Shown here: positions 1 to 64,000 of the stretch, piece after piece
Numbering within the stretch: position 1 is the first letter of the stretch
Layout of the letters: each line of letters starts with the position of its first letter
Assembly: GCA_029624765.1 (NCBI GenBank)
Contig: JARSSO010000045.1
Coordinates: 186,001-250,000, forward strand
DNA length: 64,000 bases
Reading direction: 5' to 3'
From: Candidatus Contendibacter sp.
Lineage (GTDB): Bacteria > Pseudomonadota > Gammaproteobacteria > Competibacterales > Competibacteraceae
Made by a program: the position numbers and the translations under genes
Notes under the pieces: generated by a model
The model's database searches: none
Seen by the model: the letters and a program-made list of their open reading frames with translations, nothing else
What the model was told of the DNA's origin: nothing

Positions 1-1
1 A

Positions 2-367
2 CGGGTGCGGGAGGTCGCTCCGCAGGCCGATCCGGTGACGCGAACCTTCAAGGTCCGGATCGGCCTGAACGATCCACCGGCGGCGATGCGGCTCGGTTCG
101 ACGGTGACCGGCAGCGTCCAGCTCGGCGCCGGACCCGGTATCGAGATCCCGGCCTCGGCGCTGACGGCGGCCAATCAGCGCCCGGCGGTCTGGGTGCTCG
201 ACCCCGCCAGCAACACCGTGTCGCTGCGCAATATCGAGGTGCTGCGTTATGACCTGGCCCGGGTGGCGGTCGCGGAAGGGCTGCAACCGGGCGACATCGT
301 CGTGACCGCCGGGGTCCAGACCCTGCGTCCGGGCCAGCAGGTCCGGCTGCTCGGGACGCAACCATGA
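2..367 (+). CDS. RND efflux periplasmic adaptor (membrane fusion protein), C-terminal part
   Basis: Only the last ~121 residues are in the window; the frame is open to the left edge, so the gene begins upstream. What is visible looks like the beta-barrel and membrane-proximal domains of an HlyD/AcrA-type adaptor: a 'DPVTRTFKVRI' stretch, then 'GSTVTGSVQLG', 'IPASALT', 'AVWVLD' and a final 'GDIVVTAGVQTLRPGQQVRL'. These adaptors bridge an inner-membrane RND pump and an outer-membrane channel. Its stop overlaps the start of the pump gene in an ATGA, so the two are translationally coupled. The substrate cannot be told from this fragment. Confidence 0.9.
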   Translation, partial: RVREVAPQADPVTRTFKVRIGLNDPPAAMRLGSTVTGSVQLGAGPGIEIPASALTAANQRPAVWVLDPASNTVSLRNIEVLRYDLARVAVAEGLQPGDIVVTAGVQTLRPGQQVRLLGTQP

Positions 368-3300
368 ACCGCTTCAATCTTTCCGAGTGGGCCATCCGCA
401 ACCGCTCAATCACCCTTTTCATCATGATCGTCGCCCTCGTCGCGGGGATTGCGTCCTTCTACAAGCTGGGTCGCGCCGAGGATCCGCCCTTCACCTTCCG
501 CACCATGGTCGTCAGGGCGATCTGGCCGGGCGCCACGCTGGACGAAACGATCCGGCAGGTGACCGATCGCCTTGAACGCACCCTGCAGGAAGTCCCGAAT
601 CTGGACGATCTGCGCAGCTTCACCCGCGCCGGCGACACCACCATCTTCGTGAATCTCAAGGGCAGCACCTCGGGCAAGGAGGTTCCGGACGCCTGGTATC
701 AGGTCCGCAAGCGGGTGGCCGACATGCGTCACACCCTGCCGCAGGGGATCGTCGGACCCTTCTTCAACGACGAGTTCGGCGACACCTTCGGGATCATCTA
801 CGCCTTCACCGCCGACGGCTTCACCCACCGGGAGTTGCGCGACCAGGTCGAGGACATCCGCTCGCAACTCCTGCAAGTCCCGGATGTTTCCAGGATCGAT
901 ATTCTCGGCGCTCAGGACGAGGTGATTTACATCGATTTCTCCGCCGAACGGCTGGCGGGTCTGGGCTTCGCCCCGAGCGCTCTGATCGCGGCCTTGCAGG
1001 CGCAGAACATCGTCATTCCGGCGGGCGTGCTGCGCACCGGCGAGGAGACGATCGCGCTGCGGGTCTCGGGCGCCTTCGCCTCCGAGCAGGACATCGCCAA
1101 TGTTACCTTCGCGATCGGTGACCGCATGCTGCGGCTGAGCGACATCGCCGAGGTCCGCCGTGGCTTCACCGATCCCCCCCAGCCCATGTTCCGGATCAAT
1201 GGCCAGCCGGCGATTGGCCTGGCGATCGCCATGCGCGATGGCGGCGATACCCTCGCGCTCGGCCGGAACATCGAGCGGGCCATCAAAAAAATCGCGGCGG
1301 ACCTGCCGGTCGGCATCGAGGCCCGACTGGTGGCGGACCAACCCCTGACGGTCGATCTGGCGATCAATGAATTCACCACCTCCCTGTGGCAGGCGATCGG
1401 CATCGTGCTCGTGGTGAGTTTCATCGCCCTGGGGGTACGGGCCGGCACGGTGGTGGCCGTGACCATCCCGCTCACGCTGGCCGTGGTTTTCCCCATCATG
1501 GACCTGGCCAACATCGATCTCCAGCGCATCTCGCTCGGCGCCCTGATCATCGCGCTGGCCCTCATGGTCGACGACGCCATGACCACCATCGACGCCATGA
1601 GCCGACGCCTGGCGCTGGGCGACGACAAGGTCAGCGCCGGCATCTATGCCTATCGCCATCTCGCCTTCGCCATGCTGACCGGGACCCTGGTCACCATCGC
1701 CGGCTTCGTGCCCGTCGGCTTCGCCCAGAGTTCGGCCGGCGAGTACACCTTCTCGATCTTCGCCGTCGTCGGCATCGCGCTCCTGGCTTCCTGGTTCGTC
1801 GCGATGGTGTTCGCCCCCCTGATCGGCATGGTGCTGCTACGGCCACCGAAGACCGATCAGGCCGAGAAACCGAGCCGCGTGACCCAGCTTTATCGGGGCT
1901 TCCTGACATTGGCCATGCGGGCCCGCTGGCTCACCATCGCGGTGACGGTCGGGGCCTTCGTCGCGTCCCTGGTGGCGCTGGGTCAGGTGCCGCGCCAGTT
2001 CTTTCCCGCCTCGGACCGGCCCGAACTCCTGGTCGATCTCCGGCTGCCGCAGAACGCCTCGATCCATGCGACCGAACAGCTCGTCAATCGCTTTGAGGGA
2101 TACCTGCGCGATGATCCCGACCTGGCTTCCGGGATCGAGCGCTGGAGCACTTACATCGGCCAGGGCGCCATCCGCTTCTATCTGCCCCTCGACGTTCAGT
2201 TGCCCAATCCCTTCTTCGCTCAGGCGGTGATCGTGACCAAGGGCATGGCGGCTCGCGAGCGCCTGCAACCGCGACTGGAACACCTGCTGGCGGAGGAGTT
2301 TCCCCAGGTGGTCGGGAACGTCTCGCCGCTCGAACTCGGACCACCGGTCGGCTGGCCGGTGCAGTATCGCGTTCTCGGCCCGGACCCGACCCAGTTGCGC
2401 GAGATCGCCTTGCGGCTTGGGCAGGTCGTTGCGAGCCAGCCGGGGACGCTCCGCGTCAATTTTGACTGGATGGAACCGGAACGGGAGTTGCGGATCCGCA
2501 TCGACCAGGAGAAGGCGCGTTTGCTCGGCCTGAGTTCCCAGGCAGTGGCTACGGCGCTCGGCGCCAATATCTCGGGGAGGAACATTACCCAGGTCCGCGA
2601 CGATATCTATCTCATCAATGTGGTCGCTCGCGAAGCGGGAGGACAAAATCTGTCCATCGAGACCCTGCGCACCCTGCCGGTGTCGATGCCGGACGGGCGG
2701 ACCATCCCGCTCGCCCAGTTCGCGACCTTCGAATACGGTCAAGCCTACCCGCTGGTGTGGCGACGCGACCGGCTGCCAACCCTGACGGTCAAGGCGGATC
2801 TGGCGCCGGGGCTCTTGCCCGACTCGGTGGTCTCGAACCTGACCGAAGCCATCGCCAAGTTGAACGCGGAGCTGCCGGCCGGCTACCGGATCGAGGTCGG
2901 GGGCTCGGTCGAGGAGAGCGCCCAGTCGCAGGCCTCGGTATTCGCCGTGGTCCCGCTGATGATCCTGATCATGCTGACCCTGCTGATCTTCCAGCTCAAG
3001 AGCTTCCAGCTCCTGGCCATCGTCCTGAGCCTGGTGCCGCTGGGCCTGATCGGCGTGGTGGCCGCCCTGCTGGCATCCGGCAAGCCGCTCGGCTTCGTCG
3101 CCATCCTCGGCATCCTGGCGCTGGTCGGCATGATCGCGAAGAACGCGGTGATCCTGATCGATCAGATCGAGGCCGAACGGGCCGCCGGCAAGGCGGTCTG
3201 GGACGCGGTGGTGGAGGCCAGCATTTCGCGCTTTCGGCCGATCATGCTGACCGCCCTGTCGACCGTGCTCGGCATGATTCCGATCGCGCCGACCGTGTTC

Positions 3301-3438
3301 TGGGGTTCCATGGCCTACGCCATCATGGGCGGCCTGCTGGTGGCGTCGCTGCTCACGCTGATCTTCCTGCCGACGCTCTACGTCACCTGGTTCGGGGGAA
3401 AGCCTCCCAAGGCGGCCGTCGCCGGGGAGCACGGATGA
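364..3438 (+). CDS. Efflux RND transporter permease (AcrB family)
   Basis: A 1024-residue inner-membrane proton-driven pump that would export small molecules through the adaptor encoded just upstream. Family marks visible: an N-terminal TM at about residues 13-33, the proton-relay pair in 'LALMVDDAMT' (Asp403/Asp404, the AcrB D407/D408 position), Lys926 in 'GMIAKNAVILID' (AcrB K940 position), and the TM block at the C-terminus. Length fits the family. Start is the ATG overlapping the adaptor stop. No outer-membrane factor gene lies within the window on this side. Whether it exports drugs, solvents or another compound cannot be inferred; it groups by eye with the broad HAE-1-like class rather than the heavy-metal class. 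Confidence 0.93.
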   Translation: MNRFNLSEWAIRNRSITLFIMIVALVAGIASFYKLGRAEDPPFTFRTMVVRAIWPGATLDETIRQVTDRLERTLQEVPNLDDLRSFTRAGDTTIFVNLKGSTSGKEVPDAWYQVRKRVADMRHTLPQGIVGPFFNDEFGDTFGIIYAFTADGFTHRELRDQVEDIRSQLLQVPDVSRIDILGAQDEVIYIDFSAERLAGLGFAPSALIAALQAQNIVIPAGVLRTGEETIALRVSGAFASEQDIANVTFAIGDRMLRLSDIAEVRRGFTDPPQPMFRINGQPAIGLAIAMRDGGDTLALGRNIERAIKKIAADLPVGIEARLVADQPLTVDLAINEFTTSLWQAIGIVLVVSFIALGVRAGTVVAVTIPLTLAVVFPIMDLANIDLQRISLGALIIALALMVDDAMTTIDAMSRRLALGDDKVSAGIYAYRHLAFAMLTGTLVTIAGFVPVGFAQSSAGEYTFSIFAVVGIALLASWFVAMVFAPLIGMVLLRPPKTDQAEKPSRVTQLYRGFLTLAMRARWLTIAVTVGAFVASLVALGQVPRQFFPASDRPELLVDLRLPQNASIHATEQLVNRFEGYLRDDPDLASGIERWSTYIGQGAIRFYLPLDVQLPNPFFAQAVIVTKGMAARERLQPRLEHLLAEEFPQVVGNVSPLELGPPVGWPVQYRVLGPDPTQLREIALRLGQVVASQPGTLRVNFDWMEPERELRIRIDQEKARLLGLSSQAVATALGANISGRNITQVRDDIYLINVVAREAGGQNLSIETLRTLPVSMPDGRTIPLAQFATFEYGQAYPLVWRRDRLPTLTVKADLAPGLLPDSVVSNLTEAIAKLNAELPAGYRIEVGGSVEESAQSQASVFAVVPLMILIMLTLLIFQLKSFQLLAIVLSLVPLGLIGVVAALLASGKPLGFVAILGILALVGMIAKNAVILIDQIEAERAAGKAVWDAVVEASISRFRPIMLTALSTVLGMIPIAPTVFWGSMAYAIMGGLLVASLLTLIFLPTLYVTWFGGKPPKAAVAGEHG

Positions 3439-3496
3439 GCGGCGCGGCCGGGGATCGCGACGCTCAGCCTGGAACCGATACAAAGAGGATAATCCA

Positions 3497-3568
3497 ATGC
3501 CCTACTCCGATATGCAGTCCGACGACCGCTTGCAACGTCTGGCGAGCCTGACGATGACCCAAACGTGA
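3497..3568 (+). CDS. Possible 23-residue small ORF between pump and DUF4239 genes
   Basis: A short frame starting with ATG behind an AGAGGA sequence at 3484-3489 and ending 10 bases before the next gene. It would encode a 23-residue polar peptide beginning MPYSDMQSDDRLQRL. There is no recognisable domain or signal peptide. It may be a real small protein, the remnant of a longer gene, or chance; only the ribosome-binding site and position argue for it. Confidence 0.2.
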   Translation: MPYSDMQSDDRLQRLASLTMTQT

Positions 3569-3578
3569 GGGAGGAATG

Positions 3579-4382
3579 ATGCGTTTCCAGCAGTTGATCG
3601 ATTCACTGCCGATAGTCGGCTTCTTCGTGGCGTTCGTGATCTTCGCGCTGATCACGGCTGAACTCGGTTACCGCCTCGGGCGCTGGTGGCAGGAGCGAAC
3701 GTCCGACGAAAAGGAGGGTCCCACGGCCATGATCGTGGGCTCGCTCCTGGCCCTGATGGCGTTCCTCCTGGCGATCACGATGGGGATGGCATCCGATCGC
3801 TTCAACGCGCGCCGTGCGGTCGTGCTTGCCGAGGCGAACTCGGTGGGCACCACGTATCTCCGGGCCGGCTACCTGCCGGAGCCGGCTTCGATCGAAACCA
3901 AGACTCTGCTCCGTGAATATGTGCCCCTGCGTGTCTTGACCGATGATCTCACGGATATCCGGGCGAGGATCGCCCGCTCGGTCGAGATCCAGGATAAGCT
4001 CTGGGCGATCGCCGAAAAATTGGCCCGCGCCACGCCCAACTCGGATGTCCTGGCCCTCTACATCGCTTCACTGAACGAGATGATCGACCTGCACCAGACG
4101 CGAGTCATTGCGGGCCTGTACGCGCGCGTTCCCGAGACGATCCTCATCCTGCTTCTCCTCTGCTCGATGCTGACGCTGGCGATGGTGGGTTACAACGCGG
4201 GTCTCACCCTGCGGCGCAGCCCCCTCACCGCCCTCGGGCTGGTGATCGTCCTTGGCGCGGTCATTACCCTTGTGGTCGATCTCGACCGACCGCGTGAGGG
4301 ATTCCTCAAGGTAAGCCAGCAGCCGCTCATCTACCTTCAGGAGCAGATCGGAGCACTGCCGCCAGCGAATCCACCGGAGTAG
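3579..4382 (+). CDS. DUF4239 (bestrophin-like) membrane protein
   Basis: A 267-residue protein with two hydrophobic segments near the N-terminus (about 11-31 and 50-68), a soluble, mostly helical middle section, and two more hydrophobic segments near the C-terminus (about 187-206 and 219-238). This two-plus-two pattern and the 'GRWWQER ... SLLALMAFLLAITMGMASDRFNARR' region match DUF4239, sometimes called bestrophin-like. Function is unknown; bestrophins are anion channels, but that role is only by analogy. A strong GGGAGGA site at 3569-3575 fits the ATG at 3579 better than the one at 3576. It is followed 24 bases later by the CDF-like gene and may share its transcript. Confidence 0.8.
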   Translation: MRFQQLIDSLPIVGFFVAFVIFALITAELGYRLGRWWQERTSDEKEGPTAMIVGSLLALMAFLLAITMGMASDRFNARRAVVLAEANSVGTTYLRAGYLPEPASIETKTLLREYVPLRVLTDDLTDIRARIARSVEIQDKLWAIAEKLARATPNSDVLALYIASLNEMIDLHQTRVIAGLYARVPETILILLLLCSMLTLAMVGYNAGLTLRRSPLTALGLVIVLGAVITLVVDLDRPREGFLKVSQQPLIYLQEQIGALPPANPPE

Positions 4383-4406
4383 CGCGTAAGACGGATATCG
4401 GCGCCC

Positions 4407-5315
4407 ATGACGACTTCTTCTGAGAAAGAGCAAAGAATTCTCAAACGGTCGATAGCGATCACGGTGATCTTCGCCAGCTCCGGAATTCTGCTCGGCCTGT
4501 TGTCGGGGTCGCAGTCCATCGTGTTCGATGGACTGTTCTCGGTCATCGATACCCTGGTGCTGATGCTGGCGCTGACGGCGGCGCGGCTGGTGCAGCGCGA
4601 AGGCGACCGCCGCTTTCAGTACGGCTACTGGCATATCGAACCGATAGTGCTAGCGTTCAACGGCAGCGTGCTGATGTTCCTGTGCCTGTATGCGTTCATC
4701 AACGCGGTCGGCAGTTTTCTGGCGGGTGGACGCGAACTGGAGCTGGATTGGGCCCTCGGCTACGCCGCCGCCGCATGCATCGTCACCTTCGGCATGTATT
4801 TCTACGAACGCCGGGCGAATCGGCAGGTCCGGTCCAATCTTCTGCGCCTCGACGCCCAGAGTTGGTTGATGTCCGCCCTGATCGCATCGGCCTTGCTGGT
4901 GGCCTTTGCGCTGGCCAAGGCGATCAAGGGAACACGCTTCGCCCCTCTCGCGCCCTATGTCGACCCGGCCGTGCTGGCGCTGTTGACCTCGTATCTGATC
5001 ACGGTTCCGATCAAGACGGTTCGCCAGGCGCTGAATGAGATTTTGCTGATTACGCCGCCCAAGCTGGACCAGGTGGTGCGCACGGTGATGGACGCGGTGG
5101 TCGAACGCCACGGTTTCCGCAAGTACACGAGCTATGTCGCCAAGGTCGGACGCGCCTACTTCATCGAGATCTATATCGTCACGCCAGCCGACTTTCAAGT
5201 AGGCAGCATTGCCACGCTGGACGCCATCCGCCGGGAAATCAGTACCGCCATCAGCGACCAGCGATCCTATCAATGGCTAATCGTCGAATTCACGTCCGAC
5301 GAACGATGGATTTGA
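4407..5315 (+). CDS. Cation diffusion facilitator-like transporter with atypical metal site
   Basis: A 302-residue protein with about six membrane segments and a C-terminal soluble domain of roughly 90 residues, the usual build of CDF metal/proton exchangers. The TM2 to loop region reads 'FDGLFSVIDTL' then 'FQYGYWHIEP', which corresponds to the CDF 'FGHG' loop. In E. coli FieF the transport site uses D45/D49 in TM2 and H153/D157 in TM5. By eye, only the second TM2 aspartate (Asp48 here) is kept; the other three positions are Phe44 and two serines in 'LDAQSWLMSAL'. It may belong to the COG3965-type branch of predicted cation transporters. The metal, or whether it moves metal at all, is uncertain. 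Confidence 0.75.
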   Translation: MTTSSEKEQRILKRSIAITVIFASSGILLGLLSGSQSIVFDGLFSVIDTLVLMLALTAARLVQREGDRRFQYGYWHIEPIVLAFNGSVLMFLCLYAFINAVGSFLAGGRELELDWALGYAAAACIVTFGMYFYERRANRQVRSNLLRLDAQSWLMSALIASALLVAFALAKAIKGTRFAPLAPYVDPAVLALLTSYLITVPIKTVRQALNEILLITPPKLDQVVRTVMDAVVERHGFRKYTSYVAKVGRAYFIEIYIVTPADFQVGSIATLDAIRREISTAISDQRSYQWLIVEFTSDERWI

Positions 5316-5400
5316 AGACGACGCGCGGCGTCCGATAGAATCGCTCCGCTTTACCGGAGTTCAAACTGTTTGAAAATGCAATTTTTTTATGGAGAACGTG

Positions 5401-5784
5401 ATGACAACAAAACGGCAATTACGCACGGCGATGTTCTTGGCGTGCCTGACGTTGGCAGTGACGTGGAGCAACGCCGGCGCGGCCGATATCCCCGTGATCA
5501 CCGGCGAACAATGGACCTCTTCTTCGCCGGAAGTGCAGAAGGCCTATCTGATCGGCATCGCTAACTTGATGCAGGTCGAAACCGCCTACTACGCGAAGAA
5601 TCCGCCGACCCATGCTCAGAACTTCGTCCCGCGTCTCGTCAAGGGGTTGCGGGGCCAGACCCTCGATAGCGTGCGGGACGGCCTCAACCGCTGGTACGCC
5701 GCAAATCCCGACCGGTTACAGCGCCCGGTCATCGAGACGATCTGGTTCGAAATAGCCGTGCCCGGACTGCAAAAGAACAAGTAG
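5401..5784 (+). CDS. Small secreted protein of unknown function
   Basis: A 127-residue protein with a clear Sec signal peptide (basic start, hydrophobic stretch, 'SNAGAA' cleavage region at about residues 24-30). The mature part is helical, with 'GEQWTSSSPEVQKAYLIGI', a tyrosine-rich patch and 'VIETIWFEIAVPGLQ' at the end. I do not recognise a named family with confidence; similar short periplasmic proteins occur next to glycine-zipper lipoproteins. GGAG at 5391-5394 supports the ATG at 5401 over the in-frame ATG at 5389. The neighbouring downstream gene is 14 bases away, so these two probably form an operon. Confidence 0.7.
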   Translation: MTTKRQLRTAMFLACLTLAVTWSNAGAADIPVITGEQWTSSSPEVQKAYLIGIANLMQVETAYYAKNPPTHAQNFVPRLVKGLRGQTLDSVRDGLNRWYAANPDRLQRPVIETIWFEIAVPGLQKNK

Positions 5785-5798
5785 AGCGGAGAAAAATC

Positions 5799-6026
5799 AT
5801 GAAACTGAAACGGCTTGGATCGATGATGGTCATCGTGGCGGTGGCCGGCATGGTGGGATGCACGGACATGACGCCGCAACAGCAGGGAACCCTGAGCGGC
5901 GCGGCGATCGGCGCGGCGGGCGGGGCGGGCATTGCGGCCATTTCCGGGGGCAACGCCTGGACCGGCGCGGCCATCGGCGGCGTCGCTGGCGGGGTGGCCG
6001 GCAACATCCGGGGTGGCCGGCGATGA
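5799..6026 (+). CDS. Glycine-zipper lipoprotein (small)
   Basis: A 75-residue protein with a lipoprotein signal: hydrophobic core followed by a lipobox ending at Cys21 ('VAGMVGC'). The rest is dominated by glycine/alanine repeats ('SGAAIGAAGGAGIAAI', 'GAAIGGVAGGVAGN'), the glycine-zipper pattern found in small outer-membrane lipoproteins of the OsmB/YMGG type, which pack as membrane-inserted helical hairpins. A role in envelope stress or stability is typical of the family, not shown here. The basic tail ends 'RGGRR'. A GGAG site precedes the ATG by about 9 bases. Confidence 0.8.
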   Translation: MKLKRLGSMMVIVAVAGMVGCTDMTPQQQGTLSGAAIGAAGGAGIAAISGGNAWTGAAIGGVAGGVAGNIRGGRR

Positions 6027-6045
6027 AGAGCGGAACCATCGGCCC

Positions 6046-6780
6046 ATGAAGGCAACGGTTGCATGCCTGGCGGTCGCGCTCGCAACGCCGGCCCTGGCGC
6101 AGGATTCGGGTTGGAGCTTCGCGCTCTCGCCCTACGCCTGGACGCCGGGCTTCACCAGTTCGGTCGAAGTGGCGTCGGGAACGGTTGAAGTCGACAAAAG
6201 CATCGGAGACGTACTTTCCGATCTCGATCTTGCCTTCATGGGTGCGTTCGAAGCACGCAACGGTCGCTGGAGCCTGATCGCCGACCTGTTCTACGCCAAC
6301 CTCTCGCAAAGCCGCTCTACCCCGCTCGGCGTACTCTTTTCGCGAGCGGAGATCGAAATCGAGGCGAAGCTTCTGAGCGGTTATGCCGGCTATCGGGTCC
6401 TTGAGGGCGGCCAGGTCGCCGTCGACCTGATGGCCGGCTTCCGGGTCAACTCCATAAACCTCGACCTATCCCTCGCACCCGGCCTGCTCGCGGGCCAGCG
6501 CTTTGGGATGAGCGAGACCTGGGTCGATCCGCTGATCGGCGGGCGCGTGCGCTTCGACATCACCGACCGGTGGTTCGCGACGGTCTTCGCCGACGTCGGC
6601 GGCTTCCGGGTCGGCTCCGACTTGACCTGGCAGATCTTCGGAAGCCTCGGCTACCAGTTCAACGAGCACTGGTCGGTCCAGGGCGGTTGGCGCTATGTCG
6701 CTATCGAGAAGACGATCAACGGGCGCGACGTCGAGATCGACTTGAACGGCCCGCTGCTCGGCTTCACGGTGCGGTTCTGA
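6046..6780 (+). CDS. Outer-membrane beta-barrel protein
   Basis: A 244-residue protein with a signal peptide cleaved after 'ATPALA' (about residue 18) and a mature part of alternating polar/aromatic strands, ending in 'GFTVRF' with the terminal phenylalanine typical of BAM-assembled barrels. The opening 'WSFALSPYAWTPGF' and the 'DLAFMGAFEARNGRW' strand resemble a widespread family of uncharacterised outer-membrane proteins of roughly this length. The ATG at 6046 is chosen because the signal peptide follows it directly; an upstream in-frame start would run through the preceding lipoprotein gene. No substrate can be inferred. Confidence 0.75.
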   Translation: MKATVACLAVALATPALAQDSGWSFALSPYAWTPGFTSSVEVASGTVEVDKSIGDVLSDLDLAFMGAFEARNGRWSLIADLFYANLSQSRSTPLGVLFSRAEIEIEAKLLSGYAGYRVLEGGQVAVDLMAGFRVNSINLDLSLAPGLLAGQRFGMSETWVDPLIGGRVRFDITDRWFATVFADVGGFRVGSDLTWQIFGSLGYQFNEHWSVQGGWRYVAIEKTINGRDVEIDLNGPLLGFTVRF

Positions 6781-6863
6781 TGGGTGCGCCGCTGTGACAG
6801 CCACGCCAGCGTGATGAAACCGCACGCTCCGACCCTAACCACCAAACCTAGTGAGGAAATCCG

Positions 6864-9254
6864 ATGACGACCCGCTTCCCGATCATCATCACCTTTCTTG
6901 CCGCCATGTCGGTAGCGAGTCTGGCGGTGGGGACCGAAACGCCCGCCAAAGTCGCTCAAGCGAACACCTTTACCCTGAACCGGGGTGAGAACCTTTCGAC
7001 CCTGTGCGCATCCATCCGCCAGTCCGGCGTCAACGTCTCGATGGCCGACTGTGTGACCCAGATCCTGTTCGCCAACCGGCAGTGGTTCGATGATCGCTTC
7101 GGCTACGTCTGGAACGATCCGGCGGCGGTGAAGCTGGACTCCGCCGTCCGGCTGTGGGCCGGCGTCCCCTACGTACTGCCGGCCGAACTGGTCGCGGCGA
7201 AGTCGGCGCAGGCCGAGCCGGTGCCGCTGGTCTCGAAGGCACCGGTCGAGACCCAGCCGATCCATCCAGGGCACTTCGATTCCCTGGGCAAGGCGCCTTC
7301 CCAGTTCACGATTGAGTTGCGCGAGCGCCTGAAGGTCACGCTGCCGTTCGCGGATCGAAGCGACTTTGAGGAAGCCAAGAAAGGCTTCATCGCCGAGCCG
7401 GCTTATAAGCAGATCATGGCGGACGCCGGACACGTCGCCTGGGACATGGGCAGTTACCAGTGGCTACTGAGCGGCAAGGACTTTGAGAGCATCAATCCAT
7501 CGCTGCTGCGGCAGGCCGTGCTCAACATGGCCTACGGTCTTTACGAGGTGGTCCCGGGGCGCGTCTACCAGGTTCGGGGCTACGACCTCGCCAACATCAG
7601 CTTCATCAAGGGCGACACCGGCTGGATCGTCTTCGATCCGCTGACCGCTAAGGAAACGGCGCGGGCCGCGCTCGATTTCATCAACGAGAAGCTCGGCAAG
7701 CGGCCGGTGGTCGGCGTCGTGTATTCGCACTCGCACGCCGACCACTTCGGCGGCGTGCGCGGCGTGGTCGATGAGGCCGATGTCGCCAGCGGCAAGGTGA
7801 TGTTGATCGCGCCGGCGGGTTTCCTCGAAGCGGCGATCGCCGAGAACGTGTTCGCCGGCAACGCCATGACGCGGCGCTCGCAATGGCAGTACTCCGTACT
7901 GCTGAAGCGCGATCCCTTCGGCCACGTCGACCAGGCGATCGGCAAGAACATCGCTAGCGGCAACATCGGCCTGATCCCGCCGAACCGGCTGGTGAACAAG
8001 GACTTCGAGGAAATCACGCTCGACGGCGTGAAGATGGTGTTCCAGAACGCGCCGGACACCGAGGCGCCAGTCGAGATGAACACCTACTTCCCGCAGTTCA
8101 AGGCCCTCTGGGCGGCGGAGATCATCACCGGCACGATCCACAACATCTACACGATCCGCGGCGCCGCGGTGCGCAACGCGCTCAACTGGTCGAAGGAGAT
8201 CAACGAAGCGCTCTACAAGTTCGGCCAGGAAGCCGAGGTGATGTTCGCCTCGCATAGCTGGCCGCGCTGGGGCAACGCCCGCATCCAGGAGGTGCTGCGC
8301 GCCCAGCGCGACACTTACGCCAACCTCAACAACCAGGCGCTGCATTACGCCAACCGGGGCGTCACGATCAACGAGATCCACAACGTCTACGAAGTGCCGA
8401 AGAGCCTGCGCGAGCAGTGGGCCGCCCGCAGCTACCACGGCGACGTGCAGAACAATACGCGCGGCGTGATCAACCGCTTCCTCGGCCACTACGACGGCAA
8501 CCCGACCAACCTGATCCCGCTGTCGCCCGCCGACTCGGCCCCGCTCTATGTGGAGATGATGGGCGGCGCCGAGAAGATCCTCGCGCGCGCCCAGCAGCTC
8601 TATGACGAGGGGGCCTATCTCTACGCCACCGAAATCCTCAACAAGCTGGTGTTCGCCGAGCCGCGCAACCAGGCCGCGCGACGCCTGCTGGCCGACGCCT
8701 TCGAGCAGCTCGGCTACCAGGCCGAGAGCACCAGCACGCGCAACAGCTTCCTGCAGGGTGCATTTGAGCTGCGCAACGGACTGCCCGGCGGCGTGCCGGC
8801 GCGGTCGACGGGGCCGGATGTCGTGCGCGCGATGTCGACCGAGCAGTGGCTCGACTTCATCGGCATCAGCATGGATCCGAAGAGAGCCGACGGCATCCGG
8901 TTCGTCATCAACCTCGTCACGCCCGACAACGGCGAGCGCTTCGTGGTCGAGATGAGCAACGCGACCCTGACCACGATCAAGGGCGAGCAGGCCAAGAGCC
9001 CGGACCTCACGGTCACGGTGAACCGCGCCGACCTCAACCAGGTGATGATGGGCGTGGCGTCGTTCGACGACATGATCAAAGCGGGCAAGGCGAAGTTCGA
9101 CGGCGACCGGACGGGCTTCGACCAGTTGCGCTCGATCCTCGTCCCGTTCACGCCGGACTTCGAGATTCTGCCGGGCACTGCCCCCAGGCAACAGACCGAT
9201 GCGCCCAAGCCGTTCGAGGTGCGCGACCTCGTGAACCCGCTGGTCGGCGATTGA
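6864..9254 (+). CDS. Alkyl/aryl-sulfatase-type metallo-beta-lactamase hydrolase with extra N-terminal domain
   Basis: A 796-residue secreted enzyme resembling SdsA1/BDS1 alkylsulfatases, which cleave long-chain alkyl sulfates such as SDS. Order: signal peptide (1 to about 33); an extra ~70-residue section with 'FTLNRGENLSTLCASI' and 'VRLWAGVPYVLP' that looks LysM/FimV-like; the family start 'ADRSDFEEAKKGFIA' at about 170; the zinc-binding metallo-beta-lactamase motif 'SHSHADHFGG' at about 288-297; the dimerisation region; and an SCP2-like C-terminal domain from about 650 that would hold the lipid tail. Family members are about 650 residues, so the N-terminal extension is unusual. It stands alone among outer-membrane protein genes, with a GAGGAAA site before the ATG. 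Confidence 0.88.
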   Translation: MTTRFPIIITFLAAMSVASLAVGTETPAKVAQANTFTLNRGENLSTLCASIRQSGVNVSMADCVTQILFANRQWFDDRFGYVWNDPAAVKLDSAVRLWAGVPYVLPAELVAAKSAQAEPVPLVSKAPVETQPIHPGHFDSLGKAPSQFTIELRERLKVTLPFADRSDFEEAKKGFIAEPAYKQIMADAGHVAWDMGSYQWLLSGKDFESINPSLLRQAVLNMAYGLYEVVPGRVYQVRGYDLANISFIKGDTGWIVFDPLTAKETARAALDFINEKLGKRPVVGVVYSHSHADHFGGVRGVVDEADVASGKVMLIAPAGFLEAAIAENVFAGNAMTRRSQWQYSVLLKRDPFGHVDQAIGKNIASGNIGLIPPNRLVNKDFEEITLDGVKMVFQNAPDTEAPVEMNTYFPQFKALWAAEIITGTIHNIYTIRGAAVRNALNWSKEINEALYKFGQEAEVMFASHSWPRWGNARIQEVLRAQRDTYANLNNQALHYANRGVTINEIHNVYEVPKSLREQWAARSYHGDVQNNTRGVINRFLGHYDGNPTNLIPLSPADSAPLYVEMMGGAEKILARAQQLYDEGAYLYATEILNKLVFAEPRNQAARRLLADAFEQLGYQAESTSTRNSFLQGAFELRNGLPGGVPARSTGPDVVRAMSTEQWLDFIGISMDPKRADGIRFVINLVTPDNGERFVVEMSNATLTTIKGEQAKSPDLTVTVNRADLNQVMMGVASFDDMIKAGKAKFDGDRTGFDQLRSILVPFTPDFEILPGTAPRQQTDAPKPFEVRDLVNPLVGD

Positions 9255-9306
9255 TGCTGGAGGGCAACCGGCTACCGCCCGTCGCGGAACAGCGGGCCTG
9301 GCGTGG

Positions 9307-9504
9307 GTGCGATCGGATGTCGGGTCGCATCCACGCCATCAGCGTTGGGCGGCGGCGGTGCTTCACCTGAGCCCGCAGTGGCACCTCGGCGCGGGCGTGA
9401 TGTACTCGCGCCTGGTCGGCGACGCTGCCGACAGCCCGATCATTGCGGAGCGCGGCTCCAAAAATCAATCGATTTACGGTGTAGGCGCCTTGTACGCCTG
9501 GTAG
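9307..9504 (+). pseudogene. Remnant of a MipA/OmpV-family outer-membrane protein (C-terminal end)
   Basis: From about 9358 the frame reads 'LSPQWHLGAGVMYSRLVGD', then 'AADSPII' and ends 'NQSIYGVGALYAW', which is the final two strands of MipA/OmpV scaffolding/porin-like proteins (the 'GDAADSPIV ... G.. NQ' signature). No signal peptide, ribosome-binding site or N-terminal 200 residues are present; upstream bases belong to the sulfatase gene or do not read as this family. It is best seen as the surviving tail of a deleted gene. The intact gene that follows belongs to a different barrel family, so this is not its misplaced start. Confidence 0.65.
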
Positions 9505-9553
9505 ATGGGGCCTGAATGCGAGTTCGCTCCCCGCCTCGAAATTTGGAGAACGT

Positions 9554-10480
9554 ATGAAACCCAAACTCCGCGGCTTCGCCGCCAACAACCGCCGGACTGG
9601 CGCGGCGACCATCGGCGCGATGCTGCTGATGCTGGCTCCGGGAACCGGCGGAGCCGCCGAAGCGTGGCAGTCGTTCTTTTCCGTCACCCCGATCTGGCAG
9701 GGCAACGCCAATATCGATAACGGCGGCGACTTCGATGCCACCGGCGTCGGGATTCGCGCTGGTACGAGCAGCGGATTCGGGGCCGGCCATCGCGCCAGCG
9801 TCACGCTCCATTACGATTACCTCGACTACGACTTTTCGAGTCGGACGGCTTTCGGTGATGCGCCTTGGAGCCAGGTGCAGCGGTTCGGATTCAGCGTACC
9901 GCTCGTGTTCGGTGGGGCCGACGGATGGTTTTACGGCGTCGCGCCCTCGGTGGAATGGTCCCGCGAGAACGGCGCCGACTTGGGCGAATCCGTGGTCTAC
10001 GGCGGCATCCTGAGTGCGACCAAAGCATTTGCCCCCGACCAGCGTCTCGGCTTCGGCTTGGGAGTGTTCAGCGACATTGAAGAGACCAAGGTGATCCCGA
10101 TTTTGGTCGTTAACTGGCGTTTGAACGACCGTTGGAGCCTGGTCAATCCGCTGCCCGCCGGTCCGGCCGGTCCGGCGGGACTCGAACTCAACTATCGCTT
10201 CGACAACGGCTGGGATCTCGGTTTGGGCGCCGCCTACCGCAGCCTGCGGTTCCGTCTGCGCGAAACCGGCCCAACACCGGACGGCGTGGGCGAGGAACGG
10301 GGTGTGCCGATCTTCCTCCGCTTGTCCGCTGACTTCTCGGACCAGGCGTCGCTCTTCCTGTACGCGGGGGCGATTGTCGGGGGTGAATTGCGCGTCGAAG
10401 ATTCCGGCGGCAACACACTGCGTGAGGAGTCCTTCGATCCCGCGCCCCTGCTCGGTGCGACGTTCAGGATGCAGTTCTAA
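9554..10480 (+). CDS. Outer-membrane beta-barrel protein, DUF6268-like
   Basis: A 308-residue protein with a long, Arg-rich signal peptide cleaved near 'GGAAEA' (about residue 36) and a barrel of alternating strands ending 'LLGATFRMQF' with terminal Phe. The central 'WFYGVAPSVEWSRENG', 'GFGLGVFSDIEETKVIPIL' and 'GLELNYRF' blocks resemble the DUF6268 outer-membrane family. Function unknown. A tandem Ala-Gly-Pro stretch ('PAGPAGPAG') sits in a predicted loop. GGAG precedes the ATG by 7 bases. The stop lies 13 bases before the K+ channel start, so the two may be co-transcribed. Confidence 0.7.
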   Translation: MKPKLRGFAANNRRTGAATIGAMLLMLAPGTGGAAEAWQSFFSVTPIWQGNANIDNGGDFDATGVGIRAGTSSGFGAGHRASVTLHYDYLDYDFSSRTAFGDAPWSQVQRFGFSVPLVFGGADGWFYGVAPSVEWSRENGADLGESVVYGGILSATKAFAPDQRLGFGLGVFSDIEETKVIPILVVNWRLNDRWSLVNPLPAGPAGPAGLELNYRFDNGWDLGLGAAYRSLRFRLRETGPTPDGVGEERGVPIFLRLSADFSDQASLFLYAGAIVGGELRVEDSGGNTLREESFDPAPLLGATFRMQF

Positions 10481-10493
10481 CGGTTCCGCCAGC

Positions 10494-11162
10494 ATGACGC
10501 ATCCCGAACGCCTTACCGGCAATAACATCATCCTGCTCGTCTGCCTGCTGGCCCTGATCCTGTTTTACCCGCTGTTCCAAAAGGACAATTCGCTGGTCCG
10601 CGACCTGCTGCTCACCGGGATCTTTTTTTCGGGCATCTACTCGCTCAAGTTTTCCGCACGCTCCAGGATGGTCCTGCTGCCGCTGGCGAGCCTGACGGCC
10701 GCAACCACGTGGATCCATCATTACATCGAGACCGACTGGATGTCCCTGATCGATTTCGGCACGTCCTCGGTCACGCTGGCGGTCATCGTGGTGCTGATGA
10801 TCCGCCACATCGCGCGCAGCCGGGTCGTGACGCCAACCATCATCCTCAGCTCGGTCAACGGGTACGTGCTTCTGGGCGTGCTCGGCGCGACCTTGTTCAG
10901 CATCGCGAACGGCGCCCACAGGTTCTTCCATGGCGCGGAAAGCGCGGGCATCCTGCTTCCCGACAAAAGCACGCCGGAATACAGCGACTACCTGTATCTG
11001 TCGTTCATTACCCTGACGACCGTCGGCTACGGCGACGTGATGACCGTTTCCCACCTGACCCGGTCCGTGGCGATCCTCATCGGTCTTTCCGGCCAGTTGT
11101 ACATGACGATACTCATCGCCATGCTGGTCGGCAAGTTCCTCGCCACCGATGAACGGCACTAG
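10494..11162 (+). CDS. Potassium-channel family membrane protein
   Basis: A 222-residue inner-membrane protein with about five hydrophobic segments followed by a pore loop carrying the K+ selectivity filter 'TTVGYGD' (residues 175-181) and a last membrane helix ending 'IAMLVGKFLA'. No classical S4 row of arginines and no cytosolic RCK domain are seen, so it is a short ion channel rather than a Kch/KtrAB-type regulated one. It would conduct K+ across the inner membrane. The ATG at 10494 follows the barrel gene by 13 bases; no strong ribosome-binding site is visible, so translation may depend on the gene before it. Confidence 0.85.
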   Translation: MTHPERLTGNNIILLVCLLALILFYPLFQKDNSLVRDLLLTGIFFSGIYSLKFSARSRMVLLPLASLTAATTWIHHYIETDWMSLIDFGTSSVTLAVIVVLMIRHIARSRVVTPTIILSSVNGYVLLGVLGATLFSIANGAHRFFHGAESAGILLPDKSTPEYSDYLYLSFITLTTVGYGDVMTVSHLTRSVAILIGLSGQLYMTILIAMLVGKFLATDERH

Positions 11163-11319
11163 GCGTGCGTTCTGCTGCCGGCCTGAGTGGTCCCATCGGC
11201 TATACTTGACGCCATGCTAACTCCGTCCTTCAAACCGAAACTGCCAGAGAATCATGGCATCCAGGATAGCGCGGGTACGCTCTCTCGATGTCAACACTCA
11301 CCCCTCCCGGAAACTCCGG

Positions 11320-12348
11320 ATGAAAATGAAAATCAACTGGACTGTTTGTTGTGCCGCCCTCCTGGTCTTGGCATTCGCGGTCTTGCCGCGGGTTGAGGCT
11401 GCCGAGGTATTGAATGGGGTCAAGGCCCGCGGGCAACTGCGCTGCGGGGTCAGCGAGGATATCCCAGGCTTCTCCGAGCAGGACGCCGACGGACGCTGGC
11501 GCGGGTTCGACGTGGACTTCTGCCGCGCGGTGGCGGCGGCGGTCCTGGGGGATCCGGACAAGGTCGAACTCGTGCCGCTGCTCGCCTCGACCCGTTTCCC
11601 CGCACTGCAAACGCGCCGGATCGACCTGTTGCTGAACAACACCACCTGGACCCTCACCCGCGAGGCGGTGTTGAAGGTGCAGTTTCCCGGCATCCTCTTC
11701 TACGACGGTCAGGGTTTTCTGGTCCCGGCCAAGATTGCGAACCTCGCCGAGCTCGATGGCGCGACCATCTGCGTGGAACGGGGAACGACGCACCAGCGCA
11801 ACCTGGAGACCTATTTCGAGGTGAAAGGCTGGTCCATGAAGCCGCTGGTGATGGACTCGGCTCCCGAAGCCGCAAAAGCCTTGTTCGCCGGTCGCTGTCG
11901 CGCCTACACCTCGGACGCGAGCCTGCTGGCCGCCATGCGCCTGCGGGCGAATGATCCGCGGGACTTTGTGATCCTGCCCGAACGCATCTCCAGGGAACCG
12001 TTCAGCCCCGCCGTCTGGGGCGGCGATCCGGAGTGGGCCACGGTGATCCGGTGGGTCCTGAACGTCCTGGTCCTCGCGGAGGAAAACGACGTCACGCGCG
12101 ACAACCTCGATGCGGTCATTGCGAAGAACAGGAATCTCCTGGTGCGACGGACCGCCGAGGAGGCGAACATCATCGCCCGCTCGATGGGGATCGAGTCCGG
12201 CTGGGCGATCCGGGCCCTGCGGGCCGTCGGCAACTACGGCGAGATGTACGAGCGCAACGTCGGGCGCGACAGTCCGCTCAAGATCGAGCGCGGCCTCAAC
12301 CGGCTCTGGAACCAGGGCGGACTCCACTACGCTCCACCGATCGACTGA
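11320..12348 (+). CDS. ABC-type amino-acid substrate-binding protein
   Basis: A 342-residue periplasmic protein of the AapJ/BztA kind (general L-amino-acid binding). The ATG at 11320 places a Sec signal peptide ('WTVCCAALLVLAFAVLP', cleavage after 'VEA') right at the start; the mature part opens 'LNGVKARGQLRCGVSE', then 'GFDVDFCRAVAAAVLGD' and 'LLLNNTTWTLTRE', all usual for this family. No ABC permease or ATPase genes are adjacent. Instead an SLC13-type carrier starts 11 bases after the stop. The protein could serve a distant transporter, act as a sensor input, or work with the neighbour; the sequence alone does not decide. Confidence 0.85.
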   Translation: MKMKINWTVCCAALLVLAFAVLPRVEAAEVLNGVKARGQLRCGVSEDIPGFSEQDADGRWRGFDVDFCRAVAAAVLGDPDKVELVPLLASTRFPALQTRRIDLLLNNTTWTLTREAVLKVQFPGILFYDGQGFLVPAKIANLAELDGATICVERGTTHQRNLETYFEVKGWSMKPLVMDSAPEAAKALFAGRCRAYTSDASLLAAMRLRANDPRDFVILPERISREPFSPAVWGGDPEWATVIRWVLNVLVLAEENDVTRDNLDAVIAKNRNLLVRRTAEEANIIARSMGIESGWAIRALRAVGNYGEMYERNVGRDSPLKIERGLNRLWNQGGLHYAPPID

Positions 12349-12359
12349 GTGACGCCCGG

Positions 12360-13703
12360 ATGACCGACTTTCAGATTTACCTCACCATCGGCGTCTTCGC
12401 CGCCGTGATCATCCTGATCGCGTTCGACCTGATCGATATGATGGTGACCGCCCTGCTCGGGGTCAGCGTTCTGATCGTGTTCGGTATCCTCGACGGCAGC
12501 GATCTGATGCCGATCGTGCACACCGCCGGCGGTCCGCTTTCCCTGCTCTTCGGCGGCATGGTGGTGGCGCGGGTGATCGGCAAGACCGGCATTTTCGACT
12601 GGATCGGAGATGCGTTCCTCCGCGCCACCGGCGGCAGCGGCAGGCGCTTTCTGCTGCTGATCGTCGCGCTGGTCGCGCCCGTGTGCGCCGTGCTGCCGAA
12701 CGCGACCGCCGTCATCCTGGTAGCCCCGGTCATCGTCGGCGTCTGTCAGGCGATCAAGGTGGATTTCGTCGGACCGCTGATCATCACCGCCATCGTCAGC
12801 AACGCAGCCGGCATGTTGACCCTGGTGGGCGATCCCGCGACCTTTCTGGTCGGCAGCGCGATCGGGCTGTCGTTCGCCGATTATCTGCGGATGGTGAGCC
12901 TGGGCGGTCTGTTGGCCGTGCTGGCGGTCGTGCCGCTGCTGCCGCTCATTCTGCCGAAGATCTGGGCGGCGCGGGTGACCCTGCCGGCCGAGCGTCCGCG
13001 GATCGCCATCGAGCGACCCGCCTTCCTGGTGCTGGCGCTGCTGGTGCTCCTGATCATGGTGGTCCTGTTCCTGGTCGGGGAGTCCCTGCCGACCCGCATC
13101 GTCCCGCCTCAGGTCGCGATCATCGTCGCGGCGCTGGCGCTGCTCGTGGTCTACGGCGCGCGCATCGAGCCGGTGGGCGCGGTGATCCGCGACGTGGATT
13201 GGAAGACGCTCGTGTTTCTCGGCGCCATCTTCACCCTGGTCCGGGCCTTCATCAAGACCGAACTGCTGCAAGGCCTGTCGATTCAGATCTACCAGTGGTT
13301 CGGCGCCGATTTGCTGGCGGTGGCTTTTCTGTCGCTGGCCGGCATCGGTATCCTGTCGAGCCTGCTCGCCAACATCCCGGTGGTCGCCGCCGCGCTGGTG
13401 ATGATCACCGGCTACCTGGTGGCGGCCCAGGCGGTTCCGGAGATCGCGCTCGCCCCCGGTTTCGTCAATTGGCCCAATGTCACCCTGCCGGTGTTCGTGG
13501 CGATGATGTTCGGTGGCACCCTCGGCGGCAACGCTACCTTGATCGGCGCCTCGGCCAATGTCGTCGCCGCCGGCATCTGCGCGTCGCGGGGCCGGCACGT
13601 GAGCTTCATGCAATTCCTGCGCATCGGACTGCCAATCGCAGTGGTACAGTTGTCGGTCGGGGCGCTCTATGTCTGGGTCCTGGCATCGATGCTGGGGAAG
13701 TAA
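12360..13703 (+). CDS. SLC13/ArsB-NhaD superfamily carrier
   Basis: A 447-residue integral membrane protein with around twelve hydrophobic helices, two inverted halves and the family marks 'LPNATAVILVAPVIVG' (first hairpin region) and 'GGTLGGNATLIGASANVVAAGI' (second half). This is the ion-transporter superfamily that includes arsenite pumps, Na+/H+ exchangers of the NhaD type and dicarboxylate/sulfate carriers. The 'SNAAGMLTLVGDPATFLVGSAIG' motif is close to the P-protein/YbiR group. Substrate unclear. The start lies 11 bases after the binding-protein gene, arguing for one transcript. Confidence 0.82.
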   Translation: MTDFQIYLTIGVFAAVIILIAFDLIDMMVTALLGVSVLIVFGILDGSDLMPIVHTAGGPLSLLFGGMVVARVIGKTGIFDWIGDAFLRATGGSGRRFLLLIVALVAPVCAVLPNATAVILVAPVIVGVCQAIKVDFVGPLIITAIVSNAAGMLTLVGDPATFLVGSAIGLSFADYLRMVSLGGLLAVLAVVPLLPLILPKIWAARVTLPAERPRIAIERPAFLVLALLVLLIMVVLFLVGESLPTRIVPPQVAIIVAALALLVVYGARIEPVGAVIRDVDWKTLVFLGAIFTLVRAFIKTELLQGLSIQIYQWFGADLLAVAFLSLAGIGILSSLLANIPVVAAALVMITGYLVAAQAVPEIALAPGFVNWPNVTLPVFVAMMFGGTLGGNATLIGASANVVAAGICASRGRHVSFMQFLRIGLPIAVVQLSVGALYVWVLASMLGK

Positions 13704-13778
13704 CACCACGGATGACCCGCTTACCACCGGTCGTAGCTTGCGGCCGCCCTCCATTGAACAACTCACAAGAGGTAAACA

Positions 13779-14354
13779 ATGAATAGACGACACTTCGTTA
13801 CCGCAGGTCTCTCGCTGGCGGCTCTTGCGCTCTTCATGACGGGCTGCACCACCACCAGCGGAAATCCCGGCGATCCGGCGCTACAGCGCGCGGCTATCGA
13901 TTCCGCGGTCGACAGCGCCCTGTCGCGTCTGTACCGGGAAGCGCCCGGATCGGAGGAAATCGCCGCGTCGGCGCGGGGCGTACTGGTATTTCCGTCGGTG
14001 ATTTCCGCCGGCTTCATCGTCGGCGGAGCGCAAGGTCAAGGCGCATTAAGGCGGGGTGGCAAGTCCACCGGCTACTTCCGCATGACCGAGGCCTCGGTCG
14101 GACTTCAGGCGGGTACGCAGTCGCAGGCACTGTTCATCCTGTTCATGACCCAGGACGCGCTCGACCGCTTCGAGGCGAGCCGGGGCTGGACCGCCGGCGT
14201 CGATGGCTCCATGTCGTTGCTGACGGTGGGCGCCAACGCCCGGGTCACGACCCAGACCGCGCAGCAGCCGATCGTGGGTTTCGTGTTGACGAACTCGGGT
14301 CTCAGGGCGAACGTGAGCCTGAATGGCACCCGGATAACGCCGCTTGACCTGTGA
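13779..14354 (+). CDS. SYLF (YSC84-like) domain lipoprotein
   Basis: A 191-residue lipoprotein: twin basic start, hydrophobic core, lipobox ending at Cys23 ('LFMTGC'). The remainder is a SYLF/YSC84 domain, recognised from 'AAIDSAVDSALSRLY', 'ARGVLVFPSVISAGFIVGG', 'GYFRMTEASVGLQAGTQ' and the closing 'GLRANVSLNGTRITPL'. SYLF domains bind lipids such as phosphoinositides in eukaryotes; the bacterial lipoproteins are envelope-localised and of unknown function. AGAGG sits 8 bases before the ATG. It is transcribed towards the convergent DUF2252 gene 36 bases away, with no obvious terminator hairpin between. Confidence 0.85.
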   Translation: MNRRHFVTAGLSLAALALFMTGCTTTSGNPGDPALQRAAIDSAVDSALSRLYREAPGSEEIAASARGVLVFPSVISAGFIVGGAQGQGALRRGGKSTGYFRMTEASVGLQAGTQSQALFILFMTQDALDRFEASRGWTAGVDGSMSLLTVGANARVTTQTAQQPIVGFVLTNSGLRANVSLNGTRITPLDL

Positions 14355-14390
14355 GCGCATCGTCGATCCAGTTTAGCGCCCGACAGGCTG

Positions 14391-15785
14391 TTACCAGCCG
14401 GGTGCGCTTTCGACCGCGCCAGCGGCGATAGCGCGCTTGAGCTGCGCGTGGTCGCGCTCGTTCTGGTCGGCGTACCGGCGGGCGAAGTCGCGGAGGGCGG
14501 TGGCGAACCGCGAACTCTTGCCGAGGTACGCGCTGATCGCCACGGCGTCCCCCGTGCGGGCGTGGGCCCGGGCCAGCGTCTCGCCGCAAGCGGCGGCGAA
14601 CTCAACCAGGATGGGGGCGAGCAACTCGATGTCGAGGATGATCTTCATGTCGCGGAACTGCCGCACGTAGTAGTCCCTGCCCTGAAACGAACCCCAGCCG
14701 ACGAAGATGTCGGTTGCGCTCTGCAGCGCCCGCTTTCCGGCGATCACCCGGGCACCGTGGTTATCGTGTTGGCTGGGGCCGAGGTGGGACTCGTACACCG
14801 ACGGACCGGCCTGCTTGATCTGCAGGAACAGGGGGTCGTTGCCGCTGCGGCCCTCAAGCAGAGCCAGGTAGACCCGCATGCCCACGCTGCCCACCCCCAC
14901 GACCTGGCGGACCAGGTCGACGGGCGTGAAGCGATCGAACAGGTGGCGCCGATCCTCCTGCAGGGTCATCCGGTAGTCGGCCAGGAACTGGTCGGTCAGC
15001 GCGTCCTGCTCGCCGTCGTCGATGGTGACGCGGATGGGTGGGGCCTCGTCGATCCGGGGCCGGCCGTCGACCATCGTGGCGAGCTTGGCGAACGCGCCGT
15101 GGTGGGTGCGGCGCTTGGACCCCTTCTCGATGTGGACCAACAACTGCCCACGGTCGGCCGGCGCGAAGTACTTGATCAGACTGTCGACGTAAGTCCCGTC
15201 GTACCAGAGGTCGAGTTCCGTCATCGTCGCGTAGCGGGCCATCTGGTTCCGGTAGGCCTCCACCGCCGTGACCACCGCCTCATCGGCCGTGGCCGCCTTG
15301 AGGCCATCCTCCCGCGCCGCCACCACCAGGCTGGCGGCGAGTCGCTGCACGTCCCACTCAAAGGGCCCGGGCAGCGTCTCGTCGAAGTCGCGCAGGTCGA
15401 ACAGAAGATTCCGCTCTGGCGTGGCCCACAGGCCAAAGTTGAGGACGTGGGCGTCGCCGCAGAGCTGAACCCGCAGCCCGCTGTGGGGTCGGGACGCGAG
15501 ATCGGCGGCCATCACCGCGGCCGCTCCACGGTAGTAGGTCCACGGCGAGGCCGCCATGCGTCCATGCCGGATGGGGAGCAACTCGGGGACCCGGATGGCG
15601 TTCTGCGCCAGGATCGTGTCGAGGGCGTCGTGCCCGCGCGCGGCCTCGTCCCAATGCGCCCGCGCGCTTCGAGGAGCCTGCTTTCGGGCGGCCTGGCCGG
15701 TCGCGCGGCGCTCCTCGATGGTCTCCCGAAGGTCGTGCGGCGGGGCCGCTGCGGGCGAGGTCGTGGTCGGGTCGGTATCCGTCAT
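14391..15785 (-). CDS. DUF2252 domain protein
   Basis: A 464-residue cytosolic protein of the DUF2252 family. Diagnostic sections: 'LPIRHGRMAASPWTYYRGAA', then 'CGDAHVLNFGLWATPERN' and 'FDLRDFDETLPGPFEWDV'. The 'GDAHxxNFG ... DFD' spacing recalls the catalytic loop of aminoglycoside phosphotransferase/kinase folds, and the family is placed in the kinase-like clan; no activity has been shown. Later blocks 'VVGVGSVGMRVYLALLEG' and 'YYVRQFRDMK' also fit. The start at 15785 opens a Thr/Pro-rich ~15-residue leader; a few in-frame upstream codons (from 15809) are an alternative. It follows the ceramidase-like gene in the same direction by about 74 bases. Confidence 0.85.
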   Translation of the reverse strand: MTDTDPTTTSPAAAPPHDLRETIEERRATGQAARKQAPRSARAHWDEAARGHDALDTILAQNAIRVPELLPIRHGRMAASPWTYYRGAAAVMAADLASRPHSGLRVQLCGDAHVLNFGLWATPERNLLFDLRDFDETLPGPFEWDVQRLAASLVVAAREDGLKAATADEAVVTAVEAYRNQMARYATMTELDLWYDGTYVDSLIKYFAPADRGQLLVHIEKGSKRRTHHGAFAKLATMVDGRPRIDEAPPIRVTIDDGEQDALTDQFLADYRMTLQEDRRHLFDRFTPVDLVRQVVGVGSVGMRVYLALLEGRSGNDPLFLQIKQAGPSVYESHLGPSQHDNHGARVIAGKRALQSATDIFVGWGSFQGRDYYVRQFRDMKIILDIELLAPILVEFAAACGETLARAHARTGDAVAISAYLGKSSRFATALRDFARRYADQNERDHAQLKRAIAAGAVESAPGW

Positions 15786-15859
15786 GAGGGTCGGTCCTCG
15801 AGTAGCATGGATGGAAGGTCGGCGGAATCTACGAAATTTCCCACCCTGGGTAGTGGAAG

Positions 15860-16633
15860 CTAAACCTGGGTTGGATCGGGCACCTTGAGGGTCCGATGCA
15901 TCAACATGTAGCAAACGGTCCAGCCGGCGAGAGCCGCCGCAACATGCTTCAGCGTGTGGCCGCTGACGACACTGCCCAGGTGGAGAACCTCGGCATCGAA
16001 TGTTTCCAAAAACTTGCTCAGCACATACCACCCGAATACCCAATAGAGATCGTTGCTCCGGGTATAGCGCGACGGACTCAGCATCGCCAGTAACAGTACG
16101 ATGATCACCGAATAGCCTTGCAGGATCCCGTAAGGCAGCACGTTGCCAACCCCGGCCCGCTCCGTGGCCCGCCAATAAATGACCGACGCGGCCCCGAGCA
16201 GCAGCATCGGAACCAGCAACGCCAGCCCCGCCCGGATGTTGATTCGATCGACGATCTGACTCGAAACCAGCCCCATGAACGCGATGGTCATCGGCAACCG
16301 GTCCCAGAACAGACTTTCGTTGTCCGGCGCCAGGTGGTAATAGCCCGATCCCAGGGCGGTCAGCAGCGCGCCGAGGAAAAAGACGGCGTAGGGCCACCGC
16401 TCGCTCCCAAACTCGAATCGCGCGCGCCCCCCAAAGACGATGACCAGCCCCGCGATGCCGACGACCAGGAACCCCAGATTGGATACCACATCGAGAAAGT
16501 TGGCGATTCCCAAGAGATGGCGCCGATCGGCGAAATGATGGTATTCGAGGGATTGCGGCACGGCGGGCAGCAGCAACGCCGCCGCGATGCACAACAGCGT
16601 GAACACAACGATCAACCGGGTACGCATCGTCAT
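15860..16633 (-). CDS. Ceramidase-like (CREST superfamily) membrane hydrolase
   Basis: A 257-residue protein with about seven membrane segments. Motifs typical of alkaline ceramidase/CREST hydrolases are present: 'FLDVVSNLGFLVVG' (the Ser/Asn motif), 'GSGYYHLAPDNESLFWDRLPM' (shortened here as a His-Asp metal motif) and 'SGHTLKHVAAALAG' near the end (second His pair). These bind zinc in the membrane in eukaryotic enzymes. In bacteria the family is mostly uncharacterised; hydrolysis of an amide-linked lipid is a family-based guess. GGGAG with 7-base spacing supports the ATG at 16633 on the minus strand. Confidence 0.82.
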   Translation of the reverse strand: MTMRTRLIVVFTLLCIAAALLLPAVPQSLEYHHFADRRHLLGIANFLDVVSNLGFLVVGIAGLVIVFGGRARFEFGSERWPYAVFFLGALLTALGSGYYHLAPDNESLFWDRLPMTIAFMGLVSSQIVDRINIRAGLALLVPMLLLGAASVIYWRATERAGVGNVLPYGILQGYSVIIVLLLAMLSPSRYTRSNDLYWVFGWYVLSKFLETFDAEVLHLGSVVSGHTLKHVAAALAGWTVCYMLMHRTLKVPDPTQV

Positions 16634-16716
16634 CAATTTTCTCCCTTATCCCATTGCCCGCCCGCAGTCCCACCTTCCCAGTCCGCTGATAAGGCGCGAA
16701 CGCCTCGAAACTGCTT

Positions 16717-16760
16717 GCCCTCACCCCCAACCCCTCTCCCGCAAGCGGGCGAGGGGAGCG
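16717..16760. repeat. GC-rich REP-like palindrome
   Basis: A 44-base stretch with C-rich left half, a short self-complementary centre (CTCCCGCAAGCGGGCGAG) and G-rich right half. It lies between the DUF1269 and ceramidase-like genes. The pattern resembles short dispersed intergenic repeats common in proteobacterial genomes; two other C-run/G-run palindromes lie at 61955-61984 and 63957-63978. Confidence 0.5.
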
Positions 16761-16783
16761 AACGGCTACATTGCTTAAAAGGA

Positions 16784-17296
16784 TCAGGCGGCCTGCGAAA
16801 GAGCCGCCTTCAATCTCCCTTCCTGTTCGTCGGACAGGGAGGTCTTGAGGACCGTCGCCTGGTATTGGGACAACCGTGGCATCACCTTGTCCTCGACGGC
16901 TTTGCGGACGAGAACAAAGATCGCCGAACTATTCGGCTCGATCGTGCCGCCGAGCGATTTGATGAAGTCGTCGTTGATCCCGTAATCGGCCAGCTTCCCC
17001 TGCAGGGCGCCGGAGCCGGCGCCGACCAGCCCGCCCGCCAGCATGCCGGCCAGCGGATTCATGAACAACAGGCCGACGAGCGTTCCCATCAACATACCGA
17101 GCGAGGCACCTTGACTGGCTCCGATCGCCACCAGATTGACGCTCTGTTTGAGATGAATTTTACCGTCGCCGTCGCGGACCACCACACAGGCGTCCTCGAG
17201 TTCGAGAACGTACTCCTTCTGCAATGCCCGAAGTTCGTTCAGAAAATGATCGGCGGTGTCCAATTCCTTGAACGCCAAGCAAATAAGGTCACTCAT
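16784..17296 (-). CDS. DUF1269 membrane-associated protein
   Basis: A 170-residue protein with the DUF1269 layout: an N-terminal ferredoxin-like alpha/beta part ('LICLAFKELDTADHFLNEL'), a central glycine-rich hydrophobic hairpin ('GMLMGTLVGLLFMNPLAG', 'LAGGLVGAGSGALQG'), then a second alpha/beta part ('SSAIFVLVRKAVEDKV'). Function unknown; members are often near stress or transport genes. GAGGAGG lies 8 bases before the ATG. It is 104 bases downstream of the asparaginase gene on the same strand and could be the last member of that transcript. Confidence 0.82.
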   Translation of the reverse strand: MSDLICLAFKELDTADHFLNELRALQKEYVLELEDACVVVRDGDGKIHLKQSVNLVAIGASQGASLGMLMGTLVGLLFMNPLAGMLAGGLVGAGSGALQGKLADYGINDDFIKSLGGTIEPNSSAIFVLVRKAVEDKVMPRLSQYQATVLKTSLSDEQEGRLKAALSQAA

Positions 17297-17400
17297 TTCA
17301 TATCCTCCTCGTTAAATCCCGTTCTGAAAAAGGCATCCCTCTTCCGCTGTGGTGTCTTGGTCACGGTCGAAGGATGCCGCCGGCCTGTTGATCTGGGCCC

Positions 17401-18390
17401 CTACTGATAGGGCGCGAACGCCTCGGCGACATTGCCACCCTGACCGCCGCGCATGACGAGTCCGAGCAGCAACCGCGCCTTCAGGCCGGAGAGGTAACCC
17501 GCAGGCAAAACACCGCGCTGGATCAGATCGATCTCGGCGCCGGGATACCCGTAGGTATGGGTGAACACCGGACCCGTCATCGCGCGGCTGGCGAGCACCA
17601 CCGGGATTTTCGCGGCAAGGTCGCCGACGATCGGAGCGACATCCGCGAGTACATGGCCAGCGCCCATCCCCTCGATCACCACGCCCGCGTAGCCCAAGCC
17701 GGGCAGCGAACCGAGCAGACGCCCGTCGTCGCCCATCGCGACCTTCACCAGCGCCACCGGCGCGGGCGGACCCTCCGCCACCGACAGGTTGGGGTTTCGC
17801 TGCACGCGCACATAGAAGCGCGGCTGCCGTTCGATGAGGGTGCCGATCGACCCCACCAGTGGCGAGAGAAACGCCGAGGGCAGCGCGGTGTGCGACTTCT
17901 GGACGAACCGCGCCGCATGAATGTCGTAGTTGAGGACCGCGAGCGTCCCCAGACCGCGCGACTCCGGAGAGGCGGCGACGATGGCCGCCGACAGGAGATT
18001 GGCGGGTCCATCCGCCCCCGGCGCGTCGGCGCCGCGCATCGCGCCCGTCACCACCACCGGCTTGTCGGAATCGACCAGGAGGTCGAGGAGAAAAGCCGAT
18101 TCCTCGATGGTGTCGGTACCCTGGATCACCACCGCGCCGTCGAAGCCGGCTGCGAAGCCTTCCTCGATCACGCGCGCGACTTCGACCAGGTTGGCCGGAG
18201 TGAGCGAGGGGCTGGGCAGGCGAAACAGCGACCGCGCGTCGATGTCGCCGACTTCGGCGAGCGCCGGCACCGACGCCACCAGCTCGGTGGCGCCCAGCTT
18301 GGGCGTGATCCCCCCCGAATCGCTCGGCACCATGGTGATGGTCCCGCCGAGCGACAGGATGAGAAGGCGTGGCCTGCTCGTGGATGTCAT
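17401..18390 (-). CDS. L-asparaginase (type II fold, cytosolic)
   Basis: A 329-residue asparaginase, which splits L-asparagine into aspartate and ammonia. The first catalytic threonine is in 'LSLGGTITM' (Thr17) and the second in 'GTDTIEES' (Thr91-Asp92), with the family block 'PVVVTGAMRGADAPGADGP' after it. There is no signal peptide, so it should act in the cytosol. Its start overlaps the stop of the MFS gene (ATGA at 18387-18390). With the MFS carrier and glutaminase it forms an Asn/Gln amidohydrolase set; release of ammonia for acid defence or for nitrogen supply are both reasonable readings. Confidence 0.9.
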   Translation of the reverse strand: MTSTSRPRLLILSLGGTITMVPSDSGGITPKLGATELVASVPALAEVGDIDARSLFRLPSPSLTPANLVEVARVIEEGFAAGFDGAVVIQGTDTIEESAFLLDLLVDSDKPVVVTGAMRGADAPGADGPANLLSAAIVAASPESRGLGTLAVLNYDIHAARFVQKSHTALPSAFLSPLVGSIGTLIERQPRFYVRVQRNPNLSVAEGPPAPVALVKVAMGDDGRLLGSLPGLGYAGVVIEGMGAGHVLADVAPIVGDLAAKIPVVLASRAMTGPVFTHTYGYPGAEIDLIQRGVLPAGYLSGLKARLLLGLVMRGGQGGNVAEAFAPYQ

Positions 18391-20153
18391 GTTTCCTCCT
18401 CCAGCGTATCGCCCTCACGCTTCGGCGGCGAATTCGCCGGGATCTCGCCCGGTTTGCCGCCAATCTGGAGTTCCAGATGGGTCAGGCGCTCGTCCAGCCC
18501 TGCCAGCGAGAGCCTGGGCTTCGGCGGCGGACTCGTCGGGAGTTCACCCGGCTTGTAGGTGGGCAGCCGACTGGCCGGGAAGATCGCCAGCAGCGAGAGC
18601 GCCGCCATGATCAGCAGGCCGATCTTGAGCGCCCGCAGCCGCGACTCCTCGTTGATGCGCACCGCTTCCTGGATCTTCTCCGGCGAAATGCTGGTGCGCT
18701 CCAGGGCCGTCTTCAGTCGGTCGTTGCTCACGAAGGTAATGTTGTTGTCCAGGTCGATCTGGGACTGGAGTTCCGCTTTCAGTTCCGGGTGCTGGCCCAG
18801 CGATCCGATGATGAAGGCGCTTAACAGGCCGACGAGCAGCGCGCCCGAGACGGCGGTGCCGACGGCGGCGGCGAGGTTGTTGGTGGTCCCGCGCAGCGAG
18901 CCGACGTCACTCGCCAACTCCTTGGGCGAGGCGGTGACCAGCACATTGAACAACAATGTCACCAGCGACCCCTGGCCGATACCGAACACGACCAGCCCGA
19001 TCATGACGACCGGCGCGCTCCAATCGTTGCGCACCACCCAGGCGAGCCACAGGAGCGCGATCGTGCAGAGGGCAAAACCCCAGCGTCCAATCTCCTGCGG
19101 CGTCAGCTTGTTATAGAGCTTGATGATCAGCATCGCCGTGAAGAACACGGTGAGGTTAAACGGCATCATGGCAATCGCCGTTTCGATCGGGGTACGGCCC
19201 TGGATGATCTGGATGTACAGCGGCACGGAGAAGTTGAGCGCGCCCTCCAGCGCGACCACGGCGAACATCGCGTAGACCGCGGCTCGCTCGGACGCGGATT
19301 TGACCACCTCCAGCGCGAGCAGTGGCGTCTTCCCGTCCGCGGTGCGGCGGCGCGTCCAGAACACAAAGCCCTGGAGCAGCACGATGCCGACGACGATCAT
19401 GAACGGCGCGGGCGACATCCCGAACAGGTCGAACGGCGCGGCGGGCCGCGCAAAACCGAGACCCCACCGGTTCAGATTGTTAAAGCCGAAGCTGATGAGC
19501 GTGATCCCCGCCGCGGTTAGCAACACGCCAAACAGGTCGATCTGCACCTCGGGCCGACCCCGCGTCGGTTTAAGCTTGAAACTCAGGAGGAGGACCACCG
19601 CGGAAAGCACAATCAGGATCCCGAACGAGGGCCGCCAGCCGATAAAGGTGCCCAGCATGCCGCCGATCAGAAAGGCCAGCACCCCGGCGCCCGCCCGCGC
19701 CGAACCGAGGGCGCCGAGCGCGGTGGCCTGCTGCTGGCCGTGGTACTGATTCGCGATCAGCGCGACCAGCGAGGGGACCAGCGCCGCGCCCGCGATACCG
19801 GCCAGGAGCTGGGCGACCAGCATGTGGGTCGCGGTCGGGCTGAAGGTCATCAATACCTGCGCCCCGCCGAACAGCGCCACTACGGCGCGAAAGACGTATA
19901 CCGCGCCAAAACGCTGGGTCAGCTTCGCGCCGAGCATGACGAGACCCGCCACGGCCAGCGAGTACATTACGATCCCGGTGGCGACCGTGGTCGGCGGCAC
20001 GTTGAAGCTGTTGACCATGCCGCTCAGCGCGACCGGCAGTGAGGCCACGTTGAAAGACATCAGCGCCTGGCCGAGCGCGATCGCGATCATCGGCACCCAG
20101 GATTCCCGGATTTCCGTCTCAGCGCTGGTGATTGCGCCGGTTGTTGCAGTCAT
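18387..20153 (-). CDS. MFS transporter, DHA2-like, 14-helix type
   Basis: A 588-residue major facilitator with about fourteen membrane helices and the DHA2-type layout; recognisable parts are 'GTFIGWRPSFGILIVLSAVV' (mid-protein) and the N-terminal 'SFNVASLPVALSGMV'. The last ~130 residues are soluble: a segment after 'LLSAFIIGSLGQHPELKAEL', one more hydrophobic helix, then a proline-rich tail in which 'KPGELPTSPPPK' recurs as 'KPGEIPANSPPK' 35 residues later. DHA2 members usually export drugs or small metabolites; placed between asparaginase and glutaminase genes, amino-acid or amide exchange is a plausible but unproven role. Confidence 0.85.
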   Translation of the reverse strand: MTATTGAITSAETEIRESWVPMIAIALGQALMSFNVASLPVALSGMVNSFNVPPTTVATGIVMYSLAVAGLVMLGAKLTQRFGAVYVFRAVVALFGGAQVLMTFSPTATHMLVAQLLAGIAGAALVPSLVALIANQYHGQQQATALGALGSARAGAGVLAFLIGGMLGTFIGWRPSFGILIVLSAVVLLLSFKLKPTRGRPEVQIDLFGVLLTAAGITLISFGFNNLNRWGLGFARPAAPFDLFGMSPAPFMIVVGIVLLQGFVFWTRRRTADGKTPLLALEVVKSASERAAVYAMFAVVALEGALNFSVPLYIQIIQGRTPIETAIAMMPFNLTVFFTAMLIIKLYNKLTPQEIGRWGFALCTIALLWLAWVVRNDWSAPVVMIGLVVFGIGQGSLVTLLFNVLVTASPKELASDVGSLRGTTNNLAAAVGTAVSGALLVGLLSAFIIGSLGQHPELKAELQSQIDLDNNITFVSNDRLKTALERTSISPEKIQEAVRINEESRLRALKIGLLIMAALSLLAIFPASRLPTYKPGELPTSPPPKPRLSLAGLDERLTHLELQIGGKPGEIPANSPPKREGDTLEEET

Positions 20154-20197
20154 GTCGTTTTCCTCATGGACTGAATGATGGACTGAATGTCGGTCAT
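20150..20197 (-). CDS. Possible 15-residue leader peptide ahead of the MFS gene
   Basis: A minus-strand ATG at 20197 opens a frame coding MTDIQSIIQSMRKTT whose stop overlaps the MFS start codon in an ATGA. The coding bases contain a tandem 12-base duplication, giving the repeated Ile-Gln-Ser. Such a frame could couple translation of the MFS gene to ribosomes leaving the glutaminase gene 16 bases upstream. It may equally be chance; no strong ribosome-binding site is seen. Confidence 0.25.
   Translation of the reverse strand: MTDIQSIIQSMRKTT
20166..20189. repeat. Tandem 12-bp duplication
   Basis: The 12-mer ATGGACTGAATG occurs twice back to back in the short gap between the glutaminase and MFS genes. 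A recent slippage duplication is the simple explanation. Confidence 0.8.
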
Positions 20198-20213
20198 TGA
20201 ATGATTGACCGGC

Positions 20214-21218
20214 TCAAACCGCCGGCTTCGAGGCAAAGAGATTGAGTCCCAGTCGTTCCGACAGATATTTCGTGACACGCTGGCCCTTGATGCTGTTCCC
20301 GGCGCTGTCCAGCAGCGGGGAGAAGGTGCCCAAACCGCCCTTCCCCGGCGACACGGTAACGATCCCGCCACTGACCCCGCTCTTGCCGGGCAGCCCGATT
20401 TCGTACAGCCAGTCGCCGGAGCGCTCGTACAACCCGGCGGTGGCCAGCACCGCCAGCACGCGCTTGGCGATGGCGGCGTCAATCACGCGCTCCCTGGTGA
20501 GCGGATTCACCCCGCCGTCAGCCAGGGTGGCGCCCATCACCGCCAGGTCCTTGACCGTCACGTTCAGGGAGCACTGCTTGGTATAGACATCCGTCGCTTC
20601 AAGGGCATCGAAATACAGGCGGTCATAGCCTTCCAGCAGCTTGGCGATGCCGCGGTTCCGCAGGTTCGTCGCCGCCTCCGACTCGTACACCTCCATGTCG
20701 ATGGCAAGCTGGCGGCCGGCGAAACGGGACAATCCCTCCTGGATAAACCGCCACTTGGCTTCGGCCGTCTCGCCCGGCGCCAGGCTGGTGGTGGCGATGG
20801 CTCCGGCGTTCACCATCGGATTCATGGTCCGGTCCTCGTTCAGCTCGACCGCCATCACCGAATTGAACGGCAGCCCCGTGGCGTTCACCCCGATTTTCCT
20901 GCGGGCTTCCTCGCTACCCACGGCCTGACAAACGAGCGCGAACACGAACGGCTTCGATATGCTCTGGATCGAGAACTCATGCGCCGTATCCCCCACCGCA
21001 AAGGTGCCACCCTCGATCCCGACCACGCACACGCCGAACAGTTCGCGAGGCGTGCGCGCCAGGGCGGGTATATAGTCCGCGACCTTCCCTTTATCGAGGG
21101 ACTGGTAGCGTTCGTATGCCGCGGCGACCAGCGTCGCCACCTCCCCGTCCGGCGGCAAATGACCGGTTGAAACAGGGGAAGATCCGGATATCTCGTCGAT
21201 ATCGAGTTGCGTGTACAT
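20214..21218 (-). CDS. glsA: Glutaminase
   Basis: A 334-residue glutaminase of the beta-lactamase-like fold, converting glutamine to glutamate and ammonia. The nucleophile-general base motif is 'SISK' (Ser86, Lys89), followed by 'NPMVNAGAIATT', the 'YxS/N'-region 'SLNVTVKDLAVMGATLADGG' and the closing 'GKSGVSGGI'. It is about 25 residues longer than E. coli GlsA, mostly at the N-terminus. No signal peptide. GAGGAGG lies just before the ATG. It is the first gene of the minus-strand glutaminase - MFS - asparaginase set, comparable in logic to the E. coli glutaminase/amino-acid antiporter acid-resistance pair. Confidence 0.92.
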   Translation of the reverse strand: MYTQLDIDEISGSSPVSTGHLPPDGEVATLVAAAYERYQSLDKGKVADYIPALARTPRELFGVCVVGIEGGTFAVGDTAHEFSIQSISKPFVFALVCQAVGSEEARRKIGVNATGLPFNSVMAVELNEDRTMNPMVNAGAIATTSLAPGETAEAKWRFIQEGLSRFAGRQLAIDMEVYESEAATNLRNRGIAKLLEGYDRLYFDALEATDVYTKQCSLNVTVKDLAVMGATLADGGVNPLTRERVIDAAIAKRVLAVLATAGLYERSGDWLYEIGLPGKSGVSGGIVTVSPGKGGLGTFSPLLDSAGNSIKGQRVTKYLSERLGLNLFASKPAV

Positions 21219-21547
21219 GATGCCTCCTCGCCGCTATCACTCTGTTGCTTCAACAAAAAAATACGATAATGTGAGCGCTGGCTCGCCGCTGGCGCCTTTA
21301 ATCACAAGGGTCGGTCGTGAAAATTTCCGATCCAATGACAGCTCCATCGTTCCTCCAGAGGTTATGATTCTTGATTATCATCATAGGACATTATTCATTA
21401 CAATGATGAGTATGTTGATAACCCACCGCCAAGCCGGCTGCGGTAAAATTTTGACAAGTAGCAGCGCTGCCGCGCCGGGGTGCGCGCGGCGCTTGCAAGT
21501 GAGCGGAATCAAATACAAGAGTTCATGGAGTACCGCGGAATGCGAAC
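21219..21547. promoter_or_regulatory. Divergent intergenic region with AT-rich island
   Basis: These 329 bases separate glsA (leftward) from the BrkB gene (rightward). No gene is seen. The part at about 21361-21420 is far richer in A/T than its surroundings and holds an imperfect dyad, TCATCAT at 21378-21384 and ATGATGA at 21403-21409, a possible operator. It probably carries both promoters, but no convincing -35/-10 pair could be fixed. Confidence 0.4.
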
Positions 21548-22441
21548 ATGAATTACCAGGCTATCCCGGATTTGTTCAAGGCCGCCGCCGTCAATTGGGT
21601 GCGGGATTACGCCCAAAGCATGGGCGCGGCATTGGCCTTTTACACGATGTTCTCGATCGCTCCCCTGTTGCTGATCGTGATTTCGATCGCCGGGTTTGTT
21701 TTTGGCGAAGACGCCGCTCGCGGGGAAATCTTCAATCAACTGGACAGCGTGCTCGGCACCCCGGGGGCGCTGGCGGTACAGAGCCTCATCGAGAGCGCGG
21801 GCAAACCGGCCACCAGCGTGCCGGCTTCCGTCTTCGGCCTCGTCTTTCTCTTCATTGGCGCGACGTCCGTCTTCGGCGAATTGCAGGACGCTCTCGATCG
21901 CATCTGGCGGGCGCCGGCAAGGACTGGACACTCCGGCTTGTGGAGACTGCTGCACGCCCGGTTGCTGTCCTTCGGGATGGTCCTCGGAATCGGCTTCCTG
22001 TTCATGGTGCCGCTGGCGTTCAGCGCCGGCCTGGCCGTATTGAACCGGTATTGGAATCCGCTGTTCGGCGAATGGGCAACCCTCGTGAACACGATCGAAC
22101 TGACTCTCGGCGTCGTGCTGCCGACCGTGGTATTCGCGATGATCTACAAGACGATGCCCCGGGCGCGGATCGATTGGAGCGATGTCTGGGTCGGCGCGGT
22201 GGTCACCTCGCTGCTGTTCCTCGCCGGCAAATTTCTGATCAGCGCCTACATCGGAAGGACCGGCATCTCGTCCGCCTTCGGGGCCGCCGCATCCCTCGTC
22301 GTGGTGCTGCTGTGGGTTTACTACTCCGCGCAGATTTTCCTGTTCGGCGCGGAATTCACCTGGGTTTACTCCCACCGGTTCGGTTCGCGCAAAGGACAAC
22401 CGTTGCCTGTCGCCGCCGCCGTATTCCCCGCGCCCCAATGA
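21548..22441 (+). CDS. YihY/BrkB-family inner-membrane protein
   Basis: A 297-residue protein with about six membrane helices. The family opening 'AAVNWVRDYAQSMGAALAFYTMFSIAPLLLI' region is present (helical amphipathic start then TM1), followed by 'VFGLVFLFIGATSVFGELQDALDRIW' and the last-helix 'VVVLLWVYYSAQIFLFGAEFTWVY'. Once annotated as ribonuclease BN or virulence factor BrkB, the family is now regarded as a membrane protein of uncertain role. It is followed 43 bases later by the AI-2E-type gene in the same direction. Confidence 0.88.
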   Translation: MNYQAIPDLFKAAAVNWVRDYAQSMGAALAFYTMFSIAPLLLIVISIAGFVFGEDAARGEIFNQLDSVLGTPGALAVQSLIESAGKPATSVPASVFGLVFLFIGATSVFGELQDALDRIWRAPARTGHSGLWRLLHARLLSFGMVLGIGFLFMVPLAFSAGLAVLNRYWNPLFGEWATLVNTIELTLGVVLPTVVFAMIYKTMPRARIDWSDVWVGAVVTSLLFLAGKFLISAYIGRTGISSAFGAAASLVVVLLWVYYSAQIFLFGAEFTWVYSHRFGSRKGQPLPVAAAVFPAPQ

Positions 22442-22484
22442 GTCACTCCTCCCGACCCAAGAACTGTCCAGCGGAGAGCAACCC

Positions 22485-23582
22485 ATGACATCCAACCGCC
22501 CATTCAGCGCCCCGGCCCGCGGTCTGCTGGTCGCCGGGGCCTTCGCCCTGGTGGTGACCGTCCTGCAGTCCGCCGCGCCGATCCTGGTACCCATCCTGCT
22601 CGCGGTGTTCATCGCCATCGTTGCGACCCCGATGCTGCACTGGATGCGCGGTCGCGGGGTCCCGAAGTGGGGCGCCTTGGCGGCGATCGCCTTCGTCCTG
22701 CTCGATGTCGGCAGCCTGCTCGCGCTGGTGACCACCGGGGCCGTGGAAGGATTCAGGGACCGCTTGCCGACCTATCAAGAGCGGTTCATGACGTTCAGCC
22801 ACCAATTCGGCGGCTGGTTGGAGGGCGTGGGCGCCAGTGGTTCCAGCGAGGCGATACCGGACCTGCTGAATCCGGATCTGCTGGCTCACGGCGCGAGGCT
22901 GTTCCTGTCCAACGCCAGCGGCATCCTCGCGATGGGCTTCCTGGTCCTGCTCGCCACCATCTTTATCCTGCTCGAGGCGCCCACGATCCCCGCCAAGCTG
23001 CGGGCGGCCTTTCACTTGACCGAAGAGGGCGACGCGCGCCTGCAGCGGCTGCTGGACACCGTTAACCGCTACATGCAAATCAAGACCCTGACCAGCCTCG
23101 GCACCGCCGCTTGCGTTTGGCTCTTGCTGCGGCTTTTCGGCGTCGATTTCGCCATTCTGTGGGCGGTGCTGGCGTTCTTCCTGAATTTCGTGCCCGTGGT
23201 CGGCAACATCGTGATGATGATCCCCCCGGTCTTGCTCGCGTTGATACAGATCGACCCATGGACGGCGCTGCTGGTGGCCATCGGCTATCTGGTGATCAAT
23301 ACCGTGATCGGAAACGTGCTCGAACCCCGGATCATGGGGAAGGGGCTCGGGGTCTCCACCCTGGCGATCTTTATCTCGCTCTTGTTCTGGGGCTGGCTGT
23401 TCGGCACCGTGGGCATGTTCCTCGCGGTACCCCTGACCGCCGCCGTCGTCATCGCCCTGGACGCGAATCCTCATACCCGCCCCCTGGCCATCCTGCTCGG
23501 CCCGGAGATCGCCGAGACCCCGGCTCCGGATGCGGACCTGGCGGCTCCACGGTCGGCCACGCCGCGAGACGACATAGCTTAG
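22485..23582 (+). CDS. AI-2E family transporter (TqsA/PerM type)
   Basis: A 365-residue membrane protein with the family pattern: two or three N-terminal helices, a soluble loop of about 90 residues, then four or five more helices. Typical pieces are 'ILVPILLAVFIAIVATPML' (residues 29-47), 'FFLNFVPVVGNIVMMIPPVL' and 'VGMFLAVPLTAAVVIAL' near the end. Named for TqsA, reported to affect autoinducer-2 export, but many members act as Na+/H+ antiporters or are of unknown substrate. The ATG has GGAGAG 6-7 bases upstream. The patatin gene follows after 32 bases. Confidence 0.88.
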   Translation: MTSNRPFSAPARGLLVAGAFALVVTVLQSAAPILVPILLAVFIAIVATPMLHWMRGRGVPKWGALAAIAFVLLDVGSLLALVTTGAVEGFRDRLPTYQERFMTFSHQFGGWLEGVGASGSSEAIPDLLNPDLLAHGARLFLSNASGILAMGFLVLLATIFILLEAPTIPAKLRAAFHLTEEGDARLQRLLDTVNRYMQIKTLTSLGTAACVWLLLRLFGVDFAILWAVLAFFLNFVPVVGNIVMMIPPVLLALIQIDPWTALLVAIGYLVINTVIGNVLEPRIMGKGLGVSTLAIFISLLFWGWLFGTVGMFLAVPLTAAVVIALDANPHTRPLAILLGPEIAETPAPDADLAAPRSATPRDDIA

Positions 23583-23614
23583 AGGACATCCGATTCATTA
23601 TCCTGTCACCTTCC

Positions 23615-25864
23615 ATGTACAACCACCGAATGCATCGTTCTCTATTCTGGTTGCTCTTCGCCTTATTCCTGCTAGCCCTGGCCGGCCCGTTGGCGGCCAG
23701 CGTCGCGGACGCCGCGCCGAACCGTCCCCGCGTCGGCCTGGTGCTGGGTGGCGGCGGTGCCCGCGGCATCGCCCATGTCGGCGTACTGAAGATGCTGCGG
23801 GAGTTGCACGTTCCGGTCGACTGCATCGCCGGCACCAGCATGGGATCGATCGTCGGCGGGCTATACGCGGCCGGCATGACCCCCGAGCAAATGACCGAGA
23901 CGGTACAGCGCATCGACTGGCCAGCGGCGTTCACCGACGGGCCACCGCGCGCCGATCTACCCTTCCGCACCAAGCAGCAACAGCGCGTTCTGCTGACCAA
24001 TAACGGAGTTGGTGTCAAGGACGGCCAGGTGCAGCTTCCCCAAGGGTTGTTGCAAGGGCAGAACCTGCTGCTGCTGTTGCAGGAACTGTCGCTGCCGGCC
24101 GCCGAGATCCGCGACTTCGACAAATTGCAGGTTCCCTACCGGGCCGTGGCGACCGATCTGGCCACTGGCGCTCCAGTGGTGCTGAAGTCCGGCGAACTGG
24201 CCATGGCGATGCGTGCCAGCATGTCCATCCCCAGCGCCCTGGTGCCGGTCGAACTGGACGGCAAGCTGCTGGTGGACGGGGGCGTGTCGGACAATATCCC
24301 CGTGGATGTGGTGCGGAAACTCTGCCGCCCGGATGTCATCATCGTTGTCGACGTAGGCTCGCCGCTGGCCCCCGCCAGCGAACTGAATTCGCTGCTCTCC
24401 ATCACCGGGCAACTCACCACCATCCTGACCGTGCGCAACGCCCAGCAACAGATCAAGACCTTGGGGCGCCGGGACATCCTGATCACGCCGGACCTGGGGG
24501 ATCTTTCCAGCCTCGCTTTCGATCGTTCCCGGGAAGCGGTCGCCATCGGCTATGCCGCGGCTCAGGACAAGCGGGGGGAACTGAGCCGGCTGTCGCTATC
24601 TCCGGACGCCTATCAAGCGCATCTGGCCGCGCGGCCCGATCTGCCCGAAACCCATCACCCCACCATCGACTTCATCCGGATCAAGAACAATACCCGCTTG
24701 TCCGATCAAGTCATCGAAAACCAACTGCACGTCAAGCCGGGCGAACCGCTCGATCCCCAGGAACTCAATCGCAATCTCAACGTTATTTTTGGCATGGGTG
24801 ATTTCCAGCAGGTTACCTACTCGCTGGTCGAGGAAGAGGGCAAAACCGGGCTGGTCGTTGAGGCCACACAGCGGCATATTGGCGCCAACACCCTCAATTT
24901 CGGGCTCTTTCTCGGCGCCAACATGAAGGGGGATTCCCTGTTCGACCTCAGCGTCGCCTACACCATGTCCCAACTCAATTCTCTCGGTGGACAATGGCGC
25001 ACCTTCGTCCAGATCGGCGGCAATATCAAATTGGAAACCGATTTCTACCAACCGCTCGACGCGGTCCAGGAATACTTCATCAACCCCTACTTCAGCTACC
25101 AACAATACAACCTGGATTTGTTCGACGATTCCAATGAAGACAACGCCAGCTTCCGAATCTATCGGGCCAACATCGGCTTGGAAGTGGGGCGCAATCTGGA
25201 GCACTGGGGCCGGCTGTCGTTGGGTTTGCGGTATGGTCCTGGCAAGAACGATCTCCGCTTTGGCCAAATCTCCACGAACGCGAACACAATCAGCGAAGGC
25301 AGCTTCGACGATGGCGGTTATTCGATCCGCTGGGCGGCGGACACGCTGGACAACCTCAATTTCCCAACCTCGGGGTACTATGGCAGCCTGGTTTTCTACG
25401 ACTCCCTGACCGCGCTGGGCGCCAGCAATAATTTCAGCACCCTCAGCCTGAACGCCGCCAAACCTTACACCTGGGGCAAACAGACGCTCATCCCGCGCGT
25501 GATTCTGGCTGGCAGGCTGTCGGGGGATCTGGACGCTCAGGATCTGTTTCTACTGGGGGGATTCCTGAAACTGTCGGGTTACCAGGTGGGCCAGATCTCG
25601 GGGCAGTACGCCGCCCTTGGCGAACTGATCTATATGTATCGACTTGATAACGCCTCGGCGGCATTTACCATCCCCCTTTACGCAGGCGGCTCGCTGGAAG
25701 TCGGCGGGGCCTGGAACGAACTTGACGACATTACTCTCGATTCTCTGATTCCGGCAGGCAGTCTGTTCCTGGGCGCGGATACGCCACTGGGACCGCTTTA
25801 TCTGGCCGGCGGCGTGGCCAAGGGTGATGCCTCGCTGTATCTGATGCTGGGCAGGCTGTTCTAA
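23615..25864 (+). CDS. Patatin-like phospholipase with Omp85-type barrel (PlpD-like, type Vd autotransporter)
   Basis: A 749-residue outer-membrane protein. After a signal peptide (cleavage about residue 34) comes a patatin domain with the oxyanion loop 'GGGGARG' (45-51), the nucleophile elbow 'GTSMG' (Ser75) and the catalytic 'DGG' (Asp221). Around residues 345-425 is a POTRA-like section ('FIRIKNNTRLSDQVIENQLHV'), and the rest is an Omp85-like 16-strand barrel ending in 'YLMLGRLF'. This matches Pseudomonas PlpD, in which the barrel moves the lipase to the surface. It would cleave phospholipids. The start at 23615 is the best; ATG at 23630 is an alternative. Confidence 0.9.
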   Translation: MYNHRMHRSLFWLLFALFLLALAGPLAASVADAAPNRPRVGLVLGGGGARGIAHVGVLKMLRELHVPVDCIAGTSMGSIVGGLYAAGMTPEQMTETVQRIDWPAAFTDGPPRADLPFRTKQQQRVLLTNNGVGVKDGQVQLPQGLLQGQNLLLLLQELSLPAAEIRDFDKLQVPYRAVATDLATGAPVVLKSGELAMAMRASMSIPSALVPVELDGKLLVDGGVSDNIPVDVVRKLCRPDVIIVVDVGSPLAPASELNSLLSITGQLTTILTVRNAQQQIKTLGRRDILITPDLGDLSSLAFDRSREAVAIGYAAAQDKRGELSRLSLSPDAYQAHLAARPDLPETHHPTIDFIRIKNNTRLSDQVIENQLHVKPGEPLDPQELNRNLNVIFGMGDFQQVTYSLVEEEGKTGLVVEATQRHIGANTLNFGLFLGANMKGDSLFDLSVAYTMSQLNSLGGQWRTFVQIGGNIKLETDFYQPLDAVQEYFINPYFSYQQYNLDLFDDSNEDNASFRIYRANIGLEVGRNLEHWGRLSLGLRYGPGKNDLRFGQISTNANTISEGSFDDGGYSIRWAADTLDNLNFPTSGYYGSLVFYDSLTALGASNNFSTLSLNAAKPYTWGKQTLIPRVILAGRLSGDLDAQDLFLLGGFLKLSGYQVGQISGQYAALGELIYMYRLDNASAAFTIPLYAGGSLEVGGAWNELDDITLDSLIPAGSLFLGADTPLGPLYLAGGVAKGDASLYLMLGRLF

Positions 25865-25871
25865 AATTGCA

Positions 25872-26045
25872 ATGACGGCAATCCATGACCTGGACCAGAC
25901 GGTCAATCAGCCCGGTCCGCCGGTCGGCACCGCGCAACATCAGCGTGCCAAAATCCGACGACATCGTCACACCGTCGAACGCGGCACGCGCGGTCAGGCC
26001 GGCGACGGGAGCAAATCGCAACGGCTTTGGGGTAGAATCGAACAT
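25872..26045 (-). mobile_element. Truncated IS1380-family transposase (N-terminal remnant)
   Basis: On the minus strand an ATG at 26045 opens 'STPKPLRFAPVAGLTARAAF' then 'SSDFGTLMLRGADRRTGLIDRL', the usual N-terminus of IS1380-type DDE transposases ('...SSDFG.LLLR..D...GLI.RL'). After about 58 residues the similarity ends at about 25872, where the frame runs into the 3' end of the patatin gene. The catalytic DDE region is missing, so the copy is dead. The bases at 26118-26140 (TTTATGAATAATCCGGGC) lie just upstream of the transposase start and may be the surviving outer inverted repeat. The break lies only 7 bases beyond the patatin stop codon. Confidence 0.7.
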
Positions 26046-26190
26046 GGGCGAGCTTATTGAGCTTGTCCAAGGCATTCTTGGCGGAACGCCGGCCATATCA
26101 ATGAGTTGAGCGATGTTTGCTTTTTTATGAATAATCCGGGCTAGCGATTAATAAGAAAATGAAAATGCCGCCATCGCTGGAGAGAACCCG

Positions 26191-26685
26191 ATGAAGAACG
26201 TTTCCGTGCGCGCCGCAATGGCCCGAGGGGCGGGTTTTTTCGGCTTCTGGCTGGTGCTGATCGGTACGGATCCGGTGGATGGCGTAGCTGGCCTGTTCGC
26301 CGCCGCCGCCGCGACCGGGGCCAGCCTGCGCCTGTTGCCGCCCGGCGGTGGCCGACTGCGGTACGCTGTCCTGGCCAGGCTCGCGCTGCGCTTTGGGCAG
26401 GAGTCCATCATGGGGGGAGTGGACGTCGCCCGGCGGGTGTTATCCGTGCGGCTGCCGTTGCGACCGGGGTTCCTCGTCTATCCGGTACGCCTCCCCCCAG
26501 GCCCGGCCTGCAATACGTTCGGCGCGCTGACCAGCGTGCTGCCGGGCACGCTGCCGGCCGGCGTCGACGACCACGGCGCGCTCCTCTATCATTGCCTCGA
26601 TGTCGAACAGCCGGTGGCGGCGCAACTCGCCATCGACGAGGGTCTGTTGATCCGGGCGCTGGGTGGAACGCATGACGATACCTGA
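26191..26685 (+). CDS. mrpE: Mrp-type Na+(K+)/H+ antiporter subunit E
   Basis: A 164-residue membrane protein with two or three N-terminal helices and a C-terminal soluble section, the MnhE/MrpE layout ('FFGFWLVLIGTD' early; 'VDVARRVLSVRLPLRPGF'; 'VLPGTLPAGVDDHGALLYHCL' late). It is first in a run of seven overlapping genes encoding an antiporter complex that exchanges monovalent cations for protons across the inner membrane. It overlaps the next gene by 14 bases. GGAGAG 6 bases upstream gives a clear start. Confidence 0.88.
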   Translation: MKNVSVRAAMARGAGFFGFWLVLIGTDPVDGVAGLFAAAAATGASLRLLPPGGGRLRYAVLARLALRFGQESIMGGVDVARRVLSVRLPLRPGFLVYPVRLPPGPACNTFGALTSVLPGTLPAGVDDHGALLYHCLDVEQPVAAQLAIDEGLLIRALGGTHDDT

Positions 26686-26965
26686 CTTTCTGCTCGCCGC
26701 CGCCGTCTTCGTGCTGGCGACGGTGGCCTTGGGCCTGGTCCGCATCCTGCGGGGACCGGAGGACGCCGATCGGATGATGGCGACGCAATTGTTCGGCACC
26801 GGCGGCATCGCGGCGCTGCTGCTGCTGGGCGTGGCCACCGAAGCCCGGGCAGTGCTCGATGTGGCGCTGACCCTGGCGTTGCTGGCCGCCTTCGCCTCGG
26901 TGGCCTTCGTGCGGAGCGCCTCCTCTTCGGAGGGCGACGACCCCAAGGAGACGAACAGTCCATGA
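26672..26965 (+). CDS. mrpF: Mrp-type antiporter subunit F
   Basis: A 97-residue protein with three helices. The MrpF core 'RILRGPEDADRMMATQLFGT' between helix 1 and helix 2 is clear. It is a small structural subunit of the antiporter. The ATG at 26672 lies inside the end of mrpE and is preferred over an in-frame ATG 9 bases upstream. The stop overlaps the next start in an ATGA. Confidence 0.9.
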   Translation: MTIPDFLLAAAVFVLATVALGLVRILRGPEDADRMMATQLFGTGGIAALLLLGVATEARAVLDVALTLALLAAFASVAFVRSASSSEGDDPKETNSP

Positions 26966-27255
26966 GCCTCGTCCTGGACATTTTCACGATCGTTGCGGTC
27001 TCGGCCGGCGCCTTCTTTTTCCTCGCCGGCACGGTCGGGCTGCTGCGCTTTCCCGACACGCTCACCCGCCTCCACGCCCTGACCAAGGCGGATAACCTGG
27101 GCCTCGGCCTGGTGGTGATGGGCCTGTTGCCGCAAGCCGAGTGGCCATTCGACAGTATCAAGCTGATCGCGATCTGGCTGTTTGCCCTGCTGGCCGGGGC
27201 GACGGTTGGCCAGCTCATGGCGCGCGCGGCGCGACGCGAACAGACGACCCCATGA
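26962..27255 (+). CDS. mrpG: Mrp-type antiporter subunit G
   Basis: A 97-residue three-helix protein with the MrpG signature 'GTVGLLRFPDTLTRLHALTKADNLG' (shown by the arginine/aspartate-rich loop after helix 1) at about residues 26-50. It overlaps mrpF and the next gene by four bases each (ATGA), showing tight translational coupling. Confidence 0.92.
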   Translation: MSLVLDIFTIVAVSAGAFFFLAGTVGLLRFPDTLTRLHALTKADNLGLGLVVMGLLPQAEWPFDSIKLIAIWLFALLAGATVGQLMARAARREQTTP

Positions 27256-28199
27256 CCCTGGCCCTGGCGGTCGACATCAGTCTGACCCTGCTTGTCCTGG
27301 CGGTGGCTGGGTGGATCATCGCCGTGCGCGACACCTTTGCGGCGATGATTGGCTTCGTAGCCTACGGGCTGTTGCTGGCGTTGGTCTGGGTGCGCCTCGC
27401 CGCGCCGGATGTGGCGCTGACGGAGGCGGCAATCGGCGGCGGTCTGACCGGCGCCCTGCTGATCGGCGCCGCAGCCCGGCTGCGCGGGACGGAGGCCGCA
27501 GCGCGCGCCGAATACCCCGGCGCCCTCACCCGGACCCTCGCCGCGGTCCTGGCCGTCACCGTCGCGGCGGCGCTGGCCATCGGCGTCCTGGCGCTGCCTG
27601 ATCCCACGCCCACGCTCGCCCCCGCCGCCGCCGCCAATCTGGCCACGACCGGGGTCGGCAATCCAGTCACCGCGGTATTGCTCGCGTTTCGCGCCATGGA
27701 CACGCTGCTCGAAGCCATCGTGGTGCTGCTGGCGCTGCTCGGCGTGTGGTCGCTGGCGCCCGACCGAGCCTGGGGCGGCTGTCCGGGACCACGGCGCCTT
27801 GTCGATCCCGACGGCGTCCTGGCCTGGCTCGCCCGGCTCCTGCCGCCGATCGGGATCGTCGTGGGCCTCTACATCTTCTGGATCGGGGCAGATCTTCCCG
27901 GCGGCAAGTTCCAGGGCGCCACGATCCTGGCGGCCATGTGGCTGCTGGTCATCTGGGCCGGCCTCGCCGACACGCCGCCGATCAGCCGGACTTGGCTGCG
28001 GGTCCTGCTGGTGGCCGGACCGCTGGTGTTCATCGTCATTGGCTTCGCGGGGTCCATCACTGCGGGAGCGGTTCTCGCCTATCCGGAGGGTCATGCGAAA
28101 CCGCTGATCGTCGCCATCGAAATCGCGCTGATGCCCACGCTCGTGCTGACGCTGGCCCTGCTGGTGGCCGGCGCCCCGCAACGGATACCCCCCCAGTGA
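27252..28199 (+). CDS. Mrp-type fused subunit: MrpA C-terminal (DUF4040/MbhD-like) region plus MrpB domain
   Basis: A 315-residue membrane protein joining two modules. Residues about 5-75 resemble the DUF4040/MbhD section that in classical systems is the C-terminal part of MrpA ('GFVAYGLLLALVWVRLAAPDV', 'ALTEAAIGGGLTGALL'). A middle section with 'GNPVTAVLLAFRAMDTLLE' follows, and from about 190 an MnhB/MrpB domain ('FWIGADLPGGKFQGATILA', 'VIGFAGSITAGA'). This replaces the missing part of a full MrpA. Its stop overlaps a GTG start of the next gene. Confidence 0.85.
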   Translation: MTLALAVDISLTLLVLAVAGWIIAVRDTFAAMIGFVAYGLLLALVWVRLAAPDVALTEAAIGGGLTGALLIGAAARLRGTEAAARAEYPGALTRTLAAVLAVTVAAALAIGVLALPDPTPTLAPAAAANLATTGVGNPVTAVLLAFRAMDTLLEAIVVLLALLGVWSLAPDRAWGGCPGPRRLVDPDGVLAWLARLLPPIGIVVGLYIFWIGADLPGGKFQGATILAAMWLLVIWAGLADTPPISRTWLRVLLVAGPLVFIVIGFAGSITAGAVLAYPEGHAKPLIVAIEIALMPTLVLTLALLVAGAPQRIPPQ

Positions 28200-28525
28200 A
28201 CACGCCGACGCTGTTTGGACTGTGCGCCGTGGCGCTCGTCGGCGTCGGCCTGTACGGACTGATCGTCAACCCGCAGCCGCTGCGCAAGATCCTCGCGTTC
28301 AACCTGATCGGCAGCGGGGTGTTCCTGCTCTTCGGCGCCATCGCGCGCCGGGGCGCGGCTGTCGGAATGGGTGGCGACCCGGTGCCGCAGGCGCTGCTGA
28401 TCACCGGCATCGTCGTCGCCTTCTCGGCGACCGCGCTCGCCGTCGCGCTGGTGCTGCGACTGTTCGACGAAGCGGGCTCGGTCACGCTGGCCCCGGATGC
28501 ACCGGCCGAACCCCCAGACGCCTAG
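28196..28525 (+). CDS. mrpC: Mrp-type antiporter subunit C (NuoK-like)
   Basis: A 109-residue three-helix protein homologous to NuoK. Recognisable: 'LVGVGLYGLIVNPQPLRKIL' after helix 1, 'FNLIGSGVFLLFGAIA' (helix 2) and 'VPQALLITGIVVAFSATALAVAL' around helix 3. The start is GTG at 28196, overlapping the previous stop; there is no alternative start that keeps helix 1. The stop is directly followed by the mrpD ATG. Confidence 0.9.
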   Translation: MNTPTLFGLCAVALVGVGLYGLIVNPQPLRKILAFNLIGSGVFLLFGAIARRGAAVGMGGDPVPQALLITGIVVAFSATALAVALVLRLFDEAGSVTLAPDAPAEPPDA

Positions 28526-30058
28526 ATGCCGCATTCCCTCTCGACCCCGGACGTGACGACCCCCGGCGGGCTGCTGCTGGTGCTGGCGGTGCTGGTCCCG
28601 TTTGTCGGGGTGCTGGCCGGCATGGTTCTCGGCGGCCGCGGCGCTCGGCGGGTGGCGCTCGCGACCCTCGCGGCCGGACTCGCCATCGCCATCGCCATCG
28701 CCGACACGCTGGTGCGATCCGGCGCTGCCGTGGTCTATCTCCTGGGCGGCTGGACGCCGCCGCTGGGCGTCGCGTTGCGCGCCGACGGCTTGGCCGTGAT
28801 CATGCTGCTGGCCGTCGCGGTGGTGATCGGCGGCATCGGCGTTTATGCCCGGGCCGACTTCGGCACGCCTCCGGGGGTTCGAGAGGCGCGCGCGCCGTTC
28901 GTGTTCTGGACGCTGCTGCTTGCCGTGTGGGGCTCGCTGAACCTCGTATTCGTGAGCGGAGATCTCTTCACGCTGTACGTTGCGCTGGAACTGCTGACGT
29001 TCGCCGGCGTGCCGCTGGTCAGCCTCGGCGGTCAGCCGGAGACACTGCGTTCCGCGCTGCGGTATCTGTTGTACGCCCTGTTTGGCTCGGTGCTCTATCT
29101 GCTGGGGGCGGTGCTGCTGTACGGCGCGTATGGCACGCTGGACATCGGGCTGCTCGCCGCGCGGGTTCATCCCGAACCGGTCACCTGGGCCGCCGCCGCG
29201 CTGATGACGGTGGGGCTGCTGGCCAAGACCGCCCTCTTTCCCTTGCACCTCTGGCTGCCGCCAGCGCACGCGGGCGCGCCGGCGGCGGCGAGCGCCGTGC
29301 TGTCGGGCCTGGTGATCAAGGGCTCGTGGTTTCTCGCCGTGCGGCTCTGGCTCGACGTCTTCGTAGGCGTGGTGACCTTGCCGTCGGCGCAGACGCTGGC
29401 GGCGCTCGGCGCGGCGGCCATTCTGGTCGGCAACATCGTCGCGCTCCGGCAGGCGCGGCTCAAGCTGCTGATCGCGTACTCGACGGTCGCGCAGATCGGC
29501 TATCTGTTCCTGATGTTCCCGCTCGCGGCCGGGCTCGCCGCCGCCCAGCTCGACGACGCGGCGGCCGTGAACGGCGGTCTGTTGCAGGCGATCTCTCACG
29601 CTACCGCGAAGGCGGCAATGTTCATGGCCGCGGGACTCGTCTACACGACGCTCGGCCACGATCGCATCGCCGATTTGCGCGGTGTGGCGCGGGCGTTGCC
29701 GATGACCCTGGTCGCCTTCGCGCTCGGCGGCGCTTCGCTGATCGGGCTACCCCCCTCGGGAGGATTTCTCGCCAAGTGGCTGCTGGTCTCGGCGGCCATC
29801 ACGACCGCGCAGTGGTGGTGGGCGCTGGTGATGCTGGTGGGGGGCCTGCTCACCAGCGCCTACGTCTTCATCGTCGTCGTGCGCGCGCTGGCGCCCGCGC
29901 CCGAAGGCTGGACCCCGAAGGCGAGCGTTCCCTGCTATCAGCAGGTGGCCGTGCTGGCGCTGGCCCTGTGCTCGTTTCTGCTCGGCCTGGCCGTACTCTG
30001 CCCGGTGGACGTGGCGGGGATCGGCCGGGCGGTCGTACCGGGGATCGGGTCGCCATGA
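28526..30058 (+). CDS. mrpD: Mrp-type antiporter subunit D (NuoM/NuoN-like proton channel)
   Basis: A 510-residue protein of about fourteen helices, homologous to the antiporter-like subunits of complex I. The functional residues of the proton path are present: Glu155 in TM5 ('LYVALELLTFAGVPL'), the TM7 lysine in 'LLAKTALFPLHLWLPPAHAG', and the TM8 lysine in 'SGLVIKGSWFLAVR', plus 'LIAYSTVAQIGYLFL' and 'HATAKAAMFMAAG'. It should form one proton/cation half-channel of the complex. It follows mrpC with no gap and overlaps the next gene by an ATGA. Confidence 0.92.
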   Translation: MPHSLSTPDVTTPGGLLLVLAVLVPFVGVLAGMVLGGRGARRVALATLAAGLAIAIAIADTLVRSGAAVVYLLGGWTPPLGVALRADGLAVIMLLAVAVVIGGIGVYARADFGTPPGVREARAPFVFWTLLLAVWGSLNLVFVSGDLFTLYVALELLTFAGVPLVSLGGQPETLRSALRYLLYALFGSVLYLLGAVLLYGAYGTLDIGLLAARVHPEPVTWAAAALMTVGLLAKTALFPLHLWLPPAHAGAPAAASAVLSGLVIKGSWFLAVRLWLDVFVGVVTLPSAQTLAALGAAAILVGNIVALRQARLKLLIAYSTVAQIGYLFLMFPLAAGLAAAQLDDAAAVNGGLLQAISHATAKAAMFMAAGLVYTTLGHDRIADLRGVARALPMTLVAFALGGASLIGLPPSGGFLAKWLLVSAAITTAQWWWALVMLVGGLLTSAYVFIVVVRALAPAPEGWTPKASVPCYQQVAVLALALCSFLLGLAVLCPVDVAGIGRAVVPGIGSP

Positions 30059-31686
30059 CGACTTCGCTCCTGTTGATCGCCGCCGTCGGCGTGCCGTTTG
30101 CGCTGTTGCTGGCCTGCATCGTCCCGGCAATTCGCGAGCGCATGCCGCCGCTGCTGGCGCTCGCGCCGATCCCAGCGCTCGCGGCCGCCCTGTTCGCCGA
30201 CGACACGCCCCTCGTACTCGGCAATGCCCAGTATGCGCTGTCGTTCGTCCTGGACGAACCGGGGAGAATGCTGCTCCTGGTCGCCGCGATCCTGTGGAGC
30301 GCGGCGGGGGCCTACGCCGCCACGGGATTACGAGGCGCGACCCATGCCGGCGGCTTCGTCGTGTGCTGGCTGATGACGTTGACCGGTTGCATCGGCGTGT
30401 TTCTCGCCGCCGATCTGGTGGGCTTCTACTTCCTGCTCGCGGTGCTGTCGGTCGGCGCCAGCGGACTCGTCCTGCAGGGTGGCACGGCGGAAGCCCTGCG
30501 GGCCAGCGCCGTCTACCTCGGGCTCGCGCTGATCGCCGAAGCGTTCCTGCTCGCCGGCCTGGTGCTGCTCGCGCTGGCGACGCCGGACGGCAGCCTGCTG
30601 ATCCGCGACGCCGCCGCCGCGATTCCCACATCGCCGTGGCGTGATCTCACGCTGGTGCTTCTGATCGTCGGCCTCGGCATGAAGGCGGGCCTCGTGCCGC
30701 TGCATTTCTGGATGCCGCTGGCCTATGGCGTGGCGCCGATCCCGGCCGCGGCCGTGATGAGCGGCGCCGTCGTCAAGGCGAGCGCCCTCGCGCTGATCCG
30801 CTTCCTGCCGCTTGACGTGGCGCTGCCGGACTTTGGCCTGCCGCTGGCGGCGATCGGACTGTTCGGCGCCTTTTATGGCGTGGTGATCGGGATCACGCAG
30901 TCGCGGCCGAAGATCGTGCTCGCGTATTCGAGCGTGAGCCAGATGGGATTCCTGGTCGCGGTGATCGGTATGGGGCTTGCGGCGGGTGACGCTGGGGCCG
31001 CGCGGGTGGCGTCTTTTTACGCCGCCCATCACCTGCTGGTGAAAGGCGCGCTGTTCCTCGCCGCGGGCGTGGTCGCCACGACGGGCGGGCGCCAACTCTG
31101 GCTGATGCTGCTGCCAGCGGCGATCCTGGCCCTGGGAATCGGCGGGCTGCCCCTGACCGGCGGCGCCTTGGCGAAGCTGGCCGTGAAACCGGTTTTAGAG
31201 GATGGACTCGTGGAACTGCTCGCGGCTCTGTCGGCAATTGGGACTACACTATTGATGCTGCATTTTCTCCGCTGTTTGGCAGCAAGCGCCTCGCCGGATT
31301 CAGCGGCGGCGGCGCCTTGGGGAACCGCTTTACCCTGGATGTTGATGTTCGTTGCCGCTCTCGTGGTTCCCTGGATGCTGTATTCGGCAACCGGAATCGG
31401 CACTTGGTCCGATGCGCTCCAACCGGGGATTCTCTGGGCGGCCTCATGGCCCCTTTTGATCGGCGCCGGACTGGCGCTCGGACTTTGGCGCTGGGGGCGA
31501 TATCTACCGCGGGCACCGGAAGGCGACATCGTGGTCGTGAGTCAACCAGCCATGCGCGTCGTTGTCCGATGGGGAGATGCCTTGGAAGGGGTGGAAGGCG
31601 TACTGCGGCGATGGCCGGTGGCGGGCCTGTCCCTGCTGATGCTGATCCTGATCCTGGGCGGAGCGATGTTCTTCGATGGACATTGA
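30055..31686 (+). CDS. Second antiporter-like (MrpD/NuoL-family) subunit lacking the TM5 glutamate
   Basis: A 543-residue membrane protein of the same NuoL/M/N family as the preceding one. TM7 'GMKAGLVPLHFWMPLAYG', TM8 'SGAVVKASALALIRF' and 'YSSVSQMGFLVAVIG' keep the lysine sites. In TM5 the sequence is 'DLVGFYFLLAVLSVG': the position of the conserved glutamate (Glu155 in the neighbour) is Ala129. The C-terminus has extra helices and an amphipathic stretch ('RWGDALEGVEGVLRRW') before a final helix, recalling the HL helix/TM16 of NuoL. It is the last gene of the operon. It may play a structural or altered-coupling role. Confidence 0.85.
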   Translation: MTTSLLLIAAVGVPFALLLACIVPAIRERMPPLLALAPIPALAAALFADDTPLVLGNAQYALSFVLDEPGRMLLLVAAILWSAAGAYAATGLRGATHAGGFVVCWLMTLTGCIGVFLAADLVGFYFLLAVLSVGASGLVLQGGTAEALRASAVYLGLALIAEAFLLAGLVLLALATPDGSLLIRDAAAAIPTSPWRDLTLVLLIVGLGMKAGLVPLHFWMPLAYGVAPIPAAAVMSGAVVKASALALIRFLPLDVALPDFGLPLAAIGLFGAFYGVVIGITQSRPKIVLAYSSVSQMGFLVAVIGMGLAAGDAGAARVASFYAAHHLLVKGALFLAAGVVATTGGRQLWLMLLPAAILALGIGGLPLTGGALAKLAVKPVLEDGLVELLAALSAIGTTLLMLHFLRCLAASASPDSAAAAPWGTALPWMLMFVAALVVPWMLYSATGIGTWSDALQPGILWAASWPLLIGAGLALGLWRWGRYLPRAPEGDIVVVSQPAMRVVVRWGDALEGVEGVLRRWPVAGLSLLMLILILGGAMFFDGH

Positions 31687-31738
31687 TTCCGGCCACACAA
31701 CCCATCACGGTCCATGACGCAAGCTGAGGGTACTATTA

Positions 31739-32221
31739 ATGAAAACCAGACTGATCACCTTGACGACGGCCCTGCTGGGCAGCGTGTTGGTGGGGGCATT
31801 CACTGGCTTGCCGGTTCGGGATGCCGAAGCTCGCTCGCGTCATGTCACCTGCGAGTCGATCCATAACCGCTACCAGTTTTGTCGCGTCAACACCCGGGGC
31901 GGCGTACAGATCCAGCGGCAGTTGAGCAACGCGGCATGCCGAAAAAACCAGACCTGGGGTTATGATCGGGACGGCATTTGGGTGGATCGCGGTTGTCGCG
32001 CCGAATTTCGCATCGGCGGCGGCGATCGCTGGCGCAGCGAGCATTTGACTTGCTCGGCCGAAGGCAGCGGCCGTCACTTATGCCGGGCGGACGTTCGAGA
32101 CGAGGTGATCCTGATCCGGCAACTGAGCAGAGCGCCCTGTCGCTTCAACAGTTCTTGGGGTTACAACCGGCGCGGGGTATGGGTGGACCGTGGTTGCCGC
32201 GCCGAATTTGAGATTCGTTAA
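31739..32221 (+). CDS. Secreted DUF3011 protein with two repeats
   Basis: A 160-residue protein with a signal peptide (about 1-31) and two copies of the DUF3011 unit, at about 36-92 and 100-160. Each unit has the order Cys-Glu-Ser (or Cys-Ser-Ala)-...-Cys, 'RQLS', Cys, 'WGY', 'GIWVDRGCRAEF' or 'GVWVDRGCRAEF'. Eight cysteines fit four disulfides in the periplasm. The domain is of unknown function; it occurs in secreted proteins of many proteobacteria. No ribosome-binding site of note is seen; the gene begins 52 bases after the antiporter operon. Confidence 0.85.
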   Translation: MKTRLITLTTALLGSVLVGAFTGLPVRDAEARSRHVTCESIHNRYQFCRVNTRGGVQIQRQLSNAACRKNQTWGYDRDGIWVDRGCRAEFRIGGGDRWRSEHLTCSAEGSGRHLCRADVRDEVILIRQLSRAPCRFNSSWGYNRRGVWVDRGCRAEFEIR

Positions 32222-32330
32222 GCTTTAGCCGCGCCGTTCGCTGGATTTGGCAATCGGCGCTGTCTTTCGTCGAGTGGGTATCGCCCGCTCGTGCCTTCCA
32301 AAAGCAAACACCAAACAGGCAGGAATGATC

Positions 32331-32942
32331 ATGCTAAAAAAACTCATGGAAAATCTGCAACGGTCGGGAACCCAGAACCTCGCCAAAACCTTTTCCCGTC
32401 TGGGCTGGATCGGTTTTTGGGTGCAGATCGTGGTGGGGTCAATTCCCTTTCTCCTGATGGCCTATGCTTTTATCTTCACACGCTCTCCTTCCGGTCCGCG
32501 CGCCGGGCTGGCTGTCGTTGAATACCTAACGCTAGCCAGCTTGTTGATCCTGATTTTCACCATCGTCTGGTTTCACCGACATACCCGCCTGGCCAAAACG
32601 ATTGCGGATCCGCAAGCGTGTCCGCCGGCATCCTCGGTCATTCGATCGGTCTGGACGGGATTGGTGGCCAGTAGTATTGGTCTGCTGTTTTCCATGATGG
32701 TGATGGTGATCGAGACCGGGCACCTGCTGTTTTATTTCCTGGCGGCGCCTCAAGGGGGCGTTCCCGTGTTCCAAACGTCCGATACTGGCGCGGCGGGTTG
32801 GGTGTCCGCCGTCGACATGATGAGTTTGATGGCCTTAAGCCTCTTTGTTCTCGCCGAGTTGGTCGTGTTGATTCTGAGTCTCTGGCTCCTTTTCCGAACG
32901 ACGCAAGTTTCCGCGGAGCTTCCTCCAGCGCCCGTGCAATGA
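32331..32942 (+). CDS. DUF3611-like membrane protein
   Basis: A 203-residue protein with four hydrophobic helices (about 29-47, 61-79, 106-132, 165-193). The stretch 'LAKTFSRLGWIGFWVQIVVG' at the start and 'FHRHTRLAKTI' between helices 2 and 3 match DUF3611, best known from cyanobacteria and chloroplasts but also scattered in proteobacteria. Function unknown. AGGA at 32321-32324 fits the ATG at 32331 better than the one at 32325. The next gene begins 19 bases after its stop. Confidence 0.7.
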   Translation: MLKKLMENLQRSGTQNLAKTFSRLGWIGFWVQIVVGSIPFLLMAYAFIFTRSPSGPRAGLAVVEYLTLASLLILIFTIVWFHRHTRLAKTIADPQACPPASSVIRSVWTGLVASSIGLLFSMMVMVIETGHLLFYFLAAPQGGVPVFQTSDTGAAGWVSAVDMMSLMALSLFVLAELVVLILSLWLLFRTTQVSAELPPAPVQ

Positions 32943-32961
32943 CGAGAAGGAAGGACGGAAG

Positions 32962-33747
32962 ATGGCGAATGCACACTTTTGGGGGATGTTGATCCTTTGG
33001 GCGGCGCCCGCTCTGGCGCTGGCTGGCGACATGGACAGGACGGCGCTTGAAGGCGCGCTCTGGCGTTTGACGAGCATCGCTCGTGCCGATGGTCGGCTTC
33101 ACGCCGTCCCGAACAGCGTTGAAGCCACCGCAACCTTTGCCAATGGCTCGGTGAGCGGCAGCGGCGGCTGCAATCGTTACACCACCAGTTACACCGTGGA
33201 TGCTGGCAAGCTGACCATCGGTTTGGCGGCGAGCACGATGATGGCGTGCCCCGAACCCCAGACGGCCGTCGAACAGCCGTTCATGGCGGCGCTGGCGGCG
33301 ACGAGGGCTTACCAAATCGAGGACGGTCAACTCAGCTTGCTGGATGCTGGGGGACAGAAGATCGCGACCTTCAAGGTGTGGCAACCGGTGGCGTTGAAGG
33401 GCGTCACCTGGCGGGCGACCGTTTACAACAACGGCCGCAACGCCGCCGTCTCGCTGATCGACGGCAGCGAGATCACGGCGACATTTGGCGCCGACGGCGT
33501 ACTGAGCGGGTCGGCCGGCTGCAATCATTATCGGGCCGCCTATGTCACTCAGGGATCATCCATCACCATCCAGGCCCCGGCGGCGACGCGCAAGACGTGT
33601 CCCCGCCCTGATGGGGTGATGCGGCAGGAAAGCGAATACCTCAAGGCGCTCCCGACAGCGGCCACCTACGCGATCCAGGGCCGGCAATTGGAGTTGCGCA
33701 CCGCCGAGGACGCGCTGGTCGCTCTGCTCCAGGCCAGCGGTGACTGA
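32962..33747 (+). CDS. Secreted protein with two META domains
   Basis: A 261-residue protein with a signal peptide (cleavage after 'ALALAG') and two META (HslJ-like) domains: about 27-130 ('LEGALWRLTSI', 'SGSGGCNRYTTSY', 'STMMACPEP') and about 137-255 ('LKGVTWRATVYNN', 'SGSAGCNHYRAAY', 'ATRKTCPRPDG'). Each domain keeps the paired cysteines, one in GCN and one in the ACP/TCP loop. HslJ in E. coli is a heat-inducible lipoprotein linked to novobiocin resistance; the domain's biochemical role is unknown. GAAGGAAGG lies 12 bases upstream of the ATG. Confidence 0.88.
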   Translation: MANAHFWGMLILWAAPALALAGDMDRTALEGALWRLTSIARADGRLHAVPNSVEATATFANGSVSGSGGCNRYTTSYTVDAGKLTIGLAASTMMACPEPQTAVEQPFMAALAATRAYQIEDGQLSLLDAGGQKIATFKVWQPVALKGVTWRATVYNNGRNAAVSLIDGSEITATFGADGVLSGSAGCNHYRAAYVTQGSSITIQAPAATRKTCPRPDGVMRQESEYLKALPTAATYAIQGRQLELRTAEDALVALLQASGD

Positions 33748-33786
33748 ACGCTTTATTTTCCCAGTGCGCAAGCCCGTTCACAGGCC

Positions 33787-35358
33787 GTGCAAAGATCAAA
33801 GAGGAACCAGAGGTTGAGGGCGAAACTGCTTAAGCTGTTGAAGATTGTGATGCTGGTGCTGGTGAGCAGCATGGTCGCCGTGCTGGTGTTCCGTGCCTGG
33901 CAGTCACAGCGCGGAGAGCCACTGGCGGTTTGGCATACCTATGCGCCCGCCGAACTGACCGCGAAGGAACTGGCGAAGGTCGGTTGGGACGATTACCTGG
34001 CCGCCGAGCAAAAAATCTTTGAAAGCGTGCGCCTCAATGTCACGGAAAAGCTGGCCCCGGAACATCAGGTTTCATCCAATCGCTATTATTCCGGCAGCCC
34101 GATCTATCCAGGCAAGTTCGTCACCGACTGGAACCGCTCTTATATTCTGGAGCCGGCGGGAAAGCCGGTCGGCGCCGTGGTGTTTTTGCATGGACTGACC
34201 GATTCGCCCTACAGCCTGCGCCATATCGCCCGGCTTTATCAGAGTCGTGGTTTCGTTTCCATCGCCATTCGCCTGCCGGGGCATGGCACCGTGCCCGCCG
34301 GCCTGACTAATGTCGATTGGGAGGACTGGGTCGCCGCGACGCATCTGGCGGTGCGGGAAGCGCGGCGGCGGATCAGCCCTGAGTCGCCGCTGCATATCAT
34401 CGGCTTCTCCAACGGCGGCGCGTTGGCGATGAAGTACGCGCTCGACGCGGTCGGTGACCCCAAACTGACCCGCCCAGAACGTGTCGTGCTGATTGCGCCG
34501 ATGATCGGCATCACCGAAATGGCCCGGTTTGCCGGGATATTCGGTTGGCCAGCGGTATTCCCACCCTTCGCCAAGGCGGCGTGGCTGAGTGTGATGCCGG
34601 AGTTCAATCCCTTTAAATACAATTCCTTTCCAATCAATGGCGCACGGCAGTCGTCGTTATTGACCCGCGCCTTGCAACCCCGGATCGCCCAATACGCCAG
34701 GGAAGGGAAGCTTGGCGAGCTGCCGCCGATCTTGACATTCCAATCCGTGGTCGATTTCACCGTCAGCACGCGATCGATCATTACCGCCTTGTATCAACAG
34801 CTTCCCAATAACGGGAGCGAACTGGTGCTGTTCGATCTGAATCGTAATGCCAAACTGGGTGTGCTGATGCGCACCAGCGCCAGCACCATGCTCAACCGTA
34901 TCCTGCCAGACCCGCCGCGCGCGTTCAGAACCACGATCATCACCAACGTCAATCCGGACAGCGATGAGGTGATGGAGCGTGTGACGGAAGCCGGGGCTAC
35001 GGAGGAGCAGACTCGCGAATTAGGCTTGTCCTATCCGAAGGGCGTGTTCTCGCTCTCGCATGTGGCGGTGCCTTTCCCCCTGAACGATTCCCTGTACGGG
35101 ATGCATCCCGAGCCTTTTGACGAATATGGCATCAGCCTGGGCGCCGTGGCCCCACGAGGGGAGCGCGGAACGTTGATCGTCAGTCTCGATTCGCTGGTGC
35201 GCATGTCCTCCAACCCATTCTTTCCCTACATGCTGGAGCGGATCGAGCAAAGCATTATCGGCAGCCGCCCCGCGAGCGCGTCGGTAACCACCGCGAATTC
35301 CACCCCCCCCGGTGAAAGTGTGCTCCAGGACCAGACGCCGGCGGGCTCGGCGAAATGA
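33787..35358 (+). CDS. Membrane-anchored alpha/beta hydrolase
   Basis: A 523-residue protein with one N-terminal membrane helix (about 19-36) and a serine-hydrolase core: 'VVFLHGLTDSPYSLRH' (oxyanion loop, 131-146), 'AIRLPGHGTVPAGL', and the nucleophile elbow 'GFSNGG' (Ser208). This group is related to monoacylglycerol lipase-like or carboxylesterase enzymes; the substrate is unknown. The catalytic region probably faces the periplasm. Start is uncertain: GTG at 33787 is used, while a TTG at 33814 with AAAGAGGA upstream would shorten it by nine residues without losing the helix. Confidence 0.8.
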   Translation: MQRSKRNQRLRAKLLKLLKIVMLVLVSSMVAVLVFRAWQSQRGEPLAVWHTYAPAELTAKELAKVGWDDYLAAEQKIFESVRLNVTEKLAPEHQVSSNRYYSGSPIYPGKFVTDWNRSYILEPAGKPVGAVVFLHGLTDSPYSLRHIARLYQSRGFVSIAIRLPGHGTVPAGLTNVDWEDWVAATHLAVREARRRISPESPLHIIGFSNGGALAMKYALDAVGDPKLTRPERVVLIAPMIGITEMARFAGIFGWPAVFPPFAKAAWLSVMPEFNPFKYNSFPINGARQSSLLTRALQPRIAQYAREGKLGELPPILTFQSVVDFTVSTRSIITALYQQLPNNGSELVLFDLNRNAKLGVLMRTSASTMLNRILPDPPRAFRTTIITNVNPDSDEVMERVTEAGATEEQTRELGLSYPKGVFSLSHVAVPFPLNDSLYGMHPEPFDEYGISLGAVAPRGERGTLIVSLDSLVRMSSNPFFPYMLERIEQSIIGSRPASASVTTANSTPPGESVLQDQTPAGSAK

Positions 35359-35549
35359 GCCTTAACGCGAATCGGGGTCAAAACCCCCGAGTCCCGGTGG
35401 CGCCAGCACCACTGCATCGATCCCGGAATGTGGAGCGGGAAACCGTGATTGCGACACGTTAAGAGAGCGTATCCCAGCCTTCGCAGGATGGTGGCCGGTC
35501 CATCCCCGTGTCTTGCCAAACCACGGCTTGTCCGCAGGATCTGCGTATC

Positions 35550-36065
35550 ATGCCTTTGATTAGATTTGTAGTAATTCTGCTGGCGCTGTTTACCATCGAG
35601 TTGATGGGGCCGGTGCAAACCTGGGTCATTGAGCCGTTCACCGCGGCGGTGGCCAAGGTAAGCGCCGTCGTGCTTCAGGCTTTTGACAGCACGGTGCAGG
35701 CGCAAGGGATCGTGCTGCGCGATATCGAAACGGGCGCGGCGGTGAGCATCCAGCCCGGCTGCAACGGGGTCGAGGCCATGATCGTGGTGATGGCCGCCAT
35801 CGCGGCCACGCCGGCGACCTGGAAACAAAAGCTCGCCGGGCTGGCGATTGGCTTTCTGGCCATTCAGGCCCTGAACGTGGCGCGGATCATCAGCCTGTTC
35901 TATCTGTTGCAATGGAATCCGGTCTGGTTCGAGTGGGCGCACCTGTATCTGTGGCAGGCGCTGATCATGCTCGATGGCCTGATCGTCTATCTGCTATGGG
36001 TGCGGATGTTGCCGGTGCCGGGGGTCGAGGATCGACCCGCGCCGGCCGCGGGGGCTTCCTCATGA
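35550..36065 (+). CDS. xrtH: Exosortase H
   Basis: A 171-residue inner-membrane cysteine protease/transpeptidase. Exosortases cleave C-terminal CTERM sorting tails and attach surface proteins. The catalytic triad is visible: Cys71 in 'SIQPGCNGVEAM', Arg112 in 'ALNVARIISLF', His131 in 'FEWAHLYLWQ'. The small size and the neighbours identify the XrtH type, which handles IPTL-CTERM tails; a protein with such a tail is encoded at 36799-38277. The ATG at 35550 starts directly at the first helix; an in-frame ORF extends 42 bases further upstream. The stop overlaps the next start by an ATGA. Confidence 0.93.
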   Translation: MPLIRFVVILLALFTIELMGPVQTWVIEPFTAAVAKVSAVVLQAFDSTVQAQGIVLRDIETGAAVSIQPGCNGVEAMIVVMAAIAATPATWKQKLAGLAIGFLAIQALNVARIISLFYLLQWNPVWFEWAHLYLWQALIMLDGLIVYLLWVRMLPVPGVEDRPAPAAGASS

Positions 36066-36697
36066 CGCCGCGCCGCCCGATCGACCGTTTCCTCCTGCGC
36101 ACGCTGCTATGGCTGGCGCCGATGTTCGTGCTGTGGTACGTCCTGGCGCCGCTGCTGTTGAAGCCGGTCGCGGGCTGGACCCACTTCGCCCTCAGCGCCT
36201 TGTTCCCGCACGCCATCGCCGCCGTCGAGCAGCAGGGTCCAGCGGTCGACGTCATCACGCGGTTCACCGTCGCCGCGCCGGCGGAGGGCTCGGCGCCGGC
36301 CGGCGCGCGGGGGCAACTGGCGTTCACGATCAACGCATTGAAGTACGCCTATGGCTTGCCGCTGTTGTTGGCGCTGACCCTGGCGGCGCCGGTCCCGGCG
36401 GGCGAAAAGCTGTTTCGTGGCGTGGTGGGTGGATTGCTGCTCATTCCGGTGCCAGTCTGGGGCATCGCCTGCGAGGCGCTCAAGGTGCTGGTTTTCGACA
36501 TGGACCCCGCCATCGCCGCGCAAATGGGAACCACGCCGGTGACGCGGGAGTTGTTGGCGCTGGCTTACCAACTGGGCTATCTGATCCTGCCGGCGGTGAC
36601 GCCGATCCTGATCTGGGCCGCGCTGCACCGGGATTTTCTGGGCGAGTTGCTGCCGCAAACCCGACTGGCCGCTCCGGCCACGCCCAAGTCGGACTGA
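36062..36697 (+). CDS. Exosortase H-associated membrane protein
   Basis: A 211-residue inner-membrane protein with about four helices (around 10-30, 98-118, 122-145, 178-200) and a periplasmic section after the first helix. It overlaps xrtH by four bases, the constant arrangement of the uncharacterised XrtH partner protein. Its job is unknown; it may help in sorting or hold the substrate. The sequence ends in a charged tail, 'RLAAPATPKSD'. Apart from context and topology there is no recognisable catalytic motif. Confidence 0.85.
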   Translation: MTPRRPIDRFLLRTLLWLAPMFVLWYVLAPLLLKPVAGWTHFALSALFPHAIAAVEQQGPAVDVITRFTVAAPAEGSAPAGARGQLAFTINALKYAYGLPLLLALTLAAPVPAGEKLFRGVVGGLLLIPVPVWGIACEALKVLVFDMDPAIAAQMGTTPVTRELLALAYQLGYLILPAVTPILIWAALHRDFLGELLPQTRLAAPATPKSD

Positions 36698-36734
36698 CCG
36701 GAGCCGAAAAGCTTGAATCGCCTTTGGTTCCAGT

Positions 36735-36760
36735 AAAAAAAGCCCGCTGAAGGACGGGCT
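36735..36760 (-). terminator. Rho-independent terminator for the DUF11/IPTL-CTERM gene
   Basis: Read on the minus strand: AGCCCG, an eight-base loop, CGGGCT and a run of seven T. It lies 39 bases past the stop of the surface-protein gene and would also limit read-through from there into the xrtH locus. Confidence 0.85.
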
Positions 36761-36798
36761 CTTCCGCTACGCAAGGCCGTGGATTGGAAGGAAAAGGC

Positions 36799-38277
36799 TT
36801 ACGCCGCCATGCTCCCCTTGCGCCGCGACTGGCGCCAGACCAAGCCGCCCAGCAGCAGACCCATCAGCAGCAACGCCCATTCTTGCAGAGTGGGAATGTC
36901 CACTGCGGTTTGTATCAGAATGCTCGTCCTCGCCGTTGCCGCGTTATTGGCGGCGTTGGGGTCGGACTCGGCGCTGGTGGCCGTCGCCGTGACCGAGATG
37001 ACATCGACGCCCGGCGCCGCGCCGGCCGCGACGTTGACGTTGAGCGTGAACGTCGCGGGTGCGCCCGCGGCCAGAGTGCCCACCGTCCAAACGGGGCTGG
37101 CCCAGGTTCCGACGTTCGGCGTTCCGGAACCCTCGGTGACGCCGACGGGGAAAATCTCGGCAATGTTCACCGCGACTCCCGAGGCATCGCTCGGCCCATT
37201 GTTGGTCAGGGTCACGGTATAGGCCACGCTGCCGCCCGAAATGACCGGATCGGGCGCGTCGGCGATGGTGACGCTCAAATCCGCCGAACGGTCGACGGTG
37301 GTCGTTATGGTCGTCGAATCGTTGGTGTTGTCCGTATCCGGGTGGGTGCTGGTGATCGCCGCCGCATTGCTGAGAACCGCCCCCTGCGCCTCGGAACTAG
37401 GCACGGGTACCGTCAGCTGTATCGTTGCGGTAGCCGCGCTGGCCAGGCCACCGCTGATGGTCCATTCATTGGTCCCGGTATTGAAGGAACCATCCCCGCT
37501 GCTCGCCGTCACCGTGTAGCCAGCGGGCAAGGTGTCCAGAACCACGATATTCTCGCTCGCGGGGATGGCGTCGGGGCCATTGTTCGTCACGCTGAGCGTA
37601 TAGGTTAGTGTTTGACCGGCAAGCACCGGATCGGGGCTGTCCGTTTTGGCAACCACCAGATCGGAGGCCAGGTAAGTGACATTTCCGGCCAGGGTGTAGA
37701 CATTGACGGAACGTCTGCTGGCGTTCAAGACACCACCAAACCCAGTCTTGATCACTCCGATTTCCAAGGTGGTCGCGCCCGTCTTCGTCACGGGACCCAC
37801 GGCAATGGTCTGGGTGGTTGCGGTTCTGCTGGCGAACCCTCCGGCCGTGGTGATGTTCGTCCCAGAATCCGTATCGGCGCCATTCAGACGGGTGAAGGTC
37901 TGGAACGTTCCGCCCGAGGTTAACGCCCCACCGTTCCCTAAAGCAGTGGAACTCTGGCAAGCAATGATATCCACGGCGGTGATGCGCGCTCCGTTCGGGA
38001 TGGAAGCCAGGTCGATGGTCGCGGACTGTCTATCGTTCACCTGCAACAGCTTGGTCCAGGTTTCGGTCAGATTTGCGCTCGTGTCGCCTGGACAGCCGAC
38101 GGCCTCGTCCACCCAGGTGTAGCGAGCAAGGCCCAAACTCCATTGCAAGTAAAAACCGTCTCCGTTCGGACTCAGATTCGCCGTGACGGAACCGTGGGCC
38201 GGCGGGACGATGACGCCCCACAACAGGCCGATCATCCCCACGATGGCGGCTTTCCCGCCGAAACAGTTGTTCATCAT
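36799..38277 (-). CDS. DUF11-repeat surface protein with IPTL-CTERM sorting signal
   Basis: A 492-residue exported protein, the likely substrate of exosortase H. Order: signal peptide (about 1-30); a ~180-residue N-terminal region opening 'SVTANLSPNGDGFYLQWSLG'; two DUF11 repeats (about 205-320 and 325-440), each with 'LTYTLSVTNNGP' or 'VAYTVTLTNNGP' and a 'P.LAG/VISGG' turn; then the sorting tail 'DIPTLQEWA' (bases 36877-36897), a hydrophobic helix and a basic 'RQSRRKG' end. The motif usually reads IPTLSxWG; the Gly is Ala here. Start ATG at 38277 follows GAGGGGGG. It converges on the xrtH operon. Confidence 0.92.
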   Translation of the reverse strand: MMNNCFGGKAAIVGMIGLLWGVIVPPAHGSVTANLSPNGDGFYLQWSLGLARYTWVDEAVGCPGDTSANLTETWTKLLQVNDRQSATIDLASIPNGARITAVDIIACQSSTALGNGGALTSGGTFQTFTRLNGADTDSGTNITTAGGFASRTATTQTIAVGPVTKTGATTLEIGVIKTGFGGVLNASRRSVNVYTLAGNVTYLASDLVVAKTDSPDPVLAGQTLTYTLSVTNNGPDAIPASENIVVLDTLPAGYTVTASSGDGSFNTGTNEWTISGGLASAATATIQLTVPVPSSEAQGAVLSNAAAITSTHPDTDNTNDSTTITTTVDRSADLSVTIADAPDPVISGGSVAYTVTLTNNGPSDASGVAVNIAEIFPVGVTEGSGTPNVGTWASPVWTVGTLAAGAPATFTLNVNVAAGAAPGVDVISVTATATSAESDPNAANNAATARTSILIQTAVDIPTLQEWALLLMGLLLGGLVWRQSRRKGSMAA

Positions 38278-38296
38278 CCCCCCTCGAAAAGTCAAA

Positions 38297-38319
38297 CTTT
38301 GAAATAAAGATTTTCAAAG
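38297..38319 (-). promoter_or_regulatory. Perfect 8-bp dyad upstream of the surface-protein gene
   Basis: CTTTGAAA (38297-38304) and TTTCAAAG (38312-38319) are exact reverse complements separated by seven bases, 20 bases before the ATG at 38277 and just ahead of its GAGGGGGG site. It could be an operator or a 5' UTR hairpin that limits translation. No convincing -35/-10 boxes were fixed in the 115-base gap to mtnA. Confidence 0.45.
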
Positions 38320-38391
38320 ACTTAGGGTTTCCGCCGTTCCACAACGGAATGGCCGGAACATGGAAACTCGATGTTTTTTCGCTGTCCCCCC

Positions 38392-39435
38392 TTACATCGC
38401 CATCAGCCGCGCCATCTTCTCCCCATCCGGCGCCAGCGCCACCCCGCGCTCGGTCACCAGCGCGTCCACCAGCGCCGCCGGAGTCACGTCGAACGACGGG
38501 TTCCATGCTTCGACCCCGGTGGCGGCGACCGGCTGGCCGCCGAACGTCAACAGTTCCTCGGCGGCGCGTTGCTCGATGGGAATGTCCGTGCCGCTGGCGA
38601 TGCGCATATCCATTGTGGAGGTGGGCGCCACCACCATGAACCGCACCCCGTGATAGCGCGCGGCCACAGCCAGATGATAAGTACCGATCTTGTTGGCGAC
38701 GTCGCCGTTGGCGGCGATCCGGTCCGCCCCGACGATAACCCAGTGCACCGCGCCCTGGCGCAGCAATGCCGACGCCGCGCTGTCCGCCAGCAACGTCACC
38801 GGAATGCCATCCTGGGCCAGCTCCCAGGCGGTCAACCGCGCGCCCTGCAACCAGGGCCTGGTTTCGTCGGCGTAAACCCGCTCGATCAGCCCCATTTCAT
38901 AACCTCGCCGGATCACCCCCAAGGCGGTACCGTAGCCGCCGGTGGCCAACGCGCCAGCGTTGCAATGGGTCAACACCGCGCAACGCCCGCCCAGCAGCGC
39001 CGCGCCCAGTTCGCCCATCCGCCGGTTGGCGGCGATGTCCTCTTCATGAATCGCCCGCGCCTCGGCCAGCAACCACCCCACCGGATCGCCCTCCGTTTCC
39101 GCGATGACGCCCTCCATCCGCCGCAACGCCCAAACCAGGTTGACGGCGGTCGGCCGGGCGGTCGCCAACATCGCGAGATCAACCGCGATTCGCTCGCGCC
39201 AGCAATGGGGGTCCTCGGCGTAGCGGACGCGCGCCGCCAGCACCACTCCATAGGCGGCGGCGATGCCGATGGCCGGCGCGCCCCGCACCACCATGTTCCG
39301 AATGGCCTCGGCGACTTCCGCCGCGACCGTCAGCCGCCGATGAACAATCGCGCCCGGTAACCGACGTTGATCCAGCAGTTCCAAAGCGTCCTCGCGCCAG
39401 GCGACGGCGCGCGTGCGATCATGGGGAGAGACCAT
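38392..39435 (-). CDS. mtnA: S-methyl-5-thioribose-1-phosphate isomerase
   Basis: A 347-residue enzyme of methionine salvage that turns methylthioribose-1-phosphate into methylthioribulose-1-phosphate. Family marks: '[16 protein letters not shown]' (about 47-62), the catalytic cysteine in '[14 protein letters not shown]', and '[19 protein letters not shown]' with the catalytic aspartate. It lies 60 bases upstream of, and opposite to nothing else in, the minus-strand run. Across the OmpA-family gene, mtaD on the plus strand supplies the deaminase of the same pathway, as in Pseudomonas where mtnA, mtaD, ubiG and mupP are neighbours. No mtnB, mtnC or mtnD is seen in the window. Confidence 0.95.
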
Positions 39436-39768
39436 GGCGATTGAATCCAGTAAAAAATTCGGCGGTCATCCGCTGTGGCCAAAGGCGGTTGTGCTCTTGC
39501 AACAAGCGGAATTCACATGGGATTATCGCAAAAAAGTGCTTGCCAACAGGCCAAGACAGCGCGCAAAATGCAGGCATTTATTGCCGGCACAACATTTTTT
39601 GCAATTCTGACACAGTGTTGTATCATTACCTCATGACCGGCCGGCTCACCGTTCCGGTAGGCTGATCGAGTGGCGGATCGCGGTTCAACCGACCCTGGTC
39701 CCCGCAGTTCAAAGTCTGGACGTGCCGTGCACGGGATTTTCCGAGTGCCTGTTTGGGAGAGTATACCG
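39436..39768. promoter_or_regulatory. Divergent upstream region between mtnA and the OmpA-family gene
   Basis: These 333 bases hold no gene that I can support. A weak sigma70-like pair, TTGCAA at 39497-39502 and GATTAT at 39521-39526 (18-base spacer), points rightwards and could drive the OmpA-family gene, which would then have a long 5' UTR. The stretch is richer in A/T than its neighbours, as expected of a promoter region. GGGAG at 39755-39759 is the ribosome-binding site for the next gene. Confidence 0.35.
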
Positions 39769-40380
39769 ATGAAAGTAAAACTGCATAAACTTAGCTTGGG
39801 CTTGGCTGCCTCGATGGTGCTGTTCGCCGCCCTGCCCGCGCACGCAGCCAACAAGTACGGCTGCATCTATGCCGTGGATCCTTGGGACAAGATCGTCAAG
39901 GATCCCTGGGGCCGCTGCATCCGCACACCGTACTGGACGGCCGAGAAGGATGTCGCCGAGTGCGGCGGCGGCAAGCCGGTCGAACCGCCCACCCCGGCGT
40001 GCGAGAAGGTCACACTGGGCACCGACGCTCTCTTCGAGTTCGACAAATACAATCTGAAACCGACGGGGCAGGCCAGGCTCACCCAGTTGGCGTCCGACAT
40101 CAACCGGGCCGAAAAGGTCACCAAGGTCAAGATCGTCGGCAATACCGACAGCAAGGGCACCGAGGAGTATAACTACAAGCTAGGCCATCGCCGCGCCAAC
40201 ACCGTGGCCGCTTTTCTGAGCGAAAAGGGCGTGCCGCGTTCCAAGATGGCCGTCAGTAGCGATGGCGAACTCAATCCGGTCGCGCCCAACACCCTGCCGA
40301 ACGGCAAGGATAACCCGGAAGGCCGCGCGCTGAACCGCCGCGTGGACGTGACCACGATCACGGAGATGTGCCGCGAGTAA
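39769..40380 (+). CDS. OmpA-family peptidoglycan-binding protein
   Basis: A 203-residue protein: signal peptide (cleaved after 'LPAHAA', about residue 25), a short cysteine-containing section with 'DPWDKIVKDPWGRCIRTPYW', a proline-rich link, then an OmpA C-terminal domain from about 82 ('TDALFEFDKYNLKPTGQARL', 'VKIVGNTDSKGTEEYNYKLG', 'RRANTVAAFL', 'EGRALNRRVDV'). The aspartate and arginine that bind meso-diaminopimelate are in 'GNTDS' and 'LNRRV'. No beta-barrel is present, so it resembles the short OmpA-like envelope proteins of many gammaproteobacteria. A strong terminator follows. Confidence 0.92.
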   Translation: MKVKLHKLSLGLAASMVLFAALPAHAANKYGCIYAVDPWDKIVKDPWGRCIRTPYWTAEKDVAECGGGKPVEPPTPACEKVTLGTDALFEFDKYNLKPTGQARLTQLASDINRAEKVTKVKIVGNTDSKGTEEYNYKLGHRRANTVAAFLSEKGVPRSKMAVSSDGELNPVAPNTLPNGKDNPEGRALNRRVDVTTITEMCRE

Positions 40381-40409
40381 TTCGCCGGCTGTTTAACTTG
40401 CCGCACCCA

Positions 40410-40436
40410 CGCCCCGGTTCGCCGGGGCGTTTTTTT
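40410..40436 (+). terminator. Rho-independent terminator after the OmpA-family gene
   Basis: CGCCCCGG and CCGGGGCG form an eight-pair stem closed by a TTCG tetraloop, followed by seven T. It lies about 30 bases past the OmpA-family stop and separates it from the mtaD operon. Confidence 0.93.
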
Positions 40437-40462
40437 GCGCCCCGAACGCCCGCCGGTATAAT
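40435..40462 (+). promoter_or_regulatory. Sigma70-like promoter for mtaD-ubiG-phosphatase operon
   Basis: A perfect -10 box TATAAT at 40457-40462 is preceded, 16 bases upstream, by TTGCGC at 40435-40440. It overlaps the T-run of the preceding terminator and lies 31 bases before the mtaD ATG. Confidence 0.55.
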
Positions 40463-40493
40463 CCCACGCGCCCTCGTTTGGAGAATCCCCGCC

Positions 40494-41822
40494 ATGCCGC
40501 AACCCATCGCCACCCTGCTCAACGCCCGCTGGATCGTGCCGGTGGAACCGGAAGGACAGGTTCTGGAGCGGCATGCCCTGGCGATTGAGACGGGCCGCAT
40601 TCTCGCCATCTTGCCCCAGGCGGAAGCGGCCGTTCGCTACGACCCCGAAACTTGCCTGAACCTCGGCCGGCACGTGCTGCTGCCCGGTCTGATCAACGCC
40701 CACACCCACGCCAGCATGAATCTGCTGCGCGGTTTCGCCGACGACCTGCCACTGATGCGCTGGCTGCAAGATCATATCTGGCCGGCGGAAAGCCGTTGGG
40801 TCGATCCCGAGTTCGTCCGCGACGGCAGCCAGCTGGCCATCGCGGAAATGCTGCGCGGCGGCGTGACCTGTTTCAACGACATGTATTTCTTCCCGGAAGC
40901 GACCGCCGCCGTGGCGCGCGACTGCGGAATACGCGCCTGCATCGGCCTGATCGCCGTCGATTTTCCCACCGCCTACGCCCGCGATCTGGACGAATACCTG
41001 GAGAAGGGACTGGCCCTGCATGCCAAGTTGCAAGCCGAACCGCGACTGCACACCGCCTTTGCTCCCCATGCGGCTTACACGGTCTCGGGGCCGGCCCTGG
41101 AGCGAATCGGCCGGCTGGCGGTGGAACTGGCGATTCCGGTGCATATCCACCTCCACGAAACCGCCGCCGAGATCGCCAACTTCCAGACCCGGCACGGCTG
41201 CCGGCCGCTGGCCCGGCTGGAACAGCTCGGCCTCCTGTCGCCGCGCCTGCTGGCCGTTCACATGACCCAGATCGAACCCGCCGAGATCGACCGGCTGGCG
41301 CAAGCGGGCGTCCACATCGCCCATTGCCCGGAATCCAACCTCAAGCTCGCCAGTGGCTTCTGTCCAACCGCCCGGCTCGACGCCGCCGGGGTCAACGTGG
41401 CCATCGGCACCGATGGCGCGGCCAGCAACAACGATCTCGATCTGTTCGGGGAACTGCGCGCCGCCGCTCTGCTCGGCAAGGGGGTGGCCGGCGACGCCGC
41501 CGTTCTGCCAGCGGCGCGGGTATTGCGGATGGCCACCATCAATGGCGCCCGGGCGCTGGGCCTGGGCGCGGAAATCGGCTCGCTGGAGCCGGGCAAGGCC
41601 GCCGATCTGATCGCTGTCGATCTCGGTCAGCCGGAAACCGAACCGGTCTACCACCCCATCTCGCAACTGGTTTACGCGACCGGACGCCATCAGGTGACCG
41701 ATGTCTGGGTCGCCGGTCAGCATCTGTTGGCCGAACGGCGTCTGACCACGCTGGATCTGGACGACATTCTTCAACGGGCGCGCGGCTGGCGGAAAAAAAT
41801 CAACGCCGGCGACCAGGCGTAG
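40494..41822 (+). CDS. mtaD: 5-methylthioadenosine / S-adenosylhomocysteine deaminase (TRZ/ATZ family)
   Basis: A 442-residue amidohydrolase that deaminates methylthioadenosine (and often S-adenosylhomocysteine) to the inosine form. Metal ligands are visible: '[13 protein letters not shown]' (His70, His72), '[10 protein letters not shown]' (third His), a histidine in '[14 protein letters not shown]', and the aspartate in '[13 protein letters not shown]'. In Pseudomonas the homologue sits next to mtnA, ubiG and mupP and feeds methylthioinosine to a phosphorylase and MtnA. Here mtnA lies on the other side of the OmpA-family gene. TTTGGAGA ends 9-12 bases before the ATG. Confidence 0.93.
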
Positions 41823-41893
41823 ATCGCGCCCCCGCTCCGAATCGCCAGCGCATCCGTTCCCGTACCCTTTGCCCGTTTCAGGTGATCCTGGAT

Positions 41894-42625
41894 ATGACGA
41901 CCGCGACTCTCAACGTGGATGCACAAGAACTCGCCAAATTCGAGGCGCTCGCCAGCCGCTGGTGGGACCCCGACAGCGAGTTCAAGCCCTTGCACGACAT
42001 CAATCCCCTGCGGCTGGATTACATCGCCGAACGGGCCGGGGGGCTGCGCGGCCGGCGGACGCTGGACGTCGGCTGCGGCGGCGGCATCCTGGCCGAGAGC
42101 ATGGCCCTGCGCGGCGCCCGCGTGCTGGGTATCGACATGGGTGAGGCGCCGCTGGCGGTCGCCCAGTTGCACCAACTGGAATCGGGCCTGGAGTCCGGCG
42201 CGGAACTGGATTATCGGCGGATCACCGCCGAGGAGCTGGCCGAAAGCGAACCGGCCGGTTTCGACGTGGTCACCTGCATGGAACTTCTGGAGCACGTTCC
42301 AGATCCGGCCTCGACGATTCAAGCCTGCGCCCGGCTGGTCAAGCCCGGCGGTCATCTGTTCTTCTCCACCATCAACCGCCATCCGAAAGCCTATCTGTTG
42401 GCCATCGTCGGCGCGGAATACGTCTTGCGGATGCTGCCCAGGGGCACCCACGACTACCGCAAGTTCATCCGGCCCTCGGAGCTGGACGACTGGCTTCGCG
42501 CCGCCGGGCTGACGCTCCACCATCTCACCGGCCTGCATTACCACCCGCTGACCGGTCGCTATCGGCTGGGACCGGGGGTAGCGGTCAACTACATGGCGCA
42601 TTGCCGGCCGGACGACGCGGCATGA
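41894..42625 (+). CDS. ubiG: Ubiquinone biosynthesis O-methyltransferase
   Basis: A 243-residue SAM-dependent enzyme that carries out the two O-methylations of ubiquinone synthesis. The opening '[15 protein letters not shown]', '[13 protein letters not shown]', the SAM-binding '[15 protein letters not shown]', '[13 protein letters not shown]' and '[19 protein letters not shown]' are diagnostic of UbiG. Its presence implies that the organism makes ubiquinone and so respires aerobically or with nitrate. The stop overlaps the phosphatase start in an ATGA. Confidence 0.96.
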
Positions 42626-43302
42626 ACCCGCCGCCCGCCTGCGTGTTGTTCGACCTGGACGGCACCCTGCTGGACACCGCCCCCGATCTGGCGGCGGCCC
42701 TGAACCGGCTGCGGCGCGAGTGCGGCCAGTCCGCATTGGCGCCCGCCGCCATTCGGCCGACGATTTCCCACGGCTCGCCGGGGATGCTGAAGCTGGGTCT
42801 TGGGCTGGAACCCGACGACGCGGGCTACGCTGAACTGAATCGGCGGTTTCTGGAGCTTTACCGCGAGCATATCGCCGTCGGCACCGTACTGTTTCCCGGC
42901 ATGGCCGAAGTGCTCGCCCATCTGGAAACCGTCGGCATTCCCTGGGGTGTGGTCACCAACAAACCGGGTTGGCTGACCGAACCGCTGCTGAAGGCGCTGG
43001 CGCTCTGGCCACGGGCGGCCTGCGTGGTCAGCGGCGATACCCTGACCCAGCGCAAACCGGACCCCGAACCGCTGTGGCACGCCTGCGAACGGGTGGGCGT
43101 CGCGCCCGCCCGCGCGCTGTACATCGGCGACGCCGAGCGCGACGTGCAAGCCGGCAACCGAGCCGGTTTGCTTACCTTGGTGGCCCGTTTCGGCTATCTG
43201 GGCGCCGAGGATCGACCGGAGGGCTGGGGCGCCGCCGGCTTTCTGGACCAGCCGACCGATCTGCTCGGCTGGCTGGGCGCGGCTAGCGCGCGCCGGTCAT
43301 GA
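42622..43302 (+). CDS. HAD-family phosphatase, MupP/Gph type
   Basis: A 226-residue haloacid-dehalogenase phosphatase: motif I '[12 protein letters not shown]' (Asp11, Asp13), motif II in 'WGVVTNKPG', motif III and IV in '[16 protein letters not shown]' and '[12 protein letters not shown]'. It is related to phosphoglycolate phosphatase Gph; the fixed position after ubiG is where Pseudomonas has MupP, the N-acetylmuramate-6-phosphate phosphatase of cell-wall recycling. Position favours MupP, but the two activities cannot be told apart by eye. Its 3' end overlaps the end of the convergent PP2C gene by 20 bases. Confidence 0.88.
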
Positions 43303-44206
43303 TGGCGCTGACCGTCGGCGAGACGCCGACCGGCCCCAGCCACCACCAGAGACCGCCAACCGCCAGCGCGCTCAACACGGCCGCCAGCAACGACGCGCCG
43401 AGCCAGAACCGGCGCCACCAGGGCGTGGCGGGCCGATGCGCCGCCGATCGGGCCCACAGCACCGTGACGTTGTCCTGACGGAGATTGCGACGGTCCGCCA
43501 CGGCCGCCAACAACCGCGCGCAAGGAGAGTTTTCAGAGTGAGCGCGGCCCAGCACCGCGGCAATTTCCTTTTCACCCAGCGTCAGCAGACCGTCGCTGGC
43601 CAGCAAAATCTGATCCTCGGGCCTGAGGGGATACGGCTGGCGCGGCAAGTCCACCAGTTCCAGTTCCGCGCCGGTGACCGCGCTGATCAGCGCGTTGCGG
43701 TCGGGGTGGCGGGCGGCCTCGGCGGCGCTGATTTCCCCATTGATCACCTGATAGGCCAGGATGCTGCGATAGGCGTGGTCCTGATTCAGCCGGTGCAGTC
43801 GCCCCCGTCGCCACAGCCACAGCGGCGAGTCGCCCACGCTGATCCAGTACAGGCCGTCCTCCGCCAGCACCACCGCCAGCAGAGTGCAACCCATGCCCCG
43901 CAACCCGTGGGGGTCGCTGGCGACATCCCTCGCCATCCGCTCGTTAACGCGCGCCAGGGTTTGTTCAAGGCGTTCGGGGATGGCGGCGGCTGACGCCGCG
44001 TCATAAAGTTCGACGAAGCCGCGCACCGCCAGGGCGCTGGCCCGGGCGCCGCCCTGTTCGCCGCCCATGCCGTCGGCCAGCACCAGCAACAGGTCGCCCG
44101 CCTCCAGCTCCGGCGGCAGCTCGAAGATTCCATAATCATCTTCCTGCCGGGAACGACTGCCTTGCGCCGCGCCTTCGTCATGTACCCACGCCGCCATGTT
44201 ATTCAT
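43283..44206 (-). CDS. PP2C-type Ser/Thr phosphatase, membrane-anchored
   Basis: A 307-residue protein phosphatase. Metal-binding motifs of the PPM family are present: 'GSRSRQEDDYGIF' (motif 1), 'LADGMGGEQGGARAS' (motif 2), 'LLASDGLLTLGEKEI' (motif 8) and 'RQDNVTVL' (final Asp). A single hydrophobic helix near the C-terminus (about 268-292) would anchor it in the inner membrane with the catalytic domain inside. It is the last gene of a kinase - FHA - FHA - phosphatase operon and should reverse the kinase's phosphorylation. It starts 11 bases after the preceding gene. Confidence 0.92.
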   Translation of the reverse strand: MNNMAAWVHDEGAAQGSRSRQEDDYGIFELPPELEAGDLLLVLADGMGGEQGGARASALAVRGFVELYDAASAAAIPERLEQTLARVNERMARDVASDPHGLRGMGCTLLAVVLAEDGLYWISVGDSPLWLWRRGRLHRLNQDHAYRSILAYQVINGEISAAEAARHPDRNALISAVTGAELELVDLPRQPYPLRPEDQILLASDGLLTLGEKEIAAVLGRAHSENSPCARLLAAVADRRNLRQDNVTVLWARSAAHRPATPWWRRFWLGASLLAAVLSALAVGGLWWWLGPVGVSPTVSAIMTGAR

Positions 44207-44217
44207 CCTTCTTGGCG

Positions 44218-44796
44218 TCAGTCACCGTCGCGCCAGTCAAACCCCGGCCCGCACAGCGGGACGAATCGCACCTGGGTTTGGCCGAACCGTACTGTCTCGC
44301 CACCCACCAGTTCCACCGATTCCCGAACGGGCTGGCCGTTCAGCCAGGTCTCCGAGGCGGCCGACTGCGCCAGGTAGAAACGGCGCGACCGCGTGGTGTA
44401 GATGATCGCCGCGTGATTGTCGGCCGCGATGGTCGGATCGCCAAAGTTCAGGCGGATCCGGGCGTGCGGCCCGCTGCCGATATCGTTGACGCCATAGCTG
44501 AGTTGCAGGGTCTGACCACGTCCCGGCCCGGCGACAATCGCCAGCCAGCCGACAACCGGGCCAGCCGCAACGCTCGGCGCCTCCGTGACTGAGGGAGGGA
44601 CTGTCCGACCGGGGACCAGCGCGGGGGGCGCGGGTGTGGCCGGTGGAGGCGCTGGTGGCGTGGCCGGCGGGGGCGCGGCCGGCGCGGTGGGTCGAGCCTT
44701 TTCCAACGGCTCGGAGCGAACGATGCGGCGGGTGGGTTCGACCGGCTGCTCGGGGATGGTTGGACCCTTTTTGAAGAAGCCACGATAAAGAGGCAT
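44218..44796 (-). CDS. FHA-domain protein with proline-rich linker
   Basis: A 192-residue protein: a short basic start, a Pro/Ala-rich linker (about 30-75) and a C-terminal FHA domain (about 85-185), which would bind phosphothreonine. The domain retains 'DIGSGPHARIRL' and 'TWLNGQPV', but the usual Ser-x-x-His of the binding loop reads 'IAADNHAAII', so affinity for phosphothreonine may differ. It follows the first FHA gene by 47 bases and precedes the phosphatase gene by 11. Confidence 0.85.
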   Translation of the reverse strand: MPLYRGFFKKGPTIPEQPVEPTRRIVRSEPLEKARPTAPAAPPPATPPAPPPATPAPPALVPGRTVPPSVTEAPSVAAGPVVGWLAIVAGPGRGQTLQLSYGVNDIGSGPHARIRLNFGDPTIAADNHAAIIYTTRSRRFYLAQSAASETWLNGQPVRESVELVGGETVRFGQTQVRFVPLCGPGFDWRDGD

Positions 44797-44843
44797 GGAT
44801 CTGATCTCTGCTGAAAACTAATGGCAAACGATGCTTCGCGCAT

Positions 44844-45197
44844 TCACCCGTCGATTCGAAAGTGCAGGCGCACCTCGCCCAGTTCCACCACATCGCCATG
44901 GTGCAAAACCTGACTTTGAACCGGCTGCCCATTGACCCGGGTGCCGTTGGTGGAGCCGAGATCGCAGATTTGAAACGTGCCATCGGGCAGGTGATAAATC
45001 TCGGCGTGACGGCTGGAAACCGAATTGTTATTGAAGAATAGATCGTTTTCCGGCAGCCGACCCAACCGGCACAACGGCGAGCGCAGTCGAAGATCGCCCT
45101 TGCCCGGCATGTCGGTGCGAATGAACCGCGCCCGCGTCACCGTGGTTTCCGGTGGGTTGGCCCGCCGACGCGAAAATGGCCAGAATGTCAATTTCAT
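44844..45197 (-). CDS. Single FHA-domain protein
   Basis: A 117-residue protein that is essentially one FHA domain after a basic ~20-residue start. All key residues are there: 'CRLGRLPENDLFF' (Gly-Arg), 'SVSSRHAEIYH' (Ser-Arg-His) and 'GSTNGTRVNG' (Asn-Gly). It should bind a phosphothreonine on a partner, most simply the kinase encoded just before it. Its ATG overlaps the kinase stop (ATGA at 45194-45197), so the two proteins are made together. Confidence 0.9.
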   Translation of the reverse strand: MKLTFWPFSRRRANPPETTVTRARFIRTDMPGKGDLRLRSPLCRLGRLPENDLFFNNNSVSSRHAEIYHLPDGTFQICDLGSTNGTRVNGQPVQSQVLHHGDVVELGEVRLHFRIDG

Positions 45198-47278
45198 TTC
45201 TGATTGAACCCCGTCGAGGTAGGCGATTCCCAGGGATTGCCGGCGCGCGCCGGTGGCGCGCTTCGGGCCGGTGCCGCCGGCGTTGCGACGGTCGGCGTAG
45301 GCCGGGTCTGGCCGCGACGATCCCTTGATCGGACGGTCCTCGACCGAGCCGGCTCGGCGGCGCGCGCGGGCGCTTTCTTGTCCGCGTCCGGCTTGGTCGC
45401 GGATCGTTCGCTCACCGCGCCCAGTCGCGGCCCGCTCTGCCTGGACGCCGGCGTCGGCGCGGGAGAAGGAGGCAGCGCGGGAGAAGGAGGCGCCGCGGTT
45501 TCCGTCGCGACCGGTTCCGACGGTCTTTCGGGCGTGGGTTCCCGCGGTGGCTGAACCGGTTGCGCGACAGCCGGTTCTTCCTGAAGCCGAACTGGTTGCG
45601 CGCCCTGGCCTTGCTGCTCCAGCAGCGGCGCGGGCAGTTCGCCGCCCGGCGGCGGCGCCCCGGCCGCCGCCGGTGGAGATTCGCGCAGGGTGGTTTCGAC
45701 GATGAGCGGCGGCGGACTCGTGGAGGGCGTGACCAACTCCCCGGATGAAGCTCCGGCGGCGGATCCAACTTCCGCCGGGACCGCGGGCGGCGGCGGCGCG
45801 ACAGTCGACCCCGCCACTCCAGGCGCCGGCGATGGCGGCGGCGCGACAGTCGACCCCGCCACTCCAGGCGCCGGCGATGGCGGCGGCGCGACGGTCGACC
45901 CCACCACTCCAGACGCCGGCGATGGTGGCGGCGCGGTGAGAGACCCGGCCGGTCGTCCGCGCGAATCCTGGCCAGGGAGGGACGGCTTCGGCGTCGGCGC
46001 GGACGGCCAGAGCCACGCCACTGTCAGCACCGTCGCCACCGCCACGGCCACCGCGCCGCCGGCCAGGATCGCCACTGGCGCGCGGCGGGGAGGCGGGCTG
46101 GCGCTCGCCGGGGGCGCGGACGATACTTCCCGCCGCCTGGTGAGATCAAGGTCAAGACTTTCAATGGCGGGCGGAGCGGTTTTGGCTTTTCCCTCCTTGA
46201 ACTCCATCTTCAGCGGCGGTGGCGCGGCCGGCGGATGGCCAGGCGCGGACCGCGCGGCCGGCTCCTGCATCGACGGCTTGCCGGATTTGATCACCGGGGC
46301 CGCCATCATGATTACGGTTTCGTCGCTGTCTTCATCCTGCGAACCGGCGAGCGCGGCCTGCATTTCGGCCACGTCGCGGAACCGCATTTCCGGCCGCACC
46401 GCCAGTGCCCGGTCGATGGCTCGCAACAGATTGCTGCTATAGCGCCCGGCGCCCGCTTCGACCGCCGGCGCCAAATGGTCATCCAACAGTCGTTCGGCGG
46501 CTTCCGCCGGAGTGTGGCCGATCACGCAGCGATAGAGCACCGCGCCGAGAGCGTAGAGATCGGTCCAGGTGCCATAGCGGTCGTTGCGCGTGGTGTACTG
46601 CTCCGGCGGCGAGTATCCGGGCGTCACCAGACTGGTCACGCTCTGGCTGTGGCGGCTGATGGCTGCCCGGGCCGCGCCGAAATCGATCAGCATGACCCGA
46701 TGATCGCGCGCGCGGACGTACAGATTGGCCGGCTTGATGTCCCGATGCAGATAACCCTGCTCGTGGACCGCCTGCAAGGCCGGCAGCACGTCTTCCAGCA
46801 GCCCGCGCACCTGATCCTCGCCCAGGGTTCTACTCTCGTCCAGGATCGTGCTCAGGGGCTCGCCTTCCTCGTACTCCATGACGATATAGGCGGTGCCGTT
46901 GGCGCGGAAGTAGCGCTTGACCCGCACCACGTAGGGATGCTGGATTCGGGCCAGCACCCGCGCCTCGTCGAGAAAGCGTTCCAACCCCCATTCGTAATCC
47001 GAGGTTTGCCCGCCGGCGGCGCTGGACAGCCCCTGAGTATTGGCATAGACCATCACGCCGTCGGCATCGCGGAACGACCATTCGACGGGAAAGTACTCCT
47101 TGATGGCGACCCAGGCATCAAGGTGCGTGTCCAGGGCCTTGTAGGTCACCCCAAATCCGCCGGCCCCCAGGATGGCGTCGATGCGATACTCATCCAGATG
47201 GTAGCCCGAGGGCAAGGCGTTGGTCCGGCGAGCGCCGCTCTTGGAGGGCGTGGACGGCTGGGCGGTATTTGTGTTCAT
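45194..47278 (-). CDS. Membrane-anchored Ser/Thr protein kinase (Hanks type)
   Basis: A 694-residue bacterial eukaryotic-like kinase. The kinase domain spans about 28-308: glycine loop 'GAGGFG' (38-43), Lys60 in 'VAIKEY', catalytic 'HRDIKPAN' (176-183) and 'DFG' (197-199), then 'TPGYSPPEQY'. A basic/proline-rich juxtamembrane part leads to one helix (about 399-422); the outer ~270 residues are Pro/Ala/Ser-rich with no folded domain apparent and three tandem 15-residue repeats. It lacks PASTA domains. The 'AIKEYFP' type recalls kinases paired with FHA and PP2C proteins near type VI secretion, but no secretion genes are seen here. Confidence 0.93.
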   Translation of the reverse strand: MNTNTAQPSTPSKSGARRTNALPSGYHLDEYRIDAILGAGGFGVTYKALDTHLDAWVAIKEYFPVEWSFRDADGVMVYANTQGLSSAAGGQTSDYEWGLERFLDEARVLARIQHPYVVRVKRYFRANGTAYIVMEYEEGEPLSTILDESRTLGEDQVRGLLEDVLPALQAVHEQGYLHRDIKPANLYVRARDHRVMLIDFGAARAAISRHSQSVTSLVTPGYSPPEQYTTRNDRYGTWTDLYALGAVLYRCVIGHTPAEAAERLLDDHLAPAVEAGAGRYSSNLLRAIDRALAVRPEMRFRDVAEMQAALAGSQDEDSDETVIMMAAPVIKSGKPSMQEPAARSAPGHPPAAPPPLKMEFKEGKAKTAPPAIESLDLDLTRRREVSSAPPASASPPPRRAPVAILAGGAVAVAVATVLTVAWLWPSAPTPKPSLPGQDSRGRPAGSLTAPPPSPASGVVGSTVAPPPSPAPGVAGSTVAPPPSPAPGVAGSTVAPPPPAVPAEVGSAAGASSGELVTPSTSPPPLIVETTLRESPPAAAGAPPPGGELPAPLLEQQGQGAQPVRLQEEPAVAQPVQPPREPTPERPSEPVATETAAPPSPALPPSPAPTPASRQSGPRLGAVSERSATKPDADKKAPARAAEPARSRTVRSRDRRGQTRPTPTVATPAAPARSAPPARAGNPWESPTSTGFNQK
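45789..45923 (-). repeat. Three tandem 45-bp repeats within the kinase gene
   Basis: Three 45-base units (45789-45833, 45834-45878, 45879-45923), the first two identical and the third with a few changes, followed by a degenerate partial unit. In frame they code a 15-residue Pro/Ala-rich repeat (GSTVAPPPSPAPGVA) in the extracytoplasmic tail. Copy number is likely to vary between strains. Confidence 0.9.
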
Positions 47279-47312
47279 GACGGCGGAACCGGATGTGGCG
47301 TGAAGCGGGCCG

Positions 47313-48713
47313 CTAGAAATCCGCGCCGCGGGGCGTGCGCGGGAATGGGATGACGTCCCGGACGTTGGCCATGCCGGTCACGTAACTGACCGTGCGCTCG
47401 AAGCCCAGCCCAAATCCGGCATGGGGCACGCTGCCGTAACGACGCAGGTCCCGATACCAATTATAAGCCGTTTTGCTCATCCCCAGCGCATCCAGGCGGG
47501 CGTCCAGCACCTCCAGTCGTTCCTCGCGCTGGCTGCCGCCAATGATCTCCCCAATGCCCGGCGCCAGCACGTCCATTGCCGCCACCGTGCGGCCATCGTC
47601 GTTCAGTCGCATGTAGAAGCTCTTGATCTCCTTGGGATAGTTCATCAGCACCAGCGGTCGGCCCACATGGTCCTCGGCCAAATGGCGCTCGTGCTCGGAC
47701 TGCAAGTCCATGCCCCAGGCAATCGGAAACTCGAACGACCGGCCGCTGCGTTGCAGAATCCGGATCGCCTCGTCGTAGTCCATGCGTTCGAACGGCGACC
47801 GCACCACCTGCTCCAGCCGCTGGACGCAGGCTTTATCGATCCGCTGGGCAAAGAAGGCCATGTCGTCGGCGCGTTCCTCCAGCACCGCCTGAAAAATGAA
47901 TTTCAGCAGCGCCTCGGCCAGATCGGCGTTGGCGTGCAAGTCGGCGAAGGCGGTTTCCGGCTCCACCATCCAGAATTCGGCCAGATGGCGGCTGGTGTTG
48001 GAATTCTCGGCGCGAAAGGTCGGACCAAAGGTATAGACCTTCGACAGCGCCAGGCAATAGGCCTCGACGTTGAGCTGGCCGGAAACGGTCAGAAAGGTCT
48101 CGCGGCCAAAGAAATCCTGGCTGAAATCAATTCCACCATCGGTGGCGCGCGGGGGGTTGACCAGATCCAGGGCGCTGACCCGGAACAGCGCGCCCGCGCC
48201 CTCGCAGTCGCTGGCGGTGATGATCGGCGTGTGAATCCAGAAATAGCCCCGCTGGTGGAAGAAATTCTGAATGGCCTGGGCCAGGCAATGCCGTACCCGC
48301 GCCACCGCGCCGATGCTGTTGGTGCGGGGACGCAGATGCGCCACCGTCCGTAAATACTCAAAGCTGTGCGGCTTGGGCGCGATGGGATAGGTTTCCGGGT
48401 CCTCGACCCCGCCCACCACCTCGATTCGCTCGGCCCGCAATTCCACGCCCTGGCCCTTGCCGACGGAGAGCGCCAGTTCGCCGGTGACGCGAATCGCGCA
48501 ACCAGCGGTCAAATGCGTCACCTCGCTGGCGTAATTCGGCAGTTCGACGGGTGCGATCACCTGCAAGGATTCGAAACACGAGCCGTCGTGGACCGAGACG
48601 AAGGACAGACCCGCCCTGGAATCGCGGCGGGTACGCACCCAACCCTGTACCACGGTCCGACTGCCGGGCGGGACGCGGCCGCCCAGCACGGCGGCGATGG
48701 GATGAACGGACAT
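47313..48713 (-). CDS. asnS: Asparaginyl-tRNA synthetase
   Basis: A 466-residue class IIb synthetase that charges tRNA-Asn. An N-terminal OB-fold anticodon-binding domain (about 15-105) is followed by the catalytic domain with motif 2 '[20 protein letters not shown]' and motif 3 '[15 protein letters not shown]'. '[12 protein letters not shown]' near the C-terminus is typical of AsnS. Length matches E. coli (466). ATG at 48713 is preferred; a GTG four codons upstream is directly against its GGAG. Essential housekeeping gene, lying alone between the kinase operon and the phasin-like gene. Confidence 0.96.
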
Positions 48714-48739
48714 CGAACGATCCACTCCGTGTGACCTTA

Positions 48740-49495
48740 TTAAAGTGACTGACCGTATTTATGCAAGTAGTGTGCCTTGGCTTGACCGATCCAGTCCTCG
48801 CGGCGGATGCGACCGGTGAACTTGATGAAGGTCTCGATCCGCTGGATATCGGCGTCGCTCAGCGTGGCCAATTCTCGGAAACTGGCGACGCCGCAAGCGT
48901 TCAGCTTCTTTTCCAAGGCCGGACCGATCCCATTGATCAGCTTGAGGTCGTCGGGCGATTCCGGGACGGGGGCAGCGGGCTGGATGACGGGCGCTTCGGT
49001 GACCGGTGCTTCGGCGACCGGCATTGGTTCGGGGGCGGCCGGCGGCGCGGGCGTGACGGGAGGTGGTTCCACCGCGACGAACGATTCCGACGGCGCGGTT
49101 TCCGTCGCATCCGTCGGCGCCGACGATCCGGCCGACGCCGACGGAGCGAACCCACCGCCGCGCAAAATCGCGAAGTAGTCGCTCCACCATTGGTTCTGGG
49201 TTTGAATCCAGCGTTGCAAAACCTCTTCCATCTGTCGTGCCCAGGACGCCATCACCTCGGGCGTACCCTTCTCCTGGGCGATGCGCCGTACCCACTCCTC
49301 CACCCAAGCCGCTTCCTGCTCCAGCGATCGCTGAATCGCCGCCTCCCAACTCGCCAGATTTTTCAAGTAGGTTTCCCGCCAGGACTCGACGCCCGTGGGC
49401 GGTTGCAACGGTATGGCCGAACAGAGGCTTTCCCACAGCCGTTTCTGAGCGTCGGTCCAAGTCTTGAAAATATCTTCATGAATCCACAGCTTCAC
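48740..49495 (-). CDS. Phasin-like protein with C-terminal helix-hairpin-helix domain
   Basis: A 251-residue protein. Residues 1 to about 115 form a tryptophan-rich helical region ('[13 protein letters not shown]', '[22 protein letters not shown]', '[15 protein letters not shown]') resembling the helical PhaE/phasin proteins of polyhydroxyalkanoate granules. A Pro/Ala linker (about 130-185) leads to a helix-hairpin-helix unit ('[20 protein letters not shown]', '[14 protein letters not shown]'), a module also found fused to NuoE-type and ribosomal proteins. The start is GTG at 49495, supported by GGAGGG with 8-base spacing. Role in granule formation is inference from composition only. Confidence 0.7.
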
Positions 49496-49780
49496 GGTCG
49501 CTACCCTCCACCCCTCAGGAAATCGTCCAGCCGCCGGCTTCAAGCCATGCTTGAGCCGCGGACGGCGCCAAAAAAGTAATCCATCTTAGGGCCGAGCGTC
49601 GGTTAAAGCCAATCCGGTTCTCAAATTGTTCCCAACCCACTCGCAATCGTCGTACCCTCGAACCGGGCGACAATCCGCAAACCGACGCGATGCCCATTCG
49701 ACGGATTGCTATAATCCTGGTCCTCGCCACCGCCGCGCGCGGCAGGTTCTCTTCATAAAAATTTTCATGGATACAATCCT
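49496..49780. promoter_or_regulatory. Divergent region upstream of cysE
   Basis: No gene is supported in these 285 bases. A perfect -10 box TATAAT is at 49710-49715, pointing towards cysE, but a matching -35 at the right distance is poor (GATG-type sequence around 49688). The phasin-like gene is read the other way from 49495. Confidence 0.4.
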
Positions 49781-50632
49781 ATGGCGTTTTGGCAACGTCT
49801 GCGGGAAGACATCTACTCGGTATTCGACCGCGATCCAGCGGCGCGCAATGTCCTTGAGGTCCTCACCGCCTATCCGGGCATCCACGCCGTGCTGTTCCAC
49901 CGGTTCAATCATGCCCTGTGGAATCTGGGACTGAAGTGGCTGGCGCGCTTCCTGTCGGCCATCGCTCGCTGGCTGACCGGGATCGAGATCCATCCGGGCG
50001 CCCGGATCGGCCGGCGCTTCTTCATCGACCACGGCATGGGCGTGGTCATCGGCGAAACCGCCGAGATCGGTGACGATTGCACCCTCTATCAGGGCGTCAC
50101 CCTGGGCGGCACCAGTTGGAACAAGGGCAAGCGCCACCCCACGCTGGGCAACAACGTCGTGATCGGGGCCGGCGCCAAGGTACTGGGGCCGTTCAAGGTC
50201 GGCGACCATGCCCGCATCGGCTCCAACTCGGTGGTCATCAAGGAGGTGCCCGCCCGCGCCACGGTGGTCGGCGTGCCGGGCCGGGTGGTTGAGGCCAGCG
50301 GCGACGCAACCGACGACCTGCGCCGGGAAATCGCCCGCAAGCTCGGGTTCGACGCCTACGGCGCCACTCCCGATCAGCCCGATCCCGAGGCTCACGCCAT
50401 CAACCGGATGCTGGACCATATTCACGTCCTGGATCGCACCGTCCGCCAGCTCTGCCAAACGCTGCGCGACGCGGGCATCGATCCGGGCGAACCGTGTCTG
50501 CCCGAGTTGAACGGCTGCGCGCTGCACTCGGCGGCCAGCCAGGAGGGCTGGTCCAGGCCCGGCGATCCGGGCGCGACTCCGGCCGAACGAACGCCGGCGC
50601 TTCGGCCTGAACGCGGCCATGTTGGAACTTAG
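49781..50632 (+). CDS. cysE: Serine O-acetyltransferase
   Basis: A 283-residue enzyme making O-acetylserine, the carbon skeleton of cysteine. N-terminal helical region '[18 protein letters not shown]', then the left-handed beta-helix with hexapeptide repeats and the active-site '[20 protein letters not shown]' (His and Asp) followed by '[18 protein letters not shown]'. It is the shorter-N-terminus EpsC/CysE type found with iron-sulfur genes. The C-terminal ~60 residues are a low-complexity extension. The stop overlaps the IscU-like gene by 14 bases, linking cysteine supply to Fe-S assembly. Confidence 0.94.
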
Positions 50633-51032
50633 CGAGGCGGCGCGCGCTCATTTTGAGCACCCGCGCCATGTTGGCGCGCTGGACGCGGACGCCCCCGACG
50701 TGGCGATGGCCCGGGTGGGCGAACCGGTCAGCGGCGCCATCCTGCAACTGCATCTGCGAATCGGCGCGGAGGGGTCGATCACTGCCGCCCGGTTTAAGGC
50801 TTATGGTTGCGGCTGGCTCATCGCCTGCGGCTCGCTGCTGGCCGAACGGCTCCAGGGCCGGACGCTGGAGCGGGCCGCGCGCTTGCGGCATTACGAACTG
50901 GTCGAGACCCTCGACGTCCCGCCGGAGAAGCTGTATTGCGCCGTGCTGGCCGAAACCGCGCTCAAAAAGGCGCTGCGCGCTGGCCCCACGCAACCAACTC
51001 CACCCGTCGCCGTCCAATCCGATCATCTCTAA
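50619..51032 (+). CDS. IscU/NifU-N-like Fe-S scaffold, degenerate
   Basis: A 137-residue protein clearly of the IscU family: '[17 protein letters not shown]', '[18 protein letters not shown]', '[20 protein letters not shown]'. E. coli IscU holds its cluster with Cys37, Cys63 and Cys106 plus Asp39. Here the first site 'GAPACGD' reads 'GEPVSGA': Cys37 becomes Ser38 and Asp39 becomes Ala40. Cys64 and Cys107 are kept, and an additional Cys70 is present. It may build a different kind of cluster site, or be a carrier rather than a scaffold. Genes before and after are cysE and an IscA-type gene. Confidence 0.88.
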
Positions 51033-51057
51033 AACGCCTTCATCCGGAGAAACCGCC

Positions 51058-51381
51058 ATGACGATCACCCTTACCGAAACCGCCGCCGCCCGTGCCCGCG
51101 TCTTTCTGGCCAAAAAGGAACAGGCGCGGGGCCTGCGGCTGGGCGTGCGCAACACCGGTTGTTCCGGCTACATGTACACCGTTGGACTGGCCGACGCGAT
51201 TGCTCCCGACGACGAAGTGTTCGAATCGCGGGGAATCAAGGTCGTGGTCAGCGCCACGAACCTGCCCTATCTGGACGGCATGGAAGTGGACTACGCTAAA
51301 CAGGGACTCAACGAAGGTTTTCGCTTCCACAACCCCAACGCCAAGAATCAGTGCGGCTGCGGGGAAAGCTTCAGCGTTTGA
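51058..51381 (+). CDS. IscA-type iron-sulfur assembly protein
   Basis: A 107-residue A-type carrier that hands Fe-S clusters to target proteins. The three cysteine ligands are all present: Cys35 in 'GVRNTGCSGYMY' and Cys98/Cys100 in 'NQCGCGESF'. 'DGMEVDYAKQGLNEGFRFHNPNA' before them is typical of IscA. It lies 25 bases after the IscU-like gene. No IscR, IscS, HscA/B or ferredoxin is nearby, so this is a short satellite cluster rather than the main isc operon. Confidence 0.93.
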   Translation: MTITLTETAAARARVFLAKKEQARGLRLGVRNTGCSGYMYTVGLADAIAPDDEVFESRGIKVVVSATNLPYLDGMEVDYAKQGLNEGFRFHNPNAKNQCGCGESFSV

Positions 51382-51962
51382 ACGAGGCTGGGGTCAAGGG
51401 AACAGGAGCGCCATCGGCTTTTCCATCGCCAAGACGTCCCCTGCCCCAAACGTTTTTGGCCGCCCTCGGTGCCGTGGCGCTGGCGGGTTGTGCCGCGCTG
51501 GAAAGCGGCTTTGGCGCGGCGGCCACGACCACCTCCCCGCGGATCGGGGATGCCGGGCCGACAGCCATGCCGCCGACTCCTTCGCCGGCACCTGTCACTA
51601 CTAAACCACCGAGCCCGGCGTTCGTCGAGGAGCGCGCCCGGCAAGCTTACGAAACCGGCCGCTGGGACGTGGCGGAGGGTTACTATCTGCAATGGATCCG
51701 GCTGCAACCCAACGACGCTGGACCCTGGTTTCAACTCGGCAATCTGTACGCCGAGCAGGGGCGGCTGGATGCGGCGGAACGCGCCTACCGGGAGGCGCTG
51801 CGCCGCCGCGACGAGGCCCGAACCCTGCACAATCTTGGCTTGGTGCAGGTCAGGCTGGGCGTCGGCGCTCTGCGCGAGGCGCAACGACGCCTGCCACCGG
51901 ACGATCCGGCGCGTCGGGAAACGCGCGAGTTCCTGCAAACGCTCCTGGAAGCGGCGCAATGA
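51378..51962 (+). CDS. TPR lipoprotein
   Basis: About 194 residues. A lipobox 'AVALAGC' ends at about residue 39 from the TTG at 51378, followed by a Thr/Pro-rich spacer and three tetratricopeptide-like helices ('AFVEERARQAYETGRWDVAEG', shortened here; 'PWFQLGNLYAEQGRLDAAER'; 'TLHNLGLVQVRLG'). TPR lipoproteins scaffold protein complexes in the periplasm. The start is uncertain: TTG at 51378 overlaps the iscA-like stop, a GTG lies at 51351, and a start nearer to the lipobox would give a more usual signal peptide length. Confidence 0.72.
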   Translation: MNEAGVKGTGAPSAFPSPRRPLPQTFLAALGAVALAGCAALESGFGAAATTTSPRIGDAGPTAMPPTPSPAPVTTKPPSPAFVEERARQAYETGRWDVAEGYYLQWIRLQPNDAGPWFQLGNLYAEQGRLDAAERAYREALRRRDEARTLHNLGLVQVRLGVGALREAQRRLPPDDPARRETREFLQTLLEAAQ

Positions 51963-52013
51963 CCGGAAGCGGACAATCCAGCGCCGCGGGTTCAATCAGT
52001 GGGAGGACGTGAC

Positions 52014-52451
52014 ATGACGTACCAACACATTCTGTTCGCGGCCGATTTTTCCGACGATGCGCTCCAGGTGGGAGAACGCGCCCGGGAGATCGCCCGGCGC
52101 TGCGGGGCGCGCTTGAGCCTGATTCACGTGGTCGAGGACCTCAACATCAGCCTGGGCGGGGGCTACGAATTGCTGCCGGTCTTGCCGGAACTGCCCGACG
52201 AAGCCTTGCTGCGGGAAGCGCGGGAGTTGCTTGGGGAACTGGCGCGGCGGCTGGACGCGGAGGATGCCGAAAAATGGGTGGTCAGCGCGCCGTCCACCAA
52301 GGAAGGCATTCTCGGCGCGGCCCGGGATCACGGCGTGGATCTGATCGTGGTCGGCAGCCACGGTCGCCATGGGCTGGCGCTGCTGCTGGGCTCGACCGCC
52401 AACGCCGTGCTGCATGGAGCGCCTTGCGACGTGCTGGCGGTAAGGATTTGA
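52014..52451 (+). CDS. Universal stress protein (UspA family)
   Basis: A 145-residue single-domain Usp. The ATP-binding loop is intact: 'VVGSHGRHGLALLLGSTANAVL' follows the G-2x-G-9x-G(S/T) rule, so it is of the nucleotide-binding class. 'YQHILFAADFSDDA' at the start and the last strand 'APCDVLAVRI' are usual. It lies 51 bases after the TPR lipoprotein with GTGGGAGGACG upstream of the ATG. Likely a general stress gene. Confidence 0.93.
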   Translation: MTYQHILFAADFSDDALQVGERAREIARRCGARLSLIHVVEDLNISLGGGYELLPVLPELPDEALLREARELLGELARRLDAEDAEKWVVSAPSTKEGILGAARDHGVDLIVVGSHGRHGLALLLGSTANAVLHGAPCDVLAVRI

Positions 52452-52468
52452 GGCTTCAAGGCCAACGG

Positions 52469-53380
52469 CTAACCGCTAACCGCCTTCAGCCTTTCCTCCT
52501 CCTCCGGTTGCGGCGCCACGTCCACCGACACCTCCAGCGAATGCGTGCCGCCGCCGGTCATGACGCCCTTGAGCGGCGCGACATCGCCGTAATCCCGCCC
52601 CCAGGCCAGCGTGATATGTTTTTCTCCGGGCATGCAATCGTTGGTCGGGTCGAATTCCGCCCAGCCGACGCCGGGCACATAGACCGCCAGCCAGGCGTGG
52701 GAGGCGTCCGCCCCGACCAGGCGCGGCTGGCCCGGCGGGGGCAGCGTTTCCAGGTAGCCGCTGACGTAGCGCGCCGCCAGCCCCAGGCCGCGCAGGCAGG
52801 CCATCGCCAGATGGGCGAAATCCTGGCAGACCCCACGCCGCTCGGCGAGCACTTGGTCCAGTGGGGTAGCGATCGTGGTGAAATGCGGATCGTAGGTAAA
52901 TTCCTGGTGAATGCGCCGGTTCAGATCGGCCACGGCCTCCAGCAACGGCCGGCCCGGTGGAAAGCTCGGCGCCGCGTATTCTTGAAACGGCGGCGCGGCG
53001 ACCACGAAGGGCGAGTCCAGCGTAAAGTGCCGGGCTTCGATGATCTCCGGATCCGCGTCTTCCCGCAACGCCGCCAGCGCCTGCTCCCAGGAAGGCGACG
53101 AGCCGGATTCGGCGAACGGCCGCGCGGGCAGCACCCGCACCCCGGTGGCGACCGTAACGTCCAGCTCCTGATGGATATCCTGAATGACGAAATACAGCAC
53201 CCGGTTACCGAAAAAATCCCGCCGCTCCACCGAAAGGGCCGGGCGCGGGCGAATCGTGAGCCGGCTGGGATGGCATTGTTGCCAAGCGGCCTCCCGTGGC
53301 AGCAACCGCGCTTCGTTGTGACACAGGGCTACGTCATTGCTGTAGCGATAGACGGTGCGGTGGGTGATCAGGTACTTCAT
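52469..53380 (-). CDS. Transglutaminase-like cysteine peptidase family protein
   Basis: A 303-residue protein: N-terminal beta region ('MKYLITHRTVYRYSNDVAL', 'HNEARLLPRE') and a transglutaminase core with the nucleophile in 'RRGVCQDFAHLAMACLRGLG', the histidine in 'DASHAWLAVYVPGVGW' and the aspartate in 'EFDPTND'. It belongs to the family always found next to ATP-grasp and Alpha-E proteins, a set predicted to make or modify peptides. Its ATG overlaps the stop of the ATP-grasp/Alpha-E gene (53377-53380). No signal peptide, so cytosolic. Confidence 0.93.
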   Translation of the reverse strand: MKYLITHRTVYRYSNDVALCHNEARLLPREAAWQQCHPSRLTIRPRPALSVERRDFFGNRVLYFVIQDIHQELDVTVATGVRVLPARPFAESGSSPSWEQALAALREDADPEIIEARHFTLDSPFVVAAPPFQEYAAPSFPPGRPLLEAVADLNRRIHQEFTYDPHFTTIATPLDQVLAERRGVCQDFAHLAMACLRGLGLAARYVSGYLETLPPPGQPRLVGADASHAWLAVYVPGVGWAEFDPTNDCMPGEKHITLAWGRDYGDVAPLKGVMTGGGTHSLEVSVDVAPQPEEEERLKAVSG

Positions 53381-55941
53381 GGCTTCATGGCGATCAATTG
53401 CCGGGGAACCTCGGCGTGGCTGAAATGGCTGTGGGTCAGCGCGTCGGAAAGCTCCAGCAAGGGGCGCCGCAAGGCTTCCAGCAGCCGGGACAATTCGGCG
53501 TTGGCATGGGTGCTGTCGGGAGACAGGTCGGCCAGCGCCTCGATGTCGGCCAGTTGCAAGGTGGTGGTGGCTTCCAAAATCAACCGTTCCTCGGCGCTGC
53601 GGTATGGGGAGCCGCCGGCCTGATGCAGCCGGCCGATGTGGCGATGCAGCCGCCGCAACTGGTAACCGACGGCGCGCGGGTTGTCCTCGTCGAACAGCAG
53701 CAGATCGATGATGGCGGTCGGGTGCAGCGCCGAGCGGTAGCGCCGCCGGTAGGCGGTCAGATTGTCGGTGATGGTCAACACCACTTCCCACAGCGGCAGA
53801 CCCGGATTGCGGGCGGTGATGAAGGCCAGATGGAATAGATCCAGGGTGCGCAGCACCCGCTCCAGATAACGGCCGATGTCGAGAAACAGCCAGCCCTGGT
53901 GATGCGGCAGGGTTTCGTTGTTCAAGCCGCAAAATCCCGCGACCAGCATCAAGTGCTCTTCCAGCAGTTCGCGCGCCTGCCGCGCGCCCAGGTTCGCCGG
54001 CGGATCCTGAATCCGCTGCTGCAACCGATTGAGCAGGCGCCAGCTATCGTCGCCCAGATGGTTGCGTACCGCCCGCCCGGTGCGCAGCATTCCGTCCAGG
54101 GTGATCCGCAGGCCGCCGGGATGGTCCGCGTCCACCATCGGACCGAGCAACGCTTGCCGCAAGGCGAAAAAGCGGGCGCGCGGCGATTCCGCCACCGGCG
54201 GCGCCGGGATGTCCAGGGCATCGAGCAGATCGTCCAGACAACGCTCGTCGGTGTTGTCCTGCTCCCATTCCAGCAACCGCCCGAACGCTTCCCGCAACAG
54301 GCGGGCGGTGCCATCCAGCCGTTCGCTGTAGCGACCCAGCCAGTACAGATTGTCGGCCACCCGGCTGGGCAGGTCGCCGCCGTCGCGGGTGACGAAAATG
54401 GGACCGTAGCTCTGGCGCAGCAGGGTGACGTGCTTCTGCGGCGTCGGCGCCAGCACCCACCAGTCCTTGCTGATGCCGCCCTGTCGCACCGCCGCCTGCA
54501 AGGTCTCCAACCCCGAGGAGACTCGGGCCAGACCGCCCGGCATGGCCCGGTAACCGTCGCCGTCAACGACCGTGAAACCGCGCAACATGACCGGCCGCGG
54601 TGTCAATTGGCCATCCTCCAGCACCGGGGCGGTGGACAGGGGCAGCATTTCCCGGCCAACATAAAGATGTGGGGCAGCCTGGATGCGCTCCACCAGGCGC
54701 GCCCGGGCCGTCGCATCGAGTTGGGAACCATCCCAGCGGGGCTGGTCGGGCAGGATCGAATGCACCACCAGCCGTTCCAGCTGGGCCAGGACATGGCCAC
54801 GGTCGTCGGGATTGCCGCACCACCAAGTCGGTAGCGACGGCAGCTTCAGATCCTCGCCCAGCAGTTGCCGGCACAGCAGCGGCAAGAAAGCGGCCAAACC
54901 GGGATTTTCGATCAGGCCGCTGCCCAGGGCGTTGGCCAGCGCGACATGACCACCGCGCGCCGCTTGCAGCAGGCCGGGAACGCCCAGCAGGGAATCGCCG
55001 CGCAGTTCCAGCGGGTCGCACCAGGCGTCCGCCACCCGCCGCAGGATCACGTCCACCGGCCGCAAACCGCCCAGCGTCTTCAACCAGACCCGACCGTCCC
55101 GCACCGCCAGATCCTCGCCCTCGACCAGACTGAGCGACAGGTAGTTGGCCAGATAGGCGTGCTCGAAGTAGACCGGGCTGTTGGGGCCGGGAGTCAGCAA
55201 CACCACATGGGGATTTTCGGGATGGTGACGCGCCAGCCTGGCCAAGGTGGCGCGCTCGGTTTCCAGAAAACTGGCCAGCCGACGCAACGGCGCATTGCGG
55301 TAAAGCATTGGCAGCGCCCGCGCCAGGATGATCCGGTTCTCCAGCGTGTAGCCCGCGCCGGAAGGCGACTGGGCGCGGTCGCCGTAGACCCGGAACACGC
55401 CGTCCGGGCCGCGGGCGAGGTCCATGCCATGAAAAATCAGCCAGCGACTGCCGGCTGGCAGAGCCTGGTGGCACGGATGGAGAAACCCGGGACAGGCGTA
55501 GACCAGTTCCGGCGGCAGCCAACCCTGGCGCAGCGCCAGCCGTCGATCGTAAATGTCCGCCAGCAGGGCGTTCAGCAGGCGCGAACGTTGCTCCATCCCC
55601 GCCGCCAGGACGGTCCACTCCTCGCCGGTCATCAGCAGGGGAACGATATCCACCCGCCACTGGCGCGGCGCGGCGTGGGGGTCGCCGTAGCTGTTGTAGG
55701 TGACGCCGTCCGCTTGCAGCAGACGCTGGACCTCGGCATGGCGGCGCTCCAGTTCCTCGCCCCCGGTTTCTGCCAAAAACCGTGCCAACTCGCACCAGTG
55801 GGAGCGCAGGACGCCGGACGCCGCGCACATCTCGTCGTAACCGGACTCGGGGACCGGGTAGTGGTCGCGCCAGATATCGCCGGGCGTGCTCGGAACGTCG
55901 GGATAAGCGAGGGAGACGGCTTCGATCATGAACTTTTCCAT
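53377..55941 (-). CDS. Circularly permuted ATP-grasp protein fused to an Alpha-E domain
   Basis: An 854-residue cytosolic protein combining two modules that are separate proteins in most genomes. Residues about 75-470 form the circularly permuted type-2 ATP-grasp region ('GVTYNSYGDPHAAPRQWRVD', 'YVYGDRAQSPSGAGY', 'VVLLTPGPNSPVYFEHAYLA', 'NPGLAAFLPLLCRQLLGEDL'); residues about 515-850 are the Alpha-E helical domain starting 'NLYWLGRYSERLDG'. ATP-grasp enzymes join carboxyl to amino groups; this pair with a transglutaminase has been proposed to synthesise or modify peptides of unknown identity. Confidence 0.93.
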   Translation of the reverse strand: MEKFMIEAVSLAYPDVPSTPGDIWRDHYPVPESGYDEMCAASGVLRSHWCELARFLAETGGEELERRHAEVQRLLQADGVTYNSYGDPHAAPRQWRVDIVPLLMTGEEWTVLAAGMEQRSRLLNALLADIYDRRLALRQGWLPPELVYACPGFLHPCHQALPAGSRWLIFHGMDLARGPDGVFRVYGDRAQSPSGAGYTLENRIILARALPMLYRNAPLRRLASFLETERATLARLARHHPENPHVVLLTPGPNSPVYFEHAYLANYLSLSLVEGEDLAVRDGRVWLKTLGGLRPVDVILRRVADAWCDPLELRGDSLLGVPGLLQAARGGHVALANALGSGLIENPGLAAFLPLLCRQLLGEDLKLPSLPTWWCGNPDDRGHVLAQLERLVVHSILPDQPRWDGSQLDATARARLVERIQAAPHLYVGREMLPLSTAPVLEDGQLTPRPVMLRGFTVVDGDGYRAMPGGLARVSSGLETLQAAVRQGGISKDWWVLAPTPQKHVTLLRQSYGPIFVTRDGGDLPSRVADNLYWLGRYSERLDGTARLLREAFGRLLEWEQDNTDERCLDDLLDALDIPAPPVAESPRARFFALRQALLGPMVDADHPGGLRITLDGMLRTGRAVRNHLGDDSWRLLNRLQQRIQDPPANLGARQARELLEEHLMLVAGFCGLNNETLPHHQGWLFLDIGRYLERVLRTLDLFHLAFITARNPGLPLWEVVLTITDNLTAYRRRYRSALHPTAIIDLLLFDEDNPRAVGYQLRRLHRHIGRLHQAGGSPYRSAEERLILEATTTLQLADIEALADLSPDSTHANAELSRLLEALRRPLLELSDALTHSHFSHAEVPRQLIAMKP

Positions 55942-56070
55942 GGAGAGGAACGGCTCGCCACCTCGCCCGCCGCCGCGACCCGGCCTGGGGTTCGCGCGGG
56001 GGCGGGCGGCGCGGGAACGGCGACACCACCGACGGCGCGGTTTGAAAAGGGCAACGGCGCGGGAGCGGCG

Positions 56071-56433
56071 CTAGGCGCGGGAACGGGTGTTGGCGCGGCG
56101 CAACCGCTCGGCCATGACCCGCATCACTTGCAGGGCGAACAGCGGCGTGCGCTGCACCAGATTCAAAAAGTGCTGCCGGGTAATCAGGGTGAGCACGCAA
56201 TCGGTGCGGGCGACCGCCCTCGCGCTGCGCGGTCTGTCGTCGATCAGCGCCAACTCCCCCAAAATGCCGCCGACCTCCACCGTTTCCAAAACCTGGCTGT
56301 CGGCCACGATATCCGCCTGGCCCTCGGCCACGATATAGAGACAGTCGCCCGGCTCGCCCTCCCGAAAGATGATCTCGCCCTGGGCGAAGGATTGGTATTT
56401 CTCGATCTGGTTCGAGGGATCCTGATGTGGCAT
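56071..56433 (-). CDS. Single-domain cyclic-nucleotide-binding protein
   Basis: A 120-residue protein made of a cNMP-binding beta-roll: 'FAQGEIIFREGEPGDCLYIV' at the start, 'GGILGELALIDDRPRSARAVA' as the phosphate-binding cassette (Glu, Arg-Ser-Ala), and a C-terminal helix ending 'RLRRANTRSRA'. No DNA-binding helix-turn-helix follows, so it is not a Crp-type regulator by itself; it may act as a ligand-sensing subunit. It lies 129 bases upstream of the ATP-grasp/Alpha-E gene on the same strand and could be part of that operon. Start ATG at 56433; a longer in-frame frame exists upstream but looks non-coding. Confidence 0.85.
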   Translation of the reverse strand: MPHQDPSNQIEKYQSFAQGEIIFREGEPGDCLYIVAEGQADIVADSQVLETVEVGGILGELALIDDRPRSARAVARTDCVLTLITRQHFLNLVQRTPLFALQVMRVMAERLRRANTRSRA

Positions 56434-56629
56434 GGAGCGAGTCCTCCTCGCGCAATGAGGATCTATGAAGACGGTTGCCAGCTCCTTGCACCTTGGCACA
56501 CTGGCCAGCGGATGCGATAATCTCATGACAGTCTGGCCTGTTTCCAGTTTAGCCCACTTCACGGAGGGTACGATAGCATGACCTTTCCCCCTCCCACCCA
56601 AGATCCGTTTTCCTTTTTGGAGCATGGTC

Positions 56630-56950
56630 ATGCAGGATGGCGTGGAAAAACGGCGCTTCGCCCGCACCGAGGTCAACGCGGCGGTCCAGTACCGCCTTGC
56701 CGACGGCGAGGCGGCGCGCGACGGCTGGCTGGGCAACATCAGCGCGGGCGGCGTTCTATTATGGGCCGAGGATGAATTGCCGGTCGGAACCACGCTGTAT
56801 CTGCGCATCAGGGCCGAGGAACTGGGGGACACGGAAATGGAGGTGACCGCGACCATCGTGCGCCTGGTGCCCGCGCGGCAAGATGGACGGCTTGGGTACG
56901 GCTGCCGGTTCGACGCGATTTACAGCGGCCCCTTCGTCGATGCGGGTTGA
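56630..56950 (+). CDS. PilZ domain protein
   Basis: A 106-residue protein that is almost wholly one PilZ domain, the c-di-GMP receptor fold. 'KRRFARTEVNAAVQY' holds the RxxxR motif and 'GNISAGGVLLWAE' the (D/N)xSxxG motif, so both c-di-GMP contact sites are present. GGAG at 56619-56622 suits the ATG at 56630 better than the one at 56624. It is followed by the DegV gene after 11 bases. A link between c-di-GMP and the neighbouring cNMP-binding gene is possible, but the two are read in opposite directions. Confidence 0.88.
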   Translation: MQDGVEKRRFARTEVNAAVQYRLADGEAARDGWLGNISAGGVLLWAEDELPVGTTLYLRIRAEELGDTEMEVTATIVRLVPARQDGRLGYGCRFDAIYSGPFVDAG

Positions 56951-56961
56951 GTGCCGCGACG

Positions 56962-57894
56962 ATGAAAACGGCGGTGGTGATTGACTCGGCCTGCGATCTG
57001 CCAGCCAGCTACATTCAGCAGCATCAACTGTATCTGCTGCCACACCGGGTGATCGTGGGCGACCAGATCCTGACCGATACCCGCGACGTCAATCTGACGC
57101 TGGCCTTTCATCACCGTCACGCCGTCCAGTCGCGGAACTGGGAAGCGGCGGTCGATCCCTGCTCGGTCAACGTCATCGCCGAGCTGTTCTTGAATCGTCT
57201 GGTCATCGACCACGATCGGGCGATTCTGCTCACGATCTCGCAAACCCGCAGCCAGTTGTTCCAGAACGCGACCGAAGCGTCGTTCGCCGTCGTGCGCGGT
57301 TATCGCGAACGGCGCCAGCGCGCCGGACTGAACACGCCGTTCCAGCTCAACGTGCTCGACAGCCGGACGGCCTTCGCCGGCCAGGCGGTGCTGGCGCTTG
57401 AGGTGATCCGGTTGTTGCAAAATCCCGATTTGCCCTTTGGCGAACTGCGCCGGCAGGCGGAGGCGTTCCGGCGCTACATCCGCTGTTACGTCCTGTTCGA
57501 CAGCCTGTCCCACCTTCGCTATCAGGCCGGCGGGAAGGGCGGGAATGACATCGGGTTTTTCGCCTACCATCTCGGCTCGCTGTTGGGCGTCAAGCCGGTC
57601 GCCCGCTTCGTGGAAGGCGAAACCGAGCTGGTGCTGAAGGCGCGCGGTTTCGAGCGCGCCCTGGCCGGCCTGTTTGAGCACGCCAAACTGGAAATCGATC
57701 AGGGTCTGCGCAATTCACTGGTCGTGCTCAGCTACGCCGGCGATCCGCAAGGACTCCAGCGCAAGCGCGCCTTCATCGAGTTCGAGCGCCATGCCCGGCG
57801 ATGGGGCATCGAGGTCTTGGTCTCGATCATGAGCGCCACCGGCAGCGCCTATCTTGGCCCCAACTCGATTTCGCTGGCTTTCGCCGCCGCCTGA
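56962..57894 (+). CDS. DegV family fatty-acid-binding protein
   Basis: A 310-residue protein of the DegV family: 'TAVVIDSACDLPASYIQQH' at the start, 'ILLTISQTRSQLFQNA' with the fatty-acid carboxylate contact (Thr/Ser), and 'FQLNVLDSRTAFAGQAVLALE' in the middle. In Firmicutes, DegV-type FakB proteins hold fatty acids for phosphorylation by FakA; no FakA-type kinase gene is seen here. The ATG at 56962 follows the PilZ stop by 11 bases; a TTG five codons upstream is less likely. Confidence 0.88.
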   Translation: MKTAVVIDSACDLPASYIQQHQLYLLPHRVIVGDQILTDTRDVNLTLAFHHRHAVQSRNWEAAVDPCSVNVIAELFLNRLVIDHDRAILLTISQTRSQLFQNATEASFAVVRGYRERRQRAGLNTPFQLNVLDSRTAFAGQAVLALEVIRLLQNPDLPFGELRRQAEAFRRYIRCYVLFDSLSHLRYQAGGKGGNDIGFFAYHLGSLLGVKPVARFVEGETELVLKARGFERALAGLFEHAKLEIDQGLRNSLVVLSYAGDPQGLQRKRAFIEFERHARRWGIEVLVSIMSATGSAYLGPNSISLAFAAA

Positions 57895-58122
57895 CTTCCA
57901 GATCCGGATGACCGACCGGTTGCCGAAGAATCGGCTTGCTTCATCCCGGTTCTTCACCTATAGTGGCGTCGTATGATTCTCAAGCAAGTGAATTTGCTCG
58001 TTCATTGCAACTCCCCTCGGTCGGCAGTTCCGTTCGTCATATTCCCTGCCTTGATTTTCGTGCGGCTTGTTTGGGTGATCGCCCCGACTGTTCAATAGTC
58101 CTTCAGTTTTCAGGAATCTCGC
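57895..58122. promoter_or_regulatory. Upstream region of the cold-shock gene
   Basis: The 228 bases between degV and the csp gene contain no coding frame that I trust. Long 5' leaders that refold with temperature are usual for csp genes. No perfect cold box or promoter hexamers could be assigned by eye. Confidence 0.3.
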
Positions 58123-58329
58123 ATGTCCACTGGTACCGTGAAATGGTTTAACGAATCGAAGGGTTTTGGTTTTATCTCGCCTGACGATGGTGGCGACGAT
58201 TTGTTCGCGCATTTTTCCGCGATTCAGGCGCGGGGATTCAAGACGCTCAGGGAAAATCAGAAGGTTTCCTTCGATGTGGCGACCGGCCCCAAGGGCAAGC
58301 AGGCCACCAACATCCGTCCGATCGATTAA
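58123..58329 (+). CDS. Cold-shock protein (CspA family)
   Basis: A 68-residue single-stranded nucleic-acid-binding protein. RNP1 is 'KGFGFIS' (13-19) and RNP2 is 'DLFAHFSAI' (26-34), with '[12 protein letters not shown]' at the start. The RNP2 valine found in most members is alanine here ('FAHFS' for 'FVHFS'). It acts as an RNA chaperone. A strong terminator follows at once, so it is monocistronic. AGGAATCTCGC before the ATG is a weak ribosome-binding site. Confidence 0.95.
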
Positions 58330-58347
58330 CCCCGCCCGGATTCCGAA

Positions 58348-58373
58348 AGCCCGGCCAGCGCCGGGCTTTTTTT
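58348..58373 (+). terminator. Rho-independent terminator after the cold-shock gene
   Basis: AGCCCGGC and GCCGGGCT form an eight-pair stem with a CAGC loop, followed by a run of T to 58373, about 18 bases past the stop codon. Confidence 0.93.
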
Positions 58374-58435
58374 GCGCCTGGACGGCGGACAGCGCGCATT
58401 CCGTTCCGTTCAATCCGAACCGCCGCCATGGGACA

Positions 58436-61400
58436 ATGAGCGCCCTGTCGCGTAACCCGGATTCGTCTCCGCCCATGTCCGCGCCCGCCGCCACGCCCAT
58501 CCTGTCCCGCCTGCCGCGACCGGCGCTGCCGCCGGACAACCAGCGGCCGCTACGCTGGAGTCAGTTGCATGGCGCCAGCCCCGCCCTGCTGATCGCCGCC
58601 GCCGCCACCCGGTATCGCGGTCCGACGCTGGTCGTCGCGCCGGACAGTCAAACCGCGTTGCGGCTGGAGACCGAGCTGCGGGTGTTCGGCGGGCCGAACC
58701 TGGAGATTCTGGCGTTTCCCGACTGGGAGACGCTGCCCTACGACGGGTTCTCGCCACACCAGGACATCGTATCGCAACGGCTGGCGGCCCTGTACCGCCT
58801 GCCGCGGCGGCGGCGCGGGGTGCTGGTGGCGCCGGTGGCGACGCTGATGCAGCGACTGGCGCCGCCCGACTACCTGGATCGCCACGCGCTGCTGCTGACG
58901 GTCGGCGAACGGCTGGACCTGGAACGGTTTCGCCAGCGGCTGGAAGCGGCCGGCTATGCCTGCGTTTCGCAGGTGGTCGAGCGTGGCGAATTCGCGGTGC
59001 GCGGCGCCATTCTCGACCTGTTTCCGATGGGCGCCGAACGGCCCTACCGGATCGAACTGTTCGACGACGAGGTGGAAAGCATTCGCGACTTCGATCCCGA
59101 CACCCAGTTGTCGGTATCGAAAGTCGAACGCATCGAACTGTTGCCCGCGCGGGAGTTTTCGCTCGACCGGGACACCATCGCCCGCTTCCGCCAGGGCTGG
59201 CGGCGCCAGTTCGAGGGCGATCCCCAGCGCAGCCCGCTCTATGTCGAGGTCAGCGCCGGTCACGCGCCCGGCGGGATCGAATACTACCTGCCGCTGTTCT
59301 TCGAGCGAACCGCGACCCTGTTCGATCATTTGCCCGACAGCACGCTGGCGATCCGGCTGGAGGGCGTGGACGCGGCGATGGCGGCGTTCCAGGCACAAAT
59401 CATGGACCGCTACGAGCAGCGCCGGCACGACGCGGAGCGGCCCCTCTTACCGCCGCCGCTGCTCTTTTTGGAAGCCGCCCAGGTGGAACAGGCGCTGGCG
59501 CGCTATCTTCGGGTCGAGATGCAAGAGGCGAGCGGCGGCGACGTCGACTTGCCGACCGCGCCGCCGCCGGTCCTGCCGCTTGAACCGCGCGCCGAGCGGC
59601 CGGCCGCCGCGCTGGAACGGTTTCTGACGGAATTTCCGGGGCGGGTCCTGTTCGCCGCCGAATCGGCGGGACGACGCGAAGTGTTGCTTGAGACGCTGCG
59701 TAGCCATGGGCTGCGCCCGGTGACGTGCGAGAACTGGGCCGAATTCCTGGCGCGGGAGGACGCGCCGCTAGCGCTGACGGTGGCGCCGCTGGAGCAGGGC
59801 CTATTGCTGACCGAACCGCCGCTGGCCATCATCGCCGAGCCCCAGTTGTACGGCGAACGGGCGCGGCAGATCCGCCGGCGCGCGCCCAGCCGCGACCCCG
59901 AGACCATCATCCGCAACCTGACCGATCTCAGCCTGGGCGCCCCCATTGTCCACGAGCAACACGGAATTGGCCGCTACGCCGGGTTGGAGCGGCTGGAAGT
60001 CGCTGGCATCGACGGCGAGTTCGTGGTGGTGAACTACGCCGCCGATGGCCGCCTGTATGTCCCGGTGGCCGATCTGCATCTACTGAGCCGCTACACCGGA
60101 GCTTCCCCGGACGCCGCTCCCCTGCACAAGCTGGGCAGCGGCCAATGGGAACGGGTCCGGCGCAAGGCCGCCGAGCAGGTCAGCGACGCGGCGGCGGAAC
60201 TGCTGGACCTGTACGCCCGCCGCGCGGCCCGACCTGGTCACGGCTTCGGCCTGGACGAAGCGGACTACGCCGCGTTCGCCGCCGCCTTCCCGTTCGAGGA
60301 AACCGCCGACCAGGAGGCGACTATCGCGGCGGTAATCGCCGACCTGCGGTCCGGCCGGCCGATGGACCGGGTGGTCTGCGGCGACGTCGGCTTCGGCAAG
60401 ACCGAGGTGGCGATGCGCGCCGCGTTCGTGGCGGTGCAGGACGGGCGCCAAGCGGTGGTATTGACCCCGACCACCCTCCTGGCCCAGCAACACCATCAGA
60501 ATTTTCTTGATCGCTTTGCCGATTGGCCGGTACGGATCGAATTGCTGTCGCGGTTCCGTTCGGCCAAACAGCAGGCCGAGACGCTCCAGGCGCTGGCCGA
60601 GGGGCGGGTGGACATTCTGATCGGGACCCACAAACTGTTGCAGGACGGGGTCCAATTCAAACGGCTGGGGCTGGTGGTGGTGGACGAGGAACACCGCTTC
60701 GGGGTGCGGCACAAGGAGCGGCTGAAGGCGTTGCGAACCGAAGTGGATGTGTTGACCCTGACCGCCACCCCGATTCCCCGCACGCTGAACCTGGCGATGG
60801 CCGGCTTGCGCGATCTGTCGATCATCGCTACCCCGCCGGCCGGACGGCTGGCGGTCAAGACCTTTGTCGGCGAGTGGAACCCGGCCACCATTCGGGAAGC
60901 CTGCCAGCGCGAATTGAAGCGTGGCGGGCAGATTTATTTCCTGCACAACGAGGTGGAAACCATTCAGCGCATGGCGGCGCAGGTGGCGGCGCTGGCGCCG
61001 GGCGCGCGGATCGCGGTCGCGCACGGCCAGATGCGCGAGCGGGACTTGGAGCGGACCATGCTGGATTTCTACCACCGCCGCTGCAACCTGCTGGTCTGCA
61101 CCACCATCATCGAATCGGGCATCGACGTACCCAACGCCAACACGATTCTCATCAACCGAGCCGACAAGCTGGGGCTGGCCCAGTTGCACCAGTTGCGCGG
61201 GCGGGTCGGGCGCTCGCACCACCGCGCCTACGCCTATCTGATCGTCCCGCCGCGCAAGACGATGACGGCGGACGCGGTCAAGCGGATCGAGGCCATCGAA
61301 TCGCTGGAGGATCTGGGCGCGGGTTTTCTGCTGGCCAGTCACGATCTGGAGATTCGCGGCGCGGGCGAGTTGCTGGGCGAGGCGCAGAGCGGCCAGATTC

Positions 61401-61942
61401 ACGAGGTCGGCTTCACCTTGTACATGGATTTGCTGGAGCGGGCGGTGGCGGCGCTGAAAGCCGGAAAGGTCCCGGAACTGGACCGGCCGTTGGACCACGG
61501 TCCTGAAATCGACCTGCAAAGCCCGGCGTTGATTCCCGACGATTATCTGCCCGACGTGCACAGCCGCCTGATCCTGTACAAGCGCATCGCCAGCGCCCGC
61601 GACGCCGGGGAGTTGCGGGAACTGCAAGTGGAGATGATCGACCGCTTCGGGCTGTTGCCGGTCCCGGTCAAGACCCTGTTCCGGGCGACCGAACTGAAGC
61701 TGCGGGCGCTGCCGGTCGGGGTGAGGAAAATCGAAGCTGGGCCGAAGGGCGGACGGCTGGTGTTTGGGCCGGAGCCGAAGGTGGACCCGGCCAAGCTGGT
61801 ACGGCTGCTTCAGCGGCAGCCCAAGGTCTACAAGCTGGACGGCAAGGACAAGCTGCGTTTCGTCAAGGACCTGCCCGACGCCGAAGCGCGGGCGGCGGCG
61901 GTGGAGGAATTGCTGAAATCGGTAATCCTGAACTGCGAATGA
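58436..61942 (+). CDS. mfd: Transcription-repair coupling factor
   Basis: An about 1168-residue DNA translocase that removes RNA polymerase stalled at lesions and recruits UvrA. Order: UvrB-like N-terminal part ('DWETLPYDGFSPHQDIVSQR', 'RGEFAVRGAILDLFP'), an RNA-polymerase-interacting section around 'GAPIVHEQHGIGRYAGLE', then the RecG-like motor with Walker A 'GDVGFGKTEVAMRAA' near residue 650, 'DEEHRFGVRHKERL' (motif II), 'TATPIPRTLN' and the TRG region, and a C-terminal D7 domain. Length is close to E. coli Mfd (1148). ATG at 58436 is used; ATG at 58475 is an alternative that gives the usual length more exactly. Confidence 0.95.
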   Translation: MSALSRNPDSSPPMSAPAATPILSRLPRPALPPDNQRPLRWSQLHGASPALLIAAAATRYRGPTLVVAPDSQTALRLETELRVFGGPNLEILAFPDWETLPYDGFSPHQDIVSQRLAALYRLPRRRRGVLVAPVATLMQRLAPPDYLDRHALLLTVGERLDLERFRQRLEAAGYACVSQVVERGEFAVRGAILDLFPMGAERPYRIELFDDEVESIRDFDPDTQLSVSKVERIELLPAREFSLDRDTIARFRQGWRRQFEGDPQRSPLYVEVSAGHAPGGIEYYLPLFFERTATLFDHLPDSTLAIRLEGVDAAMAAFQAQIMDRYEQRRHDAERPLLPPPLLFLEAAQVEQALARYLRVEMQEASGGDVDLPTAPPPVLPLEPRAERPAAALERFLTEFPGRVLFAAESAGRREVLLETLRSHGLRPVTCENWAEFLAREDAPLALTVAPLEQGLLLTEPPLAIIAEPQLYGERARQIRRRAPSRDPETIIRNLTDLSLGAPIVHEQHGIGRYAGLERLEVAGIDGEFVVVNYAADGRLYVPVADLHLLSRYTGASPDAAPLHKLGSGQWERVRRKAAEQVSDAAAELLDLYARRAARPGHGFGLDEADYAAFAAAFPFEETADQEATIAAVIADLRSGRPMDRVVCGDVGFGKTEVAMRAAFVAVQDGRQAVVLTPTTLLAQQHHQNFLDRFADWPVRIELLSRFRSAKQQAETLQALAEGRVDILIGTHKLLQDGVQFKRLGLVVVDEEHRFGVRHKERLKALRTEVDVLTLTATPIPRTLNLAMAGLRDLSIIATPPAGRLAVKTFVGEWNPATIREACQRELKRGGQIYFLHNEVETIQRMAAQVAALAPGARIAVAHGQMRERDLERTMLDFYHRRCNLLVCTTIIESGIDVPNANTILINRADKLGLAQLHQLRGRVGRSHHRAYAYLIVPPRKTMTADAVKRIEAIESLEDLGAGFLLASHDLEIRGAGELLGEAQSGQIHEVGFTLYMDLLERAVAALKAGKVPELDRPLDHGPEIDLQSPALIPDDYLPDVHSRLILYKRIASARDAGELRELQVEMIDRFGLLPVPVKTLFRATELKLRALPVGVRKIEAGPKGGRLVFGPEPKVDPAKLVRLLQRQPKVYKLDGKDKLRFVKDLPDAEARAAAVEELLKSVILNCE

Positions 61943-61954
61943 TCCAGCGGGCAT

Positions 61955-61984
61955 TCTCCCTTTGGCAAAGGGGGGCGAGGGAGA
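61955..61984. repeat. Short palindromic repeat after mfd
   Basis: CCCTTT and AAAGGG (61958-61963 and 61967-61972) around a three-base loop, extended outward by TCTCCC/GGGAGA. It lies in the 91-base gap between the convergent mfd and small acidic-protein genes, and resembles common dispersed intergenic palindromes. Confidence 0.5.
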
Positions 61985-62033
61985 TTTGGACCCGCGAGGC
62001 GGGATCAAACCCGGTGAAATCCCCAGACGGACG

Positions 62034-62339
62034 TCATGCCAGTTCATTCCTTTGCCGAAAGTCAATAAGAAAGGCGCGCAACCTCACTACCGTATCAGGC
62101 TGTGGCTTATGAATACCGAAAAACTCCTTGTCCAGACCCTCCACTGAAGTACCCAAAGCATGCGACAGAGTTTGCTCGAATGAATCGAACGCCCCAAGAC
62201 GATGATTCCACGAGGGCGGCATGCAGGGCAACTTGAGTCGGAGCGTATCGTCAGTCATTATCCATATCTCCGTCCCGTCGTCGAATTCGTGCACCTGCTC
62301 TTCATGGGCAACATCGACCTCTTCTTCTGCATCGTTCAT
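62034..62339 (-). CDS. Small acidic protein of unknown function
   Basis: A 101-residue soluble protein. The N-terminal third is very acidic ('MNDAEEEVDVAHEEQVHEFD'), followed by 'GTEIWIMTDDTLRLKLPCMPP' and a helical C-terminal half ending 'LRAFLIDFRQRNELA'. I recognise no family. GGGAG with 8-base spacing gives a good start at 62339. It lies between mfd and the acyl-CoA synthetase. Its base composition is less GC-rich than its neighbours, which may hint at separate acquisition. Confidence 0.6.
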   Translation of the reverse strand: MNDAEEEVDVAHEEQVHEFDDGTEIWIMTDDTLRLKLPCMPPSWNHRLGAFDSFEQTLSHALGTSVEGLDKEFFGIHKPQPDTVVRLRAFLIDFRQRNELA

Positions 62340-62405
62340 GTAGACAACTCCCTTTCACTCACCTGTTTATCCGTCCAACGCCTGAATTACCAACTCAGCC
62401 CCGCG

Positions 62406-63929
62406 TCAGCGTCCGCGATATTGTTCCCGCATTTCGCGTTTCAGGGTCTTGCCGGCGACGTTGCGGGGAAATGCGTCCATGATGACGACATCGCTGACCC
62501 GTTGAAACTTGGCGTCCACCCGGCCGTTGATCCAGTTCTTGAGTTCCGCGGCCGTCGCCTTGGCGTCGGGCCGCAACGTCACGGCGGCGACCGGGGTTTC
62601 GCCCCAGCGAGCGTCGGGCACGCCGAAAACCGCCACTTCGTTGACGTCCGGGTGGCGAATCACGATCTCTTCGATGTCGCGGGGATAGACGTTCAGCCCG
62701 CCCGAAATGATCATGTCCTTGATGCGATCCACCAAAAACAGATAGCCGTCTTCGTCCACGTAGCCGGCGTCCCCGCTGTGTAGCCAACCGTCGATGATCG
62801 CTTTTTCGGTCAGCTCCGGTTTCTTGTAATAGCCTGGCATCATGATGGGGCTTCGGCCGCAGATTTCGCCGACCTCGCCGACGCCGCAATCGCGGCCGTT
62901 CTCGTCGAGAATGCGCAGTTCCATGAAGGGCGGTGGCGCCCCGACCGAGCCGGCTTTCCGCTGGTTGTCCCGTTTGTCGAGAATCGTCACGAACCCTTCG
63001 GTGAGCCCGTAAAGTTCGTAGAAGCGGCCGGGCAAAACCTCGTTGATGCGGCTTTTGTATTCGAGCAACAGGGGCGCGCCCAGGCTTTGCAGCATTTCCA
63101 GCGACCGCAACCGCTCCGGCCGAAACGCCGGGCTGTTCAGGATCGCGACGATCTGCGACGGCACCATCAGAACGTGAGTGGCTTGCTCCCGCTCGATGGC
63201 GTCGATCACCGCTTCGGGGTCGAACGCTTCGTGCAGGACGTAGGAACACCCCAGAAACATCCAGGGCATCAGCGTCAGCATGGCGCCGTTGAAGACGATG
63301 GAGCCGGCGTGCAGCACCACGCTCTCCGGGGTCATCCGCCAGGCGGCGGCGAACAGGGTGCAGTAGCTGGCGCGCACCGCATGGGTGTGGACGATGCCCT
63401 TGGGGGCGCCGGTGGTACCGCTGGAGTACATGATGTTGTAGACATCGCCGCTTTCCAGGCGGGCGTCGGGCGGTTCGTCGGCGGAGGCCGTGGCGACGAA
63501 GTCGGCATAAGGCCGAAAACCCGGCGGGGAACCCTTGCCCACCAGAACGTAGCGATCCGCCCGAATCGCCGGCAACTGCTCGCGGATGCGGTTCAGCGTG
63601 GCGGCGGCGCCGGCGTCGGCCAGCACCAGCGCCGTGTCGGAATCGTTCAGCAGAGTGGCGAGGCCGCTTTCCTGAAGCAAGGGGCTGCACGGCACGATCA
63701 CCAGCCCCGTTTTGGCGGCGGCCCAGTAGGCGGTCATCAGTTCCAGGCCGTTGGGCAGCACCGTGGCGATCTTGTCGCCCTTGCGCAAACCGGCGGCCAG
63801 CAGGGCGTTGACCAGCCGGTTGACCCTGGCGTTCAGTTCGCGGAAGGTCAGGCGTTGGTCGCCCACCGCGAGCGCCGGATAGTCGGGCCGATAGCGAGCA
63901 TGTCGGGTCAACAACGCACCGATGTGCAT
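62406..63929 (-). CDS. Acyl-CoA synthetase (AMP-binding family)
   Basis: A 507-residue ANL-superfamily ligase, forming acyl-AMP then acyl-CoA. Motifs: P-loop 'MYSSGTTGAPKGIVHTH', 'YELYGLTEGFVTI', 'GDAGYVDEDGYLFLVDRIKD' with 'MIISGGLNVYPRDIEEI' (hinge and CoA region), and the catalytic lysine in 'RNVAGKTLKREMREQY'. The size and layout fit medium/long-chain fatty acid or aryl acid ligases; the substrate cannot be set by eye. AAGGAGG lies 7 bases before the ATG at 63929. It is the last gene in the window and likely single. Confidence 0.9.
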   Translation of the reverse strand: MHIGALLTRHARYRPDYPALAVGDQRLTFRELNARVNRLVNALLAAGLRKGDKIATVLPNGLELMTAYWAAAKTGLVIVPCSPLLQESGLATLLNDSDTALVLADAGAAATLNRIREQLPAIRADRYVLVGKGSPPGFRPYADFVATASADEPPDARLESGDVYNIMYSSGTTGAPKGIVHTHAVRASYCTLFAAAWRMTPESVVLHAGSIVFNGAMLTLMPWMFLGCSYVLHEAFDPEAVIDAIEREQATHVLMVPSQIVAILNSPAFRPERLRSLEMLQSLGAPLLLEYKSRINEVLPGRFYELYGLTEGFVTILDKRDNQRKAGSVGAPPPFMELRILDENGRDCGVGEVGEICGRSPIMMPGYYKKPELTEKAIIDGWLHSGDAGYVDEDGYLFLVDRIKDMIISGGLNVYPRDIEEIVIRHPDVNEVAVFGVPDARWGETPVAAVTLRPDAKATAAELKNWINGRVDAKFQRVSDVVIMDAFPRNVAGKTLKREMREQYRGR

Positions 63930-63956
63930 TTGCGCCTCCTTGGGGATGGGTTTTGA

Positions 63957-63978
63957 CCCCTCCCTCTCAGGGGAGGGG
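63957..63978. repeat. C-run/G-run palindrome
   Basis: CCCCTCCC (63957-63964) and GGGAGGGG (63971-63978) are exact reverse complements with a six-base loop, 28 bases upstream of the acyl-CoA synthetase start. Same style as the repeats at 16717-16760 and 61955-61984. Confidence 0.5.
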
Positions 63979-64000
63979 GTGATAGCCTCTACGCCACCTT

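Follow-up and report, generated by a model that had tools for sequence, protein, structure and literature searches.

The window, a stretch of DNA of 64,000 nucleotides, carries what is very probably a canonical exosortase H/IPTL-CTERM sorting locus with several cargo proteins, for which we propose cleavage of the cargo tail and hand-over of the cargo. Three genes make up the locus, namely xrtH, the gene of a partner membrane protein and a convergent cargo gene. They span 2728 bp, in agreement with a preliminary description of this DNA that had placed enzyme, partner and substrate within 2.8 kb and whose coordinates were nearly exact. Enzyme, partner and tag are already catalogued as NCBI families; the modestly new part is the slot beside xrtH, which is a cargo site with turnover between species. 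The nearest named genomes are those of Candidatus Contendobacter and Candidatus Competibacter (Competibacteraceae), and the 13 kb surrounding the locus are collinear with Ca. Contendobacter SCELSE-3-Con, at 89% nucleotide identity. We therefore take the window to come from a Ca. Contendobacter-like gammaproteobacterium of sludge.

Exosortase H and its partner membrane protein

The xrtH gene (35550..36065, + strand) encodes a protein of 171 amino acids that matches the exosortase H model TIGR04177 with 180.4 bits, far over the cut-off of 86 (E = 2e-53), while the next-best exosortase model in NCBIfam reaches 64.3 bits; it also matches the Pfam family PF09721 with 33.4 bits. Its putative catalytic residues are Cys71, Arg112 and His131, of which the first is the sole Cys and the last the sole His of the protein. 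All three are invariant in an alignment of 13 XrtH homologues from two subtypes, and the earlier identification of an exosortase H with these residues is thereby confirmed. The ATG at 35550 is shared with several homologues, although the frame stays open back to a GTG at 35508. Within xrtH, a segment of 360 bp (35601-35960) is ~99% identical to that of a related genome (G004), with clearly lower identity in its flanks, and dS between the window and this genome is 0.10 for xrtH versus 0.42-0.47 for the adjoining genes, suggesting that the segment is probably a recent recombination tract.

The partner gene (36062..36697, + strand; 211 amino acids) overlaps xrtH by ATGA at 36062-36065, as previously noted. 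Its product matches the exosortase H-associated membrane protein model NF041730 of NCBIfam with 187.5 bits against a cut-off of 35 (E = 2e-55), with xrtH adjoining in the same genome; Pfam holds no model for it. Among relatives, the partner gene lies directly 3' of xrtH in 21 of the 22 places where xrtH occurs, the exception being a genome that is 62% complete (G042), and the two are usually found together outside the Competibacteraceae as well. Thiocystis minor DSM 178, too, has both XrtH and the partner, with no IPTL tail in the 12.6 kb inspected. One further genome (G209) carries the XrtH-associated protein (L105, contig C1) and exosortase H (L128, contig C5) on separate contigs, so that adjacency is not strictly needed.

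A model of the partner predicted with AlphaFold2 from 12 sequences (mean pLDDT 73) has several long helices in the membrane; the loop at residues 54-86 is poorly predicted. Compared with folds in the PDB, the model gave no match (the best hit, DgkA, had an E value of 0.77 and is helical-bundle noise), and PDB sequence searches with the partner, XrtH and the cargo returned nothing meaningful. Comparison of the partner and XrtH profiles gave E = 0.0018 and then 2.5e-4, with a score of 32.9 (30 and 28 sequences). The controls were lower: the partner scored at most 20.1 against three membrane families unrelated to it, and a reversed profile scored 13.6. Such a signal would fit a partner that is a catalytically dead XrtH paralogue and forms a heterodimer with the active enzyme; if true, short exosortases of the XrtH type would work as enzyme/pseudoenzyme heterodimers. 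However, one block-shuffled null reached 26.4, and the similarity lies in one hairpin of ~26 residues (98-125 in the partner, 79-106 in XrtH). Neither subtype-2 partners nor a comparison with other exosortases reproduces the signal (score 11). With subtype-1 partners, the control family BacA reaches 21.9 over an overlapping stretch; hmmsearch detects no match between partner and XrtH. We consider a dead paralogue very unlikely and, the similarity being weak and local, do not claim homology between the two proteins. The co-transcribed partner would rather be a near-obligate accessory subunit, most likely acting in substrate docking or in the stabilisation of XrtH.

The neighbouring cargo and the other IPTL-CTERM tails of the genome

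The cargo gene (36799..38277, - strand) converges on the xrtH operon. Its start is placed at the first of two ATGs, at 38277, which is preceded by the purine run GAGGGGGG; counted from the second ATG at 38274, the protein has 491 amino acids. It comprises a predicted Sec signal peptide (38191..38277, -), read from the sequence as MNNCFGGKAAIVGMIGLLWGVIVPPAHG with S after the cut and a hydropathy peak at residues 4-27, then an N-terminal beta-rich domain, two DUF11 repeats and an IPTL-CTERM tail. Both repeats are recognised by Pfam (PF01345; TIGR01451 also matches), the first at 37303..37662 (-; residues 205-324) and the second at ~36919-37284 (-). The tail (36802..36897, -; IPTLQEWALLLMGLLLGGLVWRQSRRKGSMAA) consists of the IPTLQEW motif, a hydrophobic helix and a basic end. 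It matches PF18203 and, with residues 460-486 of 491, TIGR04174, at 37.7 bits against a cut-off of 20.5 (E = 2e-9) and at 43.2 bits in the search of its own genome. Hence the convergent DUF11-repeat protein ending in IPTLQEWA, a hydrophobic helix and a basic tail stands as first described. An AlphaFold2 model of the cargo (3 sequences) had a pLDDT of 47, too poor for a fold search. The motif and helix region of the cargo also aligns weakly with the IPTL-like motif and helix of the midcut-by-XrtH proteins (NF033207), but scores 23.8 bits where the cut-off is 45. With this score and with its motif at the C-terminus, the cargo is not a member of that family.

On the substrate side, where the preliminary description had seen a terminator, a hairpin AGCCCG-TCCTTCAG-CGGGCT followed by a T run is present at ~36741..36763 (-) and is a likely intrinsic terminator of the cargo gene. 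Its fold (56 nt) has an energy of -18.7 kcal/mol with a z score of only -1.3, and a terminator consensus scan did not list it, so that the call rests mainly on the visible hairpin and T run. A promoter scan found no promoter.

Searching the window's own genome (4.29 Mb, 99.95% complete) with family profiles retrieved five IPTL-CTERM tails over the curated cut-off and only one XrtH. The four further IPTL proteins are encoded on three other contigs and contain choice-of-anchor U domains, accompanied in two of them by bacterial Ig-like repeats. The locus had been described as facing its own substrate: a cognate tail does face XrtH, but the neighbour is not the sole candidate substrate in the genome, suggesting that XrtH serves several cargos. 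None of the four other tails outscores that of the neighbour, which has the top score. This score, the convergent orientation of the neighbour and the presence of a DUF11 orthologue in the same place in two relatives (G004 and G029) would also fit a dedicated cassette in which XrtH processes only the neighbouring DUF11 protein. Such exclusivity is, however, most improbable, given that five tails stand against one XrtH, that the other exosortase of the genome, XrtT, has its own adjoining PEP-tailed target, and that a related genome (G005) retains XrtH and partner without the neighbour. We favour an XrtH that would serve at least five cargos, of which the neighbouring one would be replaceable.

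All five tails end in IPTLxEWA, and 19 of 25 distinct tails from this genome and its relatives carry Ala at position 8 of the motif, the others having Gly (3), Val (2) or Asp (1). The Ala that had been singled out as the last motif residue, where Gly was said to be usual, is thus present, but it is the norm of the lineage and not an oddity. Elsewhere in the genome, contig C24 (L059:7436-11125) encodes an exosortase T (NF033770, 613 bits) followed by a VIT/VWA protein like the 'marine sortase target' proteins, with a PEP-like tail (GGGAPEPATLLGLALMALLLAGFLVRGR). Enzyme and target apparently form a second, separate sorting system.

Enzyme, tag and cargo slot in related genomes

Enzyme and tag co-occur. 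Of 59 genomes, 20 encode XrtH, 16 encode IPTL tails and 15 encode both (one-sided Fisher test, P = 5.6e-9, relatedness ignored). Within the 37 Competibacteraceae genomes alone the numbers are 18, 14 and 13, respectively (P = 2.7e-5, relatedness again ignored). No IPTL tail was detected at E<=0.005 in five XrtH-bearing genomes (G002, G022, G025, G027 and G034). Four of these five carry only a divergent second XrtH subtype and several are incomplete; in some, the tails may be variants like IPTLSQW. Conversely, one genome (G033, 82% complete) has IPTL tails and no XrtH that we could find. The divergent XrtH, with DLCNGVEA around the Cys, occurs in nine Competibacteraceae genomes (L045-L053) together with a divergent partner scoring 46-66 bits. 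In some genomes with the second subtype, IPTL genes lie within the operon or close to it, a part of them encoding the Gln variant IPTLSQWA; other genomes have no recognisable tail.

The gene beside the enzyme pair is exchanged between relatives. In two genomes (G004 and G029) a DUF11 orthologue, 79-82% identical to the cargo, faces the operon as in the window. For xrtH, the partner gene and the cargo gene, the last compared with these two orthologues, dN/dS is below 1, which indicates purifying selection. The linker of the cargo shows no conservation, while the tail that follows it is 81% identical to that of each orthologue. A third genome (G019) is homologous to the window at the nucleotide level over xrtH, the partner gene, the intergenic spacer and the tail-coding segment. 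The homology breaks off at 36897, where the IPTL codons begin, and beyond this point the slot protein has a Gly-rich body unrelated to the DUF11 cargo. Retention of a near-identical tail on an unrelated body is what recognition of the cargo through its tail would predict. In a fourth (G036), homology ends inside the tail at 36885; its open reading frame is short and lies near a contig end. Unrelated bodies sit on near-identical tails at loci L089 and L091, where homology ends at these positions.

In another relative (G018; contig C15, L042:6760-9796), the IPTL-CTERM protein of the slot has one cohesin and two PASTA domains. It lies next to a subtilase-like dockerin protein, and mtnA follows as in the window. 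These two proteins could form an exosortase-anchored cohesin-dockerin pair. A Gly-rich protein with an IPTLSEWG motif faces the operon in G017. In G005, a Ca. Contendobacter relative (isolate SB13), the partner gene is directly followed by mtnA, and eight IPTL tails are encoded elsewhere in the genome. Three genomes have the DUF11 protein in the slot and two have an unrelated body on a near-identical tail; one has the cohesin/PASTA protein, and one has nothing there. The enzyme pair is thus stable, the adjoining cargo exchangeable and the tail modular.

A proposed sorting route and its known relatives

The exosortase/PEP-CTERM and sortase/LPXTG systems share a common logic: the substrate is exported by Sec, held by a C-terminal stop-transfer helix, cleaved at its motif by a membrane-bound Cys enzyme and handed over to an acceptor in the cell envelope. 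This architecture has been described before (PMC3237569). A corresponding XrtH/IPTL mechanism at the present locus is well supported by the sequence comparisons. The cargo would be exported by Sec via its signal peptide, and its C-terminal helix would lodge in the inner membrane, so that the IPTLxEW motif would face the periplasm and the arginines would stay in the cytoplasm. The polytopic enzyme XrtH, with its Cys, Arg and His, would then recognise IPTL tails as its substrates, cutting at or near the motif, and hand the cargo to a cell-envelope acceptor or release it. As a result, the DUF11-repeat body would be presented at the outer membrane or outside it.

The literature searched contained neither a cleavage assay of XrtH nor any experimental paper on exosortase H. 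At least one IPTL-CTERM protein reaches the cell surface: the S-layer protein mela_00855 of Methylomirabilis lanthanidiphila, which has a predicted IPTL-CTERM domain, was identified as such and localised by mass spectrometry and immunogold labelling in work that makes no mention of an exosortase (PMC8671808). It is possible, though rather unlikely in our view, that XrtH only trims or releases its cargo with no covalent anchor, the DUF11 protein being a secreted matrix protein. The DUF11 and choice-of-anchor bodies of these cargos are of a kind found on extracellular proteins. Moreover, PEP-CTERM proteins play a part in the flocs of a sludge bacterium (PMC9850573), and a granule secretome includes such proteins (PMC12019908). 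The Methylomirabilis S-layer protein, however, largely stays on the envelope, although shed patches were labelled too (PMC8671808).

In this lineage the set of three genes is compact, the locus occurs in nature both with an adjoining cargo and without one, and a conserved tail is found on swapped bodies. These swaps provide a natural test of whether the last ~32 residues suffice as the address. Since the Competibacteraceae are bacteria of wastewater, IPTL-tailed surface proteins are candidates for a role in granules and flocs.

The locus shares its superfamily (PF09721, TIGR04178) and the tripartite logic of its tail with the PEP-CTERM/EpsH (exosortase A) system, from which it differs in its short enzyme of 171 amino acids, its IPTL rather than PEP motif and its dedicated XrtH partner; unlike in EpsH systems, no exopolysaccharide cluster was recognised beside it. 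The exosortase T system on contig C24 resembles it in that an exosortase lies beside a target in the same genome, and differs in its enzyme family (NF033770) and its PEP-type tail. The closest likeness is to the catalogued exosortase H/IPTL-CTERM system (TIGR04177, NF041730 and TIGR04174): all three parts score over their cut-offs here, and the order of XrtH and partner, the catalytic residues and the tripartite tail are alike. What sets the present locus apart is the Ala after EW, which is usual in this lineage, and a cargo gene that is convergent and swapped between species.
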